DNA of 64,000 bases from Phycisphaerae bacterium (GTDB taxonomy: Bacteria; Planctomycetota; Phycisphaerae; UBA1845). The notes under the pieces were generated by a model. It was not told the origin of the DNA and did not search any database. It saw only the letters and a list, made by a program, of their open reading frames with translations. The stretch lies in NCBI GenBank assembly GCA_029260075.1, contig JAJDDY010000065.1, forward strand, positions 1 to 64,000, in the 5' to 3' direction. Each line of letters begins with the position of its first letter. Position 1 is the first letter of the stretch. The position numbers were made by a program, and so were the translations under genes. Positions 1 through 64,000 of the stretch are shown piece by piece.

Positions 1-159
1 TCGTTCATGCTCGTTGCTCCTTTGTGTTAGCTGGGCTAGCCTTTCGAAAACGCTTGACGACGCTCGATAAACTAACCCGGGAGCAACGGGCTTTCATCCC
101 CATCTGATCAGACAAACGCAACCCGAAGTCTTGGCTGTGACCAAGGGATAACAGGCGTA
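1..159. other. Non-coding left edge
   Basis: No convincing coding frame is seen here. A CTAG at 36-39 followed by loosely element-like sequence could be the decayed left end of the MITE-like element whose right half lies at 160-217. Otherwise nothing is recognised. Confidence 0.3.
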
Positions 160-217
160 CGCTCCCTCACGGTCGCGGCTCGGTAAATCCGTCATTCTAG
201 CGGTGCCAGAGCGCTAG
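160..217. repeat. MITE-like element, copy 1 (right part)
   Basis: This carries the GC-rich core half (CTCCCTCACGGTCGCGGCTCGG) and an end ...GTGCCAGAGCG that stops at a CTAG (214-217). That CTAG also contains the TAG stop codon of the adjoining minus-strand sulfotransferase gene. The left half is degraded or absent. Confidence 0.6.
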
Positions 218-1449
218 ACGGCATAGCCCCAGTTGTCGAAGCAGAATCGCCATTCCTCCGCGATGCGGCGGCGCAGTGGCTCTTGGATGGATGCGTATCG
301 GTTCTTTCGATATCCGCGTAGCGAGCCTACGTATTGACGGAGAACCGGCTCGACGTGATCGAAGTCCGGCAGTGCGAGTTGACCGTAAATCTTGCGCATC
401 TCGCCAACGGGGTCGGCTTCAAGATCGGCGAATGCGACGTCTTGAAACTGACCGGCTGGCACTTGGTGTTTCTGGGCGAAGAACGATTCGTACGTGTTAC
501 GATAGTATCGCACCAACCGGTCTTCGAGCTCGGCTTCGTCAAGCGCCTGAACGCGCATGAACGGCGACACGGTTCGAAAAGTATGTCGGGCTGACTGAAA
601 CACGTCGTATGGGTTGCGATGGATGTGGACGAATTTCGCCTTGGGGAACATGTCGAGCAGCAAGGCGATTCGCGCCGTGTGCGGAGGTGACTTGAGCACG
701 AGCGGCCGGCGCTGGCGATAGCTCAACTTTTTCATGTAGATCGTCATGGCGTCGCGCCAACGCTGCAAGTCGGCATCCGACGCGCCCTCGAACGTCTGGT
801 ACTGCTCGTGCTGGTCGCGCCGGTTCGGAAAAATCCACGCGGTGTAGGGCGAGAGACCGGTCAACGTGCAAAGCGCCAACTCGTCTTCCTGCGGCATCGA
901 CGCGGCGCACTCCATGTTGTCCATCGGGCGCGTCTGAAGCATCATGACGTTGAACAACTCCGTCCCCCATCGCTCCGTCGTCAGAAACGTGCTGGGAAAC
1001 ATCGTCTGAAACGTGTTGGCGAACGCCAAGCGTTTGTCGAGGCAGAGAAGATTGTGAAGATGAGTCGTGCCGCTGCGGTTGAACCCCAGCACGAAAATCG
1101 GCGGCTGAATCTCAACCTCCGCCAGCTTCGCATCGAACGTACGGCGCTCGGTGGCTTCAAACACGGAATTGATCAGCGCGCCGCAGCACGTCGCCAGCGC
1201 GCGAGGCCAATAGCGCGGTGGAATCTTGAAACGGTGATCGGAGAGAAACGCCCACCACTGCGACCACGTGACGCCGTTGAGCAGCATGGACGGCGTCACC
1301 GTCGTGGCCAAGAGGGTTTTTACGCCGCGAAACGGAGCGCTCCGGACACAGCGCACGCCCTCGCGTCTTGCAACGCCTTGCGGCTTAGCGACCTCAGGCG
1401 ACCGCAGCAGCACATGATCGCTGGTCGACGTCGTACCCTGTGCGACCAT
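214..1449 (-). CDS. Sulfotransferase family protein
   Basis: A 411-residue PAPS-dependent sulfotransferase. The 5'-phosphosulfate loop is seen as GFNRSGTTH at about residues 122-130 and the 3'-phosphate-binding region as HRNPYDVFQSARHTF at about 277-291, with LKSPPH at 252-257. No clear signal peptide is present, so it is probably cytoplasmic, sulfating a glycan or lipid acceptor; the acceptor cannot be read from sequence. The ATG at 1449 has GAGGGG about 12 nt upstream. The gene stands alone: the next minus-strand gene upstream is more than 500 bp away. Its TAG stop lies inside the CTAG that borders a MITE-like element. The family assignment is strong and the substrate unknown. Confidence 0.88.
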   Translation of the reverse strand: MVAQGTTSTSDHVLLRSPEVAKPQGVARREGVRCVRSAPFRGVKTLLATTVTPSMLLNGVTWSQWWAFLSDHRFKIPPRYWPRALATCCGALINSVFEATERRTFDAKLAEVEIQPPIFVLGFNRSGTTHLHNLLCLDKRLAFANTFQTMFPSTFLTTERWGTELFNVMMLQTRPMDNMECAASMPQEDELALCTLTGLSPYTAWIFPNRRDQHEQYQTFEGASDADLQRWRDAMTIYMKKLSYRQRRPLVLKSPPHTARIALLLDMFPKAKFVHIHRNPYDVFQSARHTFRTVSPFMRVQALDEAELEDRLVRYYRNTYESFFAQKHQVPAGQFQDVAFADLEADPVGEMRKIYGQLALPDFDHVEPVLRQYVGSLRGYRKNRYASIQEPLRRRIAEEWRFCFDNWGYAV

Positions 1450-1465
1450 GTTCGATTCTGCCCCT

Positions 1466-1606
1466 CTATTTCGTCCGCCGCAGAATCCAAATGATGACGA
1501 TCAGTGTGGCTATCGCCACATACGCTGAAACCAAAAACATCGGTAAATCCGCTCCGTAGTTCGGGCGCAGATGATACGCGAAAAATCCACGCTCCGCGAC
1601 CGTCGG
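1466..1606 (-). other. Short open frame with a membrane segment (possible gene remnant)
   Basis: In the third minus-strand frame there is a 46-codon open stretch ending in TAG 16 nt before the sulfotransferase ATG. Its last 24 codons, from an ATG at 1540, encode a typical transmembrane helix (VAIATLIVIIWIL) followed by RRTK. No start codon exists upstream of that ATG. It is either a very small membrane peptide translated just ahead of the sulfotransferase, or the 3' tail of a membrane gene destroyed by the repeats at 1680-1985. Confidence 0.25.
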
Positions 1607-1730
1607 TCAATCCAATTGGCGACAGCAGTACGGTGACGCCGGAGGGCGAGCTGAACAACAACTAAGGCGACGCCTCCGGTGACTGACGGATTCGGACTGA
1701 GCATCGTGGGCAATCTAACAGTCTGTCTGG

Positions 1731-1862
1731 GAACGTATGTGAGAAGACGTATTCGAGGGTTTGTGATGAACCGAGCCGCGCCCGTGCGGAAGCGGTTTCA
1801 CACGAGAACCCGGATCGCTGCCTCACAGTCGCGGATCGGTATGAGGCATTTCACACACGTTG
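1731..1862. repeat. MITE-like element, copy 2
   Basis: The left end GAACGTATGTGAGAAG (1731) pairs with the inverted right end CATTTCACACACGTT, ending near 1862. The core has GAGCCGCGCCCGT and the inverted, degenerate CACAGTCGCGGATCGG. No clear target duplication is visible. Confidence 0.65.
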
Positions 1863-1879
1863 TAAGCAAGCTGGTCTTC

Positions 1880-1976
1880 GAGCACGTCGAAGCCGTCCCG
1901 AACGTGACACTGGGCTGCGGCCGCGCCAAGGCAGGAGAATCGCCAATGGATCACCGGCTGAAAGCCAGTGCCACAC
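1880..1976. repeat. Family B repeat fragment
   Basis: This ends in GAGAATCGCCAATGG and ATCACCGGCTGAAAGCC followed by AGTGCCACAC, the same tail as the copies near 14365, 53795 and 57340. It sits directly beside MITE copy 2. Confidence 0.5.
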
Positions 1977-1985
1977 TAAGGACTC

Positions 1986-4900
1986 CTACGGGCACACTTG
2001 AGATGTGGAAGGTGTAAACGGATAGTTGTTGCCACCGAACGCATCCACGATCGAGGACGTTTCGCTCACCGTGATCGTGCCATCCAAGACGGGGGTCGGA
2101 CCGCCAGCCACGCCGAGCATGTCGACCCGGGCTTTGATGGGCAGGCCACCGGACCCCGCAGCGCCGCCGAGGCCAGAGAATTTCTGAAGGACGAACACGA
2201 ACTCCTCAACGCCGACCGAGTCACCGACCGCCCTCGCCTCACCGGCAGACAGCGTTCCGATGTCGCCCCACGCCGCCGAGGTAATGCGCATCGGCGGGCC
2301 GAAATCTCCTTCATTCGCCACACCGCAGAGCTCGTCGGCAAACTGTACGTCGTACTCAGAGGCCGCGGCAAGACCACCGCCGGGTTGCACAGTGCTGGGA
2401 ACGATGAATTCACCACGAAGCCAGACGACCTCGTTGCCTAGCGTGCTCCAGTCCATAAACACGGGCGTACACTGTAGCGTGGCGGAAAGGAATGTGGCTT
2501 CTTGGGCTAACGCGCCGGGGCTGTCAAACCCGCGACCAGGAAGTTCACTGTATTCGCCCGGAGCCCCGGCGTACATGGATTGACCATTCCAGACGTCGAA
2601 GGGCGGCGCTAGTCCGGATGCGGTCACGCGAATGGCCTGCCGGGTTCCGGCGACGGCACTCGACGCATCAACACCGATCATGCGCATTGTGCGCAGCGCC
2701 ACCGGAGCGCCGCCATCCGAAAGAATCGTCGCCGGCTGCGGCTGAGCGTTTGGAGCGCAACAGGGAACAGCCACCGCCAAGTTGACACTCGCCGGGTCGA
2801 GACTGTCCTGAGCAACGATGACGCCGTCGCCGTTGAAATTGCCAATCAAACTGGCCCGCCACGTACCGCGACCGAACGTGCCCGCCGTGATCGTGCCGTT
2901 AGCGAAATCAATGAGTAGGTCGCCGATGATGACGTTCGGTAAATCGAGACCGTCCTTGATCCAATTCGTTCCGCCGTTGGTTGACGAATACACACCCGCG
3001 CCTGATCCGATGTACAGCGGCGGCGGGTCCAAGCGCCAGTCGACGGCCAGCGCACGTGCCGATACGCCAACCGGTAAGTCCCCGGTTACGTCGGTCCATG
3101 ATCCACCCAAGTTAGTCGTCTTGGCTACTCGAAGCCCGCTCGTATTATGGTAGGCAACGTAGGCCGTCGACGCGCTCGCGGGATCGACCAAGATATCGCT
3201 AATCTGACCGAACGGTAGGCCGGTCGATCGATCACTCCATGTCGACGCGTTCGTAGTGACGAACACCTTGCCGGTCGTACTACCGGTATAGATCGTATCC
3301 GACGCGCATGTGCCTACTGCGATCGCGTTCAATCTTCCACCGCCGCCGACCGATGTGTCGCTAATGGCAGTCCAATTGGCCCCCACGTCGGCGTCGCGCG
3401 TCCGCCAGACCCGGTTCGTGCCACCGAGCAGCGTGCGCGAATCGTTCGGATCCATAACCAGCGGCGCAATGAAATTGGCCGGGTCGCCAGCCGCTTCCCA
3501 TGGTCCGGTGATCTCGGCTTGAAAAGCATCTCCGAAGAAGCGGTACACCGTGAGGTAGACATAGGTCGTGTACTTACGCAATGGCTGCGTGACATCGTAT
3601 AGAAGGAACCCGCCGTCCCCACCGATGATTTGAGGCCACATGTCGCCACTGAGATCGCGGCCGATGGTCCCGTTGTCCTGCGTTCCACCCATCACCTGCG
3701 CCGGATCGGTTGGATGGATCGCGATGTTGTAATTCTGCGTTACTGTGAGCGTCGCGTTCCTGTTGATCCACGACGCTCCGCCGTCCGCACTCTTCCAAAC
3801 ACCGCCGTCGTTGCCAATCCACAGATCACCCGTGGCGCCGAAAGCAATGGTGTGCTGGTCGGGGTGAAGTTGACCGGTTGGGCGAATCGTGATATCGGTC
3901 CAGGACGCCCCACCGTCCGTACTCTTAATCACCCCAGCGACAGCGTACGTCGGAAACACGCCTCCGGCGTAGATCACGTCGGCGTTCGTTGGATCGACCC
4001 CAATGAACGCATCGTACCAACCCTGCGGACTCGGAAAATTAGGCGTGTTGTTCTGTTGTACCCAGGTGTTGCCGCCGTCGACGGTCTTGAACAACCCACG
4101 TAGGCCGGCCGACCCGCTGATGAACGCCGTGTACACGGTGGTTGGATCAGATGGCGCCAGCGCGACGAGAACGCGCGAAATGTTGTTGTTGGCCAGACCG
4201 TTGGTCAACTTCGTGAACGTACCACCGCTGTCTTGCGATCGATAAACGCCATCGGAATGTCTTCCGACAAACACCGTAGCCGTGTTGATCGGGTCGACGG
4301 CTAACCCCGACGCACGCCCGCTCAAAAGCTTCGTCCACGTAACACCGCCGTCTTCGGAGCGCACGTAACCGGCGTCGCCGGTAAGATGGATACGAAGCGG
4401 GTTAGCCGGGTCGACGATGAGCCCACTACACCACACGCCGACTTGCGCTGTAGTCGCGATGCGAACCCACGTAGCCCCACCGTCCGTGGAGCGAAAGACG
4501 CCGTCGCCATTCGTTTGCGTCGTATACTCACCCGTGCCGACGTAGACCGTTTCCGGGTTCGTCGGATCGAGTGCGACGCACCCATGATTGAGATTGGGCA
4601 GCTCATCGGTCAGCGGCGTCCACAGCGCGCCGCCATCGATCGTCTTCCACACCCCGCCCGATGCAGAAGCAATGTACACCGTATCCGGATCAGTGGGATG
4701 CGTGGCGATCGACACTACGCGCCCCGACGCATCATCATTGCCGCTCCAAAACTCACCAAGAATCGGACGCGGACCGAGCGGCTGCCACACGAGCCCAACC
4801 GCCGACTCAGCCGTTTGCTTCCGAAGGTGAACCGGCGTCCAATTCGGAACCGACTCGCCGCGGATTCGGATATACCCCGGAGGCGGCGGCCCCATCTTCA

Positions 4901-5114
4901 TGGGCCGCTTCGGTGTGCGGAATGCAGGTTCGTCGGGTGACAGCACGGCGGCATCAAACCGCGCTTCGACAGATCGTCCCTCTTGCGACAACGCCGACGT
5001 CGCCACGTCATTCCAACCAGACCGTTGGTGATTGGCGCAGCCGGTACCCAAGACCAATGAAATGGCCAATAGAGCGAACGTCCAAAGAAACCGTCGTGAT
5101 GCCCTACCGATCAT
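1986..5114 (-). CDS. Asp-box (BNR/sortilin-like) beta-propeller lipoprotein
   Basis: A surface lipoprotein of about 1042 residues. The start chosen is ATG 5114 (MIGRASRR), preceded by GGGAAAGAG. It opens a lipoprotein signal sequence (LWTFALLAISLVLGTGC) whose lipobox Cys falls near residue 26. The longer open frame to 5264 is MITE-encoded and rejected. At least eight Asp-boxes follow (TIDGGALW, STDGGATW, SEDGGVTW, TVDGGNTW, STDGGASW, SADGGASW, STNGGTNW), spaced as in seven- to ten-bladed exo-alpha-sialidase/sortilin propellers. The last ~270 residues are a separate beta-rich region beginning with a Ca-loop-like FNGDGVIVAQD. The family is widespread as an extracellular binding or glycosidase-like scaffold. 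No catalytic set is clear, so enzymatic activity is not claimed. Confidence 0.85.
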   Translation of the reverse strand: MIGRASRRFLWTFALLAISLVLGTGCANHQRSGWNDVATSALSQEGRSVEARFDAAVLSPDEPAFRTPKRPMKMGPPPPGYIRIRGESVPNWTPVHLRKQTAESAVGLVWQPLGPRPILGEFWSGNDDASGRVVSIATHPTDPDTVYIASASGGVWKTIDGGALWTPLTDELPNLNHGCVALDPTNPETVYVGTGEYTTQTNGDGVFRSTDGGATWVRIATTAQVGVWCSGLIVDPANPLRIHLTGDAGYVRSEDGGVTWTKLLSGRASGLAVDPINTATVFVGRHSDGVYRSQDSGGTFTKLTNGLANNNISRVLVALAPSDPTTVYTAFISGSAGLRGLFKTVDGGNTWVQQNNTPNFPSPQGWYDAFIGVDPTNADVIYAGGVFPTYAVAGVIKSTDGGASWTDITIRPTGQLHPDQHTIAFGATGDLWIGNDGGVWKSADGGASWINRNATLTVTQNYNIAIHPTDPAQVMGGTQDNGTIGRDLSGDMWPQIIGGDGGFLLYDVTQPLRKYTTYVYLTVYRFFGDAFQAEITGPWEAAGDPANFIAPLVMDPNDSRTLLGGTNRVWRTRDADVGANWTAISDTSVGGGGRLNAIAVGTCASDTIYTGSTTGKVFVTTNASTWSDRSTGLPFGQISDILVDPASASTAYVAYHNTSGLRVAKTTNLGGSWTDVTGDLPVGVSARALAVDWRLDPPPLYIGSGAGVYSSTNGGTNWIKDGLDLPNVIIGDLLIDFANGTITAGTFGRGTWRASLIGNFNGDGVIVAQDSLDPASVNLAVAVPCCAPNAQPQPATILSDGGAPVALRTMRMIGVDASSAVAGTRQAIRVTASGLAPPFDVWNGQSMYAGAPGEYSELPGRGFDSPGALAQEATFLSATLQCTPVFMDWSTLGNEVVWLRGEFIVPSTVQPGGGLAAASEYDVQFADELCGVANEGDFGPPMRITSAAWGDIGTLSAGEARAVGDSVGVEEFVFVLQKFSGLGGAAGSGGLPIKARVDMLGVAGGPTPVLDGTITVSETSSIVDAFGGNNYPFTPSTSQVCP

Positions 5115-5193
5115 GAGTGACTCTTTCCCATAGTGCCTGACTTCGCGGACAACCAATCCGTTCGTGAATCCTACTCGACAACCTCGTTCGGTA

Positions 5194-5348
5194 CTAGCGC
5201 ATTGCCACGGCTCAAGCCACGGGTTGGTCCGAACCGAGCCGCGACCGTGAGGGAGCGTCTTCAAGCTGTCGCCACCGGCTTTCGAACACCGGCATCGTCA
5301 CAGGCGCGGCTCAGCAAACCCTTCATTCGAGGTGCGACAGAGCACTAG
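5194..5348. repeat. MITE-like element, copy 3, with CTAG duplication
   Basis: CTAG at 5194-5197 and again at 5345-5348 bound a 147-bp element. The left end runs CGCATTGCCACGGCTC and the inverted right end TGCTCTGTCGCACCTCG; both lead into GGGTT and then GAGCCGCG cores. The right-hand CTAG contains the TAG stop of the fibre-protein gene. Confidence 0.75.
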
Positions 5349-7864
5349 TTGCGGCATCCGGCTAAGGTCGGTTCGCGCACGGCTGCCACGTCCCTAAGCG
5401 CCGTTTCGATGCGATCAAGCCGCTTACGCAGTGCATCAGTTTCCTTGCGCATCGCACGCATGTCCGCGACACGGCCGTCGTTCAATTCGCGAAGCGCTTC
5501 TACAAGGAGCGCCTCCATGCCGCGTACGGTCACATACTTGTAGCCGTCAGCATCTTCTTCCACCCATTCAGGGAATACAGTTTCGACTTCCTGCGCAATC
5601 AGGCCTGTCTGGCGCCCGGGCATGGCGAAGTGTTCACCGGGGTTCTTGTACTCAAATGTCACGCCGGAAAGCCGCAAGAGGCGATGAAGAGCACCGCGGA
5701 GCGGTTCTACGTTCTTCTTCAACCGCGCGTCAGAATAGACCGCCCAAGAACCGCCGCCGGGTTTGGCCGCATTACCGTTTACCGCCAGTTGAAACACGCC
5801 GGGCGCGTTCGTACCAATGCCCACGCCGCCCGCCGCGCGAATGAGAAACTGTGCTGGACCAGTCGAAGAAAACCGAGGCCCTTCATCGTCCGCCCAAACG
5901 AACGTACCGTCGTGAATCGCGGTAGCCGTGCGGCCAGCAGCCAAGCTATATCGCCCTTCCGCTGCGTTGTCCGCACCTCCGGGAACCCTGGCGCCGGTTC
6001 CGGACGCCGTATTGCTGTGGCCACCGCCAATCGACGCGTACAAACCGCTTGCGTTGTTGCTCCAGCCTCCGGATACCGTTGCGCCGGACGCATCGCTGAC
6101 GCTGCCCGTTCCGTTGCCAGCGTGATTATCCCAACCGCCGCTCACCGTACCGAAACTGTCGTTCACGGTGTTGGACCTGAACTGTGGCGCGGAATTTGTC
6201 TTTCCTCCGCCACCGCCAACCGTACCACCCACAACGCCAACGCCTACGGCATTCTGCGCATAGCCACCCACAATACTCGGTCCGTTGTTGTTCGGCATGA
6301 TCTGCAAAGCGCGGCGATTGTTGACGCGAATCGACAGTGACATAGCGTCCGTCGTACCCAGGAAGTCCGACGCTGCGGAAGTACCTGAATTACCGCCAAG
6401 ACGCCACAGGCCATTCGTACTGCCAGCCGCCGTCGTTTGCACGGTACCGTCGGGAAACTTGAAACCACCCGCAAGCGACTCCACGATCCCGTTCACGTTG
6501 AATTTGGAGTTCAGTTGTGACGTTCCAACACCCACGTTGCCGGCAGCGCTCAGCAACATCGCATCCACGAACGTACCGCCGCTTTGAGTTCGCAGCGCGA
6601 GACCAATGGATGACGACCCGGACTTATCGCGGGCTTGCACGTACGCCGTGCCGTTGCGACCGTCACCCTCATACGCGTAAAGATAAAGGTGCCCACGACC
6701 ATAATAGTCGCCGGCGACGTGAAGCATGCCCTTCGGCGCATTCGTCCCGATACCGACGCCGCCCGAGGCTCGAATGAGAAACTGATTCGGACCGGTCGAA
6801 GCGAATTTGTTCATCACGTCCGGCGCATCCGTGGCGTCTCCCCACACAAACGATCCTGCGTGCGCGGCCTCAGCGCCATGCCCCGCTGCAAGACTGAGAT
6901 CGCCGGAAGCGACGTTGCCCAAACCACCCGGAACCGTGGCGCAGGTTCCGGAGGCTGAATTCCACATCCCGGTCCAGCTGCCGTCACCGATGTCGTACAT
7001 CCCACCACCACCGACCACCGCACCGACACCACTGGCTTCGCTGCGCCAACCTCCACTGACTACGGCGAAATCTGCGGACGCTATCGAAGAGTTTCCGCCA
7101 CTGACGACGGAATGAAGCCCTTCGGCCCTATTGCTCCACCCACCGGCCACAGTCGCATATGGCGCCAAAGCTTCGTTTCCCGCTCCGCCGCTCACCGTGG
7201 AGGCTGTCGCGAAAGCATTGTTGTACCGACCTCCGGAGACTGTACCCGCCCGCGCGTTACTCAGGTTGGCGTCGCGGTTACCGACGCGGTTATGCGCTCC
7301 GCCGCCAACTGTACCGTAATCATCAGTTACCGCGTTGTGCTGAGGATCAAGCGCGTCCGTCCCCGCGTTGCCACCGCCGCTGATGGTTCCGCCTACGACG
7401 CCGTCGGCAACGAAGTTCCCGCTCCAACCCCCGACAAGATTCGGGCTCGTGTTGTTCGGTTGCGGGCAGAAACCGGGAAGCGCCAACGCAAGCGGCGTTG
7501 GTGTTACGTGTTGTCGCGGCGTCAACGGCAACACAGTGGCCGCGCCTGACGGATAGGCAACAGCGACCCCTAGCCAACAGTCAACGGAGGTCACAACCGC
7601 GGTGCCGAAATCCAACTCAACATCGAACAATCCGTTGACGACGTCCACGCCCTCATGCAAGTCGACACCAAGCGCAGCGCCGGTCGTCTCGCTGTCCCAA
7701 AGCGTGAATTCGAGGTCGACGGACCCGGAAAGTGGTTGTCCATCCATCTTGAGTTGCCCCTGATAGGTGAAGGCGGTGCCGATGGGCGCGGCAGCGTGTA
7801 CGTGGTAGGGATAAAGTGCAACTACAACGAAGGTGGCAGATACTGACATCCGCAAGCCTTGCAT
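5345..7864 (-). CDS. Fibre-like surface protein with C-terminal S74 intramolecular chaperone
   Basis: An 839-residue exported protein. The ATG at 7864 has GGGAG upstream and a signal peptide ends near HAAA (residue 26). The N-terminal region (FTYQGQLKMDGQPL) is a beta domain common to these planctomycete proteins. Two long blocks of collagen-head-like or YadA-head-like repeats (SGGxxNxASGxxAxVxGG) follow, each ending in QFLIRAxGGVGIGTNAP. The last ~120 residues are an S74 endosialidase-type chaperone: YSDARLKKNV with the autocleavage Ser, GLIAQEVETVFPEWV and YKYVTVRGMEALLVEAL, then a short coiled coil. In known S74 proteins the chaperone trimerises the fibre and cuts itself off. A trimeric cell-surface fibre or adhesin is inferred. 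The stop TAG lies in the CTAG of MITE copy 3. Confidence 0.85.
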   Translation of the reverse strand: MQGLRMSVSATFVVVALYPYHVHAAAPIGTAFTYQGQLKMDGQPLSGSVDLEFTLWDSETTGAALGVDLHEGVDVVNGLFDVELDFGTAVVTSVDCWLGVAVAYPSGAATVLPLTPRQHVTPTPLALALPGFCPQPNNTSPNLVGGWSGNFVADGVVGGTISGGGNAGTDALDPQHNAVTDDYGTVGGGAHNRVGNRDANLSNARAGTVSGGRYNNAFATASTVSGGAGNEALAPYATVAGGWSNRAEGLHSVVSGGNSSIASADFAVVSGGWRSEASGVGAVVGGGGMYDIGDGSWTGMWNSASGTCATVPGGLGNVASGDLSLAAGHGAEAAHAGSFVWGDATDAPDVMNKFASTGPNQFLIRASGGVGIGTNAPKGMLHVAGDYYGRGHLYLYAYEGDGRNGTAYVQARDKSGSSSIGLALRTQSGGTFVDAMLLSAAGNVGVGTSQLNSKFNVNGIVESLAGGFKFPDGTVQTTAAGSTNGLWRLGGNSGTSAASDFLGTTDAMSLSIRVNNRRALQIMPNNNGPSIVGGYAQNAVGVGVVGGTVGGGGGKTNSAPQFRSNTVNDSFGTVSGGWDNHAGNGTGSVSDASGATVSGGWSNNASGLYASIGGGHSNTASGTGARVPGGADNAAEGRYSLAAGRTATAIHDGTFVWADDEGPRFSSTGPAQFLIRAAGGVGIGTNAPGVFQLAVNGNAAKPGGGSWAVYSDARLKKNVEPLRGALHRLLRLSGVTFEYKNPGEHFAMPGRQTGLIAQEVETVFPEWVEEDADGYKYVTVRGMEALLVEALRELNDGRVADMRAMRKETDALRKRLDRIETALRDVAAVREPTLAGCRN

Positions 7865-8252
7865 GATCGTCTCCCGTTCTGAATCCTAAGTCCCCTTGAC
7901 ACAAGAAATGCGGCGCGCCGACACACCGTACCGAAAGCGGCACGTCCATCGCTTCGGGCTGATGCCACCGCGCGCATCCGCGACAATTTCTCGATCCTAT
8001 CATGTATGCACGTCGAGATGCAATAGTTGGGGGGTCGCTTCGAGCAAACGCAAGGGGCGGACCAAGTGGGAAACGTTACCGGACGCGCACCATAGGCGCC
8101 GGATCAAACCGCCCTGCCCACATGTTTGGGCGAATCAACGACGCTCGAAAGACGTCCTCGCGGCCCACGAAGGCCACCGACAGTCGCCTCGCTCAACCAA
8201 TCTCGCGAACAGTAGCTCTACGGAAAACCTGGTATGACACAGGAACTAACCC
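7865..8252. other. Intergenic region without recognised gene
   Basis: 388 bp between the 3' end of the acetoacetyl-CoA synthetase gene and the start of the fibre gene, both on the minus strand. It must hold the promoter of the fibre gene, but no confident -35/-10 pair could be picked. No repeat of the two main families is seen. Confidence 0.4.
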
Positions 8253-10238
8253 TTACACGATCCCTTCGTACTCATCCAACACATCAGGGTTCGCGAGGGC
8301 GTCTCGGTTGGGGACATTGTCGCCGTGGATCATTAGTTGTACGGCCAACTCGACTTTTTTTCCGCTGATCGTGTAGGGCACGGCCGAGACTTGTTTGATG
8401 ATGCGGGGTACGTGACGCTTGGACGCGCCTTGAGCGATTCGCTGTTTGATCGTGTCGATTAGTTCACTCGTAATTGACAGCCCCTCGCGCAGGACTACAA
8501 ACAGACAAACTTCCACGTCGGCGTCTTCAGTTCGTTTGCCCACGACCACACTGTCGACCACCTCCTCCATGGCCTCCACAATGCGGTAGATTTCTGCCGT
8601 GCCGATGCGCACGCCGCCGGGGTTGAGCGTGGCGTCGGATCGACCGTATACAATGACACCGCCGCGCTCGGTGATCTCGACGAAGTCGCCGTGCCTCCAG
8701 ACGCCGTCGAAGTGATCGAAGTAGGCCTTGCGATACTTTTCGCCGTCGGGGTCATTCCAAAACCCGATCGGTTGCGAGGGGAACGGAGCGCAGCAGACAA
8801 GTTCACCCTTTTGTCCGATCAACGGTTGACCATCGGCGTCCACGGCCCGCACGTCCATGCCAAGACCGAGGCACTGAATCTCACCGGGGTAGACGGGCAG
8901 GATGGGGTTGCCGAGCATGAAGCAACTGATAATGTCGGTACCGCCGCAAATGCTGGAGAGTTGGACATCATCCTTAATGTGCTCGTAGACCCAGCGAAAG
9001 TTCTCGTCGGTCAGGGGCGACCCTGTGGAGAGGACCGCCCGCAGTTTCGATAGGTCGTGCTCTGTCCGCGGATCCAAACCCACCTTTTCGCACGCGGAGA
9101 TGAACTTCGGGCTCGTGCCGAACACCGAAACACCCAATCGCTCCGCCATCGCCCAGAGCGTACGCGGTTTCGGATGAAACGGACTGCCTTCGTACAAGAC
9201 GATCGTGGCGCCCACGCCAAGTGCGCTCACCAGCCAGTTCCACATCATCCACCCGCACGTGGTGAAGTAGAAAATACGATCGTCGCGACGAAGATCGCAG
9301 TGCAGTATGAGTTCCTTCATCTGCTGCAACAACGTGCCGCCGTGACCGTGGACGATGCACTTGGGGACGCCCGTCGTGCCCGACGAATACATGATGTACA
9401 GCGGATGATCGAACGAAACGGCTTCGAACTCGGGGCGTAGCGCATCGTCTTTAGGATCGGACGAAGCGCCGTTCGGCGCATCATGGTCGCCGCCGTCGAG
9501 GAAATCCGACCATACAACAGCCCCGTCGATCGAAGAAACGTCGGGGGCGTCATTGACATACGCCACAATCACGACGCGATTGATGCTGTCGATTTTGGCG
9601 ACGATACCGCGCACGCGATCCAGCGAATCGATAGGCTTACCGTTGTAGGTGTATCCGTCGGCCGCAATCAGTACCGTAGGTTTGATCTGGCCGAACCGAT
9701 CGAACACACCGTCGATTCCGAAATCCGGCGAGCACGAGGACCAAATGGCGCCAATGCTTGCCGTCGCGAGCATGGCGATAACAGCCTCCGGGATGTTGGG
9801 AATAAACGCGGCGACGCGGTCACCCTTCACGACACCGGCCTGCCGAAGCGCACGCGCGCAGCGGGAAACTTCGATGTTCAACTCGCGATAGGTGATCGAT
9901 CGCGTGCGGCCAAGCTCGTTTTGAGATTCGATCGCGGTGTGGTCATCGGCGAACCGGAGCAGATGAGCGGCGAAGTTGAGTTTCATCCCGGGGAACCACT
10001 TCGTGTCGAGCATTCCCTGGCCGGAGACCACTGCATCGGCCGCATGAAGCGGCTTGATACCGGCGAAGTCGATCATCCGCGTCCAAAACGCATTACGACT
10101 GTCGACGGACCACGCGTGCAACGCCGGCCATGTCGGTTCAATTCCGTCCTCCTCAACCACCCGGGTGAGGAAGGCGTGCATCTGCGTACGTCGGCAGCGC
10201 CGCGCCGACGGCGTCCATACTGGTTTGGTTTCAGGCAT
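8253..10238 (-). CDS. Acetoacetate--CoA ligase (acetoacetyl-CoA synthetase)
   Basis: A 661-residue member of the ANL adenylating superfamily. It activates acetoacetate with ATP and CoA, feeding ketone bodies or polyhydroxybutyrate breakdown products into acetyl-CoA metabolism. The AMP-binding loop [10 protein letters not shown] is at about 284-293. CGWMMWNW and STGSPL are characteristic of the acetoacetyl-specific branch, and the catalytic Lys lies in ISGKKVE near 627. Start ATG 10238 (MPETKPVW) is preceded by GAGAAG; the open frame to 10304 is not supported. The length matches the family (650-660). It is a cytosolic enzyme and no operon partner is obvious, although dprA lies upstream on the same strand beyond a repeat-filled gap. 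Confidence 0.9.
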
Positions 10239-10258
10239 CGCTTCTCTACTCTTATGTG

Positions 10259-10430
10259 ATGAAAAGTCGCAGCTTATTGAAATGTCAAAACGTCGACATG
10301 TCAAAACTCGAAATGTCGAAACGTCAGAACCTCAAAACGTCGCGACTGAGTAACAGTAACCTCACCAGCCGTTTCGAGTAGTTGACGTTTCGACGTTTCG
10401 ACATTTGGGCGTTTCGACGTTTGTTCACGT
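10259..10430. repeat. Iteron-like AAACGTC/AAATGTC cluster with inverted arms
   Basis: On the left arm (10279-10345) 7-mers of the form AAAYGTC recur every 8-13 nt. On the right arm (10369-10430) the same words appear inverted (GACGTTT). A perfect 15-nt inverted pair, AAATGTCGAAACGTC at 10311-10325 and its complement at 10392-10406, joins the two arms across a 66-nt centre. It fills the gap between dprA and the acetoacetyl-CoA synthetase gene. Confidence 0.7.
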
Positions 10431-11684
10431 CTTGGTCTGACGCTTCGATGCGACGGCGAACCGTGCGCCGGGGAGTTGGCGGACGAGACCTGTCAGTTGC
10501 ATTCGCGTCAGTGTGGTAAGGATTTCCGACGGATTCAATCCGGTGGTTTCGGCCAGGGCGTCTACATCTTCAGCCCCCGCCACCATCGCATTCATGATCG
10601 CCGCATCGCTACCTTCGAGTCGCGCCGTCGCCGTCGCCTGCTTGTCAACCGCCGCATGCGTCGACCGAATGTCGTCCGTAGTGCTCGCGCCCATGATTTG
10701 ACCGACCTCTCCCAACTCGTCAAGAATATCTTCGAGATCGGTTACGAGCTTAGCGCCGCCGTCGCGGAGCAGTCCGTTAACACCCCGGGAATACTCCGGA
10801 CGATCCACACGACCGGGGATGGCGAACACCTCGCGGTTGTATTCACTCGCGAGTCGTGCTGTGATCAACGCCCCGCTGCGCTTGCCGGCTTCGATGACGA
10901 GCACACCCAACGTCAGTCCGGCGATGATGCGGTTGCGACGCGGAAAGCTGCCCGTGTCCGGTCGCACGTCGACGGCGGATTCACTAACGACGGCCCCACA
11001 CTTCGTCATTTCCTCTGCCAGTTGTTCATGCTCGCTTGGATAAACCGTGCCCAGACCGTTGCCCAAGACTGCAATGGTTCGACCGCCGGACTTCATCGCG
11101 CCGCGGTGTGCATGGCCATCGACGCCGCGTGCCAAACCGGAAACGACGGTGATACCCGCACTGCCTAACAGCTCGCCAAAACGAAACGCCTGCTCACGAC
11201 CGTAGTGCGAGCATCGCCGCGTGCCCACCACCGCAACAGCCACACCATCGGTTGGGATCATCGTACCCCGGACGAAGAGACAGATGGGCGGGTCCGGCGT
11301 GTTCAACAATGACTGCGGATAATCCGGATCCTCCATGCAGACGATACGCACGCCTACGGCCTTCGCTCGCTCAACCTCGACATCGGCTGAGTCTGAGTCT
11401 CTAGCCCGGAAGATCGCCTTCGCTGTTGCGGGACCGATCTTCGTTACGTGCTCAAGCTCGGCAATCGACGCGCCGAGGACGGCGTCGATGGTCTTGAATC
11501 GCTCGATCAAATTACGAAAGCGAATGGGGCCGACATCGCTGGCCAAGTGGAGTTGAAGGTATTTTCTGGCTACATCAGAAGCGCAGTGGGCGACGGACGT
11601 GTTCGAGGAATCTTCGACCGCAACGGGGTCGCCGTCTCCGTCGACCCTTGTAACCGTATCCGCGTCGCCGCTAGCCATGACCAT
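10425..11684 (-). CDS. dprA: DNA-processing protein DprA
   Basis: DprA loads RecA on incoming single-stranded DNA during natural transformation. A helix-hairpin-helix-like SAM region is seen at the N-terminus (IRFRNLIERFKTIDAVL ... ITKIGPATAKAIFRA-like). The Rossmann core follows with GTRRCSHYGRE, VVSGLARGVDGHAH, AVLGNGLGTVYP, FPRRNRIIAGL, SGALITARLA and FAIPGRVD, and a C-terminal winged helix (DVDALAETTGLNPSEILTTL) resembles the DML1-like domain. ATG 11684 is taken as the start, giving about 419 residues with an acidic N-terminal extension; a GTG at 11765 is possible. No other competence gene is visible nearby. Confidence 0.9.
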   Translation of the reverse strand: MVMASGDADTVTRVDGDGDPVAVEDSSNTSVAHCASDVARKYLQLHLASDVGPIRFRNLIERFKTIDAVLGASIAELEHVTKIGPATAKAIFRARDSDSADVEVERAKAVGVRIVCMEDPDYPQSLLNTPDPPICLFVRGTMIPTDGVAVAVVGTRRCSHYGREQAFRFGELLGSAGITVVSGLARGVDGHAHRGAMKSGGRTIAVLGNGLGTVYPSEHEQLAEEMTKCGAVVSESAVDVRPDTGSFPRRNRIIAGLTLGVLVIEAGKRSGALITARLASEYNREVFAIPGRVDRPEYSRGVNGLLRDGGAKLVTDLEDILDELGEVGQIMGASTTDDIRSTHAAVDKQATATARLEGSDAAIMNAMVAGAEDVDALAETTGLNPSEILTTLTRMQLTGLVRQLPGARFAVASKRQTKT

Positions 11685-11765
11685 CTCGCTCGATCGGGGA
11701 AAGCCACGCCTCGCGACGCCTATCAGTAGGTTGCCCCAGAACCAATCCGAACGAACCCGCAACAC

Positions 11766-12073
11766 GGGGTCGCCCGAAGACCAGACCGCGCTGTCAGTCT
11801 AGCCCTACGCACCCCCTGATTCCAGATGCGAGCAACGCCGAGGGTGACACGCAGTGTGTCACCATGAACCGGCCGTGGACTCGAATCCAGCGTCGATTTG
11901 ACTCCCCGACGGCTAAAGCCATGGCCCCCCTGCCTGTCGTAACTGCTTGCAAACGCCCCCTCGCGGTCGCGGCTCGGAGTGGATCGGGCGAACCCGCCAC
12001 TCGAATCGGAACGAGGGCTAGCCGTTCGGCGCCCCTGATATCATGATTTTCGCAAGAGTCCCTCGCACCAAGC
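11766..12073. other. Intergenic region with partial MITE core
   Basis: About 300 bp. A half core of the MITE-like family, CCCCTCGCGGTCGCGGCTCGG, lies at 11958-11978 with no recognisable partner arm, so the copy is truncated or decayed. A short stretch GTGGACTCGAATCCAG at 11875-11890 is shared with 47853-47872. Confidence 0.5.
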
Positions 12074-14011
12074 CTACGCGCCACTGTCCAATGATTTCAG
12101 ATGCTTGTCCAGAAAATCGAGATACGCCTCGGACGCGGTGATTCGGTTCTCGCGCTTGCGGAACCCGTGACCCTCATCGTCGAAGATCACATAGGACACG
12201 GGAACACCGTTGTCGCGAACAGCTTGGACCAACTCATCGCTCTCGACCTGCAACACGCGAGGATCGTTGGCTCCTTGAATCACCAAGAGCGGGCGGACGA
12301 TGTTGGATGCATGGAACAGTGGCGAGATGCGGCGCAACCGATCCTCTTCAACGGCCGGATCACCCAACTCAGCGTACAACCCCTCACGCATCGCGCTCCA
12401 CCACGCCGGTATGCTCTTGAGTGTGCGCACCCAATTGGTCACACCGAAAATGTCGATGCCCACCTCGAACGCTTCCGGTTCGAACGCCAGTGCAGCCGCC
12501 ACCATGTATCCGCCGTAGCTTCCTCCGATGATGCCGATACGCTTTCCATCAACCCACGACTGGCGCTCGAGCCACCTGCGCGCGAATATGCAATCTTTCA
12601 AGTCCACGTCGCCGTGCTTCTTATCGTCCATGTGGTAGAAACTTTTTCCGTATCCGGACGATCCGCGATTGTTAACCGCGAGCACTGAGTACCCATGATT
12701 GACGAGGTGTTGGAGCGTGGCCGAGTAACCCATGCGACTCTGACCGCCGGGACCGCCATGTACCCACACAAGAGCCGGGGCTTTGTTGGCGCGCGATGCC
12801 TGACGTGGCTTATACAAAATCGCTGGAATCTTGAGCCCGTCGAAACTTCGGAAACGAATCACCTGTGCGGCCACGAGATCATCCGGATTGATCTTCGGAT
12901 TCAGCGTGTCGGTCAGTTGCTTGACCCGACCGGTCTGAAAATCGAACACGAAGAGATTGGACGGAGCGGTCGACCCGTTTAGGTAGAACGCCATTTTGGT
13001 CTCACTATCGGAAACGGTCACGCCGCGAATGTCACCCTTCGGCAACGGCGGCATCTTCACCTTGCGACGAGTGCTCGTGTCGAGAATCGTGACCAGCGTG
13101 CGCGCGTCCTGATTGATTCCGGTGATGCGGTATCGACCATCCTCTGAGAAATAGGTGTAGGAAACATCCCACGCGGCTTTGAGCACCGGCTTGTGCGTGC
13201 CGGTCTGGAGATCGTACGACCACACCTCGTTGAACTCGCCATGCCCGTTGGTTCCATAGTAAAGTTGCTTACTGTCGGGCGTGAAGCTCATTACACGATA
13301 AGACACGTCGCCCTCGTGCGATGTGATATGTTGGGGATCGGCGCTGCCGCTGGTGATGTCCCATACATAAAGATCGTTGTCTGCGTTGGTACGCACTTTG
13401 CTCAGCGCAAGCCATCGATCGTCGTCACTGACACCGGCGACCTGCCAACCGCCCGCGTTGCGAAACACAAGCTGCTTCGAGTAACCATCCGTCGTGTACA
13501 GGTAGAGATCGAAGAACTTGGGATCACGTTCGTTCGTCGTCACATAAAACGCCGTCTTGTCGCCGTTGAATCCGGCGAACGACGCCTTGACGTCGTCGCC
13601 CGGAGTCAGGTCGCGGGTCTGACCATTCACTTCACGTACGAACAGGTGGTTACGCTCGTTGCCGCCCTTGTCCGACGTGTACAAGACGCGATCATCGAAC
13701 GGGAAATAGCTGACCGCGAAGACCGAGTTCGTCGTAGAGTTGGTGAGTTGAGTGGGTGTGCCGCCTTCGAGCGGTTGGCTGTAGGCGTTGAACACGCCGC
13801 TCTTGTCACTGCTGAACAGAATGCGCCGCTCGTCGTGTGAAAACGACGCACCCGCCACACTGGTGGTTTCATAGAACGTGCGTGCGTCGTACGTCGAATG
13901 GCGTTTGGCGCTGGCGCCGGACCTCGACCCGGTCGTGGCGCATCCCGCAAGACTCATGAACCCAACAGCGACCAACGCCGTCAGTACTCTGGTGGATCTG
14001 GTGACTAGCAT
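12074..14011 (-). CDS. S9 family (prolyl oligopeptidase-type) serine peptidase, lipoprotein
   Basis: 645 residues from ATG 14011, which has GGAG eight nt upstream. A lipoprotein signal (TALVAVGFMSLAGC) is followed by a WD40/PD40-like beta-propeller (about 40-380), with repeated DxR/W..FSxD..RILF motifs, then an alpha/beta-hydrolase domain. The catalytic triad is visible: Ser498 in GGSYGGYM, Asp583 in QGANDPRV and His615 in DEGHGF. Relatives are dipeptidyl/acyl-aminoacyl peptidases that trim short oligopeptides, here probably anchored in the periplasm. It is a single gene, flanked on both sides by repeat-rich gaps. Confidence 0.9.
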   Translation of the reverse strand: MLVTRSTRVLTALVAVGFMSLAGCATTGSRSGASAKRHSTYDARTFYETTSVAGASFSHDERRILFSSDKSGVFNAYSQPLEGGTPTQLTNSTTNSVFAVSYFPFDDRVLYTSDKGGNERNHLFVREVNGQTRDLTPGDDVKASFAGFNGDKTAFYVTTNERDPKFFDLYLYTTDGYSKQLVFRNAGGWQVAGVSDDDRWLALSKVRTNADNDLYVWDITSGSADPQHITSHEGDVSYRVMSFTPDSKQLYYGTNGHGEFNEVWSYDLQTGTHKPVLKAAWDVSYTYFSEDGRYRITGINQDARTLVTILDTSTRRKVKMPPLPKGDIRGVTVSDSETKMAFYLNGSTAPSNLFVFDFQTGRVKQLTDTLNPKINPDDLVAAQVIRFRSFDGLKIPAILYKPRQASRANKAPALVWVHGGPGGQSRMGYSATLQHLVNHGYSVLAVNNRGSSGYGKSFYHMDDKKHGDVDLKDCIFARRWLERQSWVDGKRIGIIGGSYGGYMVAAALAFEPEAFEVGIDIFGVTNWVRTLKSIPAWWSAMREGLYAELGDPAVEEDRLRRISPLFHASNIVRPLLVIQGANDPRVLQVESDELVQAVRDNGVPVSYVIFDDEGHGFRKRENRITASEAYLDFLDKHLKSLDSGA

Positions 14012-14155
14012 GATGATTCTCCAATGGGTCAAGTGGTCTACATTGTGGCAAGACAGCCATAGCGCGGCGCGATCGCGAAGTAGCGGGCCATCAGTAACGT
14101 ATCTCTCATATCAGTAAGGGCCTTGTCCGCGTGAACGACAGTACTAACAGTCTGT

Positions 14156-14402
14156 TGAACAAGGCTGGTATTCAATCACGTCGCCGCGAACCCGACCGTG
14201 ACAACGGGACTTGTCCCCGTCAAGAGGCGGAAATCGCTAAGAACGTGTTTCAGAAGTCTCTTTCAGAGCCGCGCCCGTAAGGAAGCGGACCGGTTTCGTG
14301 AGCGAAAACCGCTCCCTTACGGTCGCGGCTCGGTTTGACGCAACCCTTCCTATACACGCTCTAATGGATCACCGGCTGGAAGCCGGCGCCACACTTTTTC
14401 AA
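14156..14402. repeat. Family B repeat, full copy interrupted by a MITE
   Basis: The left end CTGTTGAACAAGGC (14156) and the inverted right end (GGCTGTTGAAAAAGTG read from 14405) give terminal inverted repeats. The body contains GGGACTTGTCCCCGTC, AAGAGGCGGAAATCGCTAA and ATCACCGGCTGGAAGCC, as in the copies near 53700 and 57260. MITE copy 5 splits it at the CTAA of 14237-14240. Confidence 0.7.
14237..14364. repeat. MITE-like element, copy 5, nested in family B
   Basis: A 120-bp element (14241-14360) is flanked by CTAA at 14237-14240 and 14361-14364. Removing the element and one CTAA restores the uninterrupted family B sequence seen at 53790 (AATCGCTAATGGATCACC). The ends are GAACGTGTTTCAGAAG and, inverted, AGCGTGTATAGG. 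Confidence 0.85.
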
Positions 14403-14723
14403 CAGCCAGCTAAGCGACCGACACCAAGCCTGCGATGCACGCCTCGGCCCGTACGCCGCCACCAACAACACACATGAACGAGTTATCGTATCGAAAGCGT
14501 CAACAACACGACGATTTTCGACCGGCGACTCGTCCGCAGCGCGAACGCCGAATCCGCGCCGTCTTCATCGCGTGCCCTGCCGGGCGAATTCTACATCTCA
14601 CGTCTCTTTCGCGAAAGGGCCTTGACGCCTGATGGGCCATCTTGCTACGCTTCCCGGGCTGGAGATTCAGCCCGTTCGCGTTGGTGGATGTGCGACTACT
14701 TCAACCGGTCACGCCGGGTTACA
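14403..14723. other. Intergenic region upstream of the amidohydrolase pair
   Basis: No gene is recognised. A weak sigma70-like promoter is listed separately at 14622-14651, followed by a small GGGCTGGAGATTCAGCCC hairpin at 14657-14674. Confidence 0.35.
14622..14651 (+). promoter_or_regulatory. Possible sigma70-type promoter for the amidohydrolase operon
   Basis: TTGACG (14622-14627) and TACGCT (14646-14651) are separated by 18 nt. The -35 is good and the -10 poor. It lies about 280 nt before the TTG start, with MITE copy 6 in between. Weak inference. Confidence 0.25.
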
Positions 14724-14864
14724 CTGAGAACGTGTGTGAGAAGACGTATTCGAGAGGTTTGCGACGAACCGAGCCGCGCCCGTAAGGAAGCGGTTTTCAC
14801 CTGCGAGTCCGGATCGCTTCCTCATGGGCGCGGCTCGGAAAGAGGCTTGTCAAACACGGTCTGA
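14724..14864. repeat. MITE-like element, copy 6, with CTGA duplication
   Basis: CTGA at 14724-14727 and 14861-14864 bound a 133-bp element with ends GAACGTGTGTGAGAAG and, inverted, ACCGTGTTTGACAAG. The core carries inverted GAGCCGCGCCCGTAAGGAAG and CTTCCTCATGGGCGCGGCTC. Confidence 0.8.
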
Positions 14865-14929
14865 GACAAGCCGCCACACCGCCACTCGCTTCGGCGACCC
14901 GAACGTCAAAGTACGAAAGGAGAACCACC

Positions 14930-16243
14930 TTGCAACGATTCCCATCGACCATCCTCTGGATGCTCGTGCTCATGCCCACCGCCTGCAGCGCGCAGGAGCG
15001 ACATTACGCCTTCGTCGGCGCACGTCTGATTCCGATCAGTGGTGACGAAATAGCCGAAGGCGTCCTTGTAGTCCGTGACGGAAAAATCACCGCCGTCGGC
15101 GCGACAAGCGACGTATCCATTCCCGCAGGCGCATTGCGTGTCGAGATGAACGGCAAGGTGATCATGCCCGGTCTGGTCGACACGCACACGCACATCGGCG
15201 GATTCGGCGGTGCTGACAGCTCGGCCCCAATCCAACCGGATGTGCGCATTTACGATTCGCTCAACGTCCTAAGTCCCGGATTCCGCCGAGCGGTAGCCGG
15301 GGGTCTCACCACGCTCAACATCATGCCCGGCTCGGGCCATTTGCTCAGCGGGCAAACCGTCTACGTAAAGATGCGTAAGGGCGGGAAGACTATTGACGAT
15401 TGGTTCTACCTGGACGCCGACGGTCACCCGATGGGTGGGATGAAAATGGCCAATGGCACGAACTCGCAACGCAAGAAACCGTTCCCCGGAACGCGCGGCA
15501 AGTCGGCGGCTCTGGTTCGTGAACGGTACATCAAAGCGCAGGAATACCGCGACAAGATCAAGCGGGCGGACGGTGATCCGGAAAAAATGCCGGCGCGAGA
15601 CCTGGGCCTTGAAGCGCTCGTCGAGGTGCTCGACGGCAAACGCATCGTCCACCATCACACGCACCGCCACGACGACATCATGACCGTAATCCGCCTGTCC
15701 AAGGAGTTCGGCTTCCGCGTCGTACTCCACCACGTAAGCGAGGGTTGGAAAGTGGCGGACGAAATCGCCCGAGCCGGCGTGCCCTGCTCGGTGATTGTCA
15801 TCGACAGCCCGGGCGGCAAACTCGAAGCCGTGAACATGTCGCTCAAGACCGGTGGGATTCTCGAACGAGCCGGCGTCAAGGTAGCGTTCCACACCGACGA
15901 TTGGATCACCGACTCCCGGTTGTTCTTGCGCACCGCAGCGCTGGCGGTTCGAGCGGGGATGTCGCGGGCGGGTGCCCTCAACGCACTGACGCTGGCTGGT
16001 GCGGAGATGTTGGACCTGTCCGACAAGGTCGGTTCGCTCGACGTCGGTAAGGATGCAGACTTCATTGTCCTCTCGGGTGACCCGCTGAGTGTCTATGCCA
16101 AAGTGCTTGAGACATGGGTCGAGGGTGTCAAGGTTTTCGATAGAACCGACGCCACCGACTATCTGCACGCCGTCGGCGGCTATGGCGCCGGCGATGACCT
16201 CACACCCTACCTGTGCTGCATCGAGCAGTCGGAGGACAATTAA
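14930..16243 (+). CDS. Amidohydrolase family protein (imidazolonepropionase-like), exported
   Basis: 437 residues. The start is a TTG (14930) with a near-perfect AAAGGAG 7 nt upstream. A signal peptide (TILWMLVLMPTACSA) precedes the amidohydrolase composite domain. Metal-site motifs look intact: HTH at 86-88 in GLVDTHTHIGG, VHHHTHRHDD, LHHVSEGW, and FHTDD late in the barrel. The C-terminal GSLDVGKDADFIVLSGDPL strand is typical of this superfamily. The likely reaction is metal-dependent hydrolysis of an amide or dipeptide-like bond in the periplasm; the substrate is unknown. The stop codon overlaps the ATG of the next gene (TAATG), so the two are translationally coupled. Confidence 0.85.
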   Translation: MQRFPSTILWMLVLMPTACSAQERHYAFVGARLIPISGDEIAEGVLVVRDGKITAVGATSDVSIPAGALRVEMNGKVIMPGLVDTHTHIGGFGGADSSAPIQPDVRIYDSLNVLSPGFRRAVAGGLTTLNIMPGSGHLLSGQTVYVKMRKGGKTIDDWFYLDADGHPMGGMKMANGTNSQRKKPFPGTRGKSAALVRERYIKAQEYRDKIKRADGDPEKMPARDLGLEALVEVLDGKRIVHHHTHRHDDIMTVIRLSKEFGFRVVLHHVSEGWKVADEIARAGVPCSVIVIDSPGGKLEAVNMSLKTGGILERAGVKVAFHTDDWITDSRLFLRTAALAVRAGMSRAGALNALTLAGAEMLDLSDKVGSLDVGKDADFIVLSGDPLSVYAKVLETWVEGVKVFDRTDATDYLHAVGGYGAGDDLTPYLCCIEQSEDN

Positions 16244-17688
16244 TGTCGATACGATTCAACAAACGAACAAGCTGCGAACCTAGCCTCCGACTGAAAACGA
16301 GTGATGTTTCCACGAACGAAGCGACTCCTTCTACTCCCCTCGATTACAAGGAGGGGTTAGGGCAGGTGCTATTGCGTCCGAACCCCCCTCGGTCCTCCCT
16401 TTGCAAGCGGGCAAGAAAGCAACATGACCGCTTCCGCCGCATAGGCGCATGGGCACTGGTGATCGCGATCACAACGCCGCTATTGGCGCCATCAGTCGCG
16501 ACAGCACAAGTGGCTGTTCGGGGCAAGACGGTCTACACGATGGCCGGCGATGCGATCAAAGACGGCGTCGTGGTAATTCGTGACGGCAAGATTGCCGCCG
16601 TGGGTCCGGCGTCAGGCGTGGTCATCCCGGACGGCTTCACCGTGCTGAGCGCCGAGGTCGTCACGCCCGGCCTGATCGACGCCCACGCGACCGTCGGTTT
16701 GACCGGCATCTTCAATCAGGACCACGATCAAGATCAAATCGAGCACTCGGCGCCGATCCAACCGGAACTGCGTGCCATCGATGCGTACAACGCCCACGAA
16801 GAACTCATCAAGTGGATACGCAGCTACGGCGTCACGACCGTACACGCCGCCCACGCGCCCGGCGAAATCATTTCCGGTCAGACGTTGATCGCCAAAACGC
16901 GGGGCAACACGATCGACGACGCCGTCATCGTGCCCACCGCCGCCATTGCTGCCACACTGAGTCCGAGTGCAACGAAGAAGGAACGTGGCAAGTCTCCGGG
17001 CACGCGGGGCAAGCTGATCGCCATGATCCGCAGCGAGTTGATCAAGGCCCAAGAATATCTCGCGAAACGCGAAAAGCCCAAGTCCGAATCGACCAACGAC
17101 GACGCCAAGGATGACAAGAAGCCAGCCCGGAACCTGCGACTCGAAGCGCTCGGTCGGGTGCTCAAGAGAGAGTTGCCGCTGATGGTCGCGGCCAACCACG
17201 TGCAGGACATCGCCAACGTGCTTCGCGTAGCTGACGAGTTCCATATCCGCATCTGGCTCGACAGCGCGGCGGAAAGCTATCTGATGCTCGATGAAATCAA
17301 GGCGGCCGGAATCCCCGTCATCGTGCATCCGCCGATGATGCGTGCCTTTCGCGAACTCAAGAACATGAGCATGGAAACCGCCTCGCGACTCATCGCCGCC
17401 GGCATTCCCGTAGCCATGCAAAGCGGATTCGAAAGTTATGTACCCAAGACACGCGTCGTGCTGTTTGAAGCAGCCATCGCGGCTGCGAACGGTCTGACGT
17501 TCGAGCAAGCGCTCGGCACGATCACCATCGAGCCCGCGAAACTTCTCGGCATCGCCGATCGCGTCGGCTCACTCGAAGTCGGCAAGGACGGCGACCTCGC
17601 ACTCTACGACGGCGACCCGTTTGAATATACGAGTCACTGCATCGGCGTGATCATCGAGGGCGAAGTGGTTAGCAATACGCCGCGTTGA
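16243..17688 (+). CDS. Amidohydrolase-like protein with degenerate metal site
   Basis: 481 residues from ATG 16243, overlapping the upstream stop by one base, with GGAGG 7 nt upstream. The first ~70 residues are unusual: they span a G/C-rich hairpin repeat (CCCCTC ... GAGGGG around 16336-16357) before an otherwise normal signal peptide (WALVIAITTPLLAPSVATA) at about 70-95. An internal GTG at 16366 is an alternative start. The barrel follows the upstream paralogue closely, but metal ligands are lost: HAT instead of HTH in LIDAHATVG, LDSAAESY in place of LHHVSEGW, and QSGFESY in place of FHTDD. It is probably catalytically altered or a partner subunit of the upstream enzyme. Confidence 0.8.
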   Translation: MSIRFNKRTSCEPSLRLKTSDVSTNEATPSTPLDYKEGLGQVLLRPNPPRSSLCKRARKQHDRFRRIGAWALVIAITTPLLAPSVATAQVAVRGKTVYTMAGDAIKDGVVVIRDGKIAAVGPASGVVIPDGFTVLSAEVVTPGLIDAHATVGLTGIFNQDHDQDQIEHSAPIQPELRAIDAYNAHEELIKWIRSYGVTTVHAAHAPGEIISGQTLIAKTRGNTIDDAVIVPTAAIAATLSPSATKKERGKSPGTRGKLIAMIRSELIKAQEYLAKREKPKSESTNDDAKDDKKPARNLRLEALGRVLKRELPLMVAANHVQDIANVLRVADEFHIRIWLDSAAESYLMLDEIKAAGIPVIVHPPMMRAFRELKNMSMETASRLIAAGIPVAMQSGFESYVPKTRVVLFEAAIAAANGLTFEQALGTITIEPAKLLGIADRVGSLEVGKDGDLALYDGDPFEYTSHCIGVIIEGEVVSNTPR

Positions 17689-17751
17689 ATGAGGGGGAAG
17701 AAGGGACGGAGGAACTGAGGGAGAGGGACGGACAAAGTCGGCTTTGTGTGG

Positions 17752-17805
17752 CACCGGCATCTTGCCGGTGATCCCAGTCTACGCGACACCGGCATCCTGC
17801 CGGTG
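17752..17805. repeat. Two tandem CACCGGC hairpins
   Basis: CACCGGC/GCCGGTG stems at 17752-17770 and 17787-17805 have 5-nt centres. The same hairpin forms the tail of family B repeats and stands alone at 33716-33734. They follow the stop of the amidohydrolase pair and may act as an mRNA 3'-end structure. Confidence 0.6.
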
Positions 17806-17871
17806 ACCCTCAACGACCTGCCGCCGGTACGCTGGTGACGCGAAGACATCAAGCCGTCTTGGTGAATTGAC

Positions 17872-19716
17872 ATGACCTACAGATCGTGGTTTCGCACTTG
17901 GCTGACGAACCCGCGCCTCGGCATTCATCTTGTCCTGCTGACCCTGTTGCTTGGCGCCCCGTCACTGTGGTTGGGCTGGCAGCTCGACGACTACGTCCAC
18001 CGGGCATCGCTCGTCGGCGTTGACCAATTCCCCGATGCATCGCGAGCGTGGTGGAATCTGTTCGGCTTCCTCGACGGCGATCCGGTCGTCAACCAAGCCT
18101 TAATCGAACGCGGCGCTTTGCCCTGGTGGTCCTCGCCCACCCTCCGCCTGGCGTTCTTCCGTCCGGTCGCCGGGTTGACACATTGGCTGGACTACCAATT
18201 GTGGCCGAACACGCCCGCATTAATGCACTTGCAGTCGCTGTTTTGGTACGCCGCCGTCGTGTTGGGGATGACGCGTCTCTTCCGATCGACGGCAAGCGTG
18301 GCGTTTGCGGCAGGCATTGCGGCGCTGGTTTTTGCCATAGACGATTCCCACGGAATGCCACTGGTCTGGCTCGCCAATAGAAACTCAGTCGTCGCACTAC
18401 TGTTCACTACAATATCACTACTCTCACATATTCGCTGGCGACGAGATGGATCACATCGGCACGCTTGGCTTTCGGCGGTCGCGCTTTTGCTCGCCCTCCT
18501 CTCTGCCGAAGGTGCGATCGCGACTTGTGCATACGTCGTTTCTTACGCCCTGTTCATCGAACGCGGCGCGGTTTCTAAACGTGCTCGGAGTCTGCTGCCC
18601 GCAACCGCCGTGACCGCCCTGTGGCTCGTGGCGTACAAAATTCTCGGGTACGGCGCATCCGGTTCCGGTATGTACGTCGACCCGCTCACCAACCCCCTCC
18701 GATACCTCGGTGCGGCTGTCGAGCGCGCGCCGCTGCTCCTCTGGGGTCAATGGGCCTGGCCGCCGTCGGACGTTCATCAGCTCGTTTCCGCGCCAGCCGG
18801 TCGATTGATGTGGGCCGTGACCGTCGTGTTTGCCGCGGGTCTTGCGTACGTGCTGTACCCACTACTTCGACGAAATCGAGTCGCACGGTTTTGGGCGGTT
18901 GGAATGCTGCTTTCGCTACCCCCCGTCTGTGCCACGTTCGCGTCACACCGACTCCTAATGTTTGTGGGAATCGGTGGTGCAGGCCTCTTGGGCGAATTCC
19001 TGGCCGAATGGCAAGGTAAATGCGAAGGAGGCAAACGCCCCCTCCTCAGCTTATCTCGACTCGCAGTCTTCGGTCTGATCGTCGTTCACATGTTTCTCGC
19101 ACCGCTCGGACTTCTCGGGGCGTCCCATGCGATGAAGAACTTCGGAGTCCTTAGCGACGGCGCCGTGCGCTCGCTGCCTTCGGACGAATCCATTGCGGGC
19201 CAAGACGTCTTCATCGTACAAATCCCCGCCGCCTTTCTCGCCGGTTCCGGCCCCCTCGTGCTCGCGATGGACGGTCGACCCGTACCCCGGCGATTGGTCA
19301 CCTTGGGATCCTCAATCTTTCCAATCGAAATCGAACGACCCACCGCGAGCACACTGATCTTCCGACCCGAGGGCGGATTCCTGCCACCATCCGGCGGACC
19401 GCACCCGGGCGAAGCCAAAGATCACCCCGTGTTCCATCCGCTCTACGTCCACACTCAATTCGACCATCTCTTTCGCGACGTCGGCGAGCCGTTCACCGTG
19501 GGACGGCGAATCAATCTCTCAGGGTTGACCGCCCACGTAACGGAGTTGACGCCGGACCATCGCCCGGCCGAGGTAAGATTCGACTTCGATCACCCGCTCG
19601 AAGATTCGCGCTACCGCTGCGTGCGATGGAGCGCCGGCGTCTTCGTACCGTTCGATTTGCCCGCAGTCGGCGCGAAAACGGTCGTAAGAATGAAGCCGTC
19701 GAAGCCGATACGGTGA
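17872..19716 (+). CDS. Polytopic membrane protein, GT-C-like, of the polysaccharide cluster
   Basis: 614 residues from ATG 17872. Hydrophobic segments run from residue ~18 (LVLLTLLLGAPSLWLGW) to ~420, about nine to eleven in total, then a ~190-residue soluble tail. An early loop carries LDDYVHRAS, like the acidic first periplasmic loop of GT-C glycosyltransferases, and FFRPVAGLTHWLDYQLWP follows. No firm family was recognised. It is the first gene of the glycoconjugate cluster and is followed by a clear GT39-like protein, so a lipid-phosphate-sugar-dependent glycosyltransferase or accessory role is the most economical inference. Confidence 0.7.
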   Translation: MTYRSWFRTWLTNPRLGIHLVLLTLLLGAPSLWLGWQLDDYVHRASLVGVDQFPDASRAWWNLFGFLDGDPVVNQALIERGALPWWSSPTLRLAFFRPVAGLTHWLDYQLWPNTPALMHLQSLFWYAAVVLGMTRLFRSTASVAFAAGIAALVFAIDDSHGMPLVWLANRNSVVALLFTTISLLSHIRWRRDGSHRHAWLSAVALLLALLSAEGAIATCAYVVSYALFIERGAVSKRARSLLPATAVTALWLVAYKILGYGASGSGMYVDPLTNPLRYLGAAVERAPLLLWGQWAWPPSDVHQLVSAPAGRLMWAVTVVFAAGLAYVLYPLLRRNRVARFWAVGMLLSLPPVCATFASHRLLMFVGIGGAGLLGEFLAEWQGKCEGGKRPLLSLSRLAVFGLIVVHMFLAPLGLLGASHAMKNFGVLSDGAVRSLPSDESIAGQDVFIVQIPAAFLAGSGPLVLAMDGRPVPRRLVTLGSSIFPIEIERPTASTLIFRPEGGFLPPSGGPHPGEAKDHPVFHPLYVHTQFDHLFRDVGEPFTVGRRINLSGLTAHVTELTPDHRPAEVRFDFDHPLEDSRYRCVRWSAGVFVPFDLPAVGAKTVVRMKPSKPIR

Positions 19717-19945
19717 TCAAACGGGAACACATCCGAACGCGCGAACGGCAGCAATCGCTCAATACAGCGAGTCGAGGAGAGAGTGCCTCCGCCCTACCCC
19801 TGGTGTGCCACGGTTTCTGATCACCCTCCTTCGTGGTGTAGGCTTAACCGCAACCGACCGTTGTCCGATAAGCACACAGACAGTGCATCGCGATAGTCCG
19901 CACGCTAGCGCGCGGATTGCGTACGAGCCGCCGGAATTACCAAAC

Positions 19946-21595
19946 ATGAACGCGAAACTCAACTTGGAACCAACCGCGCCGCGCTGGGATCGACGGGATA
20001 TCGCCTTGATGGCCGTGCTGCTGTTCATCGCTACGGTATTGCTGTCTCGTGGAATCACCGAGGGCGGGTTTCGCCACGGCGACTCCGCCGCGCACGCAAT
20101 GGACGGCGTGTTGATTCACGATTGGATCGCCTCGGGTTCTGATGCCTGGTTTCAACCGATGACCTTCGCGGTCGATCAATATGCCCACTACCCGACGCTC
20201 GGAATAGGTCGTCACTATCCACCCGGTTTCGCCGTGGTAGAGGCTGCGTTCTTCGCGGTGTTCGGCGTATCGGCGGTGACAGCGCGCCTGTGCGTCGTCT
20301 TCTTCGGGCTCGTGGGTATCGCCGGCGTCTACACCTTCGTCCGCCTCATCGCCGACCGTACTTCGGCTACACTAGCGGGCGTCGCCCTGCTCACCATGCC
20401 GGCGACACTTCGCTGGGGACGACAGGTCATGCTCGAAGCGCCGACGCTGTCCGTAATGATTTGGACGGGGGTCGCTCTCGTGTGGTACTTACAGAAACCA
20501 ACCGCTCGCCGACTCATACTGCCCACCGCCGGATGCTTGATGACGATTCTGTTCAAACAGACCGGCCTGTTCTTGGCGCCGGCGTTCGCCATGACGGTGC
20601 TGATCGCATGGCGCAGGGGCCGCGCGGGGCGGGCTCACGCCGTAGCCGCCTCACTCGTCGCCGTAGTGGCCGTTGCGGCTGTGTGGTTTTCGTTAGACCG
20701 TCACGGGGCCACGCTTCTTAGGGGCGACCGCAGTTTCGACCACTGGTGGTCTTGGGGCTCGTTGTCGTTCTATCCCCACATAGCCCTCCCTCAGGTTGGC
20801 CTGTTTGTCGCCGTGGCTGCATTAGTAGGCTTCGTTCTGTACGCCCGCCCCAAGAAAATACCGTCGGTCTTCCTCGTCGCTTGGATGGCCGGGTGTTACG
20901 CGATGTTGAGCATTGCGGATTACAAGACCGTCCGCTACGTGTACCTCGGATTGTTTCCTCTTGCAGTCTTCGCGGGTTTGGGTTCCGGCTTCCTGCTGCG
21001 TACCATCTGTCCGCCTTCCGTGCGTTTCGCCACGGCATCGATCGTGTTCGTCATGTGCGTCCTAGCCGGCTTGGCGCAATCGATCGATACGCGTCCGGAC
21101 TATGGCAAGATCGTATTGGCCCAGCGCGACAACTTAATCGGACGGGTCGTCTTGTTCAGTGGGCTTCGCGACGGTGACTTCGTGTTCGCGGTCCGGCAAC
21201 ACCTCCCCTGGCGCCGCGTCGCTGTCGTTCGCGGTAGCAAGTTTCTGTATACATGCAACGGTCGTCCCGACATCGGCTTCTCGTCCAACATCACATCGCG
21301 TGCAGCGCTGGCCGACGTCATGAAGCGGTTTGCCTTTCACACTGTGGTGGTGGAGCGAGAGAACAAACTCGAGCTGGTCGAAGATCATTGGCTGCGCAGT
21401 TATCTGGACGAGAGCGAGACCTATCGGCACACCGCGTCGACGGCGTTTCGCATGGATATTGAACCGAGCTACCGCGACATCACCGTGGACGTTTTCGAAC
21501 TCAAAGAACCGTTGGTGCGATCCGTCGATCACCTCGACATCATCATCCCGCGTTCGGGTCGGTCGGTTCGGTTGGACTTTTCGGGCTGGTCGTAA
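19946..21595 (+). CDS. Glycosyltransferase family 39-like (ArnT/PMT) membrane protein
   Basis: 549 residues from ATG 19946 (MNAKLNLE); the open frame from 19805 lacks a plausible signal. The first transmembrane helix (IALMAVLLFIATVLLS) is followed by a loop with the acidic HGDSAAHAMDG expected of GT-C enzymes, then GRHYPPGF and DRTSATLAGVALLTMPATLRWGRQ, which match the ArnT/RgtA pattern. About ten further helices follow and a soluble C-terminal tail starts near 390. Such enzymes transfer a sugar from a polyprenyl-phosphate donor to lipid or protein at the outer face of the inner membrane. It sits in tandem with 17872-19716. Confidence 0.8.
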   Translation: MNAKLNLEPTAPRWDRRDIALMAVLLFIATVLLSRGITEGGFRHGDSAAHAMDGVLIHDWIASGSDAWFQPMTFAVDQYAHYPTLGIGRHYPPGFAVVEAAFFAVFGVSAVTARLCVVFFGLVGIAGVYTFVRLIADRTSATLAGVALLTMPATLRWGRQVMLEAPTLSVMIWTGVALVWYLQKPTARRLILPTAGCLMTILFKQTGLFLAPAFAMTVLIAWRRGRAGRAHAVAASLVAVVAVAAVWFSLDRHGATLLRGDRSFDHWWSWGSLSFYPHIALPQVGLFVAVAALVGFVLYARPKKIPSVFLVAWMAGCYAMLSIADYKTVRYVYLGLFPLAVFAGLGSGFLLRTICPPSVRFATASIVFVMCVLAGLAQSIDTRPDYGKIVLAQRDNLIGRVVLFSGLRDGDFVFAVRQHLPWRRVAVVRGSKFLYTCNGRPDIGFSSNITSRAALADVMKRFAFHTVVVERENKLELVEDHWLRSYLDESETYRHTASTAFRMDIEPSYRDITVDVFELKEPLVRSVDHLDIIIPRSGRSVRLDFSGWS

Positions 21596-21776
21596 GGCCA
21601 CAGGCATCAATATGCCGCACGGCAGTTTGAACCACAGAACGTATCAGCACCCATTCTCCACATGCCCGACGCGATGCGCACCGCTGGGGTCCCTCCGGAA
21701 TCCGCCTTCAGTCCGGCATCGCCTGGACCGATAAGCCATGCGTTGATCGTCTGCATGTAACAGGAACGGATAAGCG

Positions 21777-22565
21777 ATGTTCGCTACGACAAGCACGGTA
21801 CGATTTCTGTACCATCATTCTACGCGGCTGCTCCACGAACTCGCTGCGCCCTTCTTTCCGGTAACGTTTACGGAGCAAGAAGTGGAGTCAACCAAACGCC
21901 GGCTCGATGGACGCAACACACGCAGCGCACGCATCCAGAGCCACGACACGACGGCTCGATTGCTACGAATCGCAAGAACCTTGGGGTTGGATGATGAGAA
22001 AGCGCTTGCCTACATTGAAGAAGCACGCCAGGTGCAACTCTCGACCGCCAGGGCCAGCGGGGGCGTGAAGCTCGGCTCGCCGATGTGTTTCGAAGATCGC
22101 TGCACCGTCTACCTGGTAACTCGAGCCATTAGGCCCGCCGTCGCCGTAGAGACCGGCGTGGCCCACGGAGTTTCCTCAGCATACATTCTCGCGGCGATGG
22201 AAGCGGCCGCATGCGGCCACTTGCACAGCGTGGAACTCCGCGACGACCCAGGAATCGGCCAAGTCATTCCCGGCGATTTATGCACGCGATGGTCCTTGCA
22301 CACCGGCAACAGTCAAGAAATATTGCCGGCCCTGCTGGCGAGACACGGTCCAATCGACATGTTCCTGCACGATAGCATGCACCGTTACAGGTTTATGAAA
22401 CGTGAATACGAACAGGCGTGGCCCTGTATTACGCCTGGGGGTGTCCTCTGCTCGCACGATGTCCTTGCGACCAATGCGTTTGACCGATTCGTACGCCGAC
22501 GTGATCGCGACATCAAGTCGTCGATCACCAGTATCAACTTCGGTTTGGTGCTCAAACGAGACTGA
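21777..22565 (+). CDS. Class I SAM-dependent methyltransferase
   Basis: 262 residues. The SAM-binding glycine motif is seen as AVETGVAHGVSSAYI, followed by LHSVELRD (acidic ribose-binding end of strand 2), LHTGNSQEILPAL, IDMFLHDSMHRYRFM and CITPGGVLCSHDVL, matching the Methyltransf_24/CmcI-like group. No membrane segment is present. Its position between a glycosyltransferase and an O-antigen ligase suggests methylation of a sugar in the polysaccharide. Start ATG 21777 has a weak GGATAAG upstream. Confidence 0.8.
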   Translation: MFATTSTVRFLYHHSTRLLHELAAPFFPVTFTEQEVESTKRRLDGRNTRSARIQSHDTTARLLRIARTLGLDDEKALAYIEEARQVQLSTARASGGVKLGSPMCFEDRCTVYLVTRAIRPAVAVETGVAHGVSSAYILAAMEAAACGHLHSVELRDDPGIGQVIPGDLCTRWSLHTGNSQEILPALLARHGPIDMFLHDSMHRYRFMKREYEQAWPCITPGGVLCSHDVLATNAFDRFVRRRDRDIKSSITSINFGLVLKRD

Positions 22566-22695
22566 GCGGTGTCGACGATGTGTGATGCCGCAACGTCCTG
22601 GCACGTGGGGGAATACTTCTTGACGATTCAATCTAACGACTACCGAACCGGACGACCTGCGTACTTCGCTCGGTGTCTGAGTCAACGGGCGTAGT

Positions 22696-24054
22696 ATGTG
22701 GCCAAGCCGAACCATCGCGTTCTTCATAGGCTTTTGGACGCTGTGCGCACTCGCGCTGAGCAATCCGATCTTCGGCATCGTGAACTACGTTCTCGTGTAT
22801 CAGATGAACCCTACGAACACATGGTGGGGTAGGCCGCTGGCAGACCTCGGTGTGCGGTTCTCGCTATTGGCCGCCGCGACGACGTTGCTCGGCATGGTGT
22901 TCGGTCGAAAACATGTGCCGTCCATCCGCCCGGTCGTGTCGATTTGGGAAATCGGCGTCCTCGCGCTGGTCCTTCTGGCGGCGCTGGGCTTGGCAATTGG
23001 ATACGAATACGGCCCGCATACCCTAACCGTGTTCGAAAAGCTCTGGAAAATGATGCTGTTCGTCGTCGTCATCGGCCGGCTCGTGACGACGCGCCTCAAC
23101 ATCAGGCTCTTTCTGTGGTCCCTGGTCGTCGGGACACTGTACATTGGTTATGACGCGTACACGGCCCCACCGTCTTCGTTCTGGCTCGGACGTTTGGAGG
23201 CCATCGGCGGACCCGATTTTGCAACAACGTCGGGAACAGGAGCACACCTCAGCGCGATGCTACCCCTGGTCGGTGTGGCCTTCTTGATCGCGCCTACGTG
23301 GAAGCTCCGCGCGCTCGCTGCGATCAGCGGGGGTCTGGCGGTCAACACGATCATCATGTGCCGTACGCGATCCGCATTCATCGGTCTCCTAGCCGGCGGG
23401 TTGATTGCCATACTTGCAGCCCCCAGGGCACGCCGATACCGGATTCACCTGATGATCGGCGTCGCGGCCGTCCTCGCCTTCAGCCTGGCGGACGAGCACT
23501 TTATCACACGAATGAAGACGCTCACCGATCCGAAATTGGTCGAGCATGATCCCGCCGCGGCGACGCGCTTACGCGTATGGCAACTCGCCGAAGAAATCAT
23601 CGCTGATCATCCGATGGGCGTGGGTCCGGGCAACTTCACGCGAATTATTGGGGAGTACCAAAAGGAACACTACAAGAGATCCTCGCACAACACCGTCGTT
23701 GTCTGCTTCTCCGAGCTGGGGATCATAGGCGGAGTGGTTCTCTTGCTCATGGTCCTCGGGTCGCTCGCCTACTTATTCATTAACGCCCGTCTCGCCGACC
23801 GATGCGACAATCCGATCGAAACGAAAATGATGGTGTACGGATCGCTCATCTCCGTCGTAACGTACTTCGTCACGGGTCTCGGAACCGAACGGTTCTACTG
23901 TGAATCGTTTTGGTGGGTGATGGTGCTTCCGCTGTGCATCAACCGCATGGTCCGGCGTGAAATGCTCGATTCAGCGGAGGCGATGCTGCCCGTGCTATCG
24001 GATAACGATTCCGAGGAGGTGTCTGCGTTTGGCCGCGTTGATCCGTCCTATTGA
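22696..24054 (+). CDS. O-antigen ligase family membrane protein
   Basis: 452 residues with about eleven transmembrane helices. The N-terminal GIVNYVLVYQMNPTNTWWG pattern resembles the DUF5935 region of exosortase-associated O-glycosylation ligases. The Wzy_C/WaaL signature lies in the large loop: DHPMGVGPGNF, then SSHNTVVVCFSELGIIGG with the conserved His of SHN. Members join polysaccharide or O-antigen units to an acceptor at the periplasmic face. The 3' end overlaps the next gene by 26 bp. Confidence 0.85.
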   Translation: MWPSRTIAFFIGFWTLCALALSNPIFGIVNYVLVYQMNPTNTWWGRPLADLGVRFSLLAAATTLLGMVFGRKHVPSIRPVVSIWEIGVLALVLLAALGLAIGYEYGPHTLTVFEKLWKMMLFVVVIGRLVTTRLNIRLFLWSLVVGTLYIGYDAYTAPPSSFWLGRLEAIGGPDFATTSGTGAHLSAMLPLVGVAFLIAPTWKLRALAAISGGLAVNTIIMCRTRSAFIGLLAGGLIAILAAPRARRYRIHLMIGVAAVLAFSLADEHFITRMKTLTDPKLVEHDPAAATRLRVWQLAEEIIADHPMGVGPGNFTRIIGEYQKEHYKRSSHNTVVVCFSELGIIGGVVLLLMVLGSLAYLFINARLADRCDNPIETKMMVYGSLISVVTYFVTGLGTERFYCESFWWVMVLPLCINRMVRREMLDSAEAMLPVLSDNDSEEVSAFGRVDPSY

Positions 24055-25252
24055 CCCACGCCCGGTCGTCGTCCACCTCATCAACAGCCTGGACGGTGGA
24101 GGGACGCAGTGCGCGCTCGTCCGCCTGCTCCGCGCGATGGATCACCGGACCAACCGGCACGTCGTCGTCACACTTCGTGACGCGGGCATACTTACGACGC
24201 AACTACCAGACGACGTGTCGTGCCATGCACTCGGCACCGCTGGCACGTCGAGAACGGTCTGGTGGAAAGTCGCACGCATCATCCGCTTCTGGAATGCATC
24301 CGTACTGCATGCGCGCAATACAAGCTGTTGGGCCGACGCCATCATGGCCGCCACGATGGCGCGTTCCGCGACGCCCGTGCTCAGCTTTCACGGGTCGGAA
24401 ACCACGCGACCGCTTTCAAAACGCGTTCGCAGAGTCGGACGCCTCGCAAGATGTCTACGCGCGAAATGGACCAGCGTTTCCTATTCTGGTCGACGGCAAC
24501 TGTGCACACAAATGGGTCTGACCGAATCCATGGTTGACGTCCTACCCAACGGCGTAGATCTTGACCGGTTCACGAAACCGATCGAGTCAAACCGTACATC
24601 GTTCCGCGCCGGCTATCAATGGGATGACGACGCGTTTGTCGTAGTGGCGGTCGGATCGCTCACCGAAATCAAGCGTCCGGATTTGCTCATCGACGCCGTG
24701 GCCAGTCTCTCGCCCGCACTACCCAAGCTCAAACTCCTTTTCATCGGAACCGGCCCGCTCGTCGATGTACTCCGCGACCAGACTCGCTCACTCGGTATCG
24801 AATCTGCCGTTCGGTTCTCAGGTTGGCAAAACGATGTCTCGACGGCGCTCGCCGCAGCCGATGCGTTCGTCTGCGCAAGTGACTACGAAGGAATGAGCAA
24901 CGCCCTGCTCGAAGCCATGGCCGCCGGGCTGCCCGTGGTGGCGACCGACGTAGGTGACAACGCCATCGTCCTGCGATCTGGCATCGACGGAATCCTGGCG
25001 CCACCAGGATCCGCCCGCGTACTTGCTGACGCCATCAAATCGCTTGTCGCAAGCCCAAGCCTCCGACGGGCGCTATCCGCTTCCGCACGCGATCGCGTTC
25101 GGTCGCTCAGCCTCCAACGTACGTCAAACGCCTATGACGCTTACTACGAGGGCATGACGACCCCCGCGAGACGATATTCCGCGATCCACAAGAACGGCCA
25201 AAATCCGGAATTCCATCCGTGGCGCAAGTTCGTCGCGTCCCGAACGCGTTGA
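24029..25252 (+). CDS. Glycosyltransferase family 4 protein
   Basis: 407 residues when started at TTG 24029, which has GAGGAGG 9 nt upstream and overlaps the ligase gene by 26 bp (coupled translation). GT-B fold landmarks: LINSLDGGGTQCALVRLL near the N-terminus, then LPNGVDLDRF, VAVGSLTEIKRPDLLIDAV and the C-terminal nucleotide-sugar site DYEGMSNALLEAMAAGLPVVATDVGDN, with the EX7E pair. It probably acts at the cytoplasmic face, assembling the repeat unit. The donor sugar cannot be read. Confidence 0.88.
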   Translation: MAALIRPIDPRPVVVHLINSLDGGGTQCALVRLLRAMDHRTNRHVVVTLRDAGILTTQLPDDVSCHALGTAGTSRTVWWKVARIIRFWNASVLHARNTSCWADAIMAATMARSATPVLSFHGSETTRPLSKRVRRVGRLARCLRAKWTSVSYSGRRQLCTQMGLTESMVDVLPNGVDLDRFTKPIESNRTSFRAGYQWDDDAFVVVAVGSLTEIKRPDLLIDAVASLSPALPKLKLLFIGTGPLVDVLRDQTRSLGIESAVRFSGWQNDVSTALAAADAFVCASDYEGMSNALLEAMAAGLPVVATDVGDNAIVLRSGIDGILAPPGSARVLADAIKSLVASPSLRRALSASARDRVRSLSLQRTSNAYDAYYEGMTTPARRYSAIHKNGQNPEFHPWRKFVASRTR

Positions 25253-25586
25253 CTGACCCTCATAGGCGCGATTCCCGACCAACGGTCCGATAATGACAAA
25301 CATTCCCCCCCCGGGAACGTCGATCATTCTGTCCAGGTTGAAGCCGACGGAGTGGCCCCGTTCGCCCGCATTCGACCACAACGTCACGATACGTCCGCAT
25401 TGGCGCTTAAGCATGGGCGTGAGGCGTCCGAAAAAACAAAGAGGATTCACCGCGCGGCGTTGCGGCATGCGATTTCAGACTGAGCAGCCAGCGACCCGCT
25501 GTTCCGGATGCCGGACCGCCGTACGAACCTGGTGAGCGCAACCAGCAATTGCTCCGGCAGGCGTCAGAGCGAAGAGCGAACAACGT
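25253..25586. other. Intergenic region within the polysaccharide cluster
   Basis: 334 bp with no convincing gene. An 80-codon open frame at 25293-25535 has no family features. No member of the repeat families is present. Confidence 0.35.
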
Positions 25587-27416
25587 ATGACTAAGTTTTC
25601 GTCACCATCCAAAGGCGGACGTCCGAAGAACCCGACCTCTACGGACCCGTCAGAAGCGAATGCCGGCGACGAGCGTCCGTTTTCCGAAATCCGCAAGAAC
25701 CTCAACGGCCTGCTCCGCTTGGTTACACTGCACCGGTGGGCCTTCCTCCTGCCGTTCAGTTTTGTTTCATGTATCGCCTTCATACTGAGTCTCTACTACC
25801 CGCGAAGCTACCGCGCTATGACCACGTTCGAGCGGCGTAACGATCCCGTCATGGTCAACCTTCCCATGGAGGGCGGTCTCGCATCGTTCAAGTACTTCAA
25901 GGCCACGATGGAGCGCGACATTACGTCGCTGCCGTGCATGCGCACCGTGGTCGACAACCTCGGGATGACCAAGGACTTGGAGCGGGACAAAGAGGGCAAG
26001 TTCACGAACCTGGCGTCGAAACAAAGAGACTCCATGGCGCGATCGCTGGGTTCGCGGATTACGGCGAGTTCCGTAAAGCGTGGAATCGGAATCGACCTGG
26101 TAAAAATCGTCTATAACGGGCCCGATCCGTCGATCGGCCGCAAGCTGGTCGACGAAGTACGACGTACCTACTGCGCCCTGACCATGGAATGGCTTCTCGC
26201 TGATCTAACCAAACAGCGCACGTATTTCCAGCACGAAGAGAAAACGGCTCGCGAAAACCTCAAGAAGGCCCAGCGAGCGGAAATGCTCATGCGACTGCAG
26301 AATCCCCATGCCGACCCCATCAACCCCGGCATGGTCACACTTCGACTCGCCCAACTCGAAATGGAACGGCGAGAGTTATTGCTGCGCAAGCGCGAGTATG
26401 TAGCCGACTTGGCCATGCTCCAACAAACGCTGGCGACGCTCAACGACGACTACGACATCGAGGCCAACGCCAATACGAACGAAGGCACCGGCGACGGCGC
26501 CCAGAGTTTCGATCCATGGGCGATCCATATCGAACGGCTACTGGCCACGATGGACGACAAGATCAAGGAATCGATGTCACAGCGCGGATTGACGGAACAG
26601 CATCCTGACGTCAAAGCCATGTTTGCCGAACGCGCCCAAATCGTACAAGCGGGCGCCAACGGTCCACCGAGAGATTTCCAACCGCAAGCGGTCGAGCTTC
26701 CCGGCGCCAGTCCCGAGTCGGGGATGACCACTCGCGAAGTCTATTGGGAGCGCAATAGGATTCTGGTTCGCGTCAGCGCGCAAGAATCGCGAATCAAGGA
26801 CATTCAAATCAGCCTGGGAACGAATGACCTCGCCATCAAACAGATGGAGCACGCCAAGAGCGAATTGATGCGTACAGAGGAGCTGTATTCGGATCGCCTC
26901 GCTGTCCTGTCGCGGGCGCAGGCCGAAGTGAAGAAAATCGTTGACGTGCTTGTCACGATCGATCCGGCGATCAAAGCAGTACGCGAAAACCGCCTGCTGC
27001 AATTCTCCAAGAACACGCGGCCGAGCGGCAGCTATCTTCCGGTCGCGCCGCGTGCACAAGTCATCGTACTGCTTGCCCTGCTCGCCGGTTTGATCACAGG
27101 AACGATCTTCGTAGTCCTAGCCGAAATCTTCGACAACGTCTTCCGAAGTTCGAGCCAGGTCGCGAAGACGCTTGGACTCACGATGCTCGAGTCCATCGAC
27201 GAAATCGTCACAACCGACGACAGGCGACGGCTCTTCGTGCGTAGAATGGTCGTCTCGCCGCTGATCGTAACCGGCTGTTTGGGTTTGACGGTCCTAAGCG
27301 GGTCGATGGCCTATCTCAGCCTCGAACGTCCGGCAGACTATCAACGAATCGCCAAGATTCCGCATGCCGTAATGAATCTGTTCACGGAAGCGCAATCGAC
27401 TGATTCCGGCGGATAG
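25587..27416 (+). CDS. Polysaccharide chain-length determinant (Wzz/GumC-like)
   Basis: 609 residues. The first membrane helix is at about 50-73 (AFLLPFSFVSCIAFILSLYYP), then the Wzz domain, a long coiled coil (about 205-460, rich in Leu, Glu, Gln, Arg), a second helix near 490 (VIVLLALLAGLITGTIFVVLAEIF) and a third near 555. No C-terminal tyrosine autokinase (no Walker A) is fused. It is the polysaccharide co-polymerase that sets chain length in the inner membrane. No kinase, Wza-type exporter or flippase lies within the window, so the pathway is incomplete here. Confidence 0.85.
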   Translation: MTKFSSPSKGGRPKNPTSTDPSEANAGDERPFSEIRKNLNGLLRLVTLHRWAFLLPFSFVSCIAFILSLYYPRSYRAMTTFERRNDPVMVNLPMEGGLASFKYFKATMERDITSLPCMRTVVDNLGMTKDLERDKEGKFTNLASKQRDSMARSLGSRITASSVKRGIGIDLVKIVYNGPDPSIGRKLVDEVRRTYCALTMEWLLADLTKQRTYFQHEEKTARENLKKAQRAEMLMRLQNPHADPINPGMVTLRLAQLEMERRELLLRKREYVADLAMLQQTLATLNDDYDIEANANTNEGTGDGAQSFDPWAIHIERLLATMDDKIKESMSQRGLTEQHPDVKAMFAERAQIVQAGANGPPRDFQPQAVELPGASPESGMTTREVYWERNRILVRVSAQESRIKDIQISLGTNDLAIKQMEHAKSELMRTEELYSDRLAVLSRAQAEVKKIVDVLVTIDPAIKAVRENRLLQFSKNTRPSGSYLPVAPRAQVIVLLALLAGLITGTIFVVLAEIFDNVFRSSSQVAKTLGLTMLESIDEIVTTDDRRRLFVRRMVVSPLIVTGCLGLTVLSGSMAYLSLERPADYQRIAKIPHAVMNLFTEAQSTDSGG

Positions 27417-27674
27417 ACCGTGGCGGCCCGTCGAACAAGTGCGGCACCGGCTTCCGGTGATCCACCTGCAATCTGTTCATCTGGACGGATCGCAATCCCC
27501 TACCGCGCCCGGCCGGAGCGCGACGCACGAATATCTCAAGCCTGTCTCGCTAGGCGCCGGCTGAGAGTCCCGCAGCGACGGAGCTCCAATTAGTCGATCA
27601 CCGAACGCACCCACCGTGCGCCTTCACTCTTCACGCAACTTGACGAAATCGCCCGCGGCGTAGACAACATCGTC

Positions 27675-28823
27675 ATGCTCAGCGCAATGCTTACTGTAGG
27701 CCCCTGGGAACTGGAACACGACGACCTTGCGGGTGCTTTCGACCGACTCCACGGAACCGTGGGAATCACAGGACTGAGTCTGCGCGTGGCGACGGCGCCG
27801 CAATTGCAGCTTGTCGCCCACGCGTATGAACACCAAACGTTTCGGACGCGCGGCGGGCTGTTCTATCACGCTGATCCGGATCGCTATTCGTCCACACGAT
27901 GCAAGCCCATCATGTCGGCTTGGCTCAAACGCAAAGATCCGCTCGAACGAATCGGTGAAGCATGCACACAATCCGGACTGTCACTTCGCGCCGTCGTCTC
28001 CGCATCGTTGACAGGCCGCATCGCCGCCAAACACCCCGACATGGCCTGCAAGAACTGCTTCGGCGATGTGTCGAGCGAGTCCGTCTGTCTCGCCAACCCC
28101 GACGTCCGCGCCTACCTCGCCGCGCTCGTCGCCGACGTTTCGGCGCGACCGGCAGTAACCGCGTTGGTCATGGCCGATCTGCAAATCGCATGGTCCGAAG
28201 CCCACGATCATGATCTCCGCGCCGGACCGGCGCTTGGCGCCGTCGAGCGCGACATGCTCGCCATGTGCTTCTGCGAATCCTGCCAGCAACAAGCCGGTTC
28301 ATTGGGAGTCGATATGGAGGCAGCGCGAGACACCGCGAAACGACTCACCACAGTATCGCTGCAACGCGGCGCGCCCTGTGACCAACCGCTCGACGCCGTC
28401 CTCGCCGACCAAGCGCCATTGACGCTCCTGCGCGAATGGCGAACACAAACGCTTACGAAACTCGTAGACGAACTCGTGTCGGCATGTTCGGGCGAGCTGA
28501 TTCTCTTGCGACGTGCACACCACGACCGTGCTCTTGATGACTTCGCCGCATTCGCCGATCGTGCGGCTGCGGTGATTACAAGCGTCGAAGAAATCGAAAC
28601 CATCCGCGGCGCGATGTGTCCTTCCGCGCGACGGAACGAAGTTCAACTGCCCGGGTGGTTGACGTGTGCACCGCACAATGCAGAACTCGTACGAGGCCTG
28701 TCCCAAGCTGTCGAGTCGGGATTCAATGGGATTGACATTGACGGATATGGTCTTGTCGGCGACAGCGGACTCGCAGCCATCAGGCAAGCGATTCGCTACG
28801 CGCGACGATCGGCGAACGACTAA
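27675..28823 (+). CDS. Uncharacterised TIM-barrel-like protein of the polysaccharide cluster
   Basis: 382 residues from the first usable ATG (27675). Not firmly recognised. Alternating strand-helix pattern and features such as CKNCFG, DLQIAWSEAHD, CFCESCQQQAG and a late FNGIDIDGYGLVGD recall barrel glycosidase-like proteins, which carry paired Cys near the catalytic face. No signal peptide is present. The frame is open for 26 codons further upstream (to a TAG near 27592) without any ATG, GTG or TTG, yet this part reads like protein (FTQLDEIARGVDNIV). The start is therefore uncertain. The TAA stop forms the CTAA at the edge of MITE copy 7. Confidence 0.65.
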   Translation: MLSAMLTVGPWELEHDDLAGAFDRLHGTVGITGLSLRVATAPQLQLVAHAYEHQTFRTRGGLFYHADPDRYSSTRCKPIMSAWLKRKDPLERIGEACTQSGLSLRAVVSASLTGRIAAKHPDMACKNCFGDVSSESVCLANPDVRAYLAALVADVSARPAVTALVMADLQIAWSEAHDHDLRAGPALGAVERDMLAMCFCESCQQQAGSLGVDMEAARDTAKRLTTVSLQRGAPCDQPLDAVLADQAPLTLLREWRTQTLTKLVDELVSACSGELILLRRAHHDRALDDFAAFADRAAAVITSVEEIETIRGAMCPSARRNEVQLPGWLTCAPHNAELVRGLSQAVESGFNGIDIDGYGLVGDSGLAAIRQAIRYARRSAND

Positions 28824-29004
28824 TGCTTTGTCACAACTCAAGTGACGGGTTCGTCCAGTCGGATCCGTTCTGAACTGAGCCGCGACCGTGAGGGATCGCT
28901 TTCGTGCTGTCACGATCGGCGTTCAAACGCCCGCTCCCTCACGGTCGCGGCTCGGTAAACCCATCATCGGAAAACCCGTCATCGATGTGTGACAGAGCAC
29001 CATA
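28820..29004. repeat. MITE-like element, copy 7, between convergent genes
   Basis: The left end starts at CTAA (28820-28823, the stop codon of the upstream gene) with TGCTTTGTCACAACTC. The inverted right end is TGCTCTGTCACACATCG. GTGACGGG-type subterminal repeats and the core GAGCCGCGACCGTGAGGGA with its inverse are complete. It occupies almost the whole 188-bp gap to the next, convergent gene. Confidence 0.75.
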
Positions 29005-29011
29005 GCAAGCT

Positions 29012-31168
29012 CTATCCTGCTTGTGACTCACTGGTGTGCAGCGCGGGATCGCGGCCCGGAATGATCAACGCCCCCCCCGTACGCACCGGAGGAAACCCGT
29101 CGAACCGAACAGGCGACGGTTGCCGGTTCACCGCAATCAAGCCGTAGAACAGCCCGACCACATGCTCAAGAAGGGTCGCCGTCTCGTCGACGGACTCGAT
29201 CGATCGTGACGGATAGTACGCGTCGTGACAGGGCACTTCGATACGAACGACACGACCACCTTGCTTGATTACGGTGCGGTGACCCTTGCGACTGAACAGC
29301 TCAGCATCCTGCTCCACCTGAACCGTTCGACGGACACATCGCCATGCGTAGCGATCGCGATCCGCGAATCGTTCACCCTCGCCTGTGCAATACGCCACGA
29401 ACCGCTTCGGCGAAAACGCCGCCGCCAACCCCGGCAGTTCGTTACTCATCCGCTCATACGCGCCGCCCTGACCCGGGATGATCACGCGCGACTGACTAAT
29501 CGGCTTTGAGACCACGTCGATCAGCGCCGCGACCTGACCACTGTCCGTCTCGATCTCGACATCGTCGACCCGATTGGCCTCGTCGCGTCGCCAACCGTGG
29601 CGAACCTGCCACGGCGCGACCGTGGGCACCCACACCAATCGAAACTGTGTAGTGAGCGCGTCGGCGTAGGGGCATGTATGGGGCGCCATACGCACTAGCT
29701 GTTTGAACCAGGCAAATACGCCGTAAATACTTTCCATATCGCCCGGAATGAGCCCACTGCGGATGATGATGACGGGCTTCGGTGTAAGCGGAAGACCAAG
29801 CGATTGGTCCTCATGTCCAATCGTGACCAACTGTTCGGTCAAATCCTCGGCGGGGAGACCGGAATCCTGAACAACGAACGGCTGAAACCGAGCGGCCATC
29901 TCGCGGAGTGAGTCGCGAAAGCCGGCCTCCGTCCGCGCGGGCACAGCGTATTGACCGAGGCCGGGTGACGTGAGCCCGAGAATCGACAGCAACACGTGCG
30001 CCGCCGTATTCACTTCGCCGAACGTAGTACACGGCGCCTCGATCGGCTCGATGTCGAGCACGACGAGATAGCCATTCGCCGTTCGCTTGAACAAGCAAAC
30101 CGCATGGTCCGACGTAGCGTCCTGATCGCAGACGGACGCAACAAGCGTTTCAAACCCGTGTCGCTCGCAAAATTCGGTGAATGATTTTGTCTTGCGCAAA
30201 TGGTTCTGGACGAAGCTGCCCAGCGTCTTTCCCGGCCACGCATACGGAAAGGCATCGTCCAGTGCGAACCCGACCGACAGCTCGTTCCCAAACGTGACCT
30301 TGGCATGAATGGGATCGTCGTCCTGTTCGATACGCCGCAGACGCAACGCGCCGTTCGTGAGTTGGACAAACGCCGGAAGCGAGACCACGACAACGCGATC
30401 AGCAGCCAGCTTGAGCAATGCCCCGACCGATCGAATCGACCCGGGCATTTTGGCATCGGGCAGAAGAAGCACACCGGCTTGAACTTTGGACGCCCGTAAT
30501 GACTCGGGCGAGCAGGTCTCGACACGCTTCGGAGAAAGTACACACCCAAGAACCTCGACGAGCGGACGATCAGCCGGTTGGGCTGAGCAAATACACGCAG
30601 TAGTTACGGAAGCCCGCGCCGGAAACGAATGCGGCGGAGGTGGAATAGCCAGTGCGTGAGCCTCTTCGTCCGGGTCGAGAATCGGAACCACACACACATC
30701 ATGCACGACGGCTGTGCCCGTAACGCCAGCCAAACCCACCGACACGCGAACGCGCCTGATTTGATCCGGGACGGCGTAGTACGCACGAACAACCAGAGGA
30801 TCGGACGCGCGATGCAAACCGGCCGTGACCCGTTTGGGGCCAGCCGGCTTGCCGTCCACCGTAGGCTCGACAGCCAGCACGAACCCGCAGCCGTCGACAT
30901 CCGTCGCACGCGAATCGGCGTCAAGGTCGCACGTGATCGTGGCTTCAACGCGATAGTGCTGACCCGGTTTGACCACAACGATCTGCGACCACTCAGCTCC
31001 CGCCCGCGCGGAATCAACCACCATGGTGACGCCAGTACCCGACGCATGATCACCCGACCGACCGCGTTCCCAGCGCGCAGCCCCGCTGCTCGACCACACC
31101 CACCGGCGCGGCTCCGCCTTCCCAAGACTGAAATCGGGATTCTTAATTTTGTTGACGTTCGATTTCAC
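29012..31168 (-). CDS. Uncharacterised protein with N-terminal carbohydrate-binding-like domain
   Basis: 718 residues, not recognised as a named family. The first ~160 residues (NPDFSLG...RWVW, AEWSQIVVVKPGQHYRVEA, VHDVCVVPIL) have the jelly-roll pattern of CBM4/9/22-like modules. The rest alternates strands and helices, with VLLLPDAK, VVVVSLPAF and PVIIIRSGLIPGDMESIYG, and might contain an amidotransferase-like Rossmann region. No signal peptide is seen. It is convergent with the TIM-barrel-like gene and separated from it only by a MITE. The GAGACG upstream of ATG 31168 is a weak ribosome site. A glycan-linked role is inferred from context only. Confidence 0.65.
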   Translation of the reverse strand: MKSNVNKIKNPDFSLGKAEPRRWVWSSSGAARWERGRSGDHASGTGVTMVVDSARAGAEWSQIVVVKPGQHYRVEATITCDLDADSRATDVDGCGFVLAVEPTVDGKPAGPKRVTAGLHRASDPLVVRAYYAVPDQIRRVRVSVGLAGVTGTAVVHDVCVVPILDPDEEAHALAIPPPPHSFPARASVTTACICSAQPADRPLVEVLGCVLSPKRVETCSPESLRASKVQAGVLLLPDAKMPGSIRSVGALLKLAADRVVVVSLPAFVQLTNGALRLRRIEQDDDPIHAKVTFGNELSVGFALDDAFPYAWPGKTLGSFVQNHLRKTKSFTEFCERHGFETLVASVCDQDATSDHAVCLFKRTANGYLVVLDIEPIEAPCTTFGEVNTAAHVLLSILGLTSPGLGQYAVPARTEAGFRDSLREMAARFQPFVVQDSGLPAEDLTEQLVTIGHEDQSLGLPLTPKPVIIIRSGLIPGDMESIYGVFAWFKQLVRMAPHTCPYADALTTQFRLVWVPTVAPWQVRHGWRRDEANRVDDVEIETDSGQVAALIDVVSKPISQSRVIIPGQGGAYERMSNELPGLAAAFSPKRFVAYCTGEGERFADRDRYAWRCVRRTVQVEQDAELFSRKGHRTVIKQGGRVVRIEVPCHDAYYPSRSIESVDETATLLEHVVGLFYGLIAVNRQPSPVRFDGFPPVRTGGALIIPGRDPALHTSESQAG

Positions 31169-31269
31169 GTCTCGGCATTGTTATGCGTTCGGCTCTGTCG
31201 GTCAACCGTCCACTCCGATAACGAATCAGACGGAGTACGTGTGGACAATCGCTGTGCCAAGAAATAAGC

Positions 31270-31326
31270 GCTACGCCTGAGAATAGGCGCCGCGTCTGAG
31301 AAGAAGAGCTGCGCGTTAGAAGAAAA
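31270..31326. repeat. Degenerate 19-bp tandem repeats
   Basis: Three to four poorly conserved units (GCGCTACGCCTGAGAATA, GCGCCGCGTCTGAGAAGA, AGCTGCGCGTTAGAAGA) lead directly into the 39-bp array and share its GCTGxGCCGTGA phase. Confidence 0.45.
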
Positions 31327-31482
31327 GCTGTGCCGTGAATCCCTTCTCGGCACAAACCATGGAGAGCTGTGCCGTGAATCCCTTCTCGGCACAAACCATG
31401 GAGAGCTGTGCCGTGAATCCCTTCTCGGCACAATCCATGGAGAGCTGTGCCGTGAATCCTTTCTCGGCACAATCCCAGGAGC
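31327..31482. repeat. Four-unit 39-bp tandem array of hairpins
   Basis: Four units start at 31327, 31366, 31405 and 31444. Each contains the arm TGTGCCG, the 12-nt centre TGAATCCCTTCT (CCT in unit 4) and the arm CGGCACA, a 7-bp hairpin. The 39-bp period is divisible by three, so both strands stay open, but no protein is inferred. It lies between the divergent genes at 31168 (minus) and 31603 (scpB). Confidence 0.85.
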
Positions 31483-31501
31483 GAGAAAGGATTCACGCTC
31501 C
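31478..31501. repeat. Inverted single hairpin of the same family
   Basis: GGAGCG, then AGAAAGGATTCA, then CGCTCC. The centre is the reverse complement of the tandem-array centre, while the stem differs and is still fully paired. Confidence 0.75.
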
Positions 31502-31602
31502 AGTAGTCGAGTGCCATGGCACCCATTTCGCCCGCGCCGATCACGGTTTTCTAACAACCGACCGGTCGCCACGCCCGGCGAAACCCGTTATGATTCGCGG
31601 GT

Positions 31603-32268
31603 ATGACCGCCAACAAGGACGACATAGCCACAGCAATTGAAGACGCCGAGTTCGACTCGGACCTGACGCCGGAGTCCATCGTCGAAGCGTTGTTGTTTTC
31701 GACGAACGAACCGGTACAGGCCGCGCGCATCACGAAAATTCTCGGCATCGGTACGGCTGGCGACATCAAGACCTATGTCGCCGGTCTGAACGAACGGTTC
31801 GAGGAAACCGGGGCGTCGTTCCGAATCGAACTGACCGCCAAGGGCTACGTCATGCAAACCCTTCCCGCCTACCACCCGTGGGTCAGCAAGCTCCACAAGA
31901 CCCGAGGCGAGTCGCGTCTCACTCCCGCCGGGCTCGAAACGCTGGCCATCGTCGCCTACAAACAACCAACCCTCCGCGCCGACATCGAAACAGTCCGAGG
32001 CGTCGCCGTTGGGGATATGCTACTGCGTCTCCGAGAGTTGAACCTCGTGCGCATCGTCGGCCGTGCGGAAGAAATCGGTCGACCACTACTCTACGGCACA
32101 ACCACCAAATTCCTCGAAGTGTTCGGACTACGCTCGGTCAAAGATCTACCCAAGCTCGACCCCGACAAGCCCAACGAAGTCCCCCCGCTCAAGATGGCTG
32201 GCGATGATGAGGCAGGTTCGGAAGCAGAGCCCGAATCGTCCGACTCAACCGAGGACGCTTCGTCGTAG
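31603..32268 (+). CDS. scpB: Segregation and condensation protein B (ScpB)
   Basis: 221 residues. ScpB is the winged-helix kleisin-associated subunit of the SMC-ScpAB condensin that compacts and segregates the chromosome. SIVEALLFSTNEPVQAARI opens the first winged helix, and RLTPAGLETLAIVAYKQPTLRADIETVRGV with GRPLLYGTTTKFLEVFGL marks the second, the most conserved ScpB signature. An acidic low-complexity tail follows. ATG 31603 is the only good start. scpA is not in the window. Confidence 0.92.
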   Translation: MTANKDDIATAIEDAEFDSDLTPESIVEALLFSTNEPVQAARITKILGIGTAGDIKTYVAGLNERFEETGASFRIELTAKGYVMQTLPAYHPWVSKLHKTRGESRLTPAGLETLAIVAYKQPTLRADIETVRGVAVGDMLLRLRELNLVRIVGRAEEIGRPLLYGTTTKFLEVFGLRSVKDLPKLDPDKPNEVPPLKMAGDDEAGSEAEPESSDSTEDASS

Positions 32269-32286
32269 GTTTTGCCCCAGTATTGT

Positions 32287-32414
32287 AGGCAGGGTCATCG
32301 ACCCGGCACTTCTTGAGCGTGCCGTTCGATTATGTGCCCACGATTCCAATGATGCCAGCGCATTTGGATGACATATCCGTGTCATGCCATGCCGGGTCGA
32401 TGACCCAGTCTACG
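32287..32414. repeat. Short element bounded by 17-bp perfect inverted repeats
   Basis: GGGTCATCGACCCGGCA at 32292-32308 is matched by its exact complement at 32390-32406. Flanking GTAGGC/GTAGAC extends the arms to about 24 bp with mismatches. The ~80-bp interior is unrelated to the other families, and each arm can itself fold (GGGTC/GACCC). Confidence 0.6.
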
Positions 32415-32515
32415 CTGCTAATCGCAGGAGGAGTTCGCGCACAGTTCGCGGAAAAACGAGGAAGGGAAGGTCGATGACCGGACCTACAAGACTGGCAAGA
32501 CCATATTGGTAGAAC

Positions 32516-32962
32516 GTGATGATACTAAATCGGCAACGTAGCGACAAACTGTTTGCAATAACTGCGGCACTGGCTCTTGGTGCGATAGTCTGCAGTCCGA
32601 GTGCGTCACCCGTTGCTAGAAAAACATACTCTTCGCCGAGCGGCAGATTCGCAGCAATTGTTTGGGTTAGCGGAGTGCCGAACGAGCCTCCTTCTTACCG
32701 GTGCGTAACACTAGAAATCCGCACTAGTGCCGGTCGCGTACTGTATTCGGAGCAAACCAGCGCATCTGACCAACTGAAATGGCGAGTCGCCTGGGACGCG
32801 CAAGATCGGTTTTGGCTGAAAAGCTCCGACATCGGAACATACTACTGGTCCCGAGTCGACGGGAATAGCTGGAAACGGTTTGCGCCAAGTGGACAGGGAC
32901 GATCTGACCGAATTCCAGTGTCGCCGTTTTCGACGACTGGAGGTAGTTTCGGCGGCGGGTGA
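32516..32962 (+). CDS. Small exported protein of unknown function
   Basis: 148 residues from GTG 32516 (or 147 from ATG 32519). A signal peptide (FAITAALALGAIVCS) is followed by a beta-rich domain: YSSPSGRFAAIVWVSG, TLEIRTSAGRVLYSEQ and KWRVAWDAQDRFWLKSSDIGTYYW, reminiscent of a single propeller-blade or lipocalin-like sheet. It ends in a Gly-rich GGSFGGG. Not recognised. It is a single gene downstream of scpB, beyond the inverted-repeat element. Confidence 0.65.
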   Translation: MMILNRQRSDKLFAITAALALGAIVCSPSASPVARKTYSSPSGRFAAIVWVSGVPNEPPSYRCVTLEIRTSAGRVLYSEQTSASDQLKWRVAWDAQDRFWLKSSDIGTYYWSRVDGNSWKRFAPSGQGRSDRIPVSPFSTTGGSFGGG

Positions 32963-33143
32963 TACGCAAATGAAGCAAGCTGCCGCTAGCAATAATTCCA
33001 TCCGAGGCGGTTCCGGCGATTCCTCGGCCTTGATTTCGTCTGCAGTATCGGGAAAAAAACTCATTGCGCCTTGTTGATGGGGATGAAAGCCCGTCTGCGC
33101 GGCTCGAAAAAGCACAAACAGAAACTAGCGCAAGCCAACGCCG

Positions 33144-33668
33144 TCAGTCCGTAATACCCAAATCACCCTTGGTCAGCAGTGACTCGAACACGAACCCGGC
33201 TGATTCGATGTTCTCTCGCGCCCCCTCTTGACGATCAATGACGGACACGATGCGTTCGACCTTGGCGCCGATTTCGGTGATGAGCTTTGCAGCTTCGAGC
33301 ACCTGACCGCCGGTGGTCGCGATGTCTTCCACGAGCAACACGCTGTCGCCGTCGACAAGCCTGCCCTCGAACGGCTTGGACGTGCCGTAGTCTTTCTTGG
33401 CGTTTCGGATGATCACAAACGGCTTGCCGGAGGCCAACGACGTCGCCGCAGCGAGCGACACGCCGCCGAGCTCTGCACCGGCGATCAGCGTCGTACTTTC
33501 GCCCACGAACGCCGCGAACGACTTACCGAGCGCCGCGAGAATGTCCGGCTGAGTTTCAAAGAGGTATTTGTCGAGGTAATACTTGCTCTTGCGGCCGGAC
33601 CGCAGTGTAAAATCACCTTCGAGGTAAGCCGATTCCTTGACGCGTCGAGCCAGTTCGTTTCGTTCCAT
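33144..33668 (-). CDS. pyrE: Orotate phosphoribosyltransferase
   Basis: 174 residues. PyrE makes OMP from orotate and PRPP in pyrimidine synthesis. It has the N-terminal FTLRSGRKSKYYLDKYLFE, the loop IIRNAKKDYGTSKPFEG and the PRPP-binding motif VLLVEDIATTGGQVLEA. ATG 33668 (MERNELARR) is preferred over 33707 because GAGG lies 8 nt upstream. A CACCGGC hairpin lies just upstream at 33716-33734. It is cytosolic with no neighbouring pyr genes. Confidence 0.92.
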   Translation of the reverse strand: MERNELARRVKESAYLEGDFTLRSGRKSKYYLDKYLFETQPDILAALGKSFAAFVGESTTLIAGAELGGVSLAAATSLASGKPFVIIRNAKKDYGTSKPFEGRLVDGDSVLLVEDIATTGGQVLEAAKLITEIGAKVERIVSVIDRQEGARENIESAGFVFESLLTKGDLGITD

Positions 33669-33715
33669 CGGTTGTCCCTCTTCCTTCCTGAATGTGGCCA
33701 GCGGCACATGTGTGG

Positions 33716-33734
33716 CACCGGCTTCCAGCCGGTG
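33716..33734. repeat. CACCGGC hairpin
   Basis: CACCGGC, TTCCA, GCCGGTG. It is a solitary member of the hairpin also found in family B repeats and at 17752-17805, located in the leader of pyrE. Confidence 0.55.
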
Positions 33735-33838
33735 ATCCTGATTGCGTTTTTCCCTCTTGAATGGACGCGACCGGTGTGCGCCAGATGATGCAAGCTCCTG
33801 CCGAACCTGCGCGCGATTCAGTCTGCGCCGTAGTTCTT

Positions 33839-33922
33839 GTCAGAGCCCCAAGCGCAAGCGAGCGGGTCCCAACACGTTTGATTGACCGCCCAAGACCCGG
33901 CGCTGGCGCTTAGGGCTCTGAA
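33839..33922. repeat. Imperfect long inverted repeat (AGAGCCCCAAGCGC family)
   Basis: TCAGAGCCCCAAGCGCAAGC at 33840 and, inverted, TCAGAGCCCTAAGCGCCAGC ending near 33922 form a ~30-bp imperfect stem with a ~25-nt centre. It occurs only once in the window. It lies between purB and pyrE, both on the minus strand. Confidence 0.55.
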
Positions 33923-34006
33923 AGCTGCCCGCCGATTGCGTCACGCACCCTTGCAGCGACGGCCCCAACGGAGCAACGGCTTCGACGAGCTACGAGAGTG
34001 AGCGCG

Positions 34007-35437
34007 TCACACCGACAGCTCGCTCGTCTGCGCTAGCACCTTTCGGTAGCGCCGGCGGATGGGCGTAACAAACCCCCGAACGAATTCATCCACCTGCTTG
34101 GGCGACCGGCCGATGAATCGCTTCGGGTCGGTCGCCGTTTTAAGTTCGACGCCGGAAAATGCGGGGTCATTGCGAAGCCGGTCGAGTAGGATGTTGCCCT
34201 TCCCCTCCATCTTGACGCGAAGCGCAGCCGCCTGCGTGTGCTTGCGCAGACGCTCGTGTAATTCCTGCCGATCGCCACCGGAAGCCGACGCCGCCATGAG
34301 AATCTCTTCGGTGGCCATGAATGGCAACTCCGACGCCAATCGCGTGCTAATCACCTTCGGATAGACCACGAGGCCGCGAGAGACGTTGGCCACGATGCGC
34401 AACATAGCATCGGTGGCCAGAAAAGCTTCGGGAACGGTCATGCGTTTGTTGGAAGAGTCGTCCAGCGTGCGCTCGAACCACTGCTCAGCCGAGGTTTGCA
34501 GGGGCGACTGCACAAGGGTGATCACAAATCGGGCCAGCCCGGTCGCCCGCTCGCAACGCATGGGGTTGCGTTTGTAAGGCATGGCGCTCGAGCCGACCTG
34601 CCATTTCTCGAAAGGCTCTTCCATTTCCTTGAGGCTGGCCAGCAGGCGAATGTCATTGGAAAACTTGTGAACGCTCGCAGCAATCTGTCCCAAACTGCAA
34701 ACAAGTTGGGCGTCGACTTTGCGTGAGTAGGTCTGACCGGTGATCGGTTCGACCTCGGAAAAATCAAATGCGCGAGCGACGTCGGCTTCGAGACGTAGCA
34801 CCTTCTTCTCATCGCCGTTCAGCAGAGTCATGAAACTCGCCTGCGTGCCGGTCGTGCCCTTCACGCCACGGAATCGAAGCGTGCTCAGACGGTGCTCCAC
34901 CTCTTCGAGATCGCGAACGAAATCGTAGCACCAAAGCGCCGCCCGTTTACCCACGGTGGTCACCTGCGCCGGTTGGAAATGCGTGAAGCCCAACGTCGGC
35001 AGCGCCCTGTGTTTTTTTGCAAACGTGGCTAAGGCGTCCACCACACTCGCCAGCCAACCCGTTACCATTCGCACTGCGTCGCGTTGAATAATCAGATCGG
35101 CGTTGTCGACGATATACGCGCTCGTAGCACCCAAATGAAGCACGCCGCGGGCCGCGGGGGCGATATCGCCCCATGCGTGCATATGGGCCATCACATCGTG
35201 TCGAAGACGTTTTTCGTGGCGCGCCGCCGATGCGAAATCGACCTTCTCGAGCGTTCGCTCTAGCTGCGCGACCTGTTTGGCTGTGATTTTGAGCCCCGCT
35301 TTACGCTGAGCCTTTACCAGCGCCAACCACAGTCGCCTCCACGTCACGATACGATGGCGAGCGCCAAACAATTCACACATCTCGCGCGACGCATAGCGCG
35401 TGACCAATGGGGATTCGTAGACGTCGTGTTTCGCCAT
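34007..35437 (-). CDS. purB: Adenylosuccinate lyase
   Basis: 476 residues from ATG 35437 (MAKHDVYESPL). It catalyses two fumarate-releasing steps of purine synthesis (SAICAR and adenylosuccinate cleavage). Visible landmarks are HLGATSAYIVDNADL, TLGFTHFQPAQ with the active-site His, and the flexible signature GSSAMPYKRNPMRCE of the fumarase/aspartase superfamily. The length and this YKRNPMR form resemble the eukaryote-like ADSL branch more than the 430-residue Bacillus type. Cytosolic homotetramer expected. Confidence 0.92.
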   Translation of the reverse strand: MAKHDVYESPLVTRYASREMCELFGARHRIVTWRRLWLALVKAQRKAGLKITAKQVAQLERTLEKVDFASAARHEKRLRHDVMAHMHAWGDIAPAARGVLHLGATSAYIVDNADLIIQRDAVRMVTGWLASVVDALATFAKKHRALPTLGFTHFQPAQVTTVGKRAALWCYDFVRDLEEVEHRLSTLRFRGVKGTTGTQASFMTLLNGDEKKVLRLEADVARAFDFSEVEPITGQTYSRKVDAQLVCSLGQIAASVHKFSNDIRLLASLKEMEEPFEKWQVGSSAMPYKRNPMRCERATGLARFVITLVQSPLQTSAEQWFERTLDDSSNKRMTVPEAFLATDAMLRIVANVSRGLVVYPKVISTRLASELPFMATEEILMAASASGGDRQELHERLRKHTQAAALRVKMEGKGNILLDRLRNDPAFSGVELKTATDPKRFIGRSPKQVDEFVRGFVTPIRRRYRKVLAQTSELSV

Positions 35438-35506
35438 GGACCCAATCGCAACGACCAAACGCCTCACACAGCGTCTGGCGAACTTTATGGAAGTAACGAA
35501 CGCAGC

Positions 35507-35661
35507 CTAGCGCTTTGTCGCGCCTCGAACGAGGGATTAACCGAGCCGCGCCCGTAAGGAATCGGACGTTGGAAATCCGGTCGTGACAACTCGACAACGC
35601 TCCCTTACGGTCGCGGCTCGGATCGGACGAAACCGCAACTTAAAGCTTAACAGAACACTAG
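35507..35661. repeat. MITE-like element, copy 8, with CTAG duplication
   Basis: CTAG at 35507-35510 and 35658-35661 flank a 147-bp element, the same size as copy 3. The left end is CGCTTTGTCGCGCCTCG; the right end inverted is TGTTCTGTTAAGC. The core GAGCCGCGCCCGTAAGGA with its inverse is complete. Confidence 0.8.
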
Positions 35662-35839
35662 AGCCCCATCATACACGGTGCGCCGCTTCTCGCCACTTAT
35701 CCGGGCGAAACAGTTAGGTGTATGCGACGACGATGTGCGCTTGAAGCGTAACCGATTCATAGCTAGAGTTGCCGCCGTGGACGCCGGAGCGACGGCACGC
35801 ATGCAACGGGGCACAGCCGGCCCGGCCATGGAGCAACGA

Positions 35840-36709
35840 ATGCCTAGCCACATCTTCGCAGAAACGCGGCGAACATCCGCCTGGGTGATTGTTGCCTCCC
35901 TCGTCGTCCTAGTGGGCGGCGCCGTTCTGCTCTTCAATTCCGAAGTCTATCGACAGGACATCATCACGCCGATCCACAAGGCCACACGCGGCCTGTGCAA
36001 CGGGACGCTCATTCACGGCGTGATCGTGATCGCCCTGAGCGTTGGGGTGATCATCGTCGGCCTTGGTCGGCTGCGTCTGCGAGACGTTGGACTTCGCCGT
36101 GAGCACATCTTTCCTGCTGTCGTCACCACGTCGATCTTGTGGCTCACGATTCAGGGGATTGCAGTCGTTACCGCCCTAGCCAAAGACGGCAACTTGGTTG
36201 CCCACAGCCTTTGGGACACCAAGGGCGTCGCGACCGTCCTCGGCCAACTTCTTGGGCAGCTCTTCGGCAACGCCTTGTGTGAAGAAATCATTTTCCGTGG
36301 CCTACTCATCGCCCAGTTGTACCTTGTGTTGGCCCGGCCCCTGCGCGATCGCCCCAAGTGGCGTCTGGCGGCCGCAGTCCTGCTCTCGCAACTGGTCTTT
36401 GCCGCAATTCACGTGCCGAACAGATTGGCCCTTGGGGCCTACGACGATGTGCTTGCCGTTCTTGCGGATCAGTCGATGCTCGTGTTCATGGGCATTCTGT
36501 TCTCGTGGCTGTACCTGCGGACTCACAATCTCCTTATCGCTGTAGGAATCCACGCGATCGTTAACAGTCCGACGATGCTTTTTGCATCGCCTCTCGACCG
36601 CGAAGGGTGGACTCAGGGGCTAGTGGTCGCGCTCGCCATAGCGATGGTGCTTGCTTGGTCACGCATAGAAAAAAATCACGTAAAGCACAAGGTGGAGGAT
36701 ATTGACTGA
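35840..36709 (+). CDS. CPBP family intramembrane metalloprotease
   Basis: 289 residues from ATG 35840, which has GGAG six nt upstream; an ATG at 35828 is possible. There are seven to eight transmembrane helices. The abortive-infection/CAAX-protease motifs are all visible: NALCEEIIFRG (EExxxR), FAAIHVPN (FxxxH) and NLLIAVGIHAIVNS (HxxxN). Relatives cleave peptides or process bacteriocin-like or prenylated substrates in the membrane; no substrate is suggested by the neighbours. The upstream gap is occupied by MITE copy 8. Confidence 0.88.
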   Translation: MPSHIFAETRRTSAWVIVASLVVLVGGAVLLFNSEVYRQDIITPIHKATRGLCNGTLIHGVIVIALSVGVIIVGLGRLRLRDVGLRREHIFPAVVTTSILWLTIQGIAVVTALAKDGNLVAHSLWDTKGVATVLGQLLGQLFGNALCEEIIFRGLLIAQLYLVLARPLRDRPKWRLAAAVLLSQLVFAAIHVPNRLALGAYDDVLAVLADQSMLVFMGILFSWLYLRTHNLLIAVGIHAIVNSPTMLFASPLDREGWTQGLVVALAIAMVLAWSRIEKNHVKHKVEDID

Positions 36710-37207
36710 TGTCTTGCCACGTCGAAGTTGTGGGCGCGCCGCTGCTCTCGATCACTCCGGTGGCCCGCGAGGAGAGATTGACTCACGGACCTTGGACGAC
36801 TGGAAGATAACAAGTTCGCACCGTGCTTGAACGCGACCTCCATATCGGATCAACACGCAATATTTTACGTTGGTCGAGGCCCGGTCGCTTTTTGTCGGTT
36901 CCTGTCTTCGCCGATCGCGTCACAGCACGTCTCTCGGACCGAACGCCAACTCCATGTATCGGAATCGCTCCCGCGGCGTGCTGTCGAAAGCCGATCGGTC
37001 GGACCGCTGGCGCGTCGTTCGCTTGAACCGGTGCGCAAGTTTCGTTACGCTCAATTTGCAGAGGACTCGGCAGAGCGCCATCGCTGTTACTGTTGGTTGG
37101 ATGGATACCGCATCGGGCAGAGCCAACCAAAACGCGTGCGTTACGGTCTTCGACAGTCGTACCTAGCCCCTAGCGTTGGCCCTGAATGCAAAGAAAAGGA
37201 AGCACAA
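36710..37207. other. Intergenic region without recognised gene
   Basis: 498 bp. The frame of the downstream gene stays open through most of it (from 36827), but no start codon with a ribosome site or signal peptide supports an upstream extension. No repeat of the main families is seen. Confidence 0.4.
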
Positions 37208-39622
37208 ATGTCTACACGTCGAACACAATTTACACTCGGGTTGTTAACGTTGCTGATCGTTGCACGCCCTGCTCTCGCGGATGATTCGCTTGATGCGTTT
37301 TGGGCGGCGGCGCGATCGGGGGACTTGGCCGCTATTCAAAAAATGGTCAGCGACGGCGTCGATGTCAACGCGGCGACGAAGTACGGCGCAACGGCCCTCT
37401 CCTACGCCGCCGACAAGGGACATCTCCCCGTCGTGCGTTTCCTGCTCGAAAACGGCGCCAACCCGAATGTGACGGACACCTTCTACAAGGCCACGCCGAT
37501 GACATGGGCCGTGCAAAACGGACACATGGACGTCGCGGTCGAACTGGTGCTCCACGGAGCAGAGCTCACTGGCGACATCCTCGCCGGTGTTGCGGGTTCC
37601 GGCCAGACCGATCTGCTCGCCAAGCTGATCGAGTCGGGCAAGTGCCAATCCGGCGATCTCACCCGGGCGTTAATGGCGACCAAGAAGGACGACGCGAAGA
37701 CGATCGCGATGCTCAAAAAAGCCGGCGCGAAACCGATCGCAACTGTTCCATCCAAACTGTTGGACGAATACGCCGGAAAATATCAACTGCAACCAGGGTT
37801 CGTAGTGGCCGTACGGCGCAAGGACGACGGCTTGGTCGCACAGCTAACCGGTCAGCCGGAGTTCCCGATCTACGCAGAATCGGAATCCGAGTTCTTCTGG
37901 ACCGTGGTACCGGCCACGCTAACGTTCGAGCGAGACAATGAGGGCAAGATCGACCGCGCCGTACTTCGCCAAATGGGACGTACCATGCCGGCTATGCGTA
38001 TGGACACGACAACGACCAAGCCCGACACGGCGATTGACCCAGCTGTTGGTAAGCAATACGTCGGCCTCTATGAATCCAAAGAGGGCAGCGTCTATCGCGT
38101 CGCAATGGAAAACGAACGACTCGCGATCGGCGCGGACGAATCCAGCTTGAGGCCGCTTCGCATGACCGGACAGCATGTGTTCCAAGTGGCCAACACGCCC
38201 AGCATAAAGATCACGTTTCAGGTCGAGGGCGACATCGCCACCGGATACATCGTTGATCAAGGCAACGAAAAACTCGTGCGCACTCGTGTGGTCGTGCCCG
38301 GACACGGCGAAAGACAAGCGGCCAAGAACTATGCACGAACCAAGCCGGCCAACTGGACGTCCTTTCGCGGCAACAACGCGAGCGGAATCGGCGACGGACA
38401 AGCCCCCCCGACAACGTGGAATGCGGAGCAAAACGAGGGAATCAAGTGGAAGACGGCCATCCCGGGACTTGGACATTCGTCGCCGGTCGTTTGGGGTGAC
38501 CGCGTATTCGTCACGTCAGCCGACAGTGGCCAAGACGCCGAGTTCCGCGCTGGACCATACGGCGACGTCAAGTCAGCCGACGACAGCGGCGAACATGAGT
38601 GGAAGGTCTATTGCCTGAGCGCCAAGACGGGAAAGATCATCTGGGAGAAAACGGCGTACAAGGGCGTCCCCCGCTCCGCGCGTCACACCAAGGGCAGCCA
38701 GGCAAGTTGCACTCCGGCTGTGAGCGCTACGCACGTCGTCGTGAACTTCGGTTCGGAAGGCCTATACACGTACGACCACGCGGGGAACCAGCTGTGGAAG
38801 AAAGATCTCGGCGTGCTCCCCTCGGGCTGGTTCTATGACCCGACGTACCAGTGGGGCTTCAGCAGCTCGCCGGTCATCCACGACAAACTCGTCATCATAC
38901 AGGCCGATCTGGACAGCGGTGCGTTCATCGCAGCGTACGACATCTATGGCGGTAGCGAAGTATGGCGAACCGATCGTGACGAAGTGCCCTCGTGGGGGAC
39001 ACCAACAATCGTTGAGTCAGACGGGCGCGTGCAGGTAGTTACGAACTCCACCAAACACATCTACGGGTACGACCTACGCAGCGGCAAAGAACTCTGGCGT
39101 CTGGCCGGCAACTCCGAGGTCACGGTCGGCACACCGGTGTACGGTCATGGCCTCATGTTCTTCACCGGCGGATACACGCCATTCCAGCCTATCTACGCCG
39201 TCAAGATCGGCGCATCCGGCGACATCAGCCTGAAGGAAGGAGCCACAGAGAATGAGCACGTGGCCTGGTCGACGCGGCGCGGCGGAACCTACATGCCTAC
39301 GCCGATCGTATACGAAGACTACCTCTACCTGTGCTCCAACCAGGGCGTGCTCAGTTGCTTCGACGCGAAGACGGGCAAGCGCATGTATCGCGCCCGCATC
39401 GCAAACGGCAAAGCGGGTAGCTACACGGCGTCGCCCGTCGCTGCCGACGGCAAGCTCTACTTCAGTAGCGAGGCGAGCGGCATCTTCGTCGTCAAAGCGG
39501 GTCCGACCTACGAACTACTTTCCGAGAATCCGATGGATGAAATCGTAATGGCGACGCCGGCCATCACCGATGGACTCATGATCGTTCGAGCGCAACATCA
39601 CGTGTTCGCGTTCGGCAAGTGA
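37208..39622 (+). CDS. Exported ankyrin-repeat / PQQ-like beta-propeller fusion
   Basis: 804 residues from ATG 37208 with AAGGAAG seven nt upstream. Signal peptide 1-24 (LGLLTLLIVARPALA). Then three to four ankyrin repeats (about 28-180, e.g. DGVDVNAATKYGATALSYAADKGHLPVVRFLLENGANPNV). Next come two small beta domains resembling DUF3471 (LLDEYAGKYQLQPGFV and QYVGLYESKEGSVYRV). Finally there is a PQQ/BamB-like eight-bladed propeller from about 380 (WTSFRGNNASGIGDG, ...YCLSAKTGKIIWE, SYTASPVAADGKLYFSSEASGIFVV). Planctomycetes have many secreted propellers beginning with this W-FRG motif. The combination with ankyrins suggests a periplasmic interaction scaffold; no catalytic residues are evident. 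Confidence 0.85.
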   Translation: MSTRRTQFTLGLLTLLIVARPALADDSLDAFWAAARSGDLAAIQKMVSDGVDVNAATKYGATALSYAADKGHLPVVRFLLENGANPNVTDTFYKATPMTWAVQNGHMDVAVELVLHGAELTGDILAGVAGSGQTDLLAKLIESGKCQSGDLTRALMATKKDDAKTIAMLKKAGAKPIATVPSKLLDEYAGKYQLQPGFVVAVRRKDDGLVAQLTGQPEFPIYAESESEFFWTVVPATLTFERDNEGKIDRAVLRQMGRTMPAMRMDTTTTKPDTAIDPAVGKQYVGLYESKEGSVYRVAMENERLAIGADESSLRPLRMTGQHVFQVANTPSIKITFQVEGDIATGYIVDQGNEKLVRTRVVVPGHGERQAAKNYARTKPANWTSFRGNNASGIGDGQAPPTTWNAEQNEGIKWKTAIPGLGHSSPVVWGDRVFVTSADSGQDAEFRAGPYGDVKSADDSGEHEWKVYCLSAKTGKIIWEKTAYKGVPRSARHTKGSQASCTPAVSATHVVVNFGSEGLYTYDHAGNQLWKKDLGVLPSGWFYDPTYQWGFSSSPVIHDKLVIIQADLDSGAFIAAYDIYGGSEVWRTDRDEVPSWGTPTIVESDGRVQVVTNSTKHIYGYDLRSGKELWRLAGNSEVTVGTPVYGHGLMFFTGGYTPFQPIYAVKIGASGDISLKEGATENEHVAWSTRRGGTYMPTPIVYEDYLYLCSNQGVLSCFDAKTGKRMYRARIANGKAGSYTASPVAADGKLYFSSEASGIFVVKAGPTYELLSENPMDEIVMATPAITDGLMIVRAQHHVFAFGK

Positions 39623-39795
39623 CGGACCGCTACGATCGGCGCTTGGCTGCCCGTCTCCGACAGAGCAGCGGCCGGTCGACTTTGCACTCGCCCGTGAGGA
39701 CAATTGTGGCACGCTTAGTCCGAACGTAGCTGCGAATCATCACGATGTACCGGGAGGGATAGGCGCGCAGACGCTATAGTCAGATACTGCTCGCG

Positions 39796-39953
39796 CTGGC
39801 GCTCTGTCACACATCGAATGACGGGCTTTACCGAGCCGCGACCGTAATGAAGCGGACGTTTGAAAATCGGTCGTGACAGCTTGAAAACACTCCTTCACGG
39901 TCGCGGATCGGATCGGAACAACCCGTCACTTGAGTCGTGACGCGGCACCAGCG
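39796..39953. repeat. MITE-like element, copy 9
   Basis: The left end CGCTCTGTCACACATCG follows CTGG at 39796-39799. The right end is GTCACTTGAGTCGTGACGCGG. The core GAGCCGCGACCGTAATGAAG and its inverse are complete. No clean target duplication is seen. Confidence 0.7.
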
Positions 39954-40314
39954 ATCTCTTGGAAGTCCGGAGGTCAGCGAACGTGTGCGCTCGAAACGAT
40001 CCGGGCATCCGATACCCAGCAAACCCCAGAACACGCGAACCACAGCGCAATATGCTGACATGACAGCGGATCCGGAAACGGCGCGAACGTCAGCCCGTAG
40101 ATGCGGCGGGAAGACTGAAGGTGAATAGGCATCCGCCGTATTGGTTCATGCACGGGCTGCATGCACCGGTGGGTTGCGAGCGTCAGCGATGATCCTCGGC
40201 GGTATCGCCCCACGTCGGACGCGAGCGTGCCGTCGTTGACGGACGCCGCACGTCCGCTGGCTTGGCACGACGATGGAACCGGTCCACCAGATCGCAACGA
40301 ATACACCGGTGCGC

Positions 40315-40348
40315 AAGAAAAAACGCGGCGAGCTTTCGCTCGCCGCGT
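40315..40348 (-). terminator. Intrinsic terminator of the pseudopilin gene
   Basis: On the minus strand a perfect 11-bp stem (ACGCGGCGAGC, tetraloop GAAA, GCTCGCCGCGT) runs directly into TTTTTTCT. It lies about 30 nt after the pseudopilin stop and is the clearest classical terminator in the window. Confidence 0.9.
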
Positions 40349-40379
40349 CGCTTGACTAAATATGCTACCTGACAGTTGC

Positions 40380-41336
40380 CTACGGGTAGAGCAGCGTGTC
40401 CGTCGAAGCAAACCCGTTCGGGCCCGCAAAGAAGGCATCCTGGCCAGGATATGGAGCGCCGGCAGTGCCGGATTCATGCGGCGTTGAGCCGTGAATCCGG
40501 TTACGACCGGTGACATCACCCCACGAACCAGACATCAGTGTGTAGATGTTGTCGTTGTCAATACCAACAGCAGGCATCCGCTGGAACGATGCGTGACCGT
40601 CAGCGTATAGGCAGTTTTGCCCTTCCGCTGTGTGGTTACGGGAATTGTACCGCTGCCATGCTTTGGGCGAGTCATCGGACGTGAGCAATCCGGCGACGCC
40701 ACCCTGCCAGGTAGGACCAGGGGTGGATGCGACATAGAAAGGCCCTTTGTCCGCCGCGACAATCTGGCGGTTGTCCATGCCTTCTCGCGGCTGCGTCGAC
40801 CGCGGTCCGAAGGGAACCTGGTATCCGTAACTGATGTTCTGGAATTCCTCGAAATCGTAGTACAGGTCGATATTCTCGGTTTCATCCGGCGTATCGCCAC
40901 TGCTCGGGCAAATGAACTGGTCCACGGTCACGTCACCTGAACGGACCAACATCCAAAAAGCTCGCGTCGTTTGCACAGCCTTACTGCCGTTCGGCGAATT
41001 GCGGGTTTCGGATGTGCTTTGGAACTGCCGATCGAAGCCGATTTGACCCGGTTCATTCGGGATCCCGCTCGCCGTCGTACCACTAAACAGGTAGTCAATG
41101 CCGGGAGTGTAAACCGACTTGGCCTCGAACGGGGGGATCATCCAACGCTCATTGTTGTCGTTGGCGTAAATCTTCGCCGAGGTACCGATACCCTTGATGT
41201 TTGACGCGCAAACCAAACGCTTGCTCAACTCACGAGCCCTGGAAAGGCTCGGCAACAAGATCGAGATTAAGAGAGCGATAATGGCGATTACAACCAGAAG
41301 CTCGATCAACGTAAAAGCCTTGAGTCTTCGTTTCAC
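40380..41336 (-). CDS. Type II secretion/type IV pilus-like pseudopilin (prepilin N-terminal motif)
   Basis: 318 residues. Start GTG 41336 is chosen: AAGGAG lies 8 nt upstream and it places the prepilin peptide MKRRLKA in front of [24 protein letters not shown], the N-methylated helix that prepilin peptidase exposes. The upstream frame to 41411 is leader sequence. The globular part ends with [18 protein letters not shown], the DGH-type C-terminal motif of the DUF1559-like proteins that planctomycetes carry in dozens. Residue -1 is Ala rather than Gly. It is monocistronic with a strong terminator. Probably an extracellular or periplasmic fibre subunit. Confidence 0.88.
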
Positions 41337-42007
41337 AGATACATCTCCTTTTGTTTGCGACTCCGCCGACGCATCATAAGACACACCGATCGAAGCCCGC
41401 GACTCCAACACACCGTGTTCTCCCCGTGCGATAGGACCGTCACCATTATGGGACGCGCCGCACGGCCGATAACAGCCACGCCGAAATGCTGACCGACCAT
41501 AGGCCCATCAGGCATATCTGCCCGCTGCAATCAGGTCCAGTTTTCCGATCTATCGATTGAACGAAGAGGCGCTCAGACGGGTGCGAGAAGTCCGGAAACG
41601 CGATTTGCGCACCAGACTGCAGCGAAACCACAAGAAAAACGGCATGCGCGCCGAGCTAGCTTCAGCGCAGCAAAAACGCTTGCGGGTGGAACCGCCACAA
41701 CACATCGAGCTAGGCGAGGAATCCTGCGGACACGCAAGAAGGAAAATCTAAGAGCGGCGAAACAAATAGGACACTAATAATGGCGATAAAAAATATGTAT
41801 CAAACGCCGTTCCGCTTAGGCACGGTCAAAACAACCACGCCACCAGATTCCACAACACCACTTCCTTACAGGAGCATACTCGGACCTCGACCATCTGTCA
41901 ACATATGTTAAGGAAAAAAACTCACTATTTCGGTCCGATAAGCAGAACGCGCGGCAGCGTCGACCGTTGTGCATGCCACATTGGTCCGCAGTGAGACGCG
42001 CAAACGA
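41337..42007. other. Intergenic region, partly A/T-rich
   Basis: 671 bp between two minus-strand genes. The stretch 41755-41930 is markedly more A/T-rich than the surroundings. On the minus strand TATGAT (complement of 41375-41380) is a possible -10 for the pseudopilin gene, but no matching -35 is present. No convincing gene: a 64-codon frame at 41557 has no features. Confidence 0.35.
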
Positions 42008-44338
42008 TCAATGGGAGCGACCTGACCGGCCCGAAGATAGCAAGAGGTTGCCCATGATCGTAGCTGCGTCGGCCGGTTCGTACCCGACGCAGTGCAGGCA
42101 GGTATGGCCGGTAGCGCCGCACGTCAGATCGTACGGAGAGTGGATCATCACCCACCGCCCCCCGGATCTCAGACCGAACAGAAGCGGCCGATCGAGCCAC
42201 GCGGGAACGCCGCCGCCAAGCCGGCGCCGGTAGTTCAAATCGGAGAGCGATCCAACCTGCGCCGGGGCAACCATTCCCGTCATGATCGGATCGTCGCGGG
42301 GAATGGCCTGCCATTCCCTACCACCAGCAAAATCGGCCGCGAACGCACGAAAAGCCTCGTCAAACGCTTGGCGTCCGCAACAGGCTGACGAAATCAACAT
42401 GCCGCCGCGCCCGAAGTAGTCGCTGAGCGCCCTGCGCTCATCGTCCTTGAGCGGCTTGAACGTGTGCCCCGTGAGCCATAGCACGTCCGCGTCGCAGTGG
42501 GCCAAGTCAGACAGTGCTACCGAATTCATCTCACGAACACCGAGACCGATTCTACGTGATAACTGTTCGTTCAGCCGCTTGATCGCATACGGGTCCGACC
42601 ACCAGTCCCCACCGTGTCGAACCCGTGCGATCGACACGGTCCGAGTGACGTCCGTTGTGCCGCTCGGTGGCCCGTCGATTCGTGCCGGCGGAGTTCGCTC
42701 GAACGTCGCGAAGGCCAACACATTTCCGGCGATCCGAAACAATCGCTCGTAGCGCGCGGACAGGTCTTGCTGCCACGCACAGCACGCGCTGCCTGATAGC
42801 AGGATCATCGGCGTGCGACACCCGTCACGAAACACCAAGACATCCTTGCCAGCGCGGGCTTCGTCGTGCATTGACCAAACCGGATGATCCTTGGGCGGTA
42901 CGTCCATTTCGAGGTGAGGAAAAACCGTGGCCACCATCCCTTTGAATCCGTCCACAAAAATCTGACTAGAGCAACAGGCTGAGGCGATGATTGTGCCACC
43001 GCTGTACACGTAGCGTCGAAGCTCCTGCTGCTGCACCTCGCTGAGCGCTGGCCACTCGTGCGCTGAAACCAAAAGAATTGGCGCGTTGCCGAGTTCGCGT
43101 TCGCCGTCCCCGAAACCAACAACGTCCCACGTATACCTTGCCGTCGTCTGACGATTCCACCAGCGGACGAGATTGGCTGCATCGCGCGGGTCGCGATTCC
43201 AATCCACGTCTTCGCCGAATCGTAGTTTGCTTATGAGCACAGGCCTACGGGTTTCGAGTAAGGCGAGAATCGCAAAGCAGCTTTCGTGAACAGTTCCCCA
43301 TGACCCCTCAGCCTGCTGCCTGTCGACCAACTGACGACTTACGGCGCGAGCCCAGTCGTGTTGGCCGAACGATCGCCGCCCCGACAATGTGCCCAAGCGA
43401 GATACCAAGTGCAGGTAGAAAGCAGGGAACGGGCGATGTGGATCGGTAGCGATCGCCGCCGGGGCGACGGGAATCGAGGTGCTGTCAAAGTTCTTATCCC
43501 ACCACACCCACGCGCGATCAAGGGCTTGATCAATCGCGTGCGGTTCTTTCGGTGGCAAGCCGCATTTGGCCTTGAATCGACCGTTGAAGGCGCCGGCGTC
43601 TTTGAGATGCAACTGGTCGGCGATGACCATTAAGGACGCAAGCCCGGCGGCGGCCATGCTGCGATCAGATTCAACATCCGGCAAAGAGCCGCTGGCGTCG
43701 GCCCCAACGACATAGCCCCACCCACCGTCAGTGTTCTGATGGTTCAGCCAGCTAGCCTCCGCCCGCCTCCATACTCGAGGGCTGACGTCGAAACCGGCCT
43801 CCGCGGCGGTCGCAAGCGCAGCCAGCGCGAATTGTGAATTGGACTGATCGTACCAATCCTTGGTCGGGTTGGCCCTCGACTGCCGGCCATACCCCCATGC
43901 ACCCTCGTCGCTCTGTTGCTTTTCAAGAAACCGAATGTCTTCGAGAATGAGTGGCCGGTACTGACGCGCGTCAAGCGCACACCAGAGCATGAGTGTGAGT
44001 GATCGCGCGTAGACCGTCGTGACGTTGGACCGATCCAACAACGGTTGAACGCCACGCCGCAACCGCGGATCGGTCGGTACGACAGAAGCCCGGCGCAGCG
44101 TGTAGGCGACGAGCGCCGTTTGGCCGAGGCGGAACTTCGCCTCGAACGCCCGACTCACCCACCGACCGGATCGTCTCTGCTTTGACCAGAGGTAATCGAC
44201 GCCGCGGCGGATGGCGGCGTCGACTGACGCCGTGCTGACGGTCGACGCTTGAGCTGGCGGCGACGCCAGTACGCGGCCATACATCGCTGACAAGGCCACT
44301 ACGCAACAGAGAACCGCCGACGGTCGCCCAGATAGCAC
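42008..44338 (-). CDS. Exported DUF4159 protein with prenyltransferase-like alpha/alpha barrel
   Basis: 776 residues. Start GTG 44338 has GGAGG six nt upstream, and the signal peptide ends near VLASPPAQA. Residues ~40-350 resemble squalene-cyclase/prenyltransferase repeats (DYLWSKQRRSGRW, LEKQQSDEGAWGYG, NHQNTDGGWGY). The C-terminal half holds two consecutive DUF4159-like domains: first NAPILLVSAHEW with RRYVYSGGTIIASACC, then DVLWLTGHTFKPL with SDYFGRGGMLISSACC. The related regions are amidotransferase-like folds without a clear catalytic Cys triad. It lies 73 bp after the selenoprotein gene and may be co-transcribed. Function unknown. Confidence 0.82.
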   Translation of the reverse strand: MLSGRPSAVLCCVVALSAMYGRVLASPPAQASTVSTASVDAAIRRGVDYLWSKQRRSGRWVSRAFEAKFRLGQTALVAYTLRRASVVPTDPRLRRGVQPLLDRSNVTTVYARSLTLMLWCALDARQYRPLILEDIRFLEKQQSDEGAWGYGRQSRANPTKDWYDQSNSQFALAALATAAEAGFDVSPRVWRRAEASWLNHQNTDGGWGYVVGADASGSLPDVESDRSMAAAGLASLMVIADQLHLKDAGAFNGRFKAKCGLPPKEPHAIDQALDRAWVWWDKNFDSTSIPVAPAAIATDPHRPFPAFYLHLVSRLGTLSGRRSFGQHDWARAVSRQLVDRQQAEGSWGTVHESCFAILALLETRRPVLISKLRFGEDVDWNRDPRDAANLVRWWNRQTTARYTWDVVGFGDGERELGNAPILLVSAHEWPALSEVQQQELRRYVYSGGTIIASACCSSQIFVDGFKGMVATVFPHLEMDVPPKDHPVWSMHDEARAGKDVLVFRDGCRTPMILLSGSACCAWQQDLSARYERLFRIAGNVLAFATFERTPPARIDGPPSGTTDVTRTVSIARVRHGGDWWSDPYAIKRLNEQLSRRIGLGVREMNSVALSDLAHCDADVLWLTGHTFKPLKDDERRALSDYFGRGGMLISSACCGRQAFDEAFRAFAADFAGGREWQAIPRDDPIMTGMVAPAQVGSLSDLNYRRRLGGGVPAWLDRPLLFGLRSGGRWVMIHSPYDLTCGATGHTCLHCVGYEPADAATIMGNLLLSSGRSGRSH

Positions 44339-44411
44339 GGTCGTCCTCCATGCGTGCGCCGGCGGCGGGAAGCGGTCGACACACCGAATTCAAGCGATCC
44401 CCGAAGAACGG

Positions 44412-45233
44412 CTACGGAGTGAGACCACGTTCTATGGTTTTCTTCGATCCCAGTAGTACTGTGGTGTTGGGATGCATTTTTCGCCATTCGCCGAGTTTGA
44501 CGATGGGCACCTCTTCGATAATGGGAATCGATTCGCCCTTGCGCGGACCGGAAATCGCGGTCCAGCCTTTGTCGTCGAACGGATACCAAAGGCTTTCCGT
44601 CCTGCGGTCGAAGAGGATGAAGACGTCCTTGTAGACGTAACCGCTAACGCCGAACTCATCTACTTGCTTACCCTTGTTGTCACGGCCGTGAACCACGGCC
44701 AGTCGTGCGAGCGGTCACCAGCCGACTGTAACGGGTTTGCCCCTGAACTTGTCGTTCACGACCTCGTGGTGATCGAGCAGGCCGATGGGGTACGCGCGAG
44801 CCACGCCCTCGATGAAGAATCCCATAACGCTCAGTTCGTCGTTGGTCTTGGCGGCCTCGGTTTCGCGATAGACACTCTTGCCGAGTGCGAGCAGGCGTGG
44901 ATCATCCGGCGAGACGAACAGCGGATCGTCGATCGCACGAATCGTGTCTTTGCCGATACCGAATTGGAGCTTTTCCGTCGGGATGACGGAATCCGTAAAG
45001 TCGTACCAAGGTGCCCCAGGCGTGCTGGGATCAGATCGCCGCGGGCCCGCATAGATATACGTCTTGCCACCTTCGTGTTTGACTTTCTTACTATCGGGCC
45101 CGAGCAGCCCTCGGTACCTCTTTTCGCTATGCTGACTACCCTGTGCGTGGACGATACACGGGATGCTGCCGAGCATGGCAAGCGAAAGTAACCAATTCGG
45201 GTTCGTTCTTCTGTTTCGTTTGTTTGCGTGCAT
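44412..45233 (-). CDS. DUF3179 domain protein, probable selenoprotein (Sec at residue 173)
   Basis: 273 residues if the in-frame TGA at 44715-44717 is read as selenocysteine. A signal peptide ends near IVHA (residue 30). The DUF3179 core is continuous in one frame across the TGA: upstream VARAYPIGLLDHHEVVNDKF then GKPVTVGW, then U173, then PLARLAVVHGR, and downstream VDEFGVSGYVYKDVFILFDR with TESLWYPF. Standard family members have V-x-V-T-Y-C-P-L-C at this place, so U173 aligns with the first Cys, while the second is Ala. A SECIS-like hairpin follows (44684-44700). No other stop or frameshift is present, and residue conservation on both sides argues against decay. The family is probably a periplasmic thiol or metal protein of unknown activity. 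The alternative is a single nonsense mutation. Confidence 0.82.
44684..44717 (-). promoter_or_regulatory. Putative bacterial SECIS element with its UGA
   Basis: Read on the minus strand: UGA (44717-44715), 21 nt to the apical loop, arm GGCCGUG, loop GUU, arm CACGGCC (44684-44700). A 7-bp perfect stem and a small loop whose first base is G, 16-37 nt after UGA, are the published requirements for bacterial SECIS structures recognised by SelB. Confidence 0.75.
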
Positions 45234-45638
45234 TCGAACTCACTCTCCAACCGTTAGGATCAACAACATCCGGCGCCTGCCACCGCGGCCACGGTGAGCG
45301 CCGAGCTCCACTCTTTCGCGTGCGTTTCACGAGTGGTACAACTACGGGCGTAGCGAAGTTCGATCAAGCAAGACCCACGACTACCGCAGCGTAACCACGC
45401 GCCACCCAGTGTAACTCGATTCGAATACGGAACCAAGCCTCATACAACAAAAAGACCGTGCGGGTCGACAACCGAGGCTTCCCTCGGTGCCCAACCCACG
45501 CGGCCCATATTGAACTCAGATCGAAACGACCGGGGACACCTGCCGTCCGCGCAAATGCAGCCCTGCGCACATCAGTACGATAAGAAATCCGCACCGCCGA
45601 CCGGCGCGACCCCCATGTCTTTGATCGTCCGCTATCGA
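45234..45638. other. Intergenic region with one small hairpin
   Basis: 405 bp between two minus-strand genes. A 7-bp stem ACCGAGG/CCTCGGT with a CTTC loop lies at 45471-45488. It may be an RNA 3' structure for the zinc-finger gene, but the T-run is about 20 nt away, so it is not called a terminator. No gene recognised. Confidence 0.35.
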
Positions 45639-46262
45639 CTACGTGCCGACGAGCGAGTACTTGCCGAACCCGATCCGCTTCACTTGCTTGAGCTGCGGAA
45701 GTGTGTTGCTGACCGCCTTGGTCAGGTCTTTCGCTTTGGTCTTGAAACCACCCTTGAGGATCCGCACGCCGATGTCGTTGGGGCTCATGGGCTTGGTGTG
45801 TTGGCTCAGCACGCGGACAATGTAATCCTTCAATGTTCCGGTGCGAAAACTCCCACCCTTGGACTTCTTCGCGTTGGTTGAACCAGCCGGACGACCAGGA
45901 CCACGTTTCCCAGGCGCCCGGACGACTGACTTGGTCGTGGTCATAGAACGACCGCCGAGCGAGCGCATGGCGTCTGCAATGGCGCCGATCTCACCATCGA
46001 TACCGACGCGCTGGGCGAGCAAGTTATCGTGGTATGCTTGCATTTCACCGAGGACGCGTGCCGCACCGTCACTGAACGACGCAGTGCTTCGGACCACCGT
46101 ACGGCCGCTGCCGCGTGGACGTCCCGGACCGCGTTTGGCCGTCGCGGGACTCGCCGACACCTTCTTCTTACCGGTGCCGTGGATCGTGCTGTTGTGTCTT
46201 GCCAAATGCGCCGCCATGGAAAAATTGCGTTTGCATCTTGCACACCTGAACTTCTTGGCCAT
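45639..46262 (-). CDS. C2H2 zinc finger / AT-hook / winged-helix DNA-binding protein
   Basis: 207 residues from ATG 46262 (MAKKFRC), with GGGAG seven nt upstream. A canonical C2H2 finger has Cys7, Cys10, His23 and His28 with Phe14 and Leu20 in the classic hydrophobic positions. Two AT-hook-like GRP motifs follow (KRGPGRPRGSGR at about 43-54 and KRGPGRPAG at 119-127) around a short helical segment (65-103). A C-terminal winged-helix-like domain (TLKDYIVRVLSQ, MSPNDIGVRILKGGF, KTKAKDLTKAVSNTLPQL, VKRIGFGKYSL) at about 144-205 closes the protein. Every module is DNA-binding, so a nucleoid-associated or regulatory role is inferred. It is transcribed away from the metallo-hydrolase gene across a MITE. 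Confidence 0.85.
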   Translation of the reverse strand: MAKKFRCARCKRNFSMAAHLARHNSTIHGTGKKKVSASPATAKRGPGRPRGSGRTVVRSTASFSDGAARVLGEMQAYHDNLLAQRVGIDGEIGAIADAMRSLGGRSMTTTKSVVRAPGKRGPGRPAGSTNAKKSKGGSFRTGTLKDYIVRVLSQHTKPMSPNDIGVRILKGGFKTKAKDLTKAVSNTLPQLKQVKRIGFGKYSLVGT

Positions 46263-46476
46263 TCTCATTCTCCCTTGTGTCAGCGGCCCGTGCGTTCCAA
46301 AAAAACTTCGCCAGTCCGACCATTGGACTGTTCACTACGGGGAACACACACGTTACCGCACTCTAGTCAGCCGCATCCTAACGCTCGCGCCCGGTGTCGG
46401 CAATGCCCCGCAATGTTTTTTTTGGGAAACCAGTACCACACCGTCGAAGAGATATTCCCGCCACTTCCAGGCCGGC

Positions 46477-46604
46477 CTTGGAGTGTGTTTGAGAAGGACT
46501 GCTTCGAACCAAGCCGCGACTGTCAGGCAGCGGATTGGGCACTTTAGCCGGACCGCTTCCTTACGGTCGCGGCCCCGGAAAAGACTTCCTAAGCATATTC
46601 TCAG
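46477..46604. repeat. MITE-like element, copy 10
   Basis: The left end GAGTGTGTTTGAGAAG begins near 46481 and the right end, inverted, CTGAGAATATGCTTAGGAAG, ends near 46604. The core is degenerate (CAAGCCGCGACTGTCAGGCA against TTCCTTACGGTCGCGGCC). It sits in the 571-bp divergent space between the zinc-finger and metallo-hydrolase genes, where nothing else is recognised. Confidence 0.6.
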
Positions 46605-46833
46605 CTCGCTGACTTTCGGACTGGCGACGCGTTGTGCCGACTGTCCACAGTGGGGTAAGTGCCTCGGGTGGCGTCGGCGAAGTGTTCACCGTAGCTTGGT
46701 GGCAGGGGCGGAGGCACGGCCGGCAAATACCGGCAACATTAGTCCCATGCCGCCAGGTAGAATGATACAGGCGATGCGGGCCTCGATACGAGCCAGTTAC
46801 CTGATGAATTCCCGATATGCGGAGAACGTGATC

Positions 46834-47769
46834 ATGCAACGATTATCGATAGTCCTTTGTTTGATGCTCGCAACACTCTGTTGCTCCCACGCGGACAACG
46901 ATGAATCCATAGTGGCGGTAGCTCCCCGACCGGACTCGGATAGCTACATCGTGCTCCTGGGCACCGGTACCCCCAATGCCGACCCGGAACGATCCGGACC
47001 GGCCGTCGCGATAATAGTTTCTGGAACGCCGTATCTTGTGGATTGTGGTCCGGGAGTGGTTCGACGCGCCGCGGCGGCCAAGCGACGCGGTTGGAATGCC
47101 CTAGCCGTGACTAATCTCACCACGCTGTTCGTAACCCACCTTCACTCCGACCACACACTGGGATACCCAGACCTGATCTTCACACCATGGGTATTGGGTC
47201 GAGAGAGGCCGCTGAGCGTGTTCGGACCGCCTGGCATTAGCGCCATGACCGATCACATCTTGGCGGCCTACCGGGAAGATATTCGCATCCGACTGGATGG
47301 GCTTGAACCGGCGAATAGTCTCGGGTACAAGGTCCAAGCGAACGAAATAGCACCTGGCACCGTCTACACGGACGACAATGTTACTGTAAGAGCATTCTCG
47401 GTACCCCACGGATCATGGAAACACAGTTTCGGCTACCGCTTTGAGACCGCAGACCGGGTTATCGTCGTATCCGGAGACACGACCCCCAGTGATATCCTGG
47501 TGCGGAACGCTCAGGGTTGTGACGTGCTCATTCACGAGGTGTATTCACAGGTCGGATTCGAGCGGCGCCCGCCGGAATGGCAAGAGTATCACTCGCAATT
47601 CCACACATCGACGGTCGAATTGGCGGCCATCGCCAACCGCGTTCGGCCCAAGCTCTTAGTCCTTTACCATCAGCTACTGTGGGGCGAAACCCCTGAGGAT
47701 CTCGTCAACGAGATTCGCGCGCACTACGACGGCGCCGTAGTGTTCGGGAACGACTTGGATAGCTATTGA
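46834..47769 (+). CDS. Exported MBL-fold metallo-hydrolase (RNase Z/arylsulfatase-like)
   Basis: 311 residues from ATG 46834, with GGAG upstream. A signal peptide (LSIVLCLMLATLCCSHA) precedes the metallo-beta-lactamase fold. The metal motif THLHSDH is at 101-107, with later ligands in PHGSWKHSFGYRF, VSGDTTPSD and LYHQLLW. The GTGTPNADPERSGPA loop is characteristic of the RNase Z/PhnP/phosphodiesterase-like branch, but the signal peptide excludes tRNA processing. A periplasmic phosphodiesterase or similar hydrolase is likely. The much longer open frame from 45841 overlaps the zinc-finger gene antisense and is not used. Confidence 0.87.
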   Translation: MQRLSIVLCLMLATLCCSHADNDESIVAVAPRPDSDSYIVLLGTGTPNADPERSGPAVAIIVSGTPYLVDCGPGVVRRAAAAKRRGWNALAVTNLTTLFVTHLHSDHTLGYPDLIFTPWVLGRERPLSVFGPPGISAMTDHILAAYREDIRIRLDGLEPANSLGYKVQANEIAPGTVYTDDNVTVRAFSVPHGSWKHSFGYRFETADRVIVVSGDTTPSDILVRNAQGCDVLIHEVYSQVGFERRPPEWQEYHSQFHTSTVELAAIANRVRPKLLVLYHQLLWGETPEDLVNEIRAHYDGAVVFGNDLDSY

Positions 47770-47811
47770 TGGCTCGGTCGCCGCGACATTCCGGTGGCCT
47801 GTCAGCGCTTC

Positions 47812-47855
47812 TTTGAGGAACTGAACTGGCCTGCGTGGCCCAGTTCTTCAAACGT
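47812..47855 (+). terminator. Long stem-loop after the metallo-hydrolase gene
   Basis: TTTGAGGAACTGAACTGGCC, TGCGT, GGCCCAGTTCTTCAAA forms a stem with one side bulge about 40 nt after the stop. There is no U-run, so it could act as a Rho-type pause or an mRNA 3' stabiliser rather than a classical terminator. Confidence 0.4.
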
Positions 47856-47896
47856 GGAGGACTCGAATCCAGAACCCAGTCGAGTTTCCCAACGTG

Positions 47897-48075
47897 CTTA
47901 GAAAGTCTCTGTCAAAGCCGCGCCCGTAACGGAGCGGACGATTGAAAGACGGTCGTGACGGCTTGAAAACGCTCCCTCACGGTCGCGGCTCGCTTCGGAT
48001 CGGATCGGTTTGGCGGGGTTTGGATTGGATTGGATCGGATCGGACGAACCCGTCACTTGATACGTGATACGCCAG
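47897..48075. repeat. MITE-like element, copy 11, with internal GGATY expansion
   Basis: The left part is CTTAGAAAGTCTCTGTC then AAGCCGCGCCCGTAACGGAG. The inverse core is CTCCCTCACGGTCGCGGCTC and the right end resembles copy 9 (GAACCCGTCACTTGA). Between 47996 and 48048 a GGATT/GGATC pentamer run has expanded, interrupted by GTTTGGCGGGGT. It looks like a chimera of the two end types. Confidence 0.6.
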
Positions 48076-48161
48076 TAGTGGCCCACGCATTGAGGTTCTG
48101 CGGGTAGCGCGGAATCGGGACGTTCGCCACGCAGATACCATGCTGACGACACGCGAGGCGA

Positions 48162-50801
48162 TTAGCCGCCGTCGCACCCGTTGGGTCTGAGCGTCTGGTC
48201 CCAACCCGGATCGGACGTGCCGCCTCCAGTGAGCAGGTCAATCACGCACAGCATGTCAGCCGGCGTTACCTCACCGCTCCGATCGCAATCGACGCTGTAG
48301 ATGCCCCACTCGGGGACAACCGTCCCGCGCAGAACCTGCACCAGCGCCACGACATCGCCCACGTCGGCCACGGCGCCACCTGAAACATTGGCCGGGTGCG
48401 AGGTGAACGTGCCGGCGCTGACCACGCCGCCGTCGCTTGTGTAAATGATTTTCGTGACAGCACCCGGCGTAATTGGCCGTGCTAAGTCGACAGTCCACGT
48501 CGCCGACCCCGACTCGCCGGAGACGACACGCTCCACAAAGTTCGCCGAAAGACTTGCCGGCGATTCGCAAAGTGAGAAGCAGTCGGCAGGTATCTGCGTT
48601 ACTGGAACGCCGCCAAGCCTGGCTTCGATCACGAACGAATCCAACACCCGACCGGAACCACCCGCTCCGGATGGCCTCCGAGCATCAACAACACCATCCG
48701 GCGGATCGAGCCAGGTGATGTCGACTTCGGGGCAGGGTTCGCGGCACGTCTCGCACAACTCTAACGCCGCAGTAACGCACAATTCGTCCCAATGAGTTTC
48801 GCAACAGAAGAAGTCAACTTGCGTGCAGACTTTCGTGCAGCAGGATGCATCGGAACAACCTCGGGACACCAGACAGTTGCCACCACCTTCCCGACACACA
48901 ACGTCACAGGACACCGGATCGCAAATCACGTCGCCGGAGCAGGGCTGCCCGTCCGAAGTGCCTCCGACGCAAAGAACGATTTCTTCGGTGCAGCAGCTCC
49001 CCTCGCTTCCCAAGCAAATGCCGACACTACATCTTTGCCCGTTCAAGTTGCAGGATTGCCCTCGCTCGAACTCGCGCGGGTCAGTTACGGGCTCGATAAA
49101 GAGACATTCGCGTTCCGTTATATCGAGGCAAGAATCGTCGTACGTACAGCACGCCGATGTGCCGCACGGCTTGCCGCCGTTGAAGGTGAACGGACCCGGA
49201 CAATCGCCGCCGGGGCAGTCAACCTGCCTCGTGCAGGGTTGACCGTCTCGGTTGCCGCCGTCGCAGGTGCTCTCGCATACGGAATTCTCCTGCCACAGGT
49301 CGGGAAACGCGCAGTTCATTTGCGCCCTCTCACGACAGACCGAGTCGCCGACGCAGGTTCCCTCCTGACAATTCTTGAGGCCAAGCGGACATGCACAGTC
49401 CCCATCGCCCACGCAGGAAAGACCGTCGAACGGTCCACCGATGCACGTCCGGTTGTCCGTGTGGATCATGTCGCAACAGGCACCGGTCGGCGGTGGGCCT
49501 TGGCAATGGATTGTTATCTCAAATCCGCCGCCGCAACCCGTGACATTCGCCGGAAAGCTCCAACCACCCTCGCCAAATTCCGCGAGTACATCCTGTGTTC
49601 CACCAAGCGCAGGGCTGACGCAGGTGGCTATGGGTCCGACCTGTTTGCTCGATGTACGAATGACCATCCAATAGTTCTGCTGGGTTAGTAGAATCGGCGT
49701 ATCGAACTCAGCGCGAACGAGTTGGACGTCATCACCAATGATGCTCGACTGGCGTACCGTGCCAGGGATCAAGCCGCTCACTTCCGGATCAACGTCGCTC
49801 AGGTTGGTATGCAGTTGGGTTCGAACCACACCAAGACTGCCTAGCGACTGGCCGCGAAACCCCACGGTGTATCCGACCATGTTGCACCGATTCGGGCTTA
49901 CCGAAAGCGAAATTTGCTCGGCCACAAGGCGCGTCCCGTCGGGTGTGAATGGCCTACCTCCTTGGTTGCTGTTCACGTACGTCGGGTAGGTGTCGACGCA
50001 AGTTCCGCGTACGTACAACTCGACGTGGAAGCTGGAGTGCGGGGCGGCGGGGAATCCACCGACCGTGGTGGTGCAGGACCCGCCTGGGAAATCAAAGCTG
50101 TCGGCGGAGAACCCGACAAGTGCGGGTCCGGCAAGAAACACGCCGGCGTTTTCGCGGCTGAAGGTCAGCGCGAGGTAGAGCGCGTTGGGAATGACAACGC
50201 TGGTGGATTTGGGGATGACGACCTCGACGTCGTAGACGCCGTTGTCGGGGGCCTCAAAAAAACCGGTGGTGCCGGGGATGGGTACGGGTGCGGTCGAACT
50301 TCCCGGGCAGGTTTCATACAGGGCATACTTGACGGCGTACGGCCCGGCGCCGCTGAGGTCGCCTTGATTATCGCCCGAGACGCGAAAGACATATCGATCG
50401 AGCATGCAAGTCGAAGCGCCGGTCGTGATGATGTCATCCGCAATCCGTGCCCCGGCCGCCGGGCTGAAAACGTGCTGCCCGAGTGTGTTGCTGTAGGCAA
50501 GCCGAGACGTCGACACCGGACCGAACTCACGGAGTTGCATGCCGCCAGACGTAGTGCCCGCGATGAGACGAACGCGGTGCGCGCTCGAACCGCCGGGCTG
50601 CGTCAACGCTTCCGGCGGAGCCATCTTAGCTGATTGAATTGCTCGGCGAACCGGAGTCTCACTCGCGGCGCTCGATGCGACCGGCTGAGCACACGCTTGA
50701 GAAAGTGAGATGAGAGCGAACACCACGGCAAGCTCGAAACCGAACGCGACGCCAAGCGATGACCTGCGACCCATGCGGTCTTTCCGACAATCGATGCGCA
50801 T
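48162..50801 (-). CDS. Large exported Cys-rich protein with C-terminal dockerin-like repeat
   Basis: 879 residues from ATG 50801 (MRIDCRKDR), with AGGGGG seven nt upstream. A signal peptide of the long type (VAFGFELAVVFALISLSQACA) is followed by beta-sandwich-like regions (about 60-430). Next is a Cys-rich stretch (about 440-700) with repeated C-x-GG-x2-DG-x-PC-x4-DC units such as CIGGPFDGLSC, CDGGNRDGQPC and CVGGTSDGQPC. The end carries DVGDVVALVQVLRG and DCDRSGEVTPADMLCVIDLL, a two-helix Ca-loop dockerin I pattern. Probably displayed on or released from the cell surface. No enzymatic domain recognised. Confidence 0.8.
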   Translation of the reverse strand: MRIDCRKDRMGRRSSLGVAFGFELAVVFALISLSQACAQPVASSAASETPVRRAIQSAKMAPPEALTQPGGSSAHRVRLIAGTTSGGMQLREFGPVSTSRLAYSNTLGQHVFSPAAGARIADDIITTGASTCMLDRYVFRVSGDNQGDLSGAGPYAVKYALYETCPGSSTAPVPIPGTTGFFEAPDNGVYDVEVVIPKSTSVVIPNALYLALTFSRENAGVFLAGPALVGFSADSFDFPGGSCTTTVGGFPAAPHSSFHVELYVRGTCVDTYPTYVNSNQGGRPFTPDGTRLVAEQISLSVSPNRCNMVGYTVGFRGQSLGSLGVVRTQLHTNLSDVDPEVSGLIPGTVRQSSIIGDDVQLVRAEFDTPILLTQQNYWMVIRTSSKQVGPIATCVSPALGGTQDVLAEFGEGGWSFPANVTGCGGGFEITIHCQGPPPTGACCDMIHTDNRTCIGGPFDGLSCVGDGDCACPLGLKNCQEGTCVGDSVCRERAQMNCAFPDLWQENSVCESTCDGGNRDGQPCTRQVDCPGGDCPGPFTFNGGKPCGTSACCTYDDSCLDITERECLFIEPVTDPREFERGQSCNLNGQRCSVGICLGSEGSCCTEEIVLCVGGTSDGQPCSGDVICDPVSCDVVCREGGGNCLVSRGCSDASCCTKVCTQVDFFCCETHWDELCVTAALELCETCREPCPEVDITWLDPPDGVVDARRPSGAGGSGRVLDSFVIEARLGGVPVTQIPADCFSLCESPASLSANFVERVVSGESGSATWTVDLARPITPGAVTKIIYTSDGGVVSAGTFTSHPANVSGGAVADVGDVVALVQVLRGTVVPEWGIYSVDCDRSGEVTPADMLCVIDLLTGGGTSDPGWDQTLRPNGCDGG

Positions 50802-51332
50802 TTCGTATCCCCCTACTCGTTCAAACAAGTCGGAAGTATCGCAATATCGCCGCTCGAAACACGCGCACGCGACTGAAGCCATACAGTTTCAAACTGGGCG
50901 ATCGCAATGACATGATACCCGAATCTTGGCCGACTTGTGGCGGCTTGGCCGCCGGCCCCTTGGTTCCCCCGAACCTGTTCACGTTCAAACTGGATGCCAG
51001 CCACTCGCACCCGACGCCGTTGGTTCTTCCCCAGAGTCCAATAATCGTAGGCAACATTTGCACGCACTTCCACACGATCAATCTATCCAACAGGGCTGCC
51101 GCCCATGAATGGCGGGCGTTCCCTGCCGGCGACAACAGGAATGGTTGAACGAAAACGGTACGCTCTCTATCAGCCTGCGGCACTGGCGGGTATTCTGAAC
51201 TGTCGTCGTCCGCTCGGGGGTGACAACGACCGATGTCTTCGTCGGCAGGGAAAAATGTCGACGGTTCGGCGCGTGGAAGTGGGTTCCACGCTTGTTCAAC
51301 AAGTGAACAATCATTCGATAATGCGAGGTGTG
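50802..51332. other. Divergent intergenic region with two palindromes
   Basis: 531 bp between the Cys-rich gene (minus) and the hydrolase gene (plus). The promoter-proximal palindromes near 51271-51310 are listed separately. No gene with recognisable features is seen in the rest. Confidence 0.35.
51271..51310. promoter_or_regulatory. Two adjacent operator-like palindromes
   Basis: GCGTGGAA, GTGGG, TTCCACGC (51271-51291) and TTGTTCA, ACAAG, TGAACAA (51292-51310) abut each other. Each is a perfect inverted repeat with a 5-nt centre. TTGTTC could also be a -35 with GATAAT (51317-51322) as -10 at 19-nt spacing, which would make the hydrolase mRNA nearly leaderless. Confidence 0.4.
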
Positions 51333-52040
51333 ATGATAGCGACACGAACGTTCAAGAAACCGTCTCGACTTCTGCCTCGAGCACTGGCGTGTTCGGTAGG
51401 CCTGTCGATGGCCTTCACCGCCCTCGCTCAAGCCGATGGCGATGGCATTGAGTCGAAGTGGACCAAGGTGGACGGTGGCAAGGTTCATTACCTACAGGCC
51501 GGACCGAAAACGGGCGTTCCGATTCTTCTGTTGCACGGTGGGCGATTTCAAGCCGAGACTTGGCGCAAGACCCGTACGTTGAAAGTGTTCTCCAACGCCG
51601 GGTACTACGTAGCGGCTGTCGACTTGCCCGGGTTCGGCAAGACACCCAGCGCGAAGACCGAGCCGGGTGTGTGGCTTGGCAAGTTGATCGTCGCGCTCGA
51701 CCTTGATCGACCCGTTCTGGTGTCGCCGTCGATGAGCGGTCGATTCTCCATGCCGTTCGTCGTCGAACATTCGGATCGTCTTCGCGCGTTTGTAGCCGTC
51801 GCCCCGGTCAGCGTAGCGCGACATGAGCGTGCCCTGTCTCGCATCAGCGTGCCGCTGCTGGCGATTTGGGGCGAGCGTGACAAGGTGATACCGCTTGCGC
51901 ATGCTGATCTATTGGTCAAACACGCACCGCATTGTCGCAAGGTCATCGTCCCCAAGGCCGGGCACGCGTTGTACATGGACGATGCCGCATCGTTCCATAA
52001 GGAGCTGCTGAAGTTCTTCGGGGAGCTCAAAACGCCGTAG
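51333..52040 (+). CDS. Exported ABHD14-like alpha/beta hydrolase
   Basis: 235 residues from ATG 51333, preceded by GAGG (ATG 51321 also possible). A signal peptide (ALACSVGLSMAFTALAQA) is followed by the hydrolase fold: ILLLHGGRFQAETW (oxyanion loop), AAVDLPGFGKTP, the nucleophile elbow in VSPSMSGRFSMPF, the acid in WGERDKVIP and the base in KAGHALYMD. The S-P-S-x-S-G elbow in place of G-x-S-x-G is characteristic of ABHD14/CIB proteins. Mammalian ABHD14B is reported to be a lysine deacetylase and hydrolase; the bacterial exported form has no assigned substrate. Confidence 0.82.
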   Translation: MIATRTFKKPSRLLPRALACSVGLSMAFTALAQADGDGIESKWTKVDGGKVHYLQAGPKTGVPILLLHGGRFQAETWRKTRTLKVFSNAGYYVAAVDLPGFGKTPSAKTEPGVWLGKLIVALDLDRPVLVSPSMSGRFSMPFVVEHSDRLRAFVAVAPVSVARHERALSRISVPLLAIWGERDKVIPLAHADLLVKHAPHCRKVIVPKAGHALYMDDAASFHKELLKFFGELKTP

Positions 52041-52082
52041 GGCATCGTCAGCTATCCGCTGACGGGTTGGGTGGCCATGGCC

Positions 52083-52222
52083 TTAGTGCTTGTATGAGAA
52101 GGACCGTTGCGATCTGCGAACGCGAGGGGGCGATTGCAAGCTGTCGCGACCGGCTTGCGAACGTCCGCTTCCTTACGGGCGCGGCTCGGTTAACCCGTCG
52201 TTCGATGTGCGACATTATCTAT
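52083..52222. repeat. MITE-like element, copy 12
   Basis: TTAG (52083) followed by TGCTTGTATGAGAAG on the left; CGTTCGATGTGCGAC up to CTAT (52219-52222) on the right. Only one core arm is well preserved (CTTCCTTACGGGCGCGGCTC). The right boundary holds the TAG stop of the SerA-like gene. The element separates convergent genes. Confidence 0.6.
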
Positions 52223-53436
52223 TCGCCTGGCAGTTTCGCCTGCGTGACTGCGAAGATGTGCTCGTTGCCGGATCGTATGTTCGTCACCACCGCATCGTCC
52301 AGCGGTGCATCCACCTGGATTTGAGCACACGCGGATTCCGCGCCGGTACAGATTATGTTGTCCATCTCTTCGACGTTGACACCGGCTTGCCTGATGGCAA
52401 GGAGTGTGTGGGCGAGCACGCCGGGTCGGTTCTTGTGACGAACAACGACCACATACTTAGCCCGAGTCTTGGCGTTGATGTTCACGCAGTTACGCACGTG
52501 GCCGGTGTGCATGTAGTGCATGACGATGTCTACGGCCTCGGCGCCGATGGCGGATTGCGCCTGCTGCGTCGACGCGCCGCAATGATGCGTTCCATAGACC
52601 ACGCCCCCACCGCTCACGATCGGATTCGTAAACGTCGCCTTGGCTGTCCCGGGTTCTTCCGGGTACACATCGAGGCCAACGCGTAGGTCGCGTTCCGTCA
52701 TCAACTCGGCGAGGGCCTCATAGTCCAACACGTCAGCGCGGGCCGTGTTGATGACGTAGCTTCCCGGCTTGAGTCGACGTAGCACATCGCGGTTGATCAG
52801 GTTCTTCGTTTCCGGTGCAGACGCGACGTGAATCGAAAGAATGTCGCATCGATCGGCGACTTCCGCCACACCGTCGACACCACGCACACCGAGGGATTCC
52901 GCCTGCTCGTCGGTTAGCGAACGACTCCAAGCCACCACGGGCATTTCGAACGCCAAGGCGCGGGCGATGACGGCCTGACCGATCGGTCCGGTTCCCACTA
53001 CGCCGAGCGTGCGACCCTTCAGACCTCTTGCTTTGCCATACTCTTTCTTGTCCCAAACGCCCTTTCGCAGATCGTTTACACCTTCGACGATACGGCGGTC
53101 CAACGCCAGGATCAGTCCCATCGTCAACTCCGCAACGGCGATCGCGTTCTTACCGGGACAGTTGGCCACGAGCACACTTTGCCGCGATGCGGCCTCCAAG
53201 TCGATCGTGTTCACCCCGGCGCCGGCGCGCACCACCACGCCCAAGTCAGCACTGGCCTCCAACATTTCGGCGGAGACCTTCGTCCCGCGGACGATCAAAA
53301 CGCGCGGAGTGTGCTGGATGATGGCGTCGCGAAGGGTGTCACCGGTGAGCGTCGGGTCGTGCGTGATGTCGCACCCGCCCTCCTTGAGTTGAGCAACACG
53401 GGGCAACTCGAAACTGTCAGCGATAAGTACATTCAT
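52219..53436 (-). CDS. serA: D-3-phosphoglycerate dehydrogenase-like protein with ACT domain
   Basis: 405 residues from ATG 53436 (MNVLIADSFE). It is a D-2-hydroxyacid dehydrogenase, first step of serine synthesis if SerA proper. NAD-binding GVVGTGPIGQAV lies in the middle, with catalytic Arg/Glu/His in NTARADVLDYEAL, GLDVYPEEPG and GTHHCGAST, and a C-terminal ACT domain (VVVRHKNRPGVLAHTLLAIR) for allosteric serine-type control. The length matches the short SerA type. Cytosolic. No other serine genes are adjacent, so other 2-hydroxyacids are not excluded. The TAG stop is at the MITE boundary. Confidence 0.87.
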   Translation of the reverse strand: MNVLIADSFELPRVAQLKEGGCDITHDPTLTGDTLRDAIIQHTPRVLIVRGTKVSAEMLEASADLGVVVRAGAGVNTIDLEAASRQSVLVANCPGKNAIAVAELTMGLILALDRRIVEGVNDLRKGVWDKKEYGKARGLKGRTLGVVGTGPIGQAVIARALAFEMPVVAWSRSLTDEQAESLGVRGVDGVAEVADRCDILSIHVASAPETKNLINRDVLRRLKPGSYVINTARADVLDYEALAELMTERDLRVGLDVYPEEPGTAKATFTNPIVSGGGVVYGTHHCGASTQQAQSAIGAEAVDIVMHYMHTGHVRNCVNINAKTRAKYVVVVRHKNRPGVLAHTLLAIRQAGVNVEEMDNIICTGAESACAQIQVDAPLDDAVVTNIRSGNEHIFAVTQAKLPGE

Positions 53437-53689
53437 GGCGATGATCTCGGTCAAAGTAGAGGCTGGTCTTCGCCCGACCTGCGTGATCGGGGTCTCGACC
53501 GCGCATCGTCGGCGAGTGCGGCGACGACGTCAACCGGGATTCCAGCTGCATCGCGTCGGGGGCTTTGTGGTTCGGGCGCACCCGCCCAACCTCTCGATGG
53601 GGCGAGCGCAAAAAAACGTTCCGCGCCGGAGTCATTTTTCCGACACGGAACGGTGATGAGTCACACAAACGGGCGTCGATTTCGCGCCG
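53437..53689. other. Intergenic region upstream of the SerA-like gene
   Basis: Nothing recognised apart from scattered G/C-rich sequence. The SerA-like gene promoter must lie here on the minus strand but no clear pair was found. Confidence 0.3.
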
Positions 53690-53836
53690 CCACGTTGATC
53701 AAGATCGCCTTGCGAACAATGCAGGTATTCAAGCGCGCCACCGCGCACCCGCATGTGAAGACGGGACTTGCCCTCGTCAAGAGGCGGAAATCGCTAATGG
53801 ATCACCGGCTGGAAGCCAGTGCCACACTTTCATGAC
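53690..53836. repeat. Family B repeat, uninterrupted copy
   Basis: This contains GGTATTCAAGCGCG, the GACGGGACTTGCCC/AAGAGGCGGAAATCG block, GCTAATGGATCACCGGCTGG and AGTGCCACACTTTC. It is the intact reference for the empty target site of MITE copy 5. The ends are more degraded than at 14156. Confidence 0.6.
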
Positions 53837-53877
53837 AGGCTGCTAAGCATTCGCCGGTCAACAGCGCGTCCACACTT

Positions 53878-55545
53878 CTACTCGTCTTCGTCGATGTCGA
53901 GCAGCTTTTCATACTTTTTGTAGAGGCTGGGACGGCGATCAGCCAGGTCGTCGGCATCTTCAAACACCTTGACCAATTCCGAATCGCCGCTTCGGATCGT
54001 CACTTCGATCGTTCCGTCGGGCAGGACCTTGAACGAATGGCTGGCTTTGGCGGTGCGTGACATCCTTACGACGTGTGGCGAAGACCCAACGCTACCGCCG
54101 TCTTTGGTTGAAAAATGGAAATCGTGCAAGGCCGATCCGGCGCCGGACTTGAGCTTCTCCATCAGTGCTTCGAGTTCCTCCACCGCAATTTCATGGGCAT
54201 CGCCGGCGGCGCTAAGACTCTCCTCAAGCTTGGCCTTCCACTCGGCCATGTGCGATTGGAAATCTTCGGAATCGAAGGCGAAGTCCGTGTCGCCGTCGAG
54301 TTTCAGCTCGAAGAGCCCGCCCGTGATGCCCTCCATGTCGATGTCGGGCAAGTGCAGCCCGTCGACGTTCACGTGGACACCGATCGAACTGTTGGAGTTT
54401 TCGAGCAACTCAAACGCGTCCGCGTCAGCATCCTTCAGTTCGTCGGCGCTTTCGTACGTCTCCTTCGTTTCGTTACCGTCTTGATCAACACGGGACACGG
54501 TGATTTCACCGTCACCATCCTGCTCGACGACGATGACCTCACCATCGCGCACGACCTTGGTCATGATGCGGGTCTGACCGCCTTCAGTGAAGACCTTCAT
54601 CGAACGGTTGCCTGTTTTCGGCAGGAACATTTGAACGTTGTGCGGAAGGTTCTTAAGCGCTTCGAGTTCGCCTAGATCCTGCATGACCCAGGCGCCGTCG
54701 TCGCCGCGATGCATCATGCGTCCACGCGTAAACACCCGATCCTCGATGTCCGCATCGGGAGCACCTTCAAACTTCCAATCGAATTTGAAGTTGTTCTCGG
54801 CTCGTTCGCCGAGCACGACGTCGATCTCCCGCTCACGACCTTCTCGAAGAACCACGATGGTCACCTCGTCACCGGGTTGGCGCGAGCTGATGGCCTTGAC
54901 GAGTTCGCTTGAGTCGCCCGAGATCAACGTACCGTCGACCGAGAGCACGACGTCGTGTGCCTCCAGGCCGGCTTTGTCGGCCGGGCTGTCTTCCACGACG
55001 TTGGAAATCAACACGCCGCGGCCCTCGATGTCGAGCTGTACGGCCAGCGCTTCGGGCACGGACTCAATGGAAACGCCCAACCATCCGCGGTTCTTGTCGC
55101 TCTTATCGCTTTGCGCGAAGACAGCGTGGGCACCACTGCGCCCGTCATTGGCGCCCTCAGCACCAACCTGAACCGCATAGGCCGTGGCGGCTGCAGGGTC
55201 GCCATCGGCCTTCATCAGAACGCGAAACTTGGTGCCGTCGCCATCGCCCACGACGAATGCGTTGCCATCATCGCCACTGAAGACAACATGCGGCCCGTCG
55301 GTGCCACCAACCTTGATGGTCTTGACATCCCCGTCTTCCGTGACCCATTTGATCACGCCATCGTCGCCCACTTTGCCGCTCTTCTTAATGACAACGCGCT
55401 TCGTGACGTCACCGTCAGATTCGTCGCCACTCGTGACAACGACTACGCATTTCTTCGTCTTGTCCCCGTCGTCGGACTGTGCTGCGGCCGGCATAAGCCA
55501 CTGAGACAATCCTGAAAGAACCCACCCCATGAGAAACAGCTTCAT
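53878..55545 (-). CDS. Exported PDZ-domain protein, sigma-operon associated
   Basis: 555 residues from ATG 55545, signal peptide ending at MPAAA (residue 22). The N-terminal third is Asp/Gly-rich beta sequence (VVVVTSGDESDGDVTKRVV, HVVFSGDDGNAFVVGDGDG). A PDZ domain lies at about 150-240 (RGWLGVSIESVPEAL, GVLISNVVEDSPADKAGLEAHDVVLSVDG, QPGDEVTIVVLREGRE). The C-terminal part is acidic with a helical stretch (AEWKAKLEESLSAAGDAHEIAVEELEALMEKL). No protease triad, so it is not a DegP/HtrA enzyme. It lies downstream of the sigma/anti-sigma pair on the same strand and may be a periplasmic sensor or the main regulated product. Confidence 0.8.
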   Translation of the reverse strand: MKLFLMGWVLSGLSQWLMPAAAQSDDGDKTKKCVVVVTSGDESDGDVTKRVVIKKSGKVGDDGVIKWVTEDGDVKTIKVGGTDGPHVVFSGDDGNAFVVGDGDGTKFRVLMKADGDPAAATAYAVQVGAEGANDGRSGAHAVFAQSDKSDKNRGWLGVSIESVPEALAVQLDIEGRGVLISNVVEDSPADKAGLEAHDVVLSVDGTLISGDSSELVKAISSRQPGDEVTIVVLREGREREIDVVLGERAENNFKFDWKFEGAPDADIEDRVFTRGRMMHRGDDGAWVMQDLGELEALKNLPHNVQMFLPKTGNRSMKVFTEGGQTRIMTKVVRDGEVIVVEQDGDGEITVSRVDQDGNETKETYESADELKDADADAFELLENSNSSIGVHVNVDGLHLPDIDMEGITGGLFELKLDGDTDFAFDSEDFQSHMAEWKAKLEESLSAAGDAHEIAVEELEALMEKLKSGAGSALHDFHFSTKDGGSVGSSPHVVRMSRTAKASHSFKVLPDGTIEVTIRSGDSELVKVFEDADDLADRRPSLYKKYEKLLDIDEDE

Positions 55546-55646
55546 CGCTAAACTCCTTTTCTTGATGGACGATGCTCAAACGACCCGCGTCGCCCTAGAC
55601 CCCGAAAATGTTCGTTTCACACCGCCCGAATACGCATCAGACGGAA

Positions 55647-55797
55647 CTAGGAACGTTTGTGAGAAGATGTATTAGACGGTCTACGATGAACCGAGCCGCG
55701 ACCGTAAGGGAGCGGTTTCAGGCTGTCGCAACCGGGTTTCAAACCTCCGCTTCCTAACAGGCGCGGCTCTGAAAGTGACTTACTTGGCACGTTCTAA
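55647..55797. repeat. MITE-like element, copy 13
   Basis: CTAG (55647-55650) then GAACGTTTGTGAGAAG on the left; GCACGTT then CTAA (55794-55797) on the right. The core GAGCCGCGACCGTAAGGGAG is complete with its inverse. The right boundary contains the TAG stop of the anti-sigma gene on the minus strand (TTAG). It separates this gene from the PDZ gene. Confidence 0.75.
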
Positions 55798-56375
55798 AAC
55801 GGACCCGATCGCGCCGGGCGCCGTACCGTTCGAACGCGATCGACCTCTATCCAATAGATATTGCCGTCGTCTCCCATGACACCGAACACGTCCACGCCGG
55901 TGTTCCGGTTGACTTTCGGCCGGCCGGTGCCCACGTTGAGCATCGGAGGTCGCACAGTGTCGATATGCCGGACACCCGGTTGAACACCCGCGATAGGCTG
56001 GGTTTGGCTGGAATTGCCAGCTACGCTTGGATGAAGTACCGGCGTTCCGAAAGGCAACTGCGCGAATGCGAAACCCAACAACGCAGCAGCCACCGCACCC
56101 GGCGCCAACCAACGACTCCAAGCGCTAACTCGACCACCAACCGCCCTCTCGCGCTCGGGCAAGGACGCGACGTCAAACGAGACACCAGCCTCGCCGAGTG
56201 TTTCCTTCATGGCCAACGCTGCGGCTTGGTCGTTGTCCCGAAGTTGGTCCATCAACAGTCGAGCGTCGGGATTGCGAATGAGCTCGCGGTTCAACGTGAG
56301 TTCCTCGTCGTCGCTCAGCGCGCCGTCGAGGCTACGATTGATCAGCAACTCAATATTGTTGGGTAGTTCGTTCAT
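55794..56375 (-). CDS. Putative anti-sigma factor, single-pass membrane protein
   Basis: 193 residues, starting 4 nt after the sigma-factor stop. The N-terminal ~75 residues are helical and acidic (NIELLINRSLDGALSDDEELTLNREL), as in anti-sigma domains, but the HxxxCxxC zinc motif is absent. One transmembrane helix is at about 93-110 (APGAVAAALLGFAFAQLPFG). The periplasmic tail ends in a short beta region (DVFGVMGDDGNIYWIEVDRV). Function is inferred from operon position and topology: it would hold the ECF sigma factor at the membrane. Confidence 0.75.
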   Translation of the reverse strand: MNELPNNIELLINRSLDGALSDDEELTLNRELIRNPDARLLMDQLRDNDQAAALAMKETLGEAGVSFDVASLPERERAVGGRVSAWSRWLAPGAVAAALLGFAFAQLPFGTPVLHPSVAGNSSQTQPIAGVQPGVRHIDTVRPPMLNVGTGRPKVNRNTGVDVFGVMGDDGNIYWIEVDRVRTVRRPARSGPF

Positions 56376-56379
56376 GATT

Positions 56380-56952
56380 TCACTCTGCTTTGGTCTTGAG
56401 TTCTTCGCGAAGAAGACGTCTCGCCCGCACCAGTCGCGTCTCGACGGTATCTACCGGCATGCCCATGACGTCTCCGATTTCTCGGTACGACCACCCGCTG
56501 ATGTGCCGGAGCACGAATGGCTCGCGATACAAAGCGGGTAGCGCCGTGATGGCTTCGAGCACCTCACCATGGTTGGGTGTTGATGTTGATGAAGTCGCCC
56601 GGAATGTCGACGTCTTGGGCTCGGACGTACCGGACTCCAGCGACTGAAAACGTTTGCGCCGGCGCGTGGCGTCGCGGCCAAAATCGATGGCGGCGTTGCG
56701 TGCCAAACGGTACAGCCAAGGTCGCCAGCGACGCGCGTCGCGAAGCTCGCCGATGCGAAGCCACGCCGCCGTCCAAACCTGTTGTACCGCATCGTCGACA
56801 TAGTCCCGATCACCAAGAACGCCATACACGACACCGCGCACCCATCCAGAGTTGCGAGCGAGGAATTCGGAAAAGGCGTACCGATCGCCCGCCCGTATCG
56901 CCTCAAGCACGGGCAGTTCCAAATCCTCTGAATCACATCGCGGCATCGCCAT
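56380..56952 (-). CDS. ECF-type RNA polymerase sigma factor
   Basis: 190 residues from ATG 56952 (GTG 56958 possible), with GGGGTG upstream. Region 2 is visible in DYVDDAVQQVWTAAWLRI and WRPWLYRLARNAAIDFGRD, and region 4 in LPALYREPFVLRHISGWSY, REIGDVMGMPVDTVETRLVRARRLL, the latter being the -35-binding helix-turn-helix. The linker is long and Ser/Thr-rich (EPKTSTFRATSSTST). It directly precedes the anti-sigma gene, as usual for autoregulated ECF operons. Confidence 0.9.
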   Translation of the reverse strand: MAMPRCDSEDLELPVLEAIRAGDRYAFSEFLARNSGWVRGVVYGVLGDRDYVDDAVQQVWTAAWLRIGELRDARRWRPWLYRLARNAAIDFGRDATRRRKRFQSLESGTSEPKTSTFRATSSTSTPNHGEVLEAITALPALYREPFVLRHISGWSYREIGDVMGMPVDTVETRLVRARRLLREELKTKAE

Positions 56953-57252
56953 ATTCACCCCAACAGACGGTCTGCACGAGTGCTTCCTGTCAATTCAGGA
57001 CATAATCGGCAATTATTTGCCTGGCCCAGACCACAACCGCCGCTGAGACGCTCCAGTGACACCGGCGCCCGATAACCGGCATAGGTCGAAGCCGATCAGC
57101 CCCGTACGGAACGGACGGCGTCCGGCGCCGGACAGAGCCATCCCATCCCCACACGCTGGAGCGTGAATCCTTTCTCGCTCCTTGCACATGCCCCAAGACA
57201 GGACTAGCGGAGCACGAGAGCGATATCCATTTTCGACCAGTCGTTTGCAGAA
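56953..57252. other. Intergenic region between dnaE and the sigma operon
   Basis: About 300 bp. It holds the hairpin listed at 57158-57181 and presumably the promoter of the sigma gene on the minus strand; no clear -35/-10 found. No gene recognised. Confidence 0.35.
57158..57181. repeat. Solitary hairpin with the TGAATCCTTTCT centre
   Basis: GGAGCG, TGAATCCTTTCT, CGCTCC. It has the same centre as the 39-bp array at 31327 and the same stem as the inverted hairpin at 31478, but is 25.7 kb away. Confidence 0.8.
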
Positions 57253-57381
57253 TGTTGAACAATGCGAGCGTTCAAGAGCGCCACCGCGAACCTGCAGGTC
57301 ACAACCACCTTCGTCCCCATCAAAAGGGAAGAATCGCCAATAGATCACCGGCTGGAAACCGGTGCCACACTTCTTCAATAG
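57253..57381. repeat. Family B repeat at the 3' end of dnaE
   Basis: The left end TGTTGAACAATGCGAGCG and the inverted right end CTATTGAAGAAGTGTGGC resemble those of the copy at 14156. The TGA stop of dnaE (57375-57377) lies within the right-end repeat. The tail hairpin ATCACCGGCTGGAAACC is present. Confidence 0.65.
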
Positions 57382-60300
57382 GCGGCGCCGGCAGCGGCGG
57401 TCGACGGGATCGAGCGCGTCAGGGCGGAAAGTGGGATCATGTGTCGGGTCGGTCCGAGTACGCTGACCGCGTGGGCACCCAAGAGATCGACCAGCGATTG
57501 GATAATCTCGGGGCCGCACGTCACCCGCAGGCGCGGATGGCATTCGATTTGCGCGACCAAGTCGTCGGACGCCGGCACGTTCAGGTATACGGCACATGTA
57601 CCGGGTGCCCGCCTGATTATATTAACGAGCTCGTCCACGGGAGTGTTCGAGTCAACATCAAGCAGCAAAGCGGTCGCGAGTAACGGGACGGCTTGCGCCA
57701 GGGCGATGGCCCGCGTCGTGCGGACGGAAGGGTCTTCACGTTTGCGATCGACGGTACCCTCGAAAAACACAACGGCGTCAGGGACAAGCCAATCGCGATA
57801 CTCCGCCAACTCCTTAGGGAAGACGACGACTTCGGTGCGACCCTGCAAATCCTCCAACGTCACGATGCCAAGCCGCTTGCCCGCGTTTCTACCTTGTCGG
57901 GCGGTGACCGTTCGCAAACTCGAAACCATTCCTCCCACAATCACGCTGTCGCCGTCTTGATATTTCACGAGCCCAACCGTCGACGTCGTCGTACACGATT
58001 CGATCAACTCCGCCTGACTGGCCAACGGATGTCGCGTGATGTAGAAGCCAAGCACCGCCTTCTCGCGAGCGAGCATCTCCGCTTCGGTCCATTCGGTCGC
58101 CGGAAGAATGTTCTCTGGCGCCGCGGCGTCCGCATCCGAGCTGTCGTCACCGAACAGACTGATTTGACCGCTACGCCGATCGCTCTGCGCCGTTTGTCCA
58201 CCGGCGATAGCACGATCGAGCGCCTCGACCATGGCCCGACGCATAGCGCCGGTTGAGTCGAACGCACCCGCGCAGATCAGCGACTCGGTGGCTGCGCGGT
58301 TGACGGCGGTCAAATCAACACGCTCGTAAAACTCGAACAAGCTTCGAAACGGCTCATCCTTCTTGCGTGCGGCGACAATCGCAGCCACCGCTTTGCCCCC
58401 CACGCCCTTGATCGCACCCAACCCGAACCGAATGGAGCCCTTGCCGCCCTCTCCCGCAGCTTCGGCCATGAAATCGAACTCGGACGCATTGATGCACGGC
58501 GGCGCCAGGTCGATGCCCAATTCTTTGCACTCCTCTCGATACTCTGCGACTTTTTCCGTGCTGGACATTTCGAACGTCATCACCGCAGCCATAAACTCGA
58601 CGGGGAAGTACGTCTTCATCCAGGCCGTGTTGAACGCGACCAACGCGTAGCCCGTAGAGTGGGCTTTGTTGAACGCATACCCACCGAACTTCAAAATGTC
58701 CTCGAACACTTCGTTGGCGACGCTCCGCTGGACGCCGTTCTTCTCGCAACCATCAAGGAACGGCTCGCGCATGGCCTCGATCATGTCCGTCTTTTTCTTA
58801 CTGATCGCTTTGGCCAAGCGGAACGCCGTCTTGAGTTCGATGCCGCCGAGTTGATGGACGATGCGCGAGACCTGCTCTTGATAGACCATAATACCGTACG
58901 TCTCGGAGAGGACGTCGGTCATGATCGGATGCGGAGTGGTCCACGGTTCGCCGTGCTTTCGCGCGATGTAGTCGGGGATATATTCCATCGGGCCCGGCCG
59001 GTAGAGCGCGTTGGCTGCGATGAGGTCTTCAATGCGGTTGGGTTTGATGCGCATGATCACGTCGCGCATACCCCCCGACTCGAACTGAAAAATGCCCTTC
59101 GTTTCGCCCTTGGCAAACAACGCGTACACGTTCGGGTCGGCAAGGTCAACGTCGTCCAAATCGACCGTTCGACCGCTGCTATGCTCGGCCAACTGACGTG
59201 CGCGTTCCAACGTCGTCAGCGTACGCAAACCCAGGAAGTCCATCTTCAACAAGCCGACCCGCTCCACGGTCGGACCGTCGTACTGCGTCACGACGACGTT
59301 GGAATCAGAAGACTTGTACAGCGGAAGGAAGTTCACCAGCGGTTGATCAGCCACAACGACACCGGCTGCGTGAACGCCGACGTTGCGCGCGCCGCCTTCG
59401 AGTCGGCGACCGATGTCGAGCACCTTGCGAACGCGTTCGTCCTCATTGTACCGCTTCTTGAGTTCCGGCTCGCGCTCAAGCGCCTTGTCCAGCGTCATCT
59501 TGAGCTCAGTGGGGATGAGCTTGCTCAAGCTGTTCGCTTCTTCAAACCCCCAACCCATAACGCGCGACACATCTTTGATCACCGCTTTGGCTTTGAGCGT
59601 GCCGAACGTGATGATCTGCGCAACGTGGCCATACTTTTCCCGCACATACTCGATCAACTCCGCCCGCCCGTTCTGGCAGATGTCGAGATCGATGTCGGGC
59701 ATCTCGTCGCGGTCGGGGTCCATGAAGCGTTCGAAGTAGAGGCCGTAGCGCATCGGGTCCGGCGTGCTGATGTACAGGCAAAAGGAGACGACCGAGCTGC
59801 AACCGCTGCCCCGTGCCCCCACGGGAATGGCGTGCATGCGGGCGTAGTTGACGCAATCCCAAACGATCAAAAAGTAACTGGCGAACCCCTTGCTCGTGAT
59901 CACTTCGAGTTCGTAATCGATACGCTCGCGAATCTCGTCCGTAATTTCGTCGTAGTGTTTCTCTGCCCCTTGATAGACCAGCCGGCGCAGATACTCAGCG
60001 TCGGTCAACCGCTTGCCGTCGTCCGACGTGATGTCGTCGGGCACGCGGTAAACCGGGGCGTGCCGTTCGCTCAGGTTCAGTTCGAGGTTGCACATGTCAG
60101 CCACGTGCAACGTGTTCGCGAGCAATTCGAGTCGATCGGGAAAGATCGCCGCCATTTCTTCCGGGCTCTTGAAGTAGAATTGGTCCGTCTCGAAACGAAA
60201 GCGGTCTTCGTCAGAAACCAACTTGCCCGTGTTGATGCAACAAAGAACGTCGTGCGCTTCCACGTCGTCGTGCTCAAGGTAGTGGACGTCGTTCGAGGCG

Positions 60301-60911
60301 ATAGCGGCGACGCCGAGGCGCTTGGCCATGTCCAGAAGCTCGGGGTTGATCGCCTGCTGTTCGGACAAGCTGTGGTCTTGTAGCTCGATGAAGAAACGAT
60401 CGGGACCGAAGATTTCGAGGTACGTCTTGGCTAGCTCCTCCGCTTTGGTTTGGTCCTGATTGAGCAGGGCTTGCGGAATTTCGCCACCGAGGCACGTGCT
60501 GGTACAAATCAAACCGCCGGAATGCTCCCGCAACACTTCCTTATCAATCCGGGGTTTGCGATAGAACCCTTCCGTATAGCCGATGCTCGAAAGGCGCATG
60601 AGGTTTTGATATCCCTCAAGGTTCATGGCCAACAGGAGCAGATGATACGACCCCTTCTGCCCGCTACGTTCCTTACCTGTGCGGTGGCCGGAGGCGAGAT
60701 AGGTCTCGCACCCGATGATCGGTTTGACCCCTGCCTTACGCGCGGCCAGATAAAACTCCACCGCGCCAAACATGTTGCCATGGTCGGTGATGGCCACCGC
60801 CGGCATGTCGAACTGCTTGGCCCGTTCGACAAGTGCCTCAATGCGCGTCGCGCCATCGAGCAAGCTGTAGTGCGTGTGAACGTGAAGATGAACAAAAGAC
60901 GGTGCAGGCAC
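57375..60911 (-). CDS. dnaE: DNA polymerase III subunit alpha
   Basis: 1178 residues, normal length for DnaE1. This is the replicative C-family polymerase. The N-terminal PHP domain begins FVHLHVHTHYSLLDG and AVAITDHGNMFGAVEFY. The catalytic palm carries the acidic motif in DEMPDIDLDICQNGR and the GARGSGCSS nucleotide loop. Fingers and thumb follow (GPMEYIPDYIARKHG, YQEQVSRIVHQLGG, FNKAHSTGYALVAF), then helix-hairpin-helix and OB-fold regions (SVIVGGMVSSLRTV). ATG 60911 is supported by conservation of the first residues. Apparently monocistronic. Confidence 0.95.
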   Translation of the reverse strand: MPAPSFVHLHVHTHYSLLDGATRIEALVERAKQFDMPAVAITDHGNMFGAVEFYLAARKAGVKPIIGCETYLASGHRTGKERSGQKGSYHLLLLAMNLEGYQNLMRLSSIGYTEGFYRKPRIDKEVLREHSGGLICTSTCLGGEIPQALLNQDQTKAEELAKTYLEIFGPDRFFIELQDHSLSEQQAINPELLDMAKRLGVAAIASNDVHYLEHDDVEAHDVLCCINTGKLVSDEDRFRFETDQFYFKSPEEMAAIFPDRLELLANTLHVADMCNLELNLSERHAPVYRVPDDITSDDGKRLTDAEYLRRLVYQGAEKHYDEITDEIRERIDYELEVITSKGFASYFLIVWDCVNYARMHAIPVGARGSGCSSVVSFCLYISTPDPMRYGLYFERFMDPDRDEMPDIDLDICQNGRAELIEYVREKYGHVAQIITFGTLKAKAVIKDVSRVMGWGFEEANSLSKLIPTELKMTLDKALEREPELKKRYNEDERVRKVLDIGRRLEGGARNVGVHAAGVVVADQPLVNFLPLYKSSDSNVVVTQYDGPTVERVGLLKMDFLGLRTLTTLERARQLAEHSSGRTVDLDDVDLADPNVYALFAKGETKGIFQFESGGMRDVIMRIKPNRIEDLIAANALYRPGPMEYIPDYIARKHGEPWTTPHPIMTDVLSETYGIMVYQEQVSRIVHQLGGIELKTAFRLAKAISKKKTDMIEAMREPFLDGCEKNGVQRSVANEVFEDILKFGGYAFNKAHSTGYALVAFNTAWMKTYFPVEFMAAVMTFEMSSTEKVAEYREECKELGIDLAPPCINASEFDFMAEAAGEGGKGSIRFGLGAIKGVGGKAVAAIVAARKKDEPFRSLFEFYERVDLTAVNRAATESLICAGAFDSTGAMRRAMVEALDRAIAGGQTAQSDRRSGQISLFGDDSSDADAAAPENILPATEWTEAEMLAREKAVLGFYITRHPLASQAELIESCTTTSTVGLVKYQDGDSVIVGGMVSSLRTVTARQGRNAGKRLGIVTLEDLQGRTEVVVFPKELAEYRDWLVPDAVVFFEGTVDRKREDPSVRTTRAIALAQAVPLLATALLLDVDSNTPVDELVNIIRRAPGTCAVYLNVPASDDLVAQIECHPRLRVTCGPEIIQSLVDLLGAHAVSVLGPTRHMIPLSALTRSIPSTAAAGAAY

Positions 60912-61148
60912 AGCGATGCAGACTCCGTTCCGAATAGTGCTGTCGGTCGACGCCTCGACATAAGAACGCCGATGCGCCGCCCCGTCAACGGGTCAAGTCT
61001 CGACAAGCTGTGACTTGATTGTGAATTGCGCTCGTCGATGGAGAATCGAAACAACCCGCAGCGCCGAGAATGCGCCGAGCCGTTCAAGAGTGCATGTGCG
61101 ACCAGCATCGATTGGGCGCGATCGACGACAGGTGTGTCCCCTCGGGTA

Positions 61149-63350
61149 CTACGGCGCGAGTCCGCACCGGCTATCGAGCAGTGGACCGGGCGTGGTTTCG
61201 GACCAAGTCGTCAGCGGCCGATTGGGGTCGACGCCAGACCGGTCCCTTTCGACGCAAATCACCGTCGCGTCTAGTTCGAGCCATGATTTCAGGGCGGCCC
61301 AGAGCGGCGCGCTTTGCCACGCACAAACGCCAGTACCATCGTCGTCGCAGATGCGATAGTCCATCTTCTCGGGCTTCTCCCAACTATCGTGCGTATCCCA
61401 CTCGGGGGCGAACACCGCATGACCGACGGACGTTTGGACGTCGGCGGGGCCCTCTTCCGGCGCGCCGGCGGATCGATTGACCGCACCGCGAGCAATCGCA
61501 CGAACACGTATGGCAAAGTCCAACGGGTTGTAGACTGCGCTTTCAGTGGCGCGCAAATCGCACGGCCCGACGCCATCGGGACAGTACGGCAAAGCAGTAC
61601 ACGGAAAGTTCTCGTCGTGCGAACCGCAAATGCTTCCGTCGTCGGCAACATAGCCACGGTCAAAAAAGGAGTCAGATATTCTGGTGAAGCTAAGTAGACC
61701 TGTGTCCCTCACAACATGGTCGTATAGCTGCGGCGAGAGGAACAGCGGCGTAGTGACGTGGTTCATCAGCACATGCATGCTGTCGAGGCAGGCTTCGGCA
61801 TTGCCGCCGAGACCGCCGAAGAGACCGTGCTCCCGAAAGCAGCTCTCGTCGAGCGTGACCACACTCGCGATGTCGTCGGCAGTGGATCCGACTCCGTCGC
61901 CAAAGAGAATCGCGCCCCAGCTCCGGCTCCACTTGAATTCGATTCCATCAAAATACGTGAGCGTAGAATACCACAGTCCGTCGGCCGGGTTCGGCCCAGC
62001 CGTGCTTCGTGGGGCAACGATGTGGTCATCAAACGAAAGTGGATGATAGTCGCTCCACGCGAAGACGTTCATCAGTGGGTTGTTGATCAGATTCTCCGCT
62101 TCCACCGAGGCCCGAACATAACTCGCCGTAAGACCGCGCACGTCGGCGTTGGCGAGCCCAAGCCCGGGCTGACCGTCAGAGGGATCATGCCGGATGTACT
62201 CCGCAATACGATCGATGTACATGTACATGCCGTTGGACCCATTTGAATGGGCCGCAAGGGATATCTGACTATCCGATGTGAGTCGGTTGCCCCCGTCCCA
62301 TACGGTTAGGTACTTGAGCAGCGCTTGCAGTTCGCGATAGCCGTGAAAGTATACCTCCGCTTGGCCCATCGGAGTGCCTTGGTCGTCGAACTGATCGACC
62401 GAACTCCGTGTGCTCGACCCGCAATTACGATCGCCGACGCACTTATCAATGATGATGCGGTTGTAGGACGAGAACGGAGAATCCTGAAACGGCTTGTACA
62501 AGCCCGTGAACGTCCTCGTCAGTCGATGCTCTCCCCAGGCACTCGTGAAACTCGCACGGTCCTCGTCCTCCCAACAATCACCCAAACAGGCGACCCCGCC
62601 GTTTTGAACCTTAATGATCCATCGATCGGTCGTTCCCGCATCGTAATAGAACAACGGGCGCGTGCCGTCCGTGCATTGGATGATCGGTTGTCCATCTGGG
62701 CAAACGGTTGTGCCTTTCGCGGGCGTGCTCCCATCGGTACACATAGGCATGAAATGCCGCTCGTAAGGCCTGTTGGTTGGTCCCGGCGGGTAGTGTTCTC
62801 GCGCAAGCTGGTTGCACGCATCGTCCGGCTCCCAGAAAAAATCGTTCCACTCTGCAAGCGTATCCAAACTGACATGCAGATCGCGTGCGCCGTCGGCGTT
62901 TCGGTCACACACCACGGTCCAGTAGTTCTTCGGCGCGTCGCACGCCAGCCCAGGCGGACCGGTCTGCGTTTGGCAACAAGGATCACCTACCTGACACACG
63001 CTGTCACCGCCGTCGGCTTGAGCACAACGTACGTGGTAGTCCGCAAGTTGCGACACAAAGATGTTGGTCGGCGGCGAACCGGAGGTGTCCTGAGCCGTAT
63101 GGAACGTCCGCTGCAGGATGCTGAAATCGCGCAGGTCGACGCATCCGTCGGAGTTGAGGTCGTAGCATGCGCAGACGCTCGACCCACGGCAGCCGACGCC
63201 CTGAAAGACAAGCGCGAACTCCGCATAGTCCGCGATGTCCACGATGCCGTTGTTGTCGCAATCACCGGGGAGTGACGGCACTCCCGCTGTGCAGACCTGA
63301 AGGCTCGCGCAAACGAACAGGAACGACGCCCCTGTGAATGGCAACCGCAT
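61149..63350 (-). CDS. Exported pectin-acetylesterase/Notum-like protein with N-terminal dockerin-like repeats
   Basis: 733 residues from ATG 63350 (MRLPFTGASF), signal peptide ending near TAGV. Immediately after it come two Ca-loop repeats, DCDNNGIVDIADYAEFALVF and CYDLNSDGCVDLRDFSILQ, a dockerin-like module placed at the N-terminus. The rest resembles the pectin acetylesterase/Notum family: IIKVQNGGVACLGDCWEDEDR near the oxyanion region, then VYFHGYRELQALLKYL and LAAHSNGSNGMYMY with a candidate nucleophile Ser. Many Cys suggest disulfides. Likely an extracellular carboxylesterase acting on an acylated glycan. The family call is by pattern only and moderately sure. Confidence 0.68.
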   Translation of the reverse strand: MRLPFTGASFLFVCASLQVCTAGVPSLPGDCDNNGIVDIADYAEFALVFQGVGCRGSSVCACYDLNSDGCVDLRDFSILQRTFHTAQDTSGSPPTNIFVSQLADYHVRCAQADGGDSVCQVGDPCCQTQTGPPGLACDAPKNYWTVVCDRNADGARDLHVSLDTLAEWNDFFWEPDDACNQLAREHYPPGPTNRPYERHFMPMCTDGSTPAKGTTVCPDGQPIIQCTDGTRPLFYYDAGTTDRWIIKVQNGGVACLGDCWEDEDRASFTSAWGEHRLTRTFTGLYKPFQDSPFSSYNRIIIDKCVGDRNCGSSTRSSVDQFDDQGTPMGQAEVYFHGYRELQALLKYLTVWDGGNRLTSDSQISLAAHSNGSNGMYMYIDRIAEYIRHDPSDGQPGLGLANADVRGLTASYVRASVEAENLINNPLMNVFAWSDYHPLSFDDHIVAPRSTAGPNPADGLWYSTLTYFDGIEFKWSRSWGAILFGDGVGSTADDIASVVTLDESCFREHGLFGGLGGNAEACLDSMHVLMNHVTTPLFLSPQLYDHVVRDTGLLSFTRISDSFFDRGYVADDGSICGSHDENFPCTALPYCPDGVGPCDLRATESAVYNPLDFAIRVRAIARGAVNRSAGAPEEGPADVQTSVGHAVFAPEWDTHDSWEKPEKMDYRICDDDGTGVCAWQSAPLWAALKSWLELDATVICVERDRSGVDPNRPLTTWSETTPGPLLDSRCGLAP

Positions 63351-63627
63351 GATACGCTGCTCCGCCAACGGCAACTCGACCATCCAAACACGTGTGCGAG
63401 ATGGATGCTAAGTCGACGGGGTATTCTACCGCTTTGGGACCGAACAAAGCAAGGAGTGTTGTGTCTGTCCGATAAATCTGGAGCGTACACTGCGGTGGTC
63501 TCGCCTTGGATCCTATGTGCGCGACGATCTGTGAGAAGCCGACTTGCGGATTCGGGGCGACCGGATTCAAACCAGTAAGCTCGTGACCCGCGATGGACGC
63601 CCGTATGTCGTTGTCTACGTTAGGCGG

Positions 63628-64000
63628 CTACGAACTCGTCGTTCTGTCCTTCCTCCTGCCAAGTTCACTCGCGTAACGCACGCCGAGCGTGTCACGGTGG
63701 GCGCTTGCCCACTCGGTCAGGCTGGTTTCGCCTGTCGGCTTGGAGTTCGTGCAGAGAAGCCCGGCCATCAAGCCCGCAATCTCCGCGCGTGTGATGACCA
63801 CATCGCCGACGATCTTGCCAACCGCCCAGCCGACGAGATGTCCCATCGCAGGTGGAACGGACGAGATTGGCCTCGGCTTTTGGATGATCCGCCCTATCTG
63901 TGCGACAAGTTCTCGGTAGGTGAAGGTCTCCGGCCCGATGGCATCAACAACACGGTTGTCGGTGCGCAGACCTTCCTCCACGGCGAGCTTGGCCATGTCG
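63628..64000 (-). CDS. C-terminal part of a NAD(P)-binding epimerase-like protein (runs off window)
   Basis: At least 123 codons, ending at TAG 63628-63630 and continuing beyond the right edge. The methionine near 63996 (MAKLAVEE) is internal. VVDAIGPETFTYRELVAQIGRIIQ is the typical late segment of extended SDR proteins of the NDUFA9/complex-I-associated or NmrA-like type (after the strand carrying xGPE), followed by a variable helical tail. The Rossmann GxxGxxG is outside the window, so the exact family is open. Confidence 0.7.
   Translation of the reverse strand, partial: DMAKLAVEEGLRTDNRVVDAIGPETFTYRELVAQIGRIIQKPRPISSVPPAMGHLVGWAVGKIVGDVVITRAEIAGLMAGLLCTNSKPTGETSLTEWASAHRDTLGVRYASELGRRKDRTTSS

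Follow-up and report, generated by a model that had tools for sequence, protein, structure and literature searches.

The question raised by this locus is whether a gene that the standard code cuts in two is a broken gene or the gene of a selenoprotein. It lies in the window, by which we mean the whole 64,000-nucleotide stretch of Phycisphaerae DNA that was analysed, and its features are collected in Table 1. Standard translation gives two open reading frames of 172 and 94 residues in one frame. The first-pass annotation had described them as half-genes of DUF3179 with a single TGA between them, read as selenocysteine (Sec), and with no other lesion in 273 codons; translation through to the TAG agrees on both points. 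The gene itself was confirmed, while its strand, left unstated before, is minus (45233 to 44412).

Table 1. Features of the DUF3179 locus, in positions of the window.
Feature	Position	Strand	Description
DUF3179 selenoprotein gene (predicted)	44412..45233	minus	273 codons, TGA at codon 173 read as Sec, TAG stop
Probable Sec-dependent signal peptide	45144..45233	minus	KRNRR...WLLSLAMLGSIPCIVHA, read by eye from the translation
DUF3179 match	44436..44948	minus	first half of the Pfam profile only, positions about 2-152 of 292
Putative Sec-encoding TGA, codon 173	44715..44717	minus	family's Cys column, VTVGW-U-PLARLAVV
Putative SECIS hairpin	44683..44701	minus	7-bp perfect stem plus outer U.G, loop GUU

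The TGA and the conserved cysteine of DUF3179

Read through the TGA, the protein matches PF11376 with an E-value of 5e-33 and 115.2 bits, above the curated cut-off of 27. Its sole Cys sits inside the probable signal peptide. An NCBIfam search gave no match, the window has no match to Rfam at the gathering score, and no relative was found in the viral contigs searched. Against the PDB, the protein sequence has no match at E<=1, and the five matches of the DUF3179 profile (E 0.4-1.5, globins and a Csy4) are taken as chance.

The gene downstream (42008-44338) joins a squalene-hopene-cyclase-like domain to DUF4159. By blastp, in the stretches around 14 relatives, some of which end at contig ends, a homologue of this gene is found beside DUF3179 in none, and a homologue of the upstream gene (45639-46268) in two (L173 and L178).

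DUF3179 was matched in 139 of 392 sampled genomes of the phylum, and among the matches listed at least 53 of these 139 genomes have the TGA form. Within the class, the window protein has a match in 128 of 397 genomes. All 39 class matches at E <= 1.3e-32, the window included, carry the TGA. The weaker ones, among those listed, are stop-free except for two with one TGA, one of which is the second DUF3179 gene of the window's own genome. From the 39 TGA matches we took a set of 30, made up of the window gene plus one gene, the best match, from each of 29 further genomes of the class (hereafter the window set). The TGA is at the same place in 30/30, and a codon for neither Cys nor Sec at this position combined with other disabling mutations, the pattern that had been named as speaking against Sec, does not occur in this set. 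Two of the 39 (G742:C332:3570-4202 and G507:C39:36208-36780) have an extra in-frame TAG besides the TGA, be it decay, error or something else.

The wider comparison used 64 TGA-bearing genes, namely 62 TGA matches from other genomes, among the matches listed, and the two of the own genome. They were chosen for having a TGA regardless of its position. In 64/64 the TGA falls in a single alignment column, and none of the aligned domains has a second one. In 39 non-TGA genes, which are a part of those listed and mostly the best-scoring, this column holds C in 33, S in 3, H in 2 and N in 1, so the earlier proposal that the TGA replaces the first family Cys is upheld. The six genes with S, H or N are L127 and L129-L133. 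Among seven relatives in named records, six have TGA, under titles that include Candidatus Zixiibacteriota, candidate division GN15 and Candidatus Neomarinimicrobiota; the seventh, in a record titled Pseudomonadales, has Cys.

A pseudogene, its TGA due to a sequencing error or to a nonsense mutation that inactivated the gene, would be split into two ORFs by the standard code just as this gene is. However, the same TGA stands in the best matches of 29 other genomes and in both paralogues, the gene carries no other lesion, and the hairpin described below shows compensatory changes across the family. Protein constraint is also stronger past the TGA: identity to the 20 closest orthologues is 68% after it against 51% before, and pN/pS is 0.32 against 0.49; the variable N-terminus belongs to the part before the TGA, and synonymous sites are close to being saturated. 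We consider a pseudogene highly improbable, as it is effectively refuted by a shared, constrained TGA in independent genomes.

The same comparison bears on a functional 172-residue product. UGA might mostly terminate, with Sec read-through being minor or serving as a selenium sensor, and competition between termination and Sec insertion at UGA is indeed general. But conservation is higher past the UGA than ahead of it, so the long product must be selected, and regulated truncation of this kind seems very unlikely.

An open frame through TGA is also compatible with a general reassignment of UGA, of the code-4 or code-25 type, instead of site-specific Sec insertion. Yet the next in-frame stop in the window set is TAG in 17 genes, TGA in 10 and TAA in 3. 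Near the usual gene end, TGA thus seems to serve as a stop too. Together with the restriction of TGA to the Cys column in all 64 aligned domains, and with the presence of Sec machinery in the genome, this makes reassignment extremely improbable.

Sec insertion: hairpin and machinery

After a 14-nt spacer, the TGA is followed by the hairpin GGCCGTG-GTT-CACGGCC, with a stem of 7 bp, or 8 with the flanking U.G. Its 3-nt loop begins 21 nt past the TGA and has G first; the MFE is -13.4 (45 nt) or -15.3 (49 nt). The available parts of PMC13188914 limit bacterial SECIS elements to a loop of 3-9 nt, a stem of 4-16 bp, a G among the first two loop bases, a distance of 16-37 nt from the UGA and an MFE <= -7.5. 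The window hairpin lies within every limit given there and has nothing outside them, in line with the first-pass description of a 7-bp stem and GUU loop 21 nt downstream.

Among the 1862 TGA triplets of the window (both strands), 12 are followed at 16-37 nt by a perfect stem of at least 7 bp whose loop has G as its first or second base; of these 12, the TGA discussed here has by far the longest open frames on either side, 174 and 100 codons. Against synonymous recoding the hairpin reaches p=0.020. Its energy is not unusual: of 200 dinucleotide shuffles, 120 fold equally well or better (z 0.32). Taken alone, the window hairpin is weak evidence, and it is the family-wide comparison that gives it significance.

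In that comparison, recoding p <= 0.05 is reached by 30/63 TGA genes (L107, which contains N, was skipped) against 2/39 non-TGA genes. At least 6 of 7 pairs, in either of two registers, can form in 58/64 TGA genes and in 5/39 of the others. Six of the 64 fall below this in both registers, and three of them (L097, L113 and L115) seem by eye to form this stem too, with a single base bulged out of its 3' side.

Covariation was measured in 49 W-U genes chosen by protein motif, excluding 15 Y-U genes whose hairpin is mostly in the other register. Here 85.9% of cells are paired against 66.5% when shuffled, and there are 75 double-change cells against 22.1; for both, 0/500 shuffles were as high. Double changes occur in 6 of 8 pairs against 3.8 shuffled (5/500 shuffles), and control structures slid along the alignment are 30-41% paired. 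In contrast, the same columns in 28 Cys genes (28 of the 39 non-TGA genes, excluding 5 Cys genes of other sub-motifs and 6 non-Cys) are 50.9% paired against 49.0% shuffled, i.e., without excess, and RNAalifold gives no structure for the Cys genes. The covariance check proposed by the first-pass annotation thus came out in favour of the hairpin, which covaries in the TGA genes tested but not in the Cys genes tested.

Within the window set, 5 of the 8 pairs of the stem are invariant and 3 have double changes. One slid control there has a covariation score of 0.134 against 0.105 for the hairpin, yet is 37.5% paired. Because the stem hardly varies within the window's clade, the covariation evidence rests on the wider family. 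The pair 44699/44685 is U-A in 27 of the 30 genes, G-C in two (the window and L156) and U-G in one. The window's G-C pair accompanies a change of Ser TCC to Ala GCC on one side and a synonymous change of Gly GGA to GGC on the other; the direction was probably from U-A to G-C.

The genome from which the window comes (4.92 Mb in 93 contigs, 96.87% complete) has the whole set of selA, selB, selC and selD, whose absence was to count against the Sec reading. The matches to selA (570 bits) and selB (337.7 bits) adjoin on contig 4. That to selD (370 bits) itself contains one in-frame TGA (SCAGUAGK), which we take to be the usual Sec site of SelD. The tRNA-Sec scores 69.4 bits (gathering score 47) and has the anticodon UCA. 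Each is the sole match above the curated cut-off in its search of this genome.

Across the phylum, a strong selA match is present in 48/53 genomes with a listed TGA form and in 50/86 DUF3179 genomes without one (Fisher p 4e-5). Strong here means E below about 1e-70, with the status assigned by hand from the search results, and the "no TGA form" status of the 86 genomes is approximate, being judged among the matches listed. The TGA genomes without a strong match are G082, G164, G173, G212 and G061, the last with a weak match; they are 77-92% complete, and incomplete assemblies are a possible reason.

The own genome has two DUF3179 matches, each with exactly one TGA. In the second gene the TGA occupies the same column as in the window gene (ASW-U-PSEQTIVVHDR). 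This second gene is on contig 83 (L001, minus strand, TGA near L001:1764), and its product looks by eye like a lipoprotein (LLLSGC). In it, and in its relatives L109 and L110, a pair of Cys lies 88 and 91 residues past the Sec position, which perhaps would provide a different resolving site.

With a UGA in the family's Cys column, a covarying SECIS, the Sec machinery and protein constraint after the UGA, we are highly confident that the window gene encodes a selenoprotein in which the UGA of codon 173 is read as Sec. By established biology, SelB and Sec-tRNA(Sec) would bind the hairpin and Sec would be inserted at the UGA, giving the full 273-residue protein. As standard translation splits the gene, selenoprotein genes of this kind are at risk of annotation as short ORFs or pseudogenes.

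A clade with a lone selenocysteine

The residue at position +3 after Sec is Ala in the window protein. In the 30 genes of the window set it is A in 22, V in 6 and D in 2, and a Cys anywhere within the range searched is present in just 2/30. The earlier suggestion of a single-chalcogen site, with Ala in place of the second Cys, therefore stands and extends to the whole set. In the diverse 64 TGA genes the same position is C in 49, A in 8, E in 3, T in 3 and unread in 1.

A FastTree phylogeny, built on 132 DUF3179 domains after masking of the Sec/Cys residue and with some long branches, needs at least 8 changes between Sec and non-Sec. In this tree the window belongs to a clade of 31 rows, starred (100), every one of them with Sec. 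From the residues at +3 and the scarcity of Cys, the lone-Sec state characterizes this clade, and single lone-Sec cases also occur outside it. Selenium seems to be the only reactive chalcogen that the clade has retained. With 30 genes that keep Sec without a second Cys, it offers a natural test of the role of a lone selenol in a family of uncharacterized function.

Fold, function and relation to known systems

Long DUF3179 members consist of two related halves (HHalign E 4.7e-8), of which the window protein has only the first. For the window protein only a poor model was obtained (pLDDT 64.5). Foldseek matches it best to a Rieske ferredoxin, at E 0.16, and the rows given by VIA-align, which reach Z 6.0, are of Rieske type. 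The model of a long relative, L165, has a pLDDT of 82.2. In its Foldseek results Rieske ferredoxins have probabilities up to 1.00 and E no better than 0.027, and rank below unrelated long matches of low TM. VIA-align gives Z up to 10.0 for this model (2.5 A, 87 residues, mostly repeat 2) and Z 8.8 for repeat 1 (3.4 A over 98); all 50 rows listed are Rieske-type, by title or by the known nature of the enzymes. The long DUF3179 model is also matched by an uncharacterized giant-virus protein (BFVD A0A1V0SD44, Indivirus ILV1; Foldseek E 1.8e-7).

At the profile level, repeat 2 and a set of 30 Rieske domains give a colinear alignment with E 0.0012 and a probability of only 19%; the reversed control has E 0.23. 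Repeat 1 is not significant (E 0.12, reversed control 0.37). The cluster ligands of the Rieske domain (PF00355), C-x-H and C-x-x-H, are absent from the window protein sequence, so the protein is not filed as Rieske. A placement of Sec at the Rieske box II Cys was considered by likening H156-x16-U173 to what we take to be the Rieske motif, C-x-H-x(15-17)-C-x-x-H, and was rejected, as structural ranges and the repeat-2 profile put the Sec strand before box I. On the models, DUF3179 likely has a Rieske-like fold without cluster ligands and with Sec on a hairpin that precedes box I. We regard this as a lead that supplies a structural hypothesis for DUF3179.

The signal peptide read by eye favours an exported selenol redox protein that uses outside thiols; this is the most likely function, although our confidence in it is low and the assignment is a doubtful one. 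The product would be exported and would comprise one DUF3179 domain, whose beta fold would be Rieske-like but have no cluster ligands; it may act as an extracytoplasmic selenol redox protein. Since the mature protein has no resolving Cys of its own, it would depend on an outside thiol, in the manner of one-Cys peroxidases, to resolve a Se-OH or Se-S intermediate.

A tentative and rather doubtful scenario for the family is that DUF3179 derives from a Rieske domain and was duplicated in the long members, that the iron-sulfur ligands were lost and redox chemistry moved to a Cys or Sec on the neighbouring hairpin, and that the window's clade later cut it down to a single domain with a lone selenol, an exported stand-alone selenoenzyme without a resolving thiol.

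The first report of DUF3179 selenoproteins is said to be that of Zhang and Gladyshev 2007. The available parts of two published lists (PMC9312934, PMC13188914) cite this work and the Olavius algarvensis symbiont, and give DUF3179 as a selenoprotein family with the motif UxxC/T. The family itself is therefore not new. In the parts available, the selenoprotein-family tables of these papers contain no UxxA for DUF3179. Relative to the literature searched, where we have not seen them in print, what is new is the lone-Sec single-domain clade and the hypothesis of a Rieske-like fold.

The listed selenoproteins belong to the same Pfam family as the window gene and have Sec in the same Cys column. They differ in having C or T at +3, whereas the genes of the window set encode A, V or D there and have Sec but no conserved Cys, and the window protein covers only the first half of the Pfam profile. 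Rieske-fold domains, such as the dioxygenase ferredoxins and NirD, are aligned by VIA-align with the predicted beta fold of the long relative L165. However, they carry cluster ligands that the window protein lacks, and its Sec probably lies before box I, not at a ligand position.
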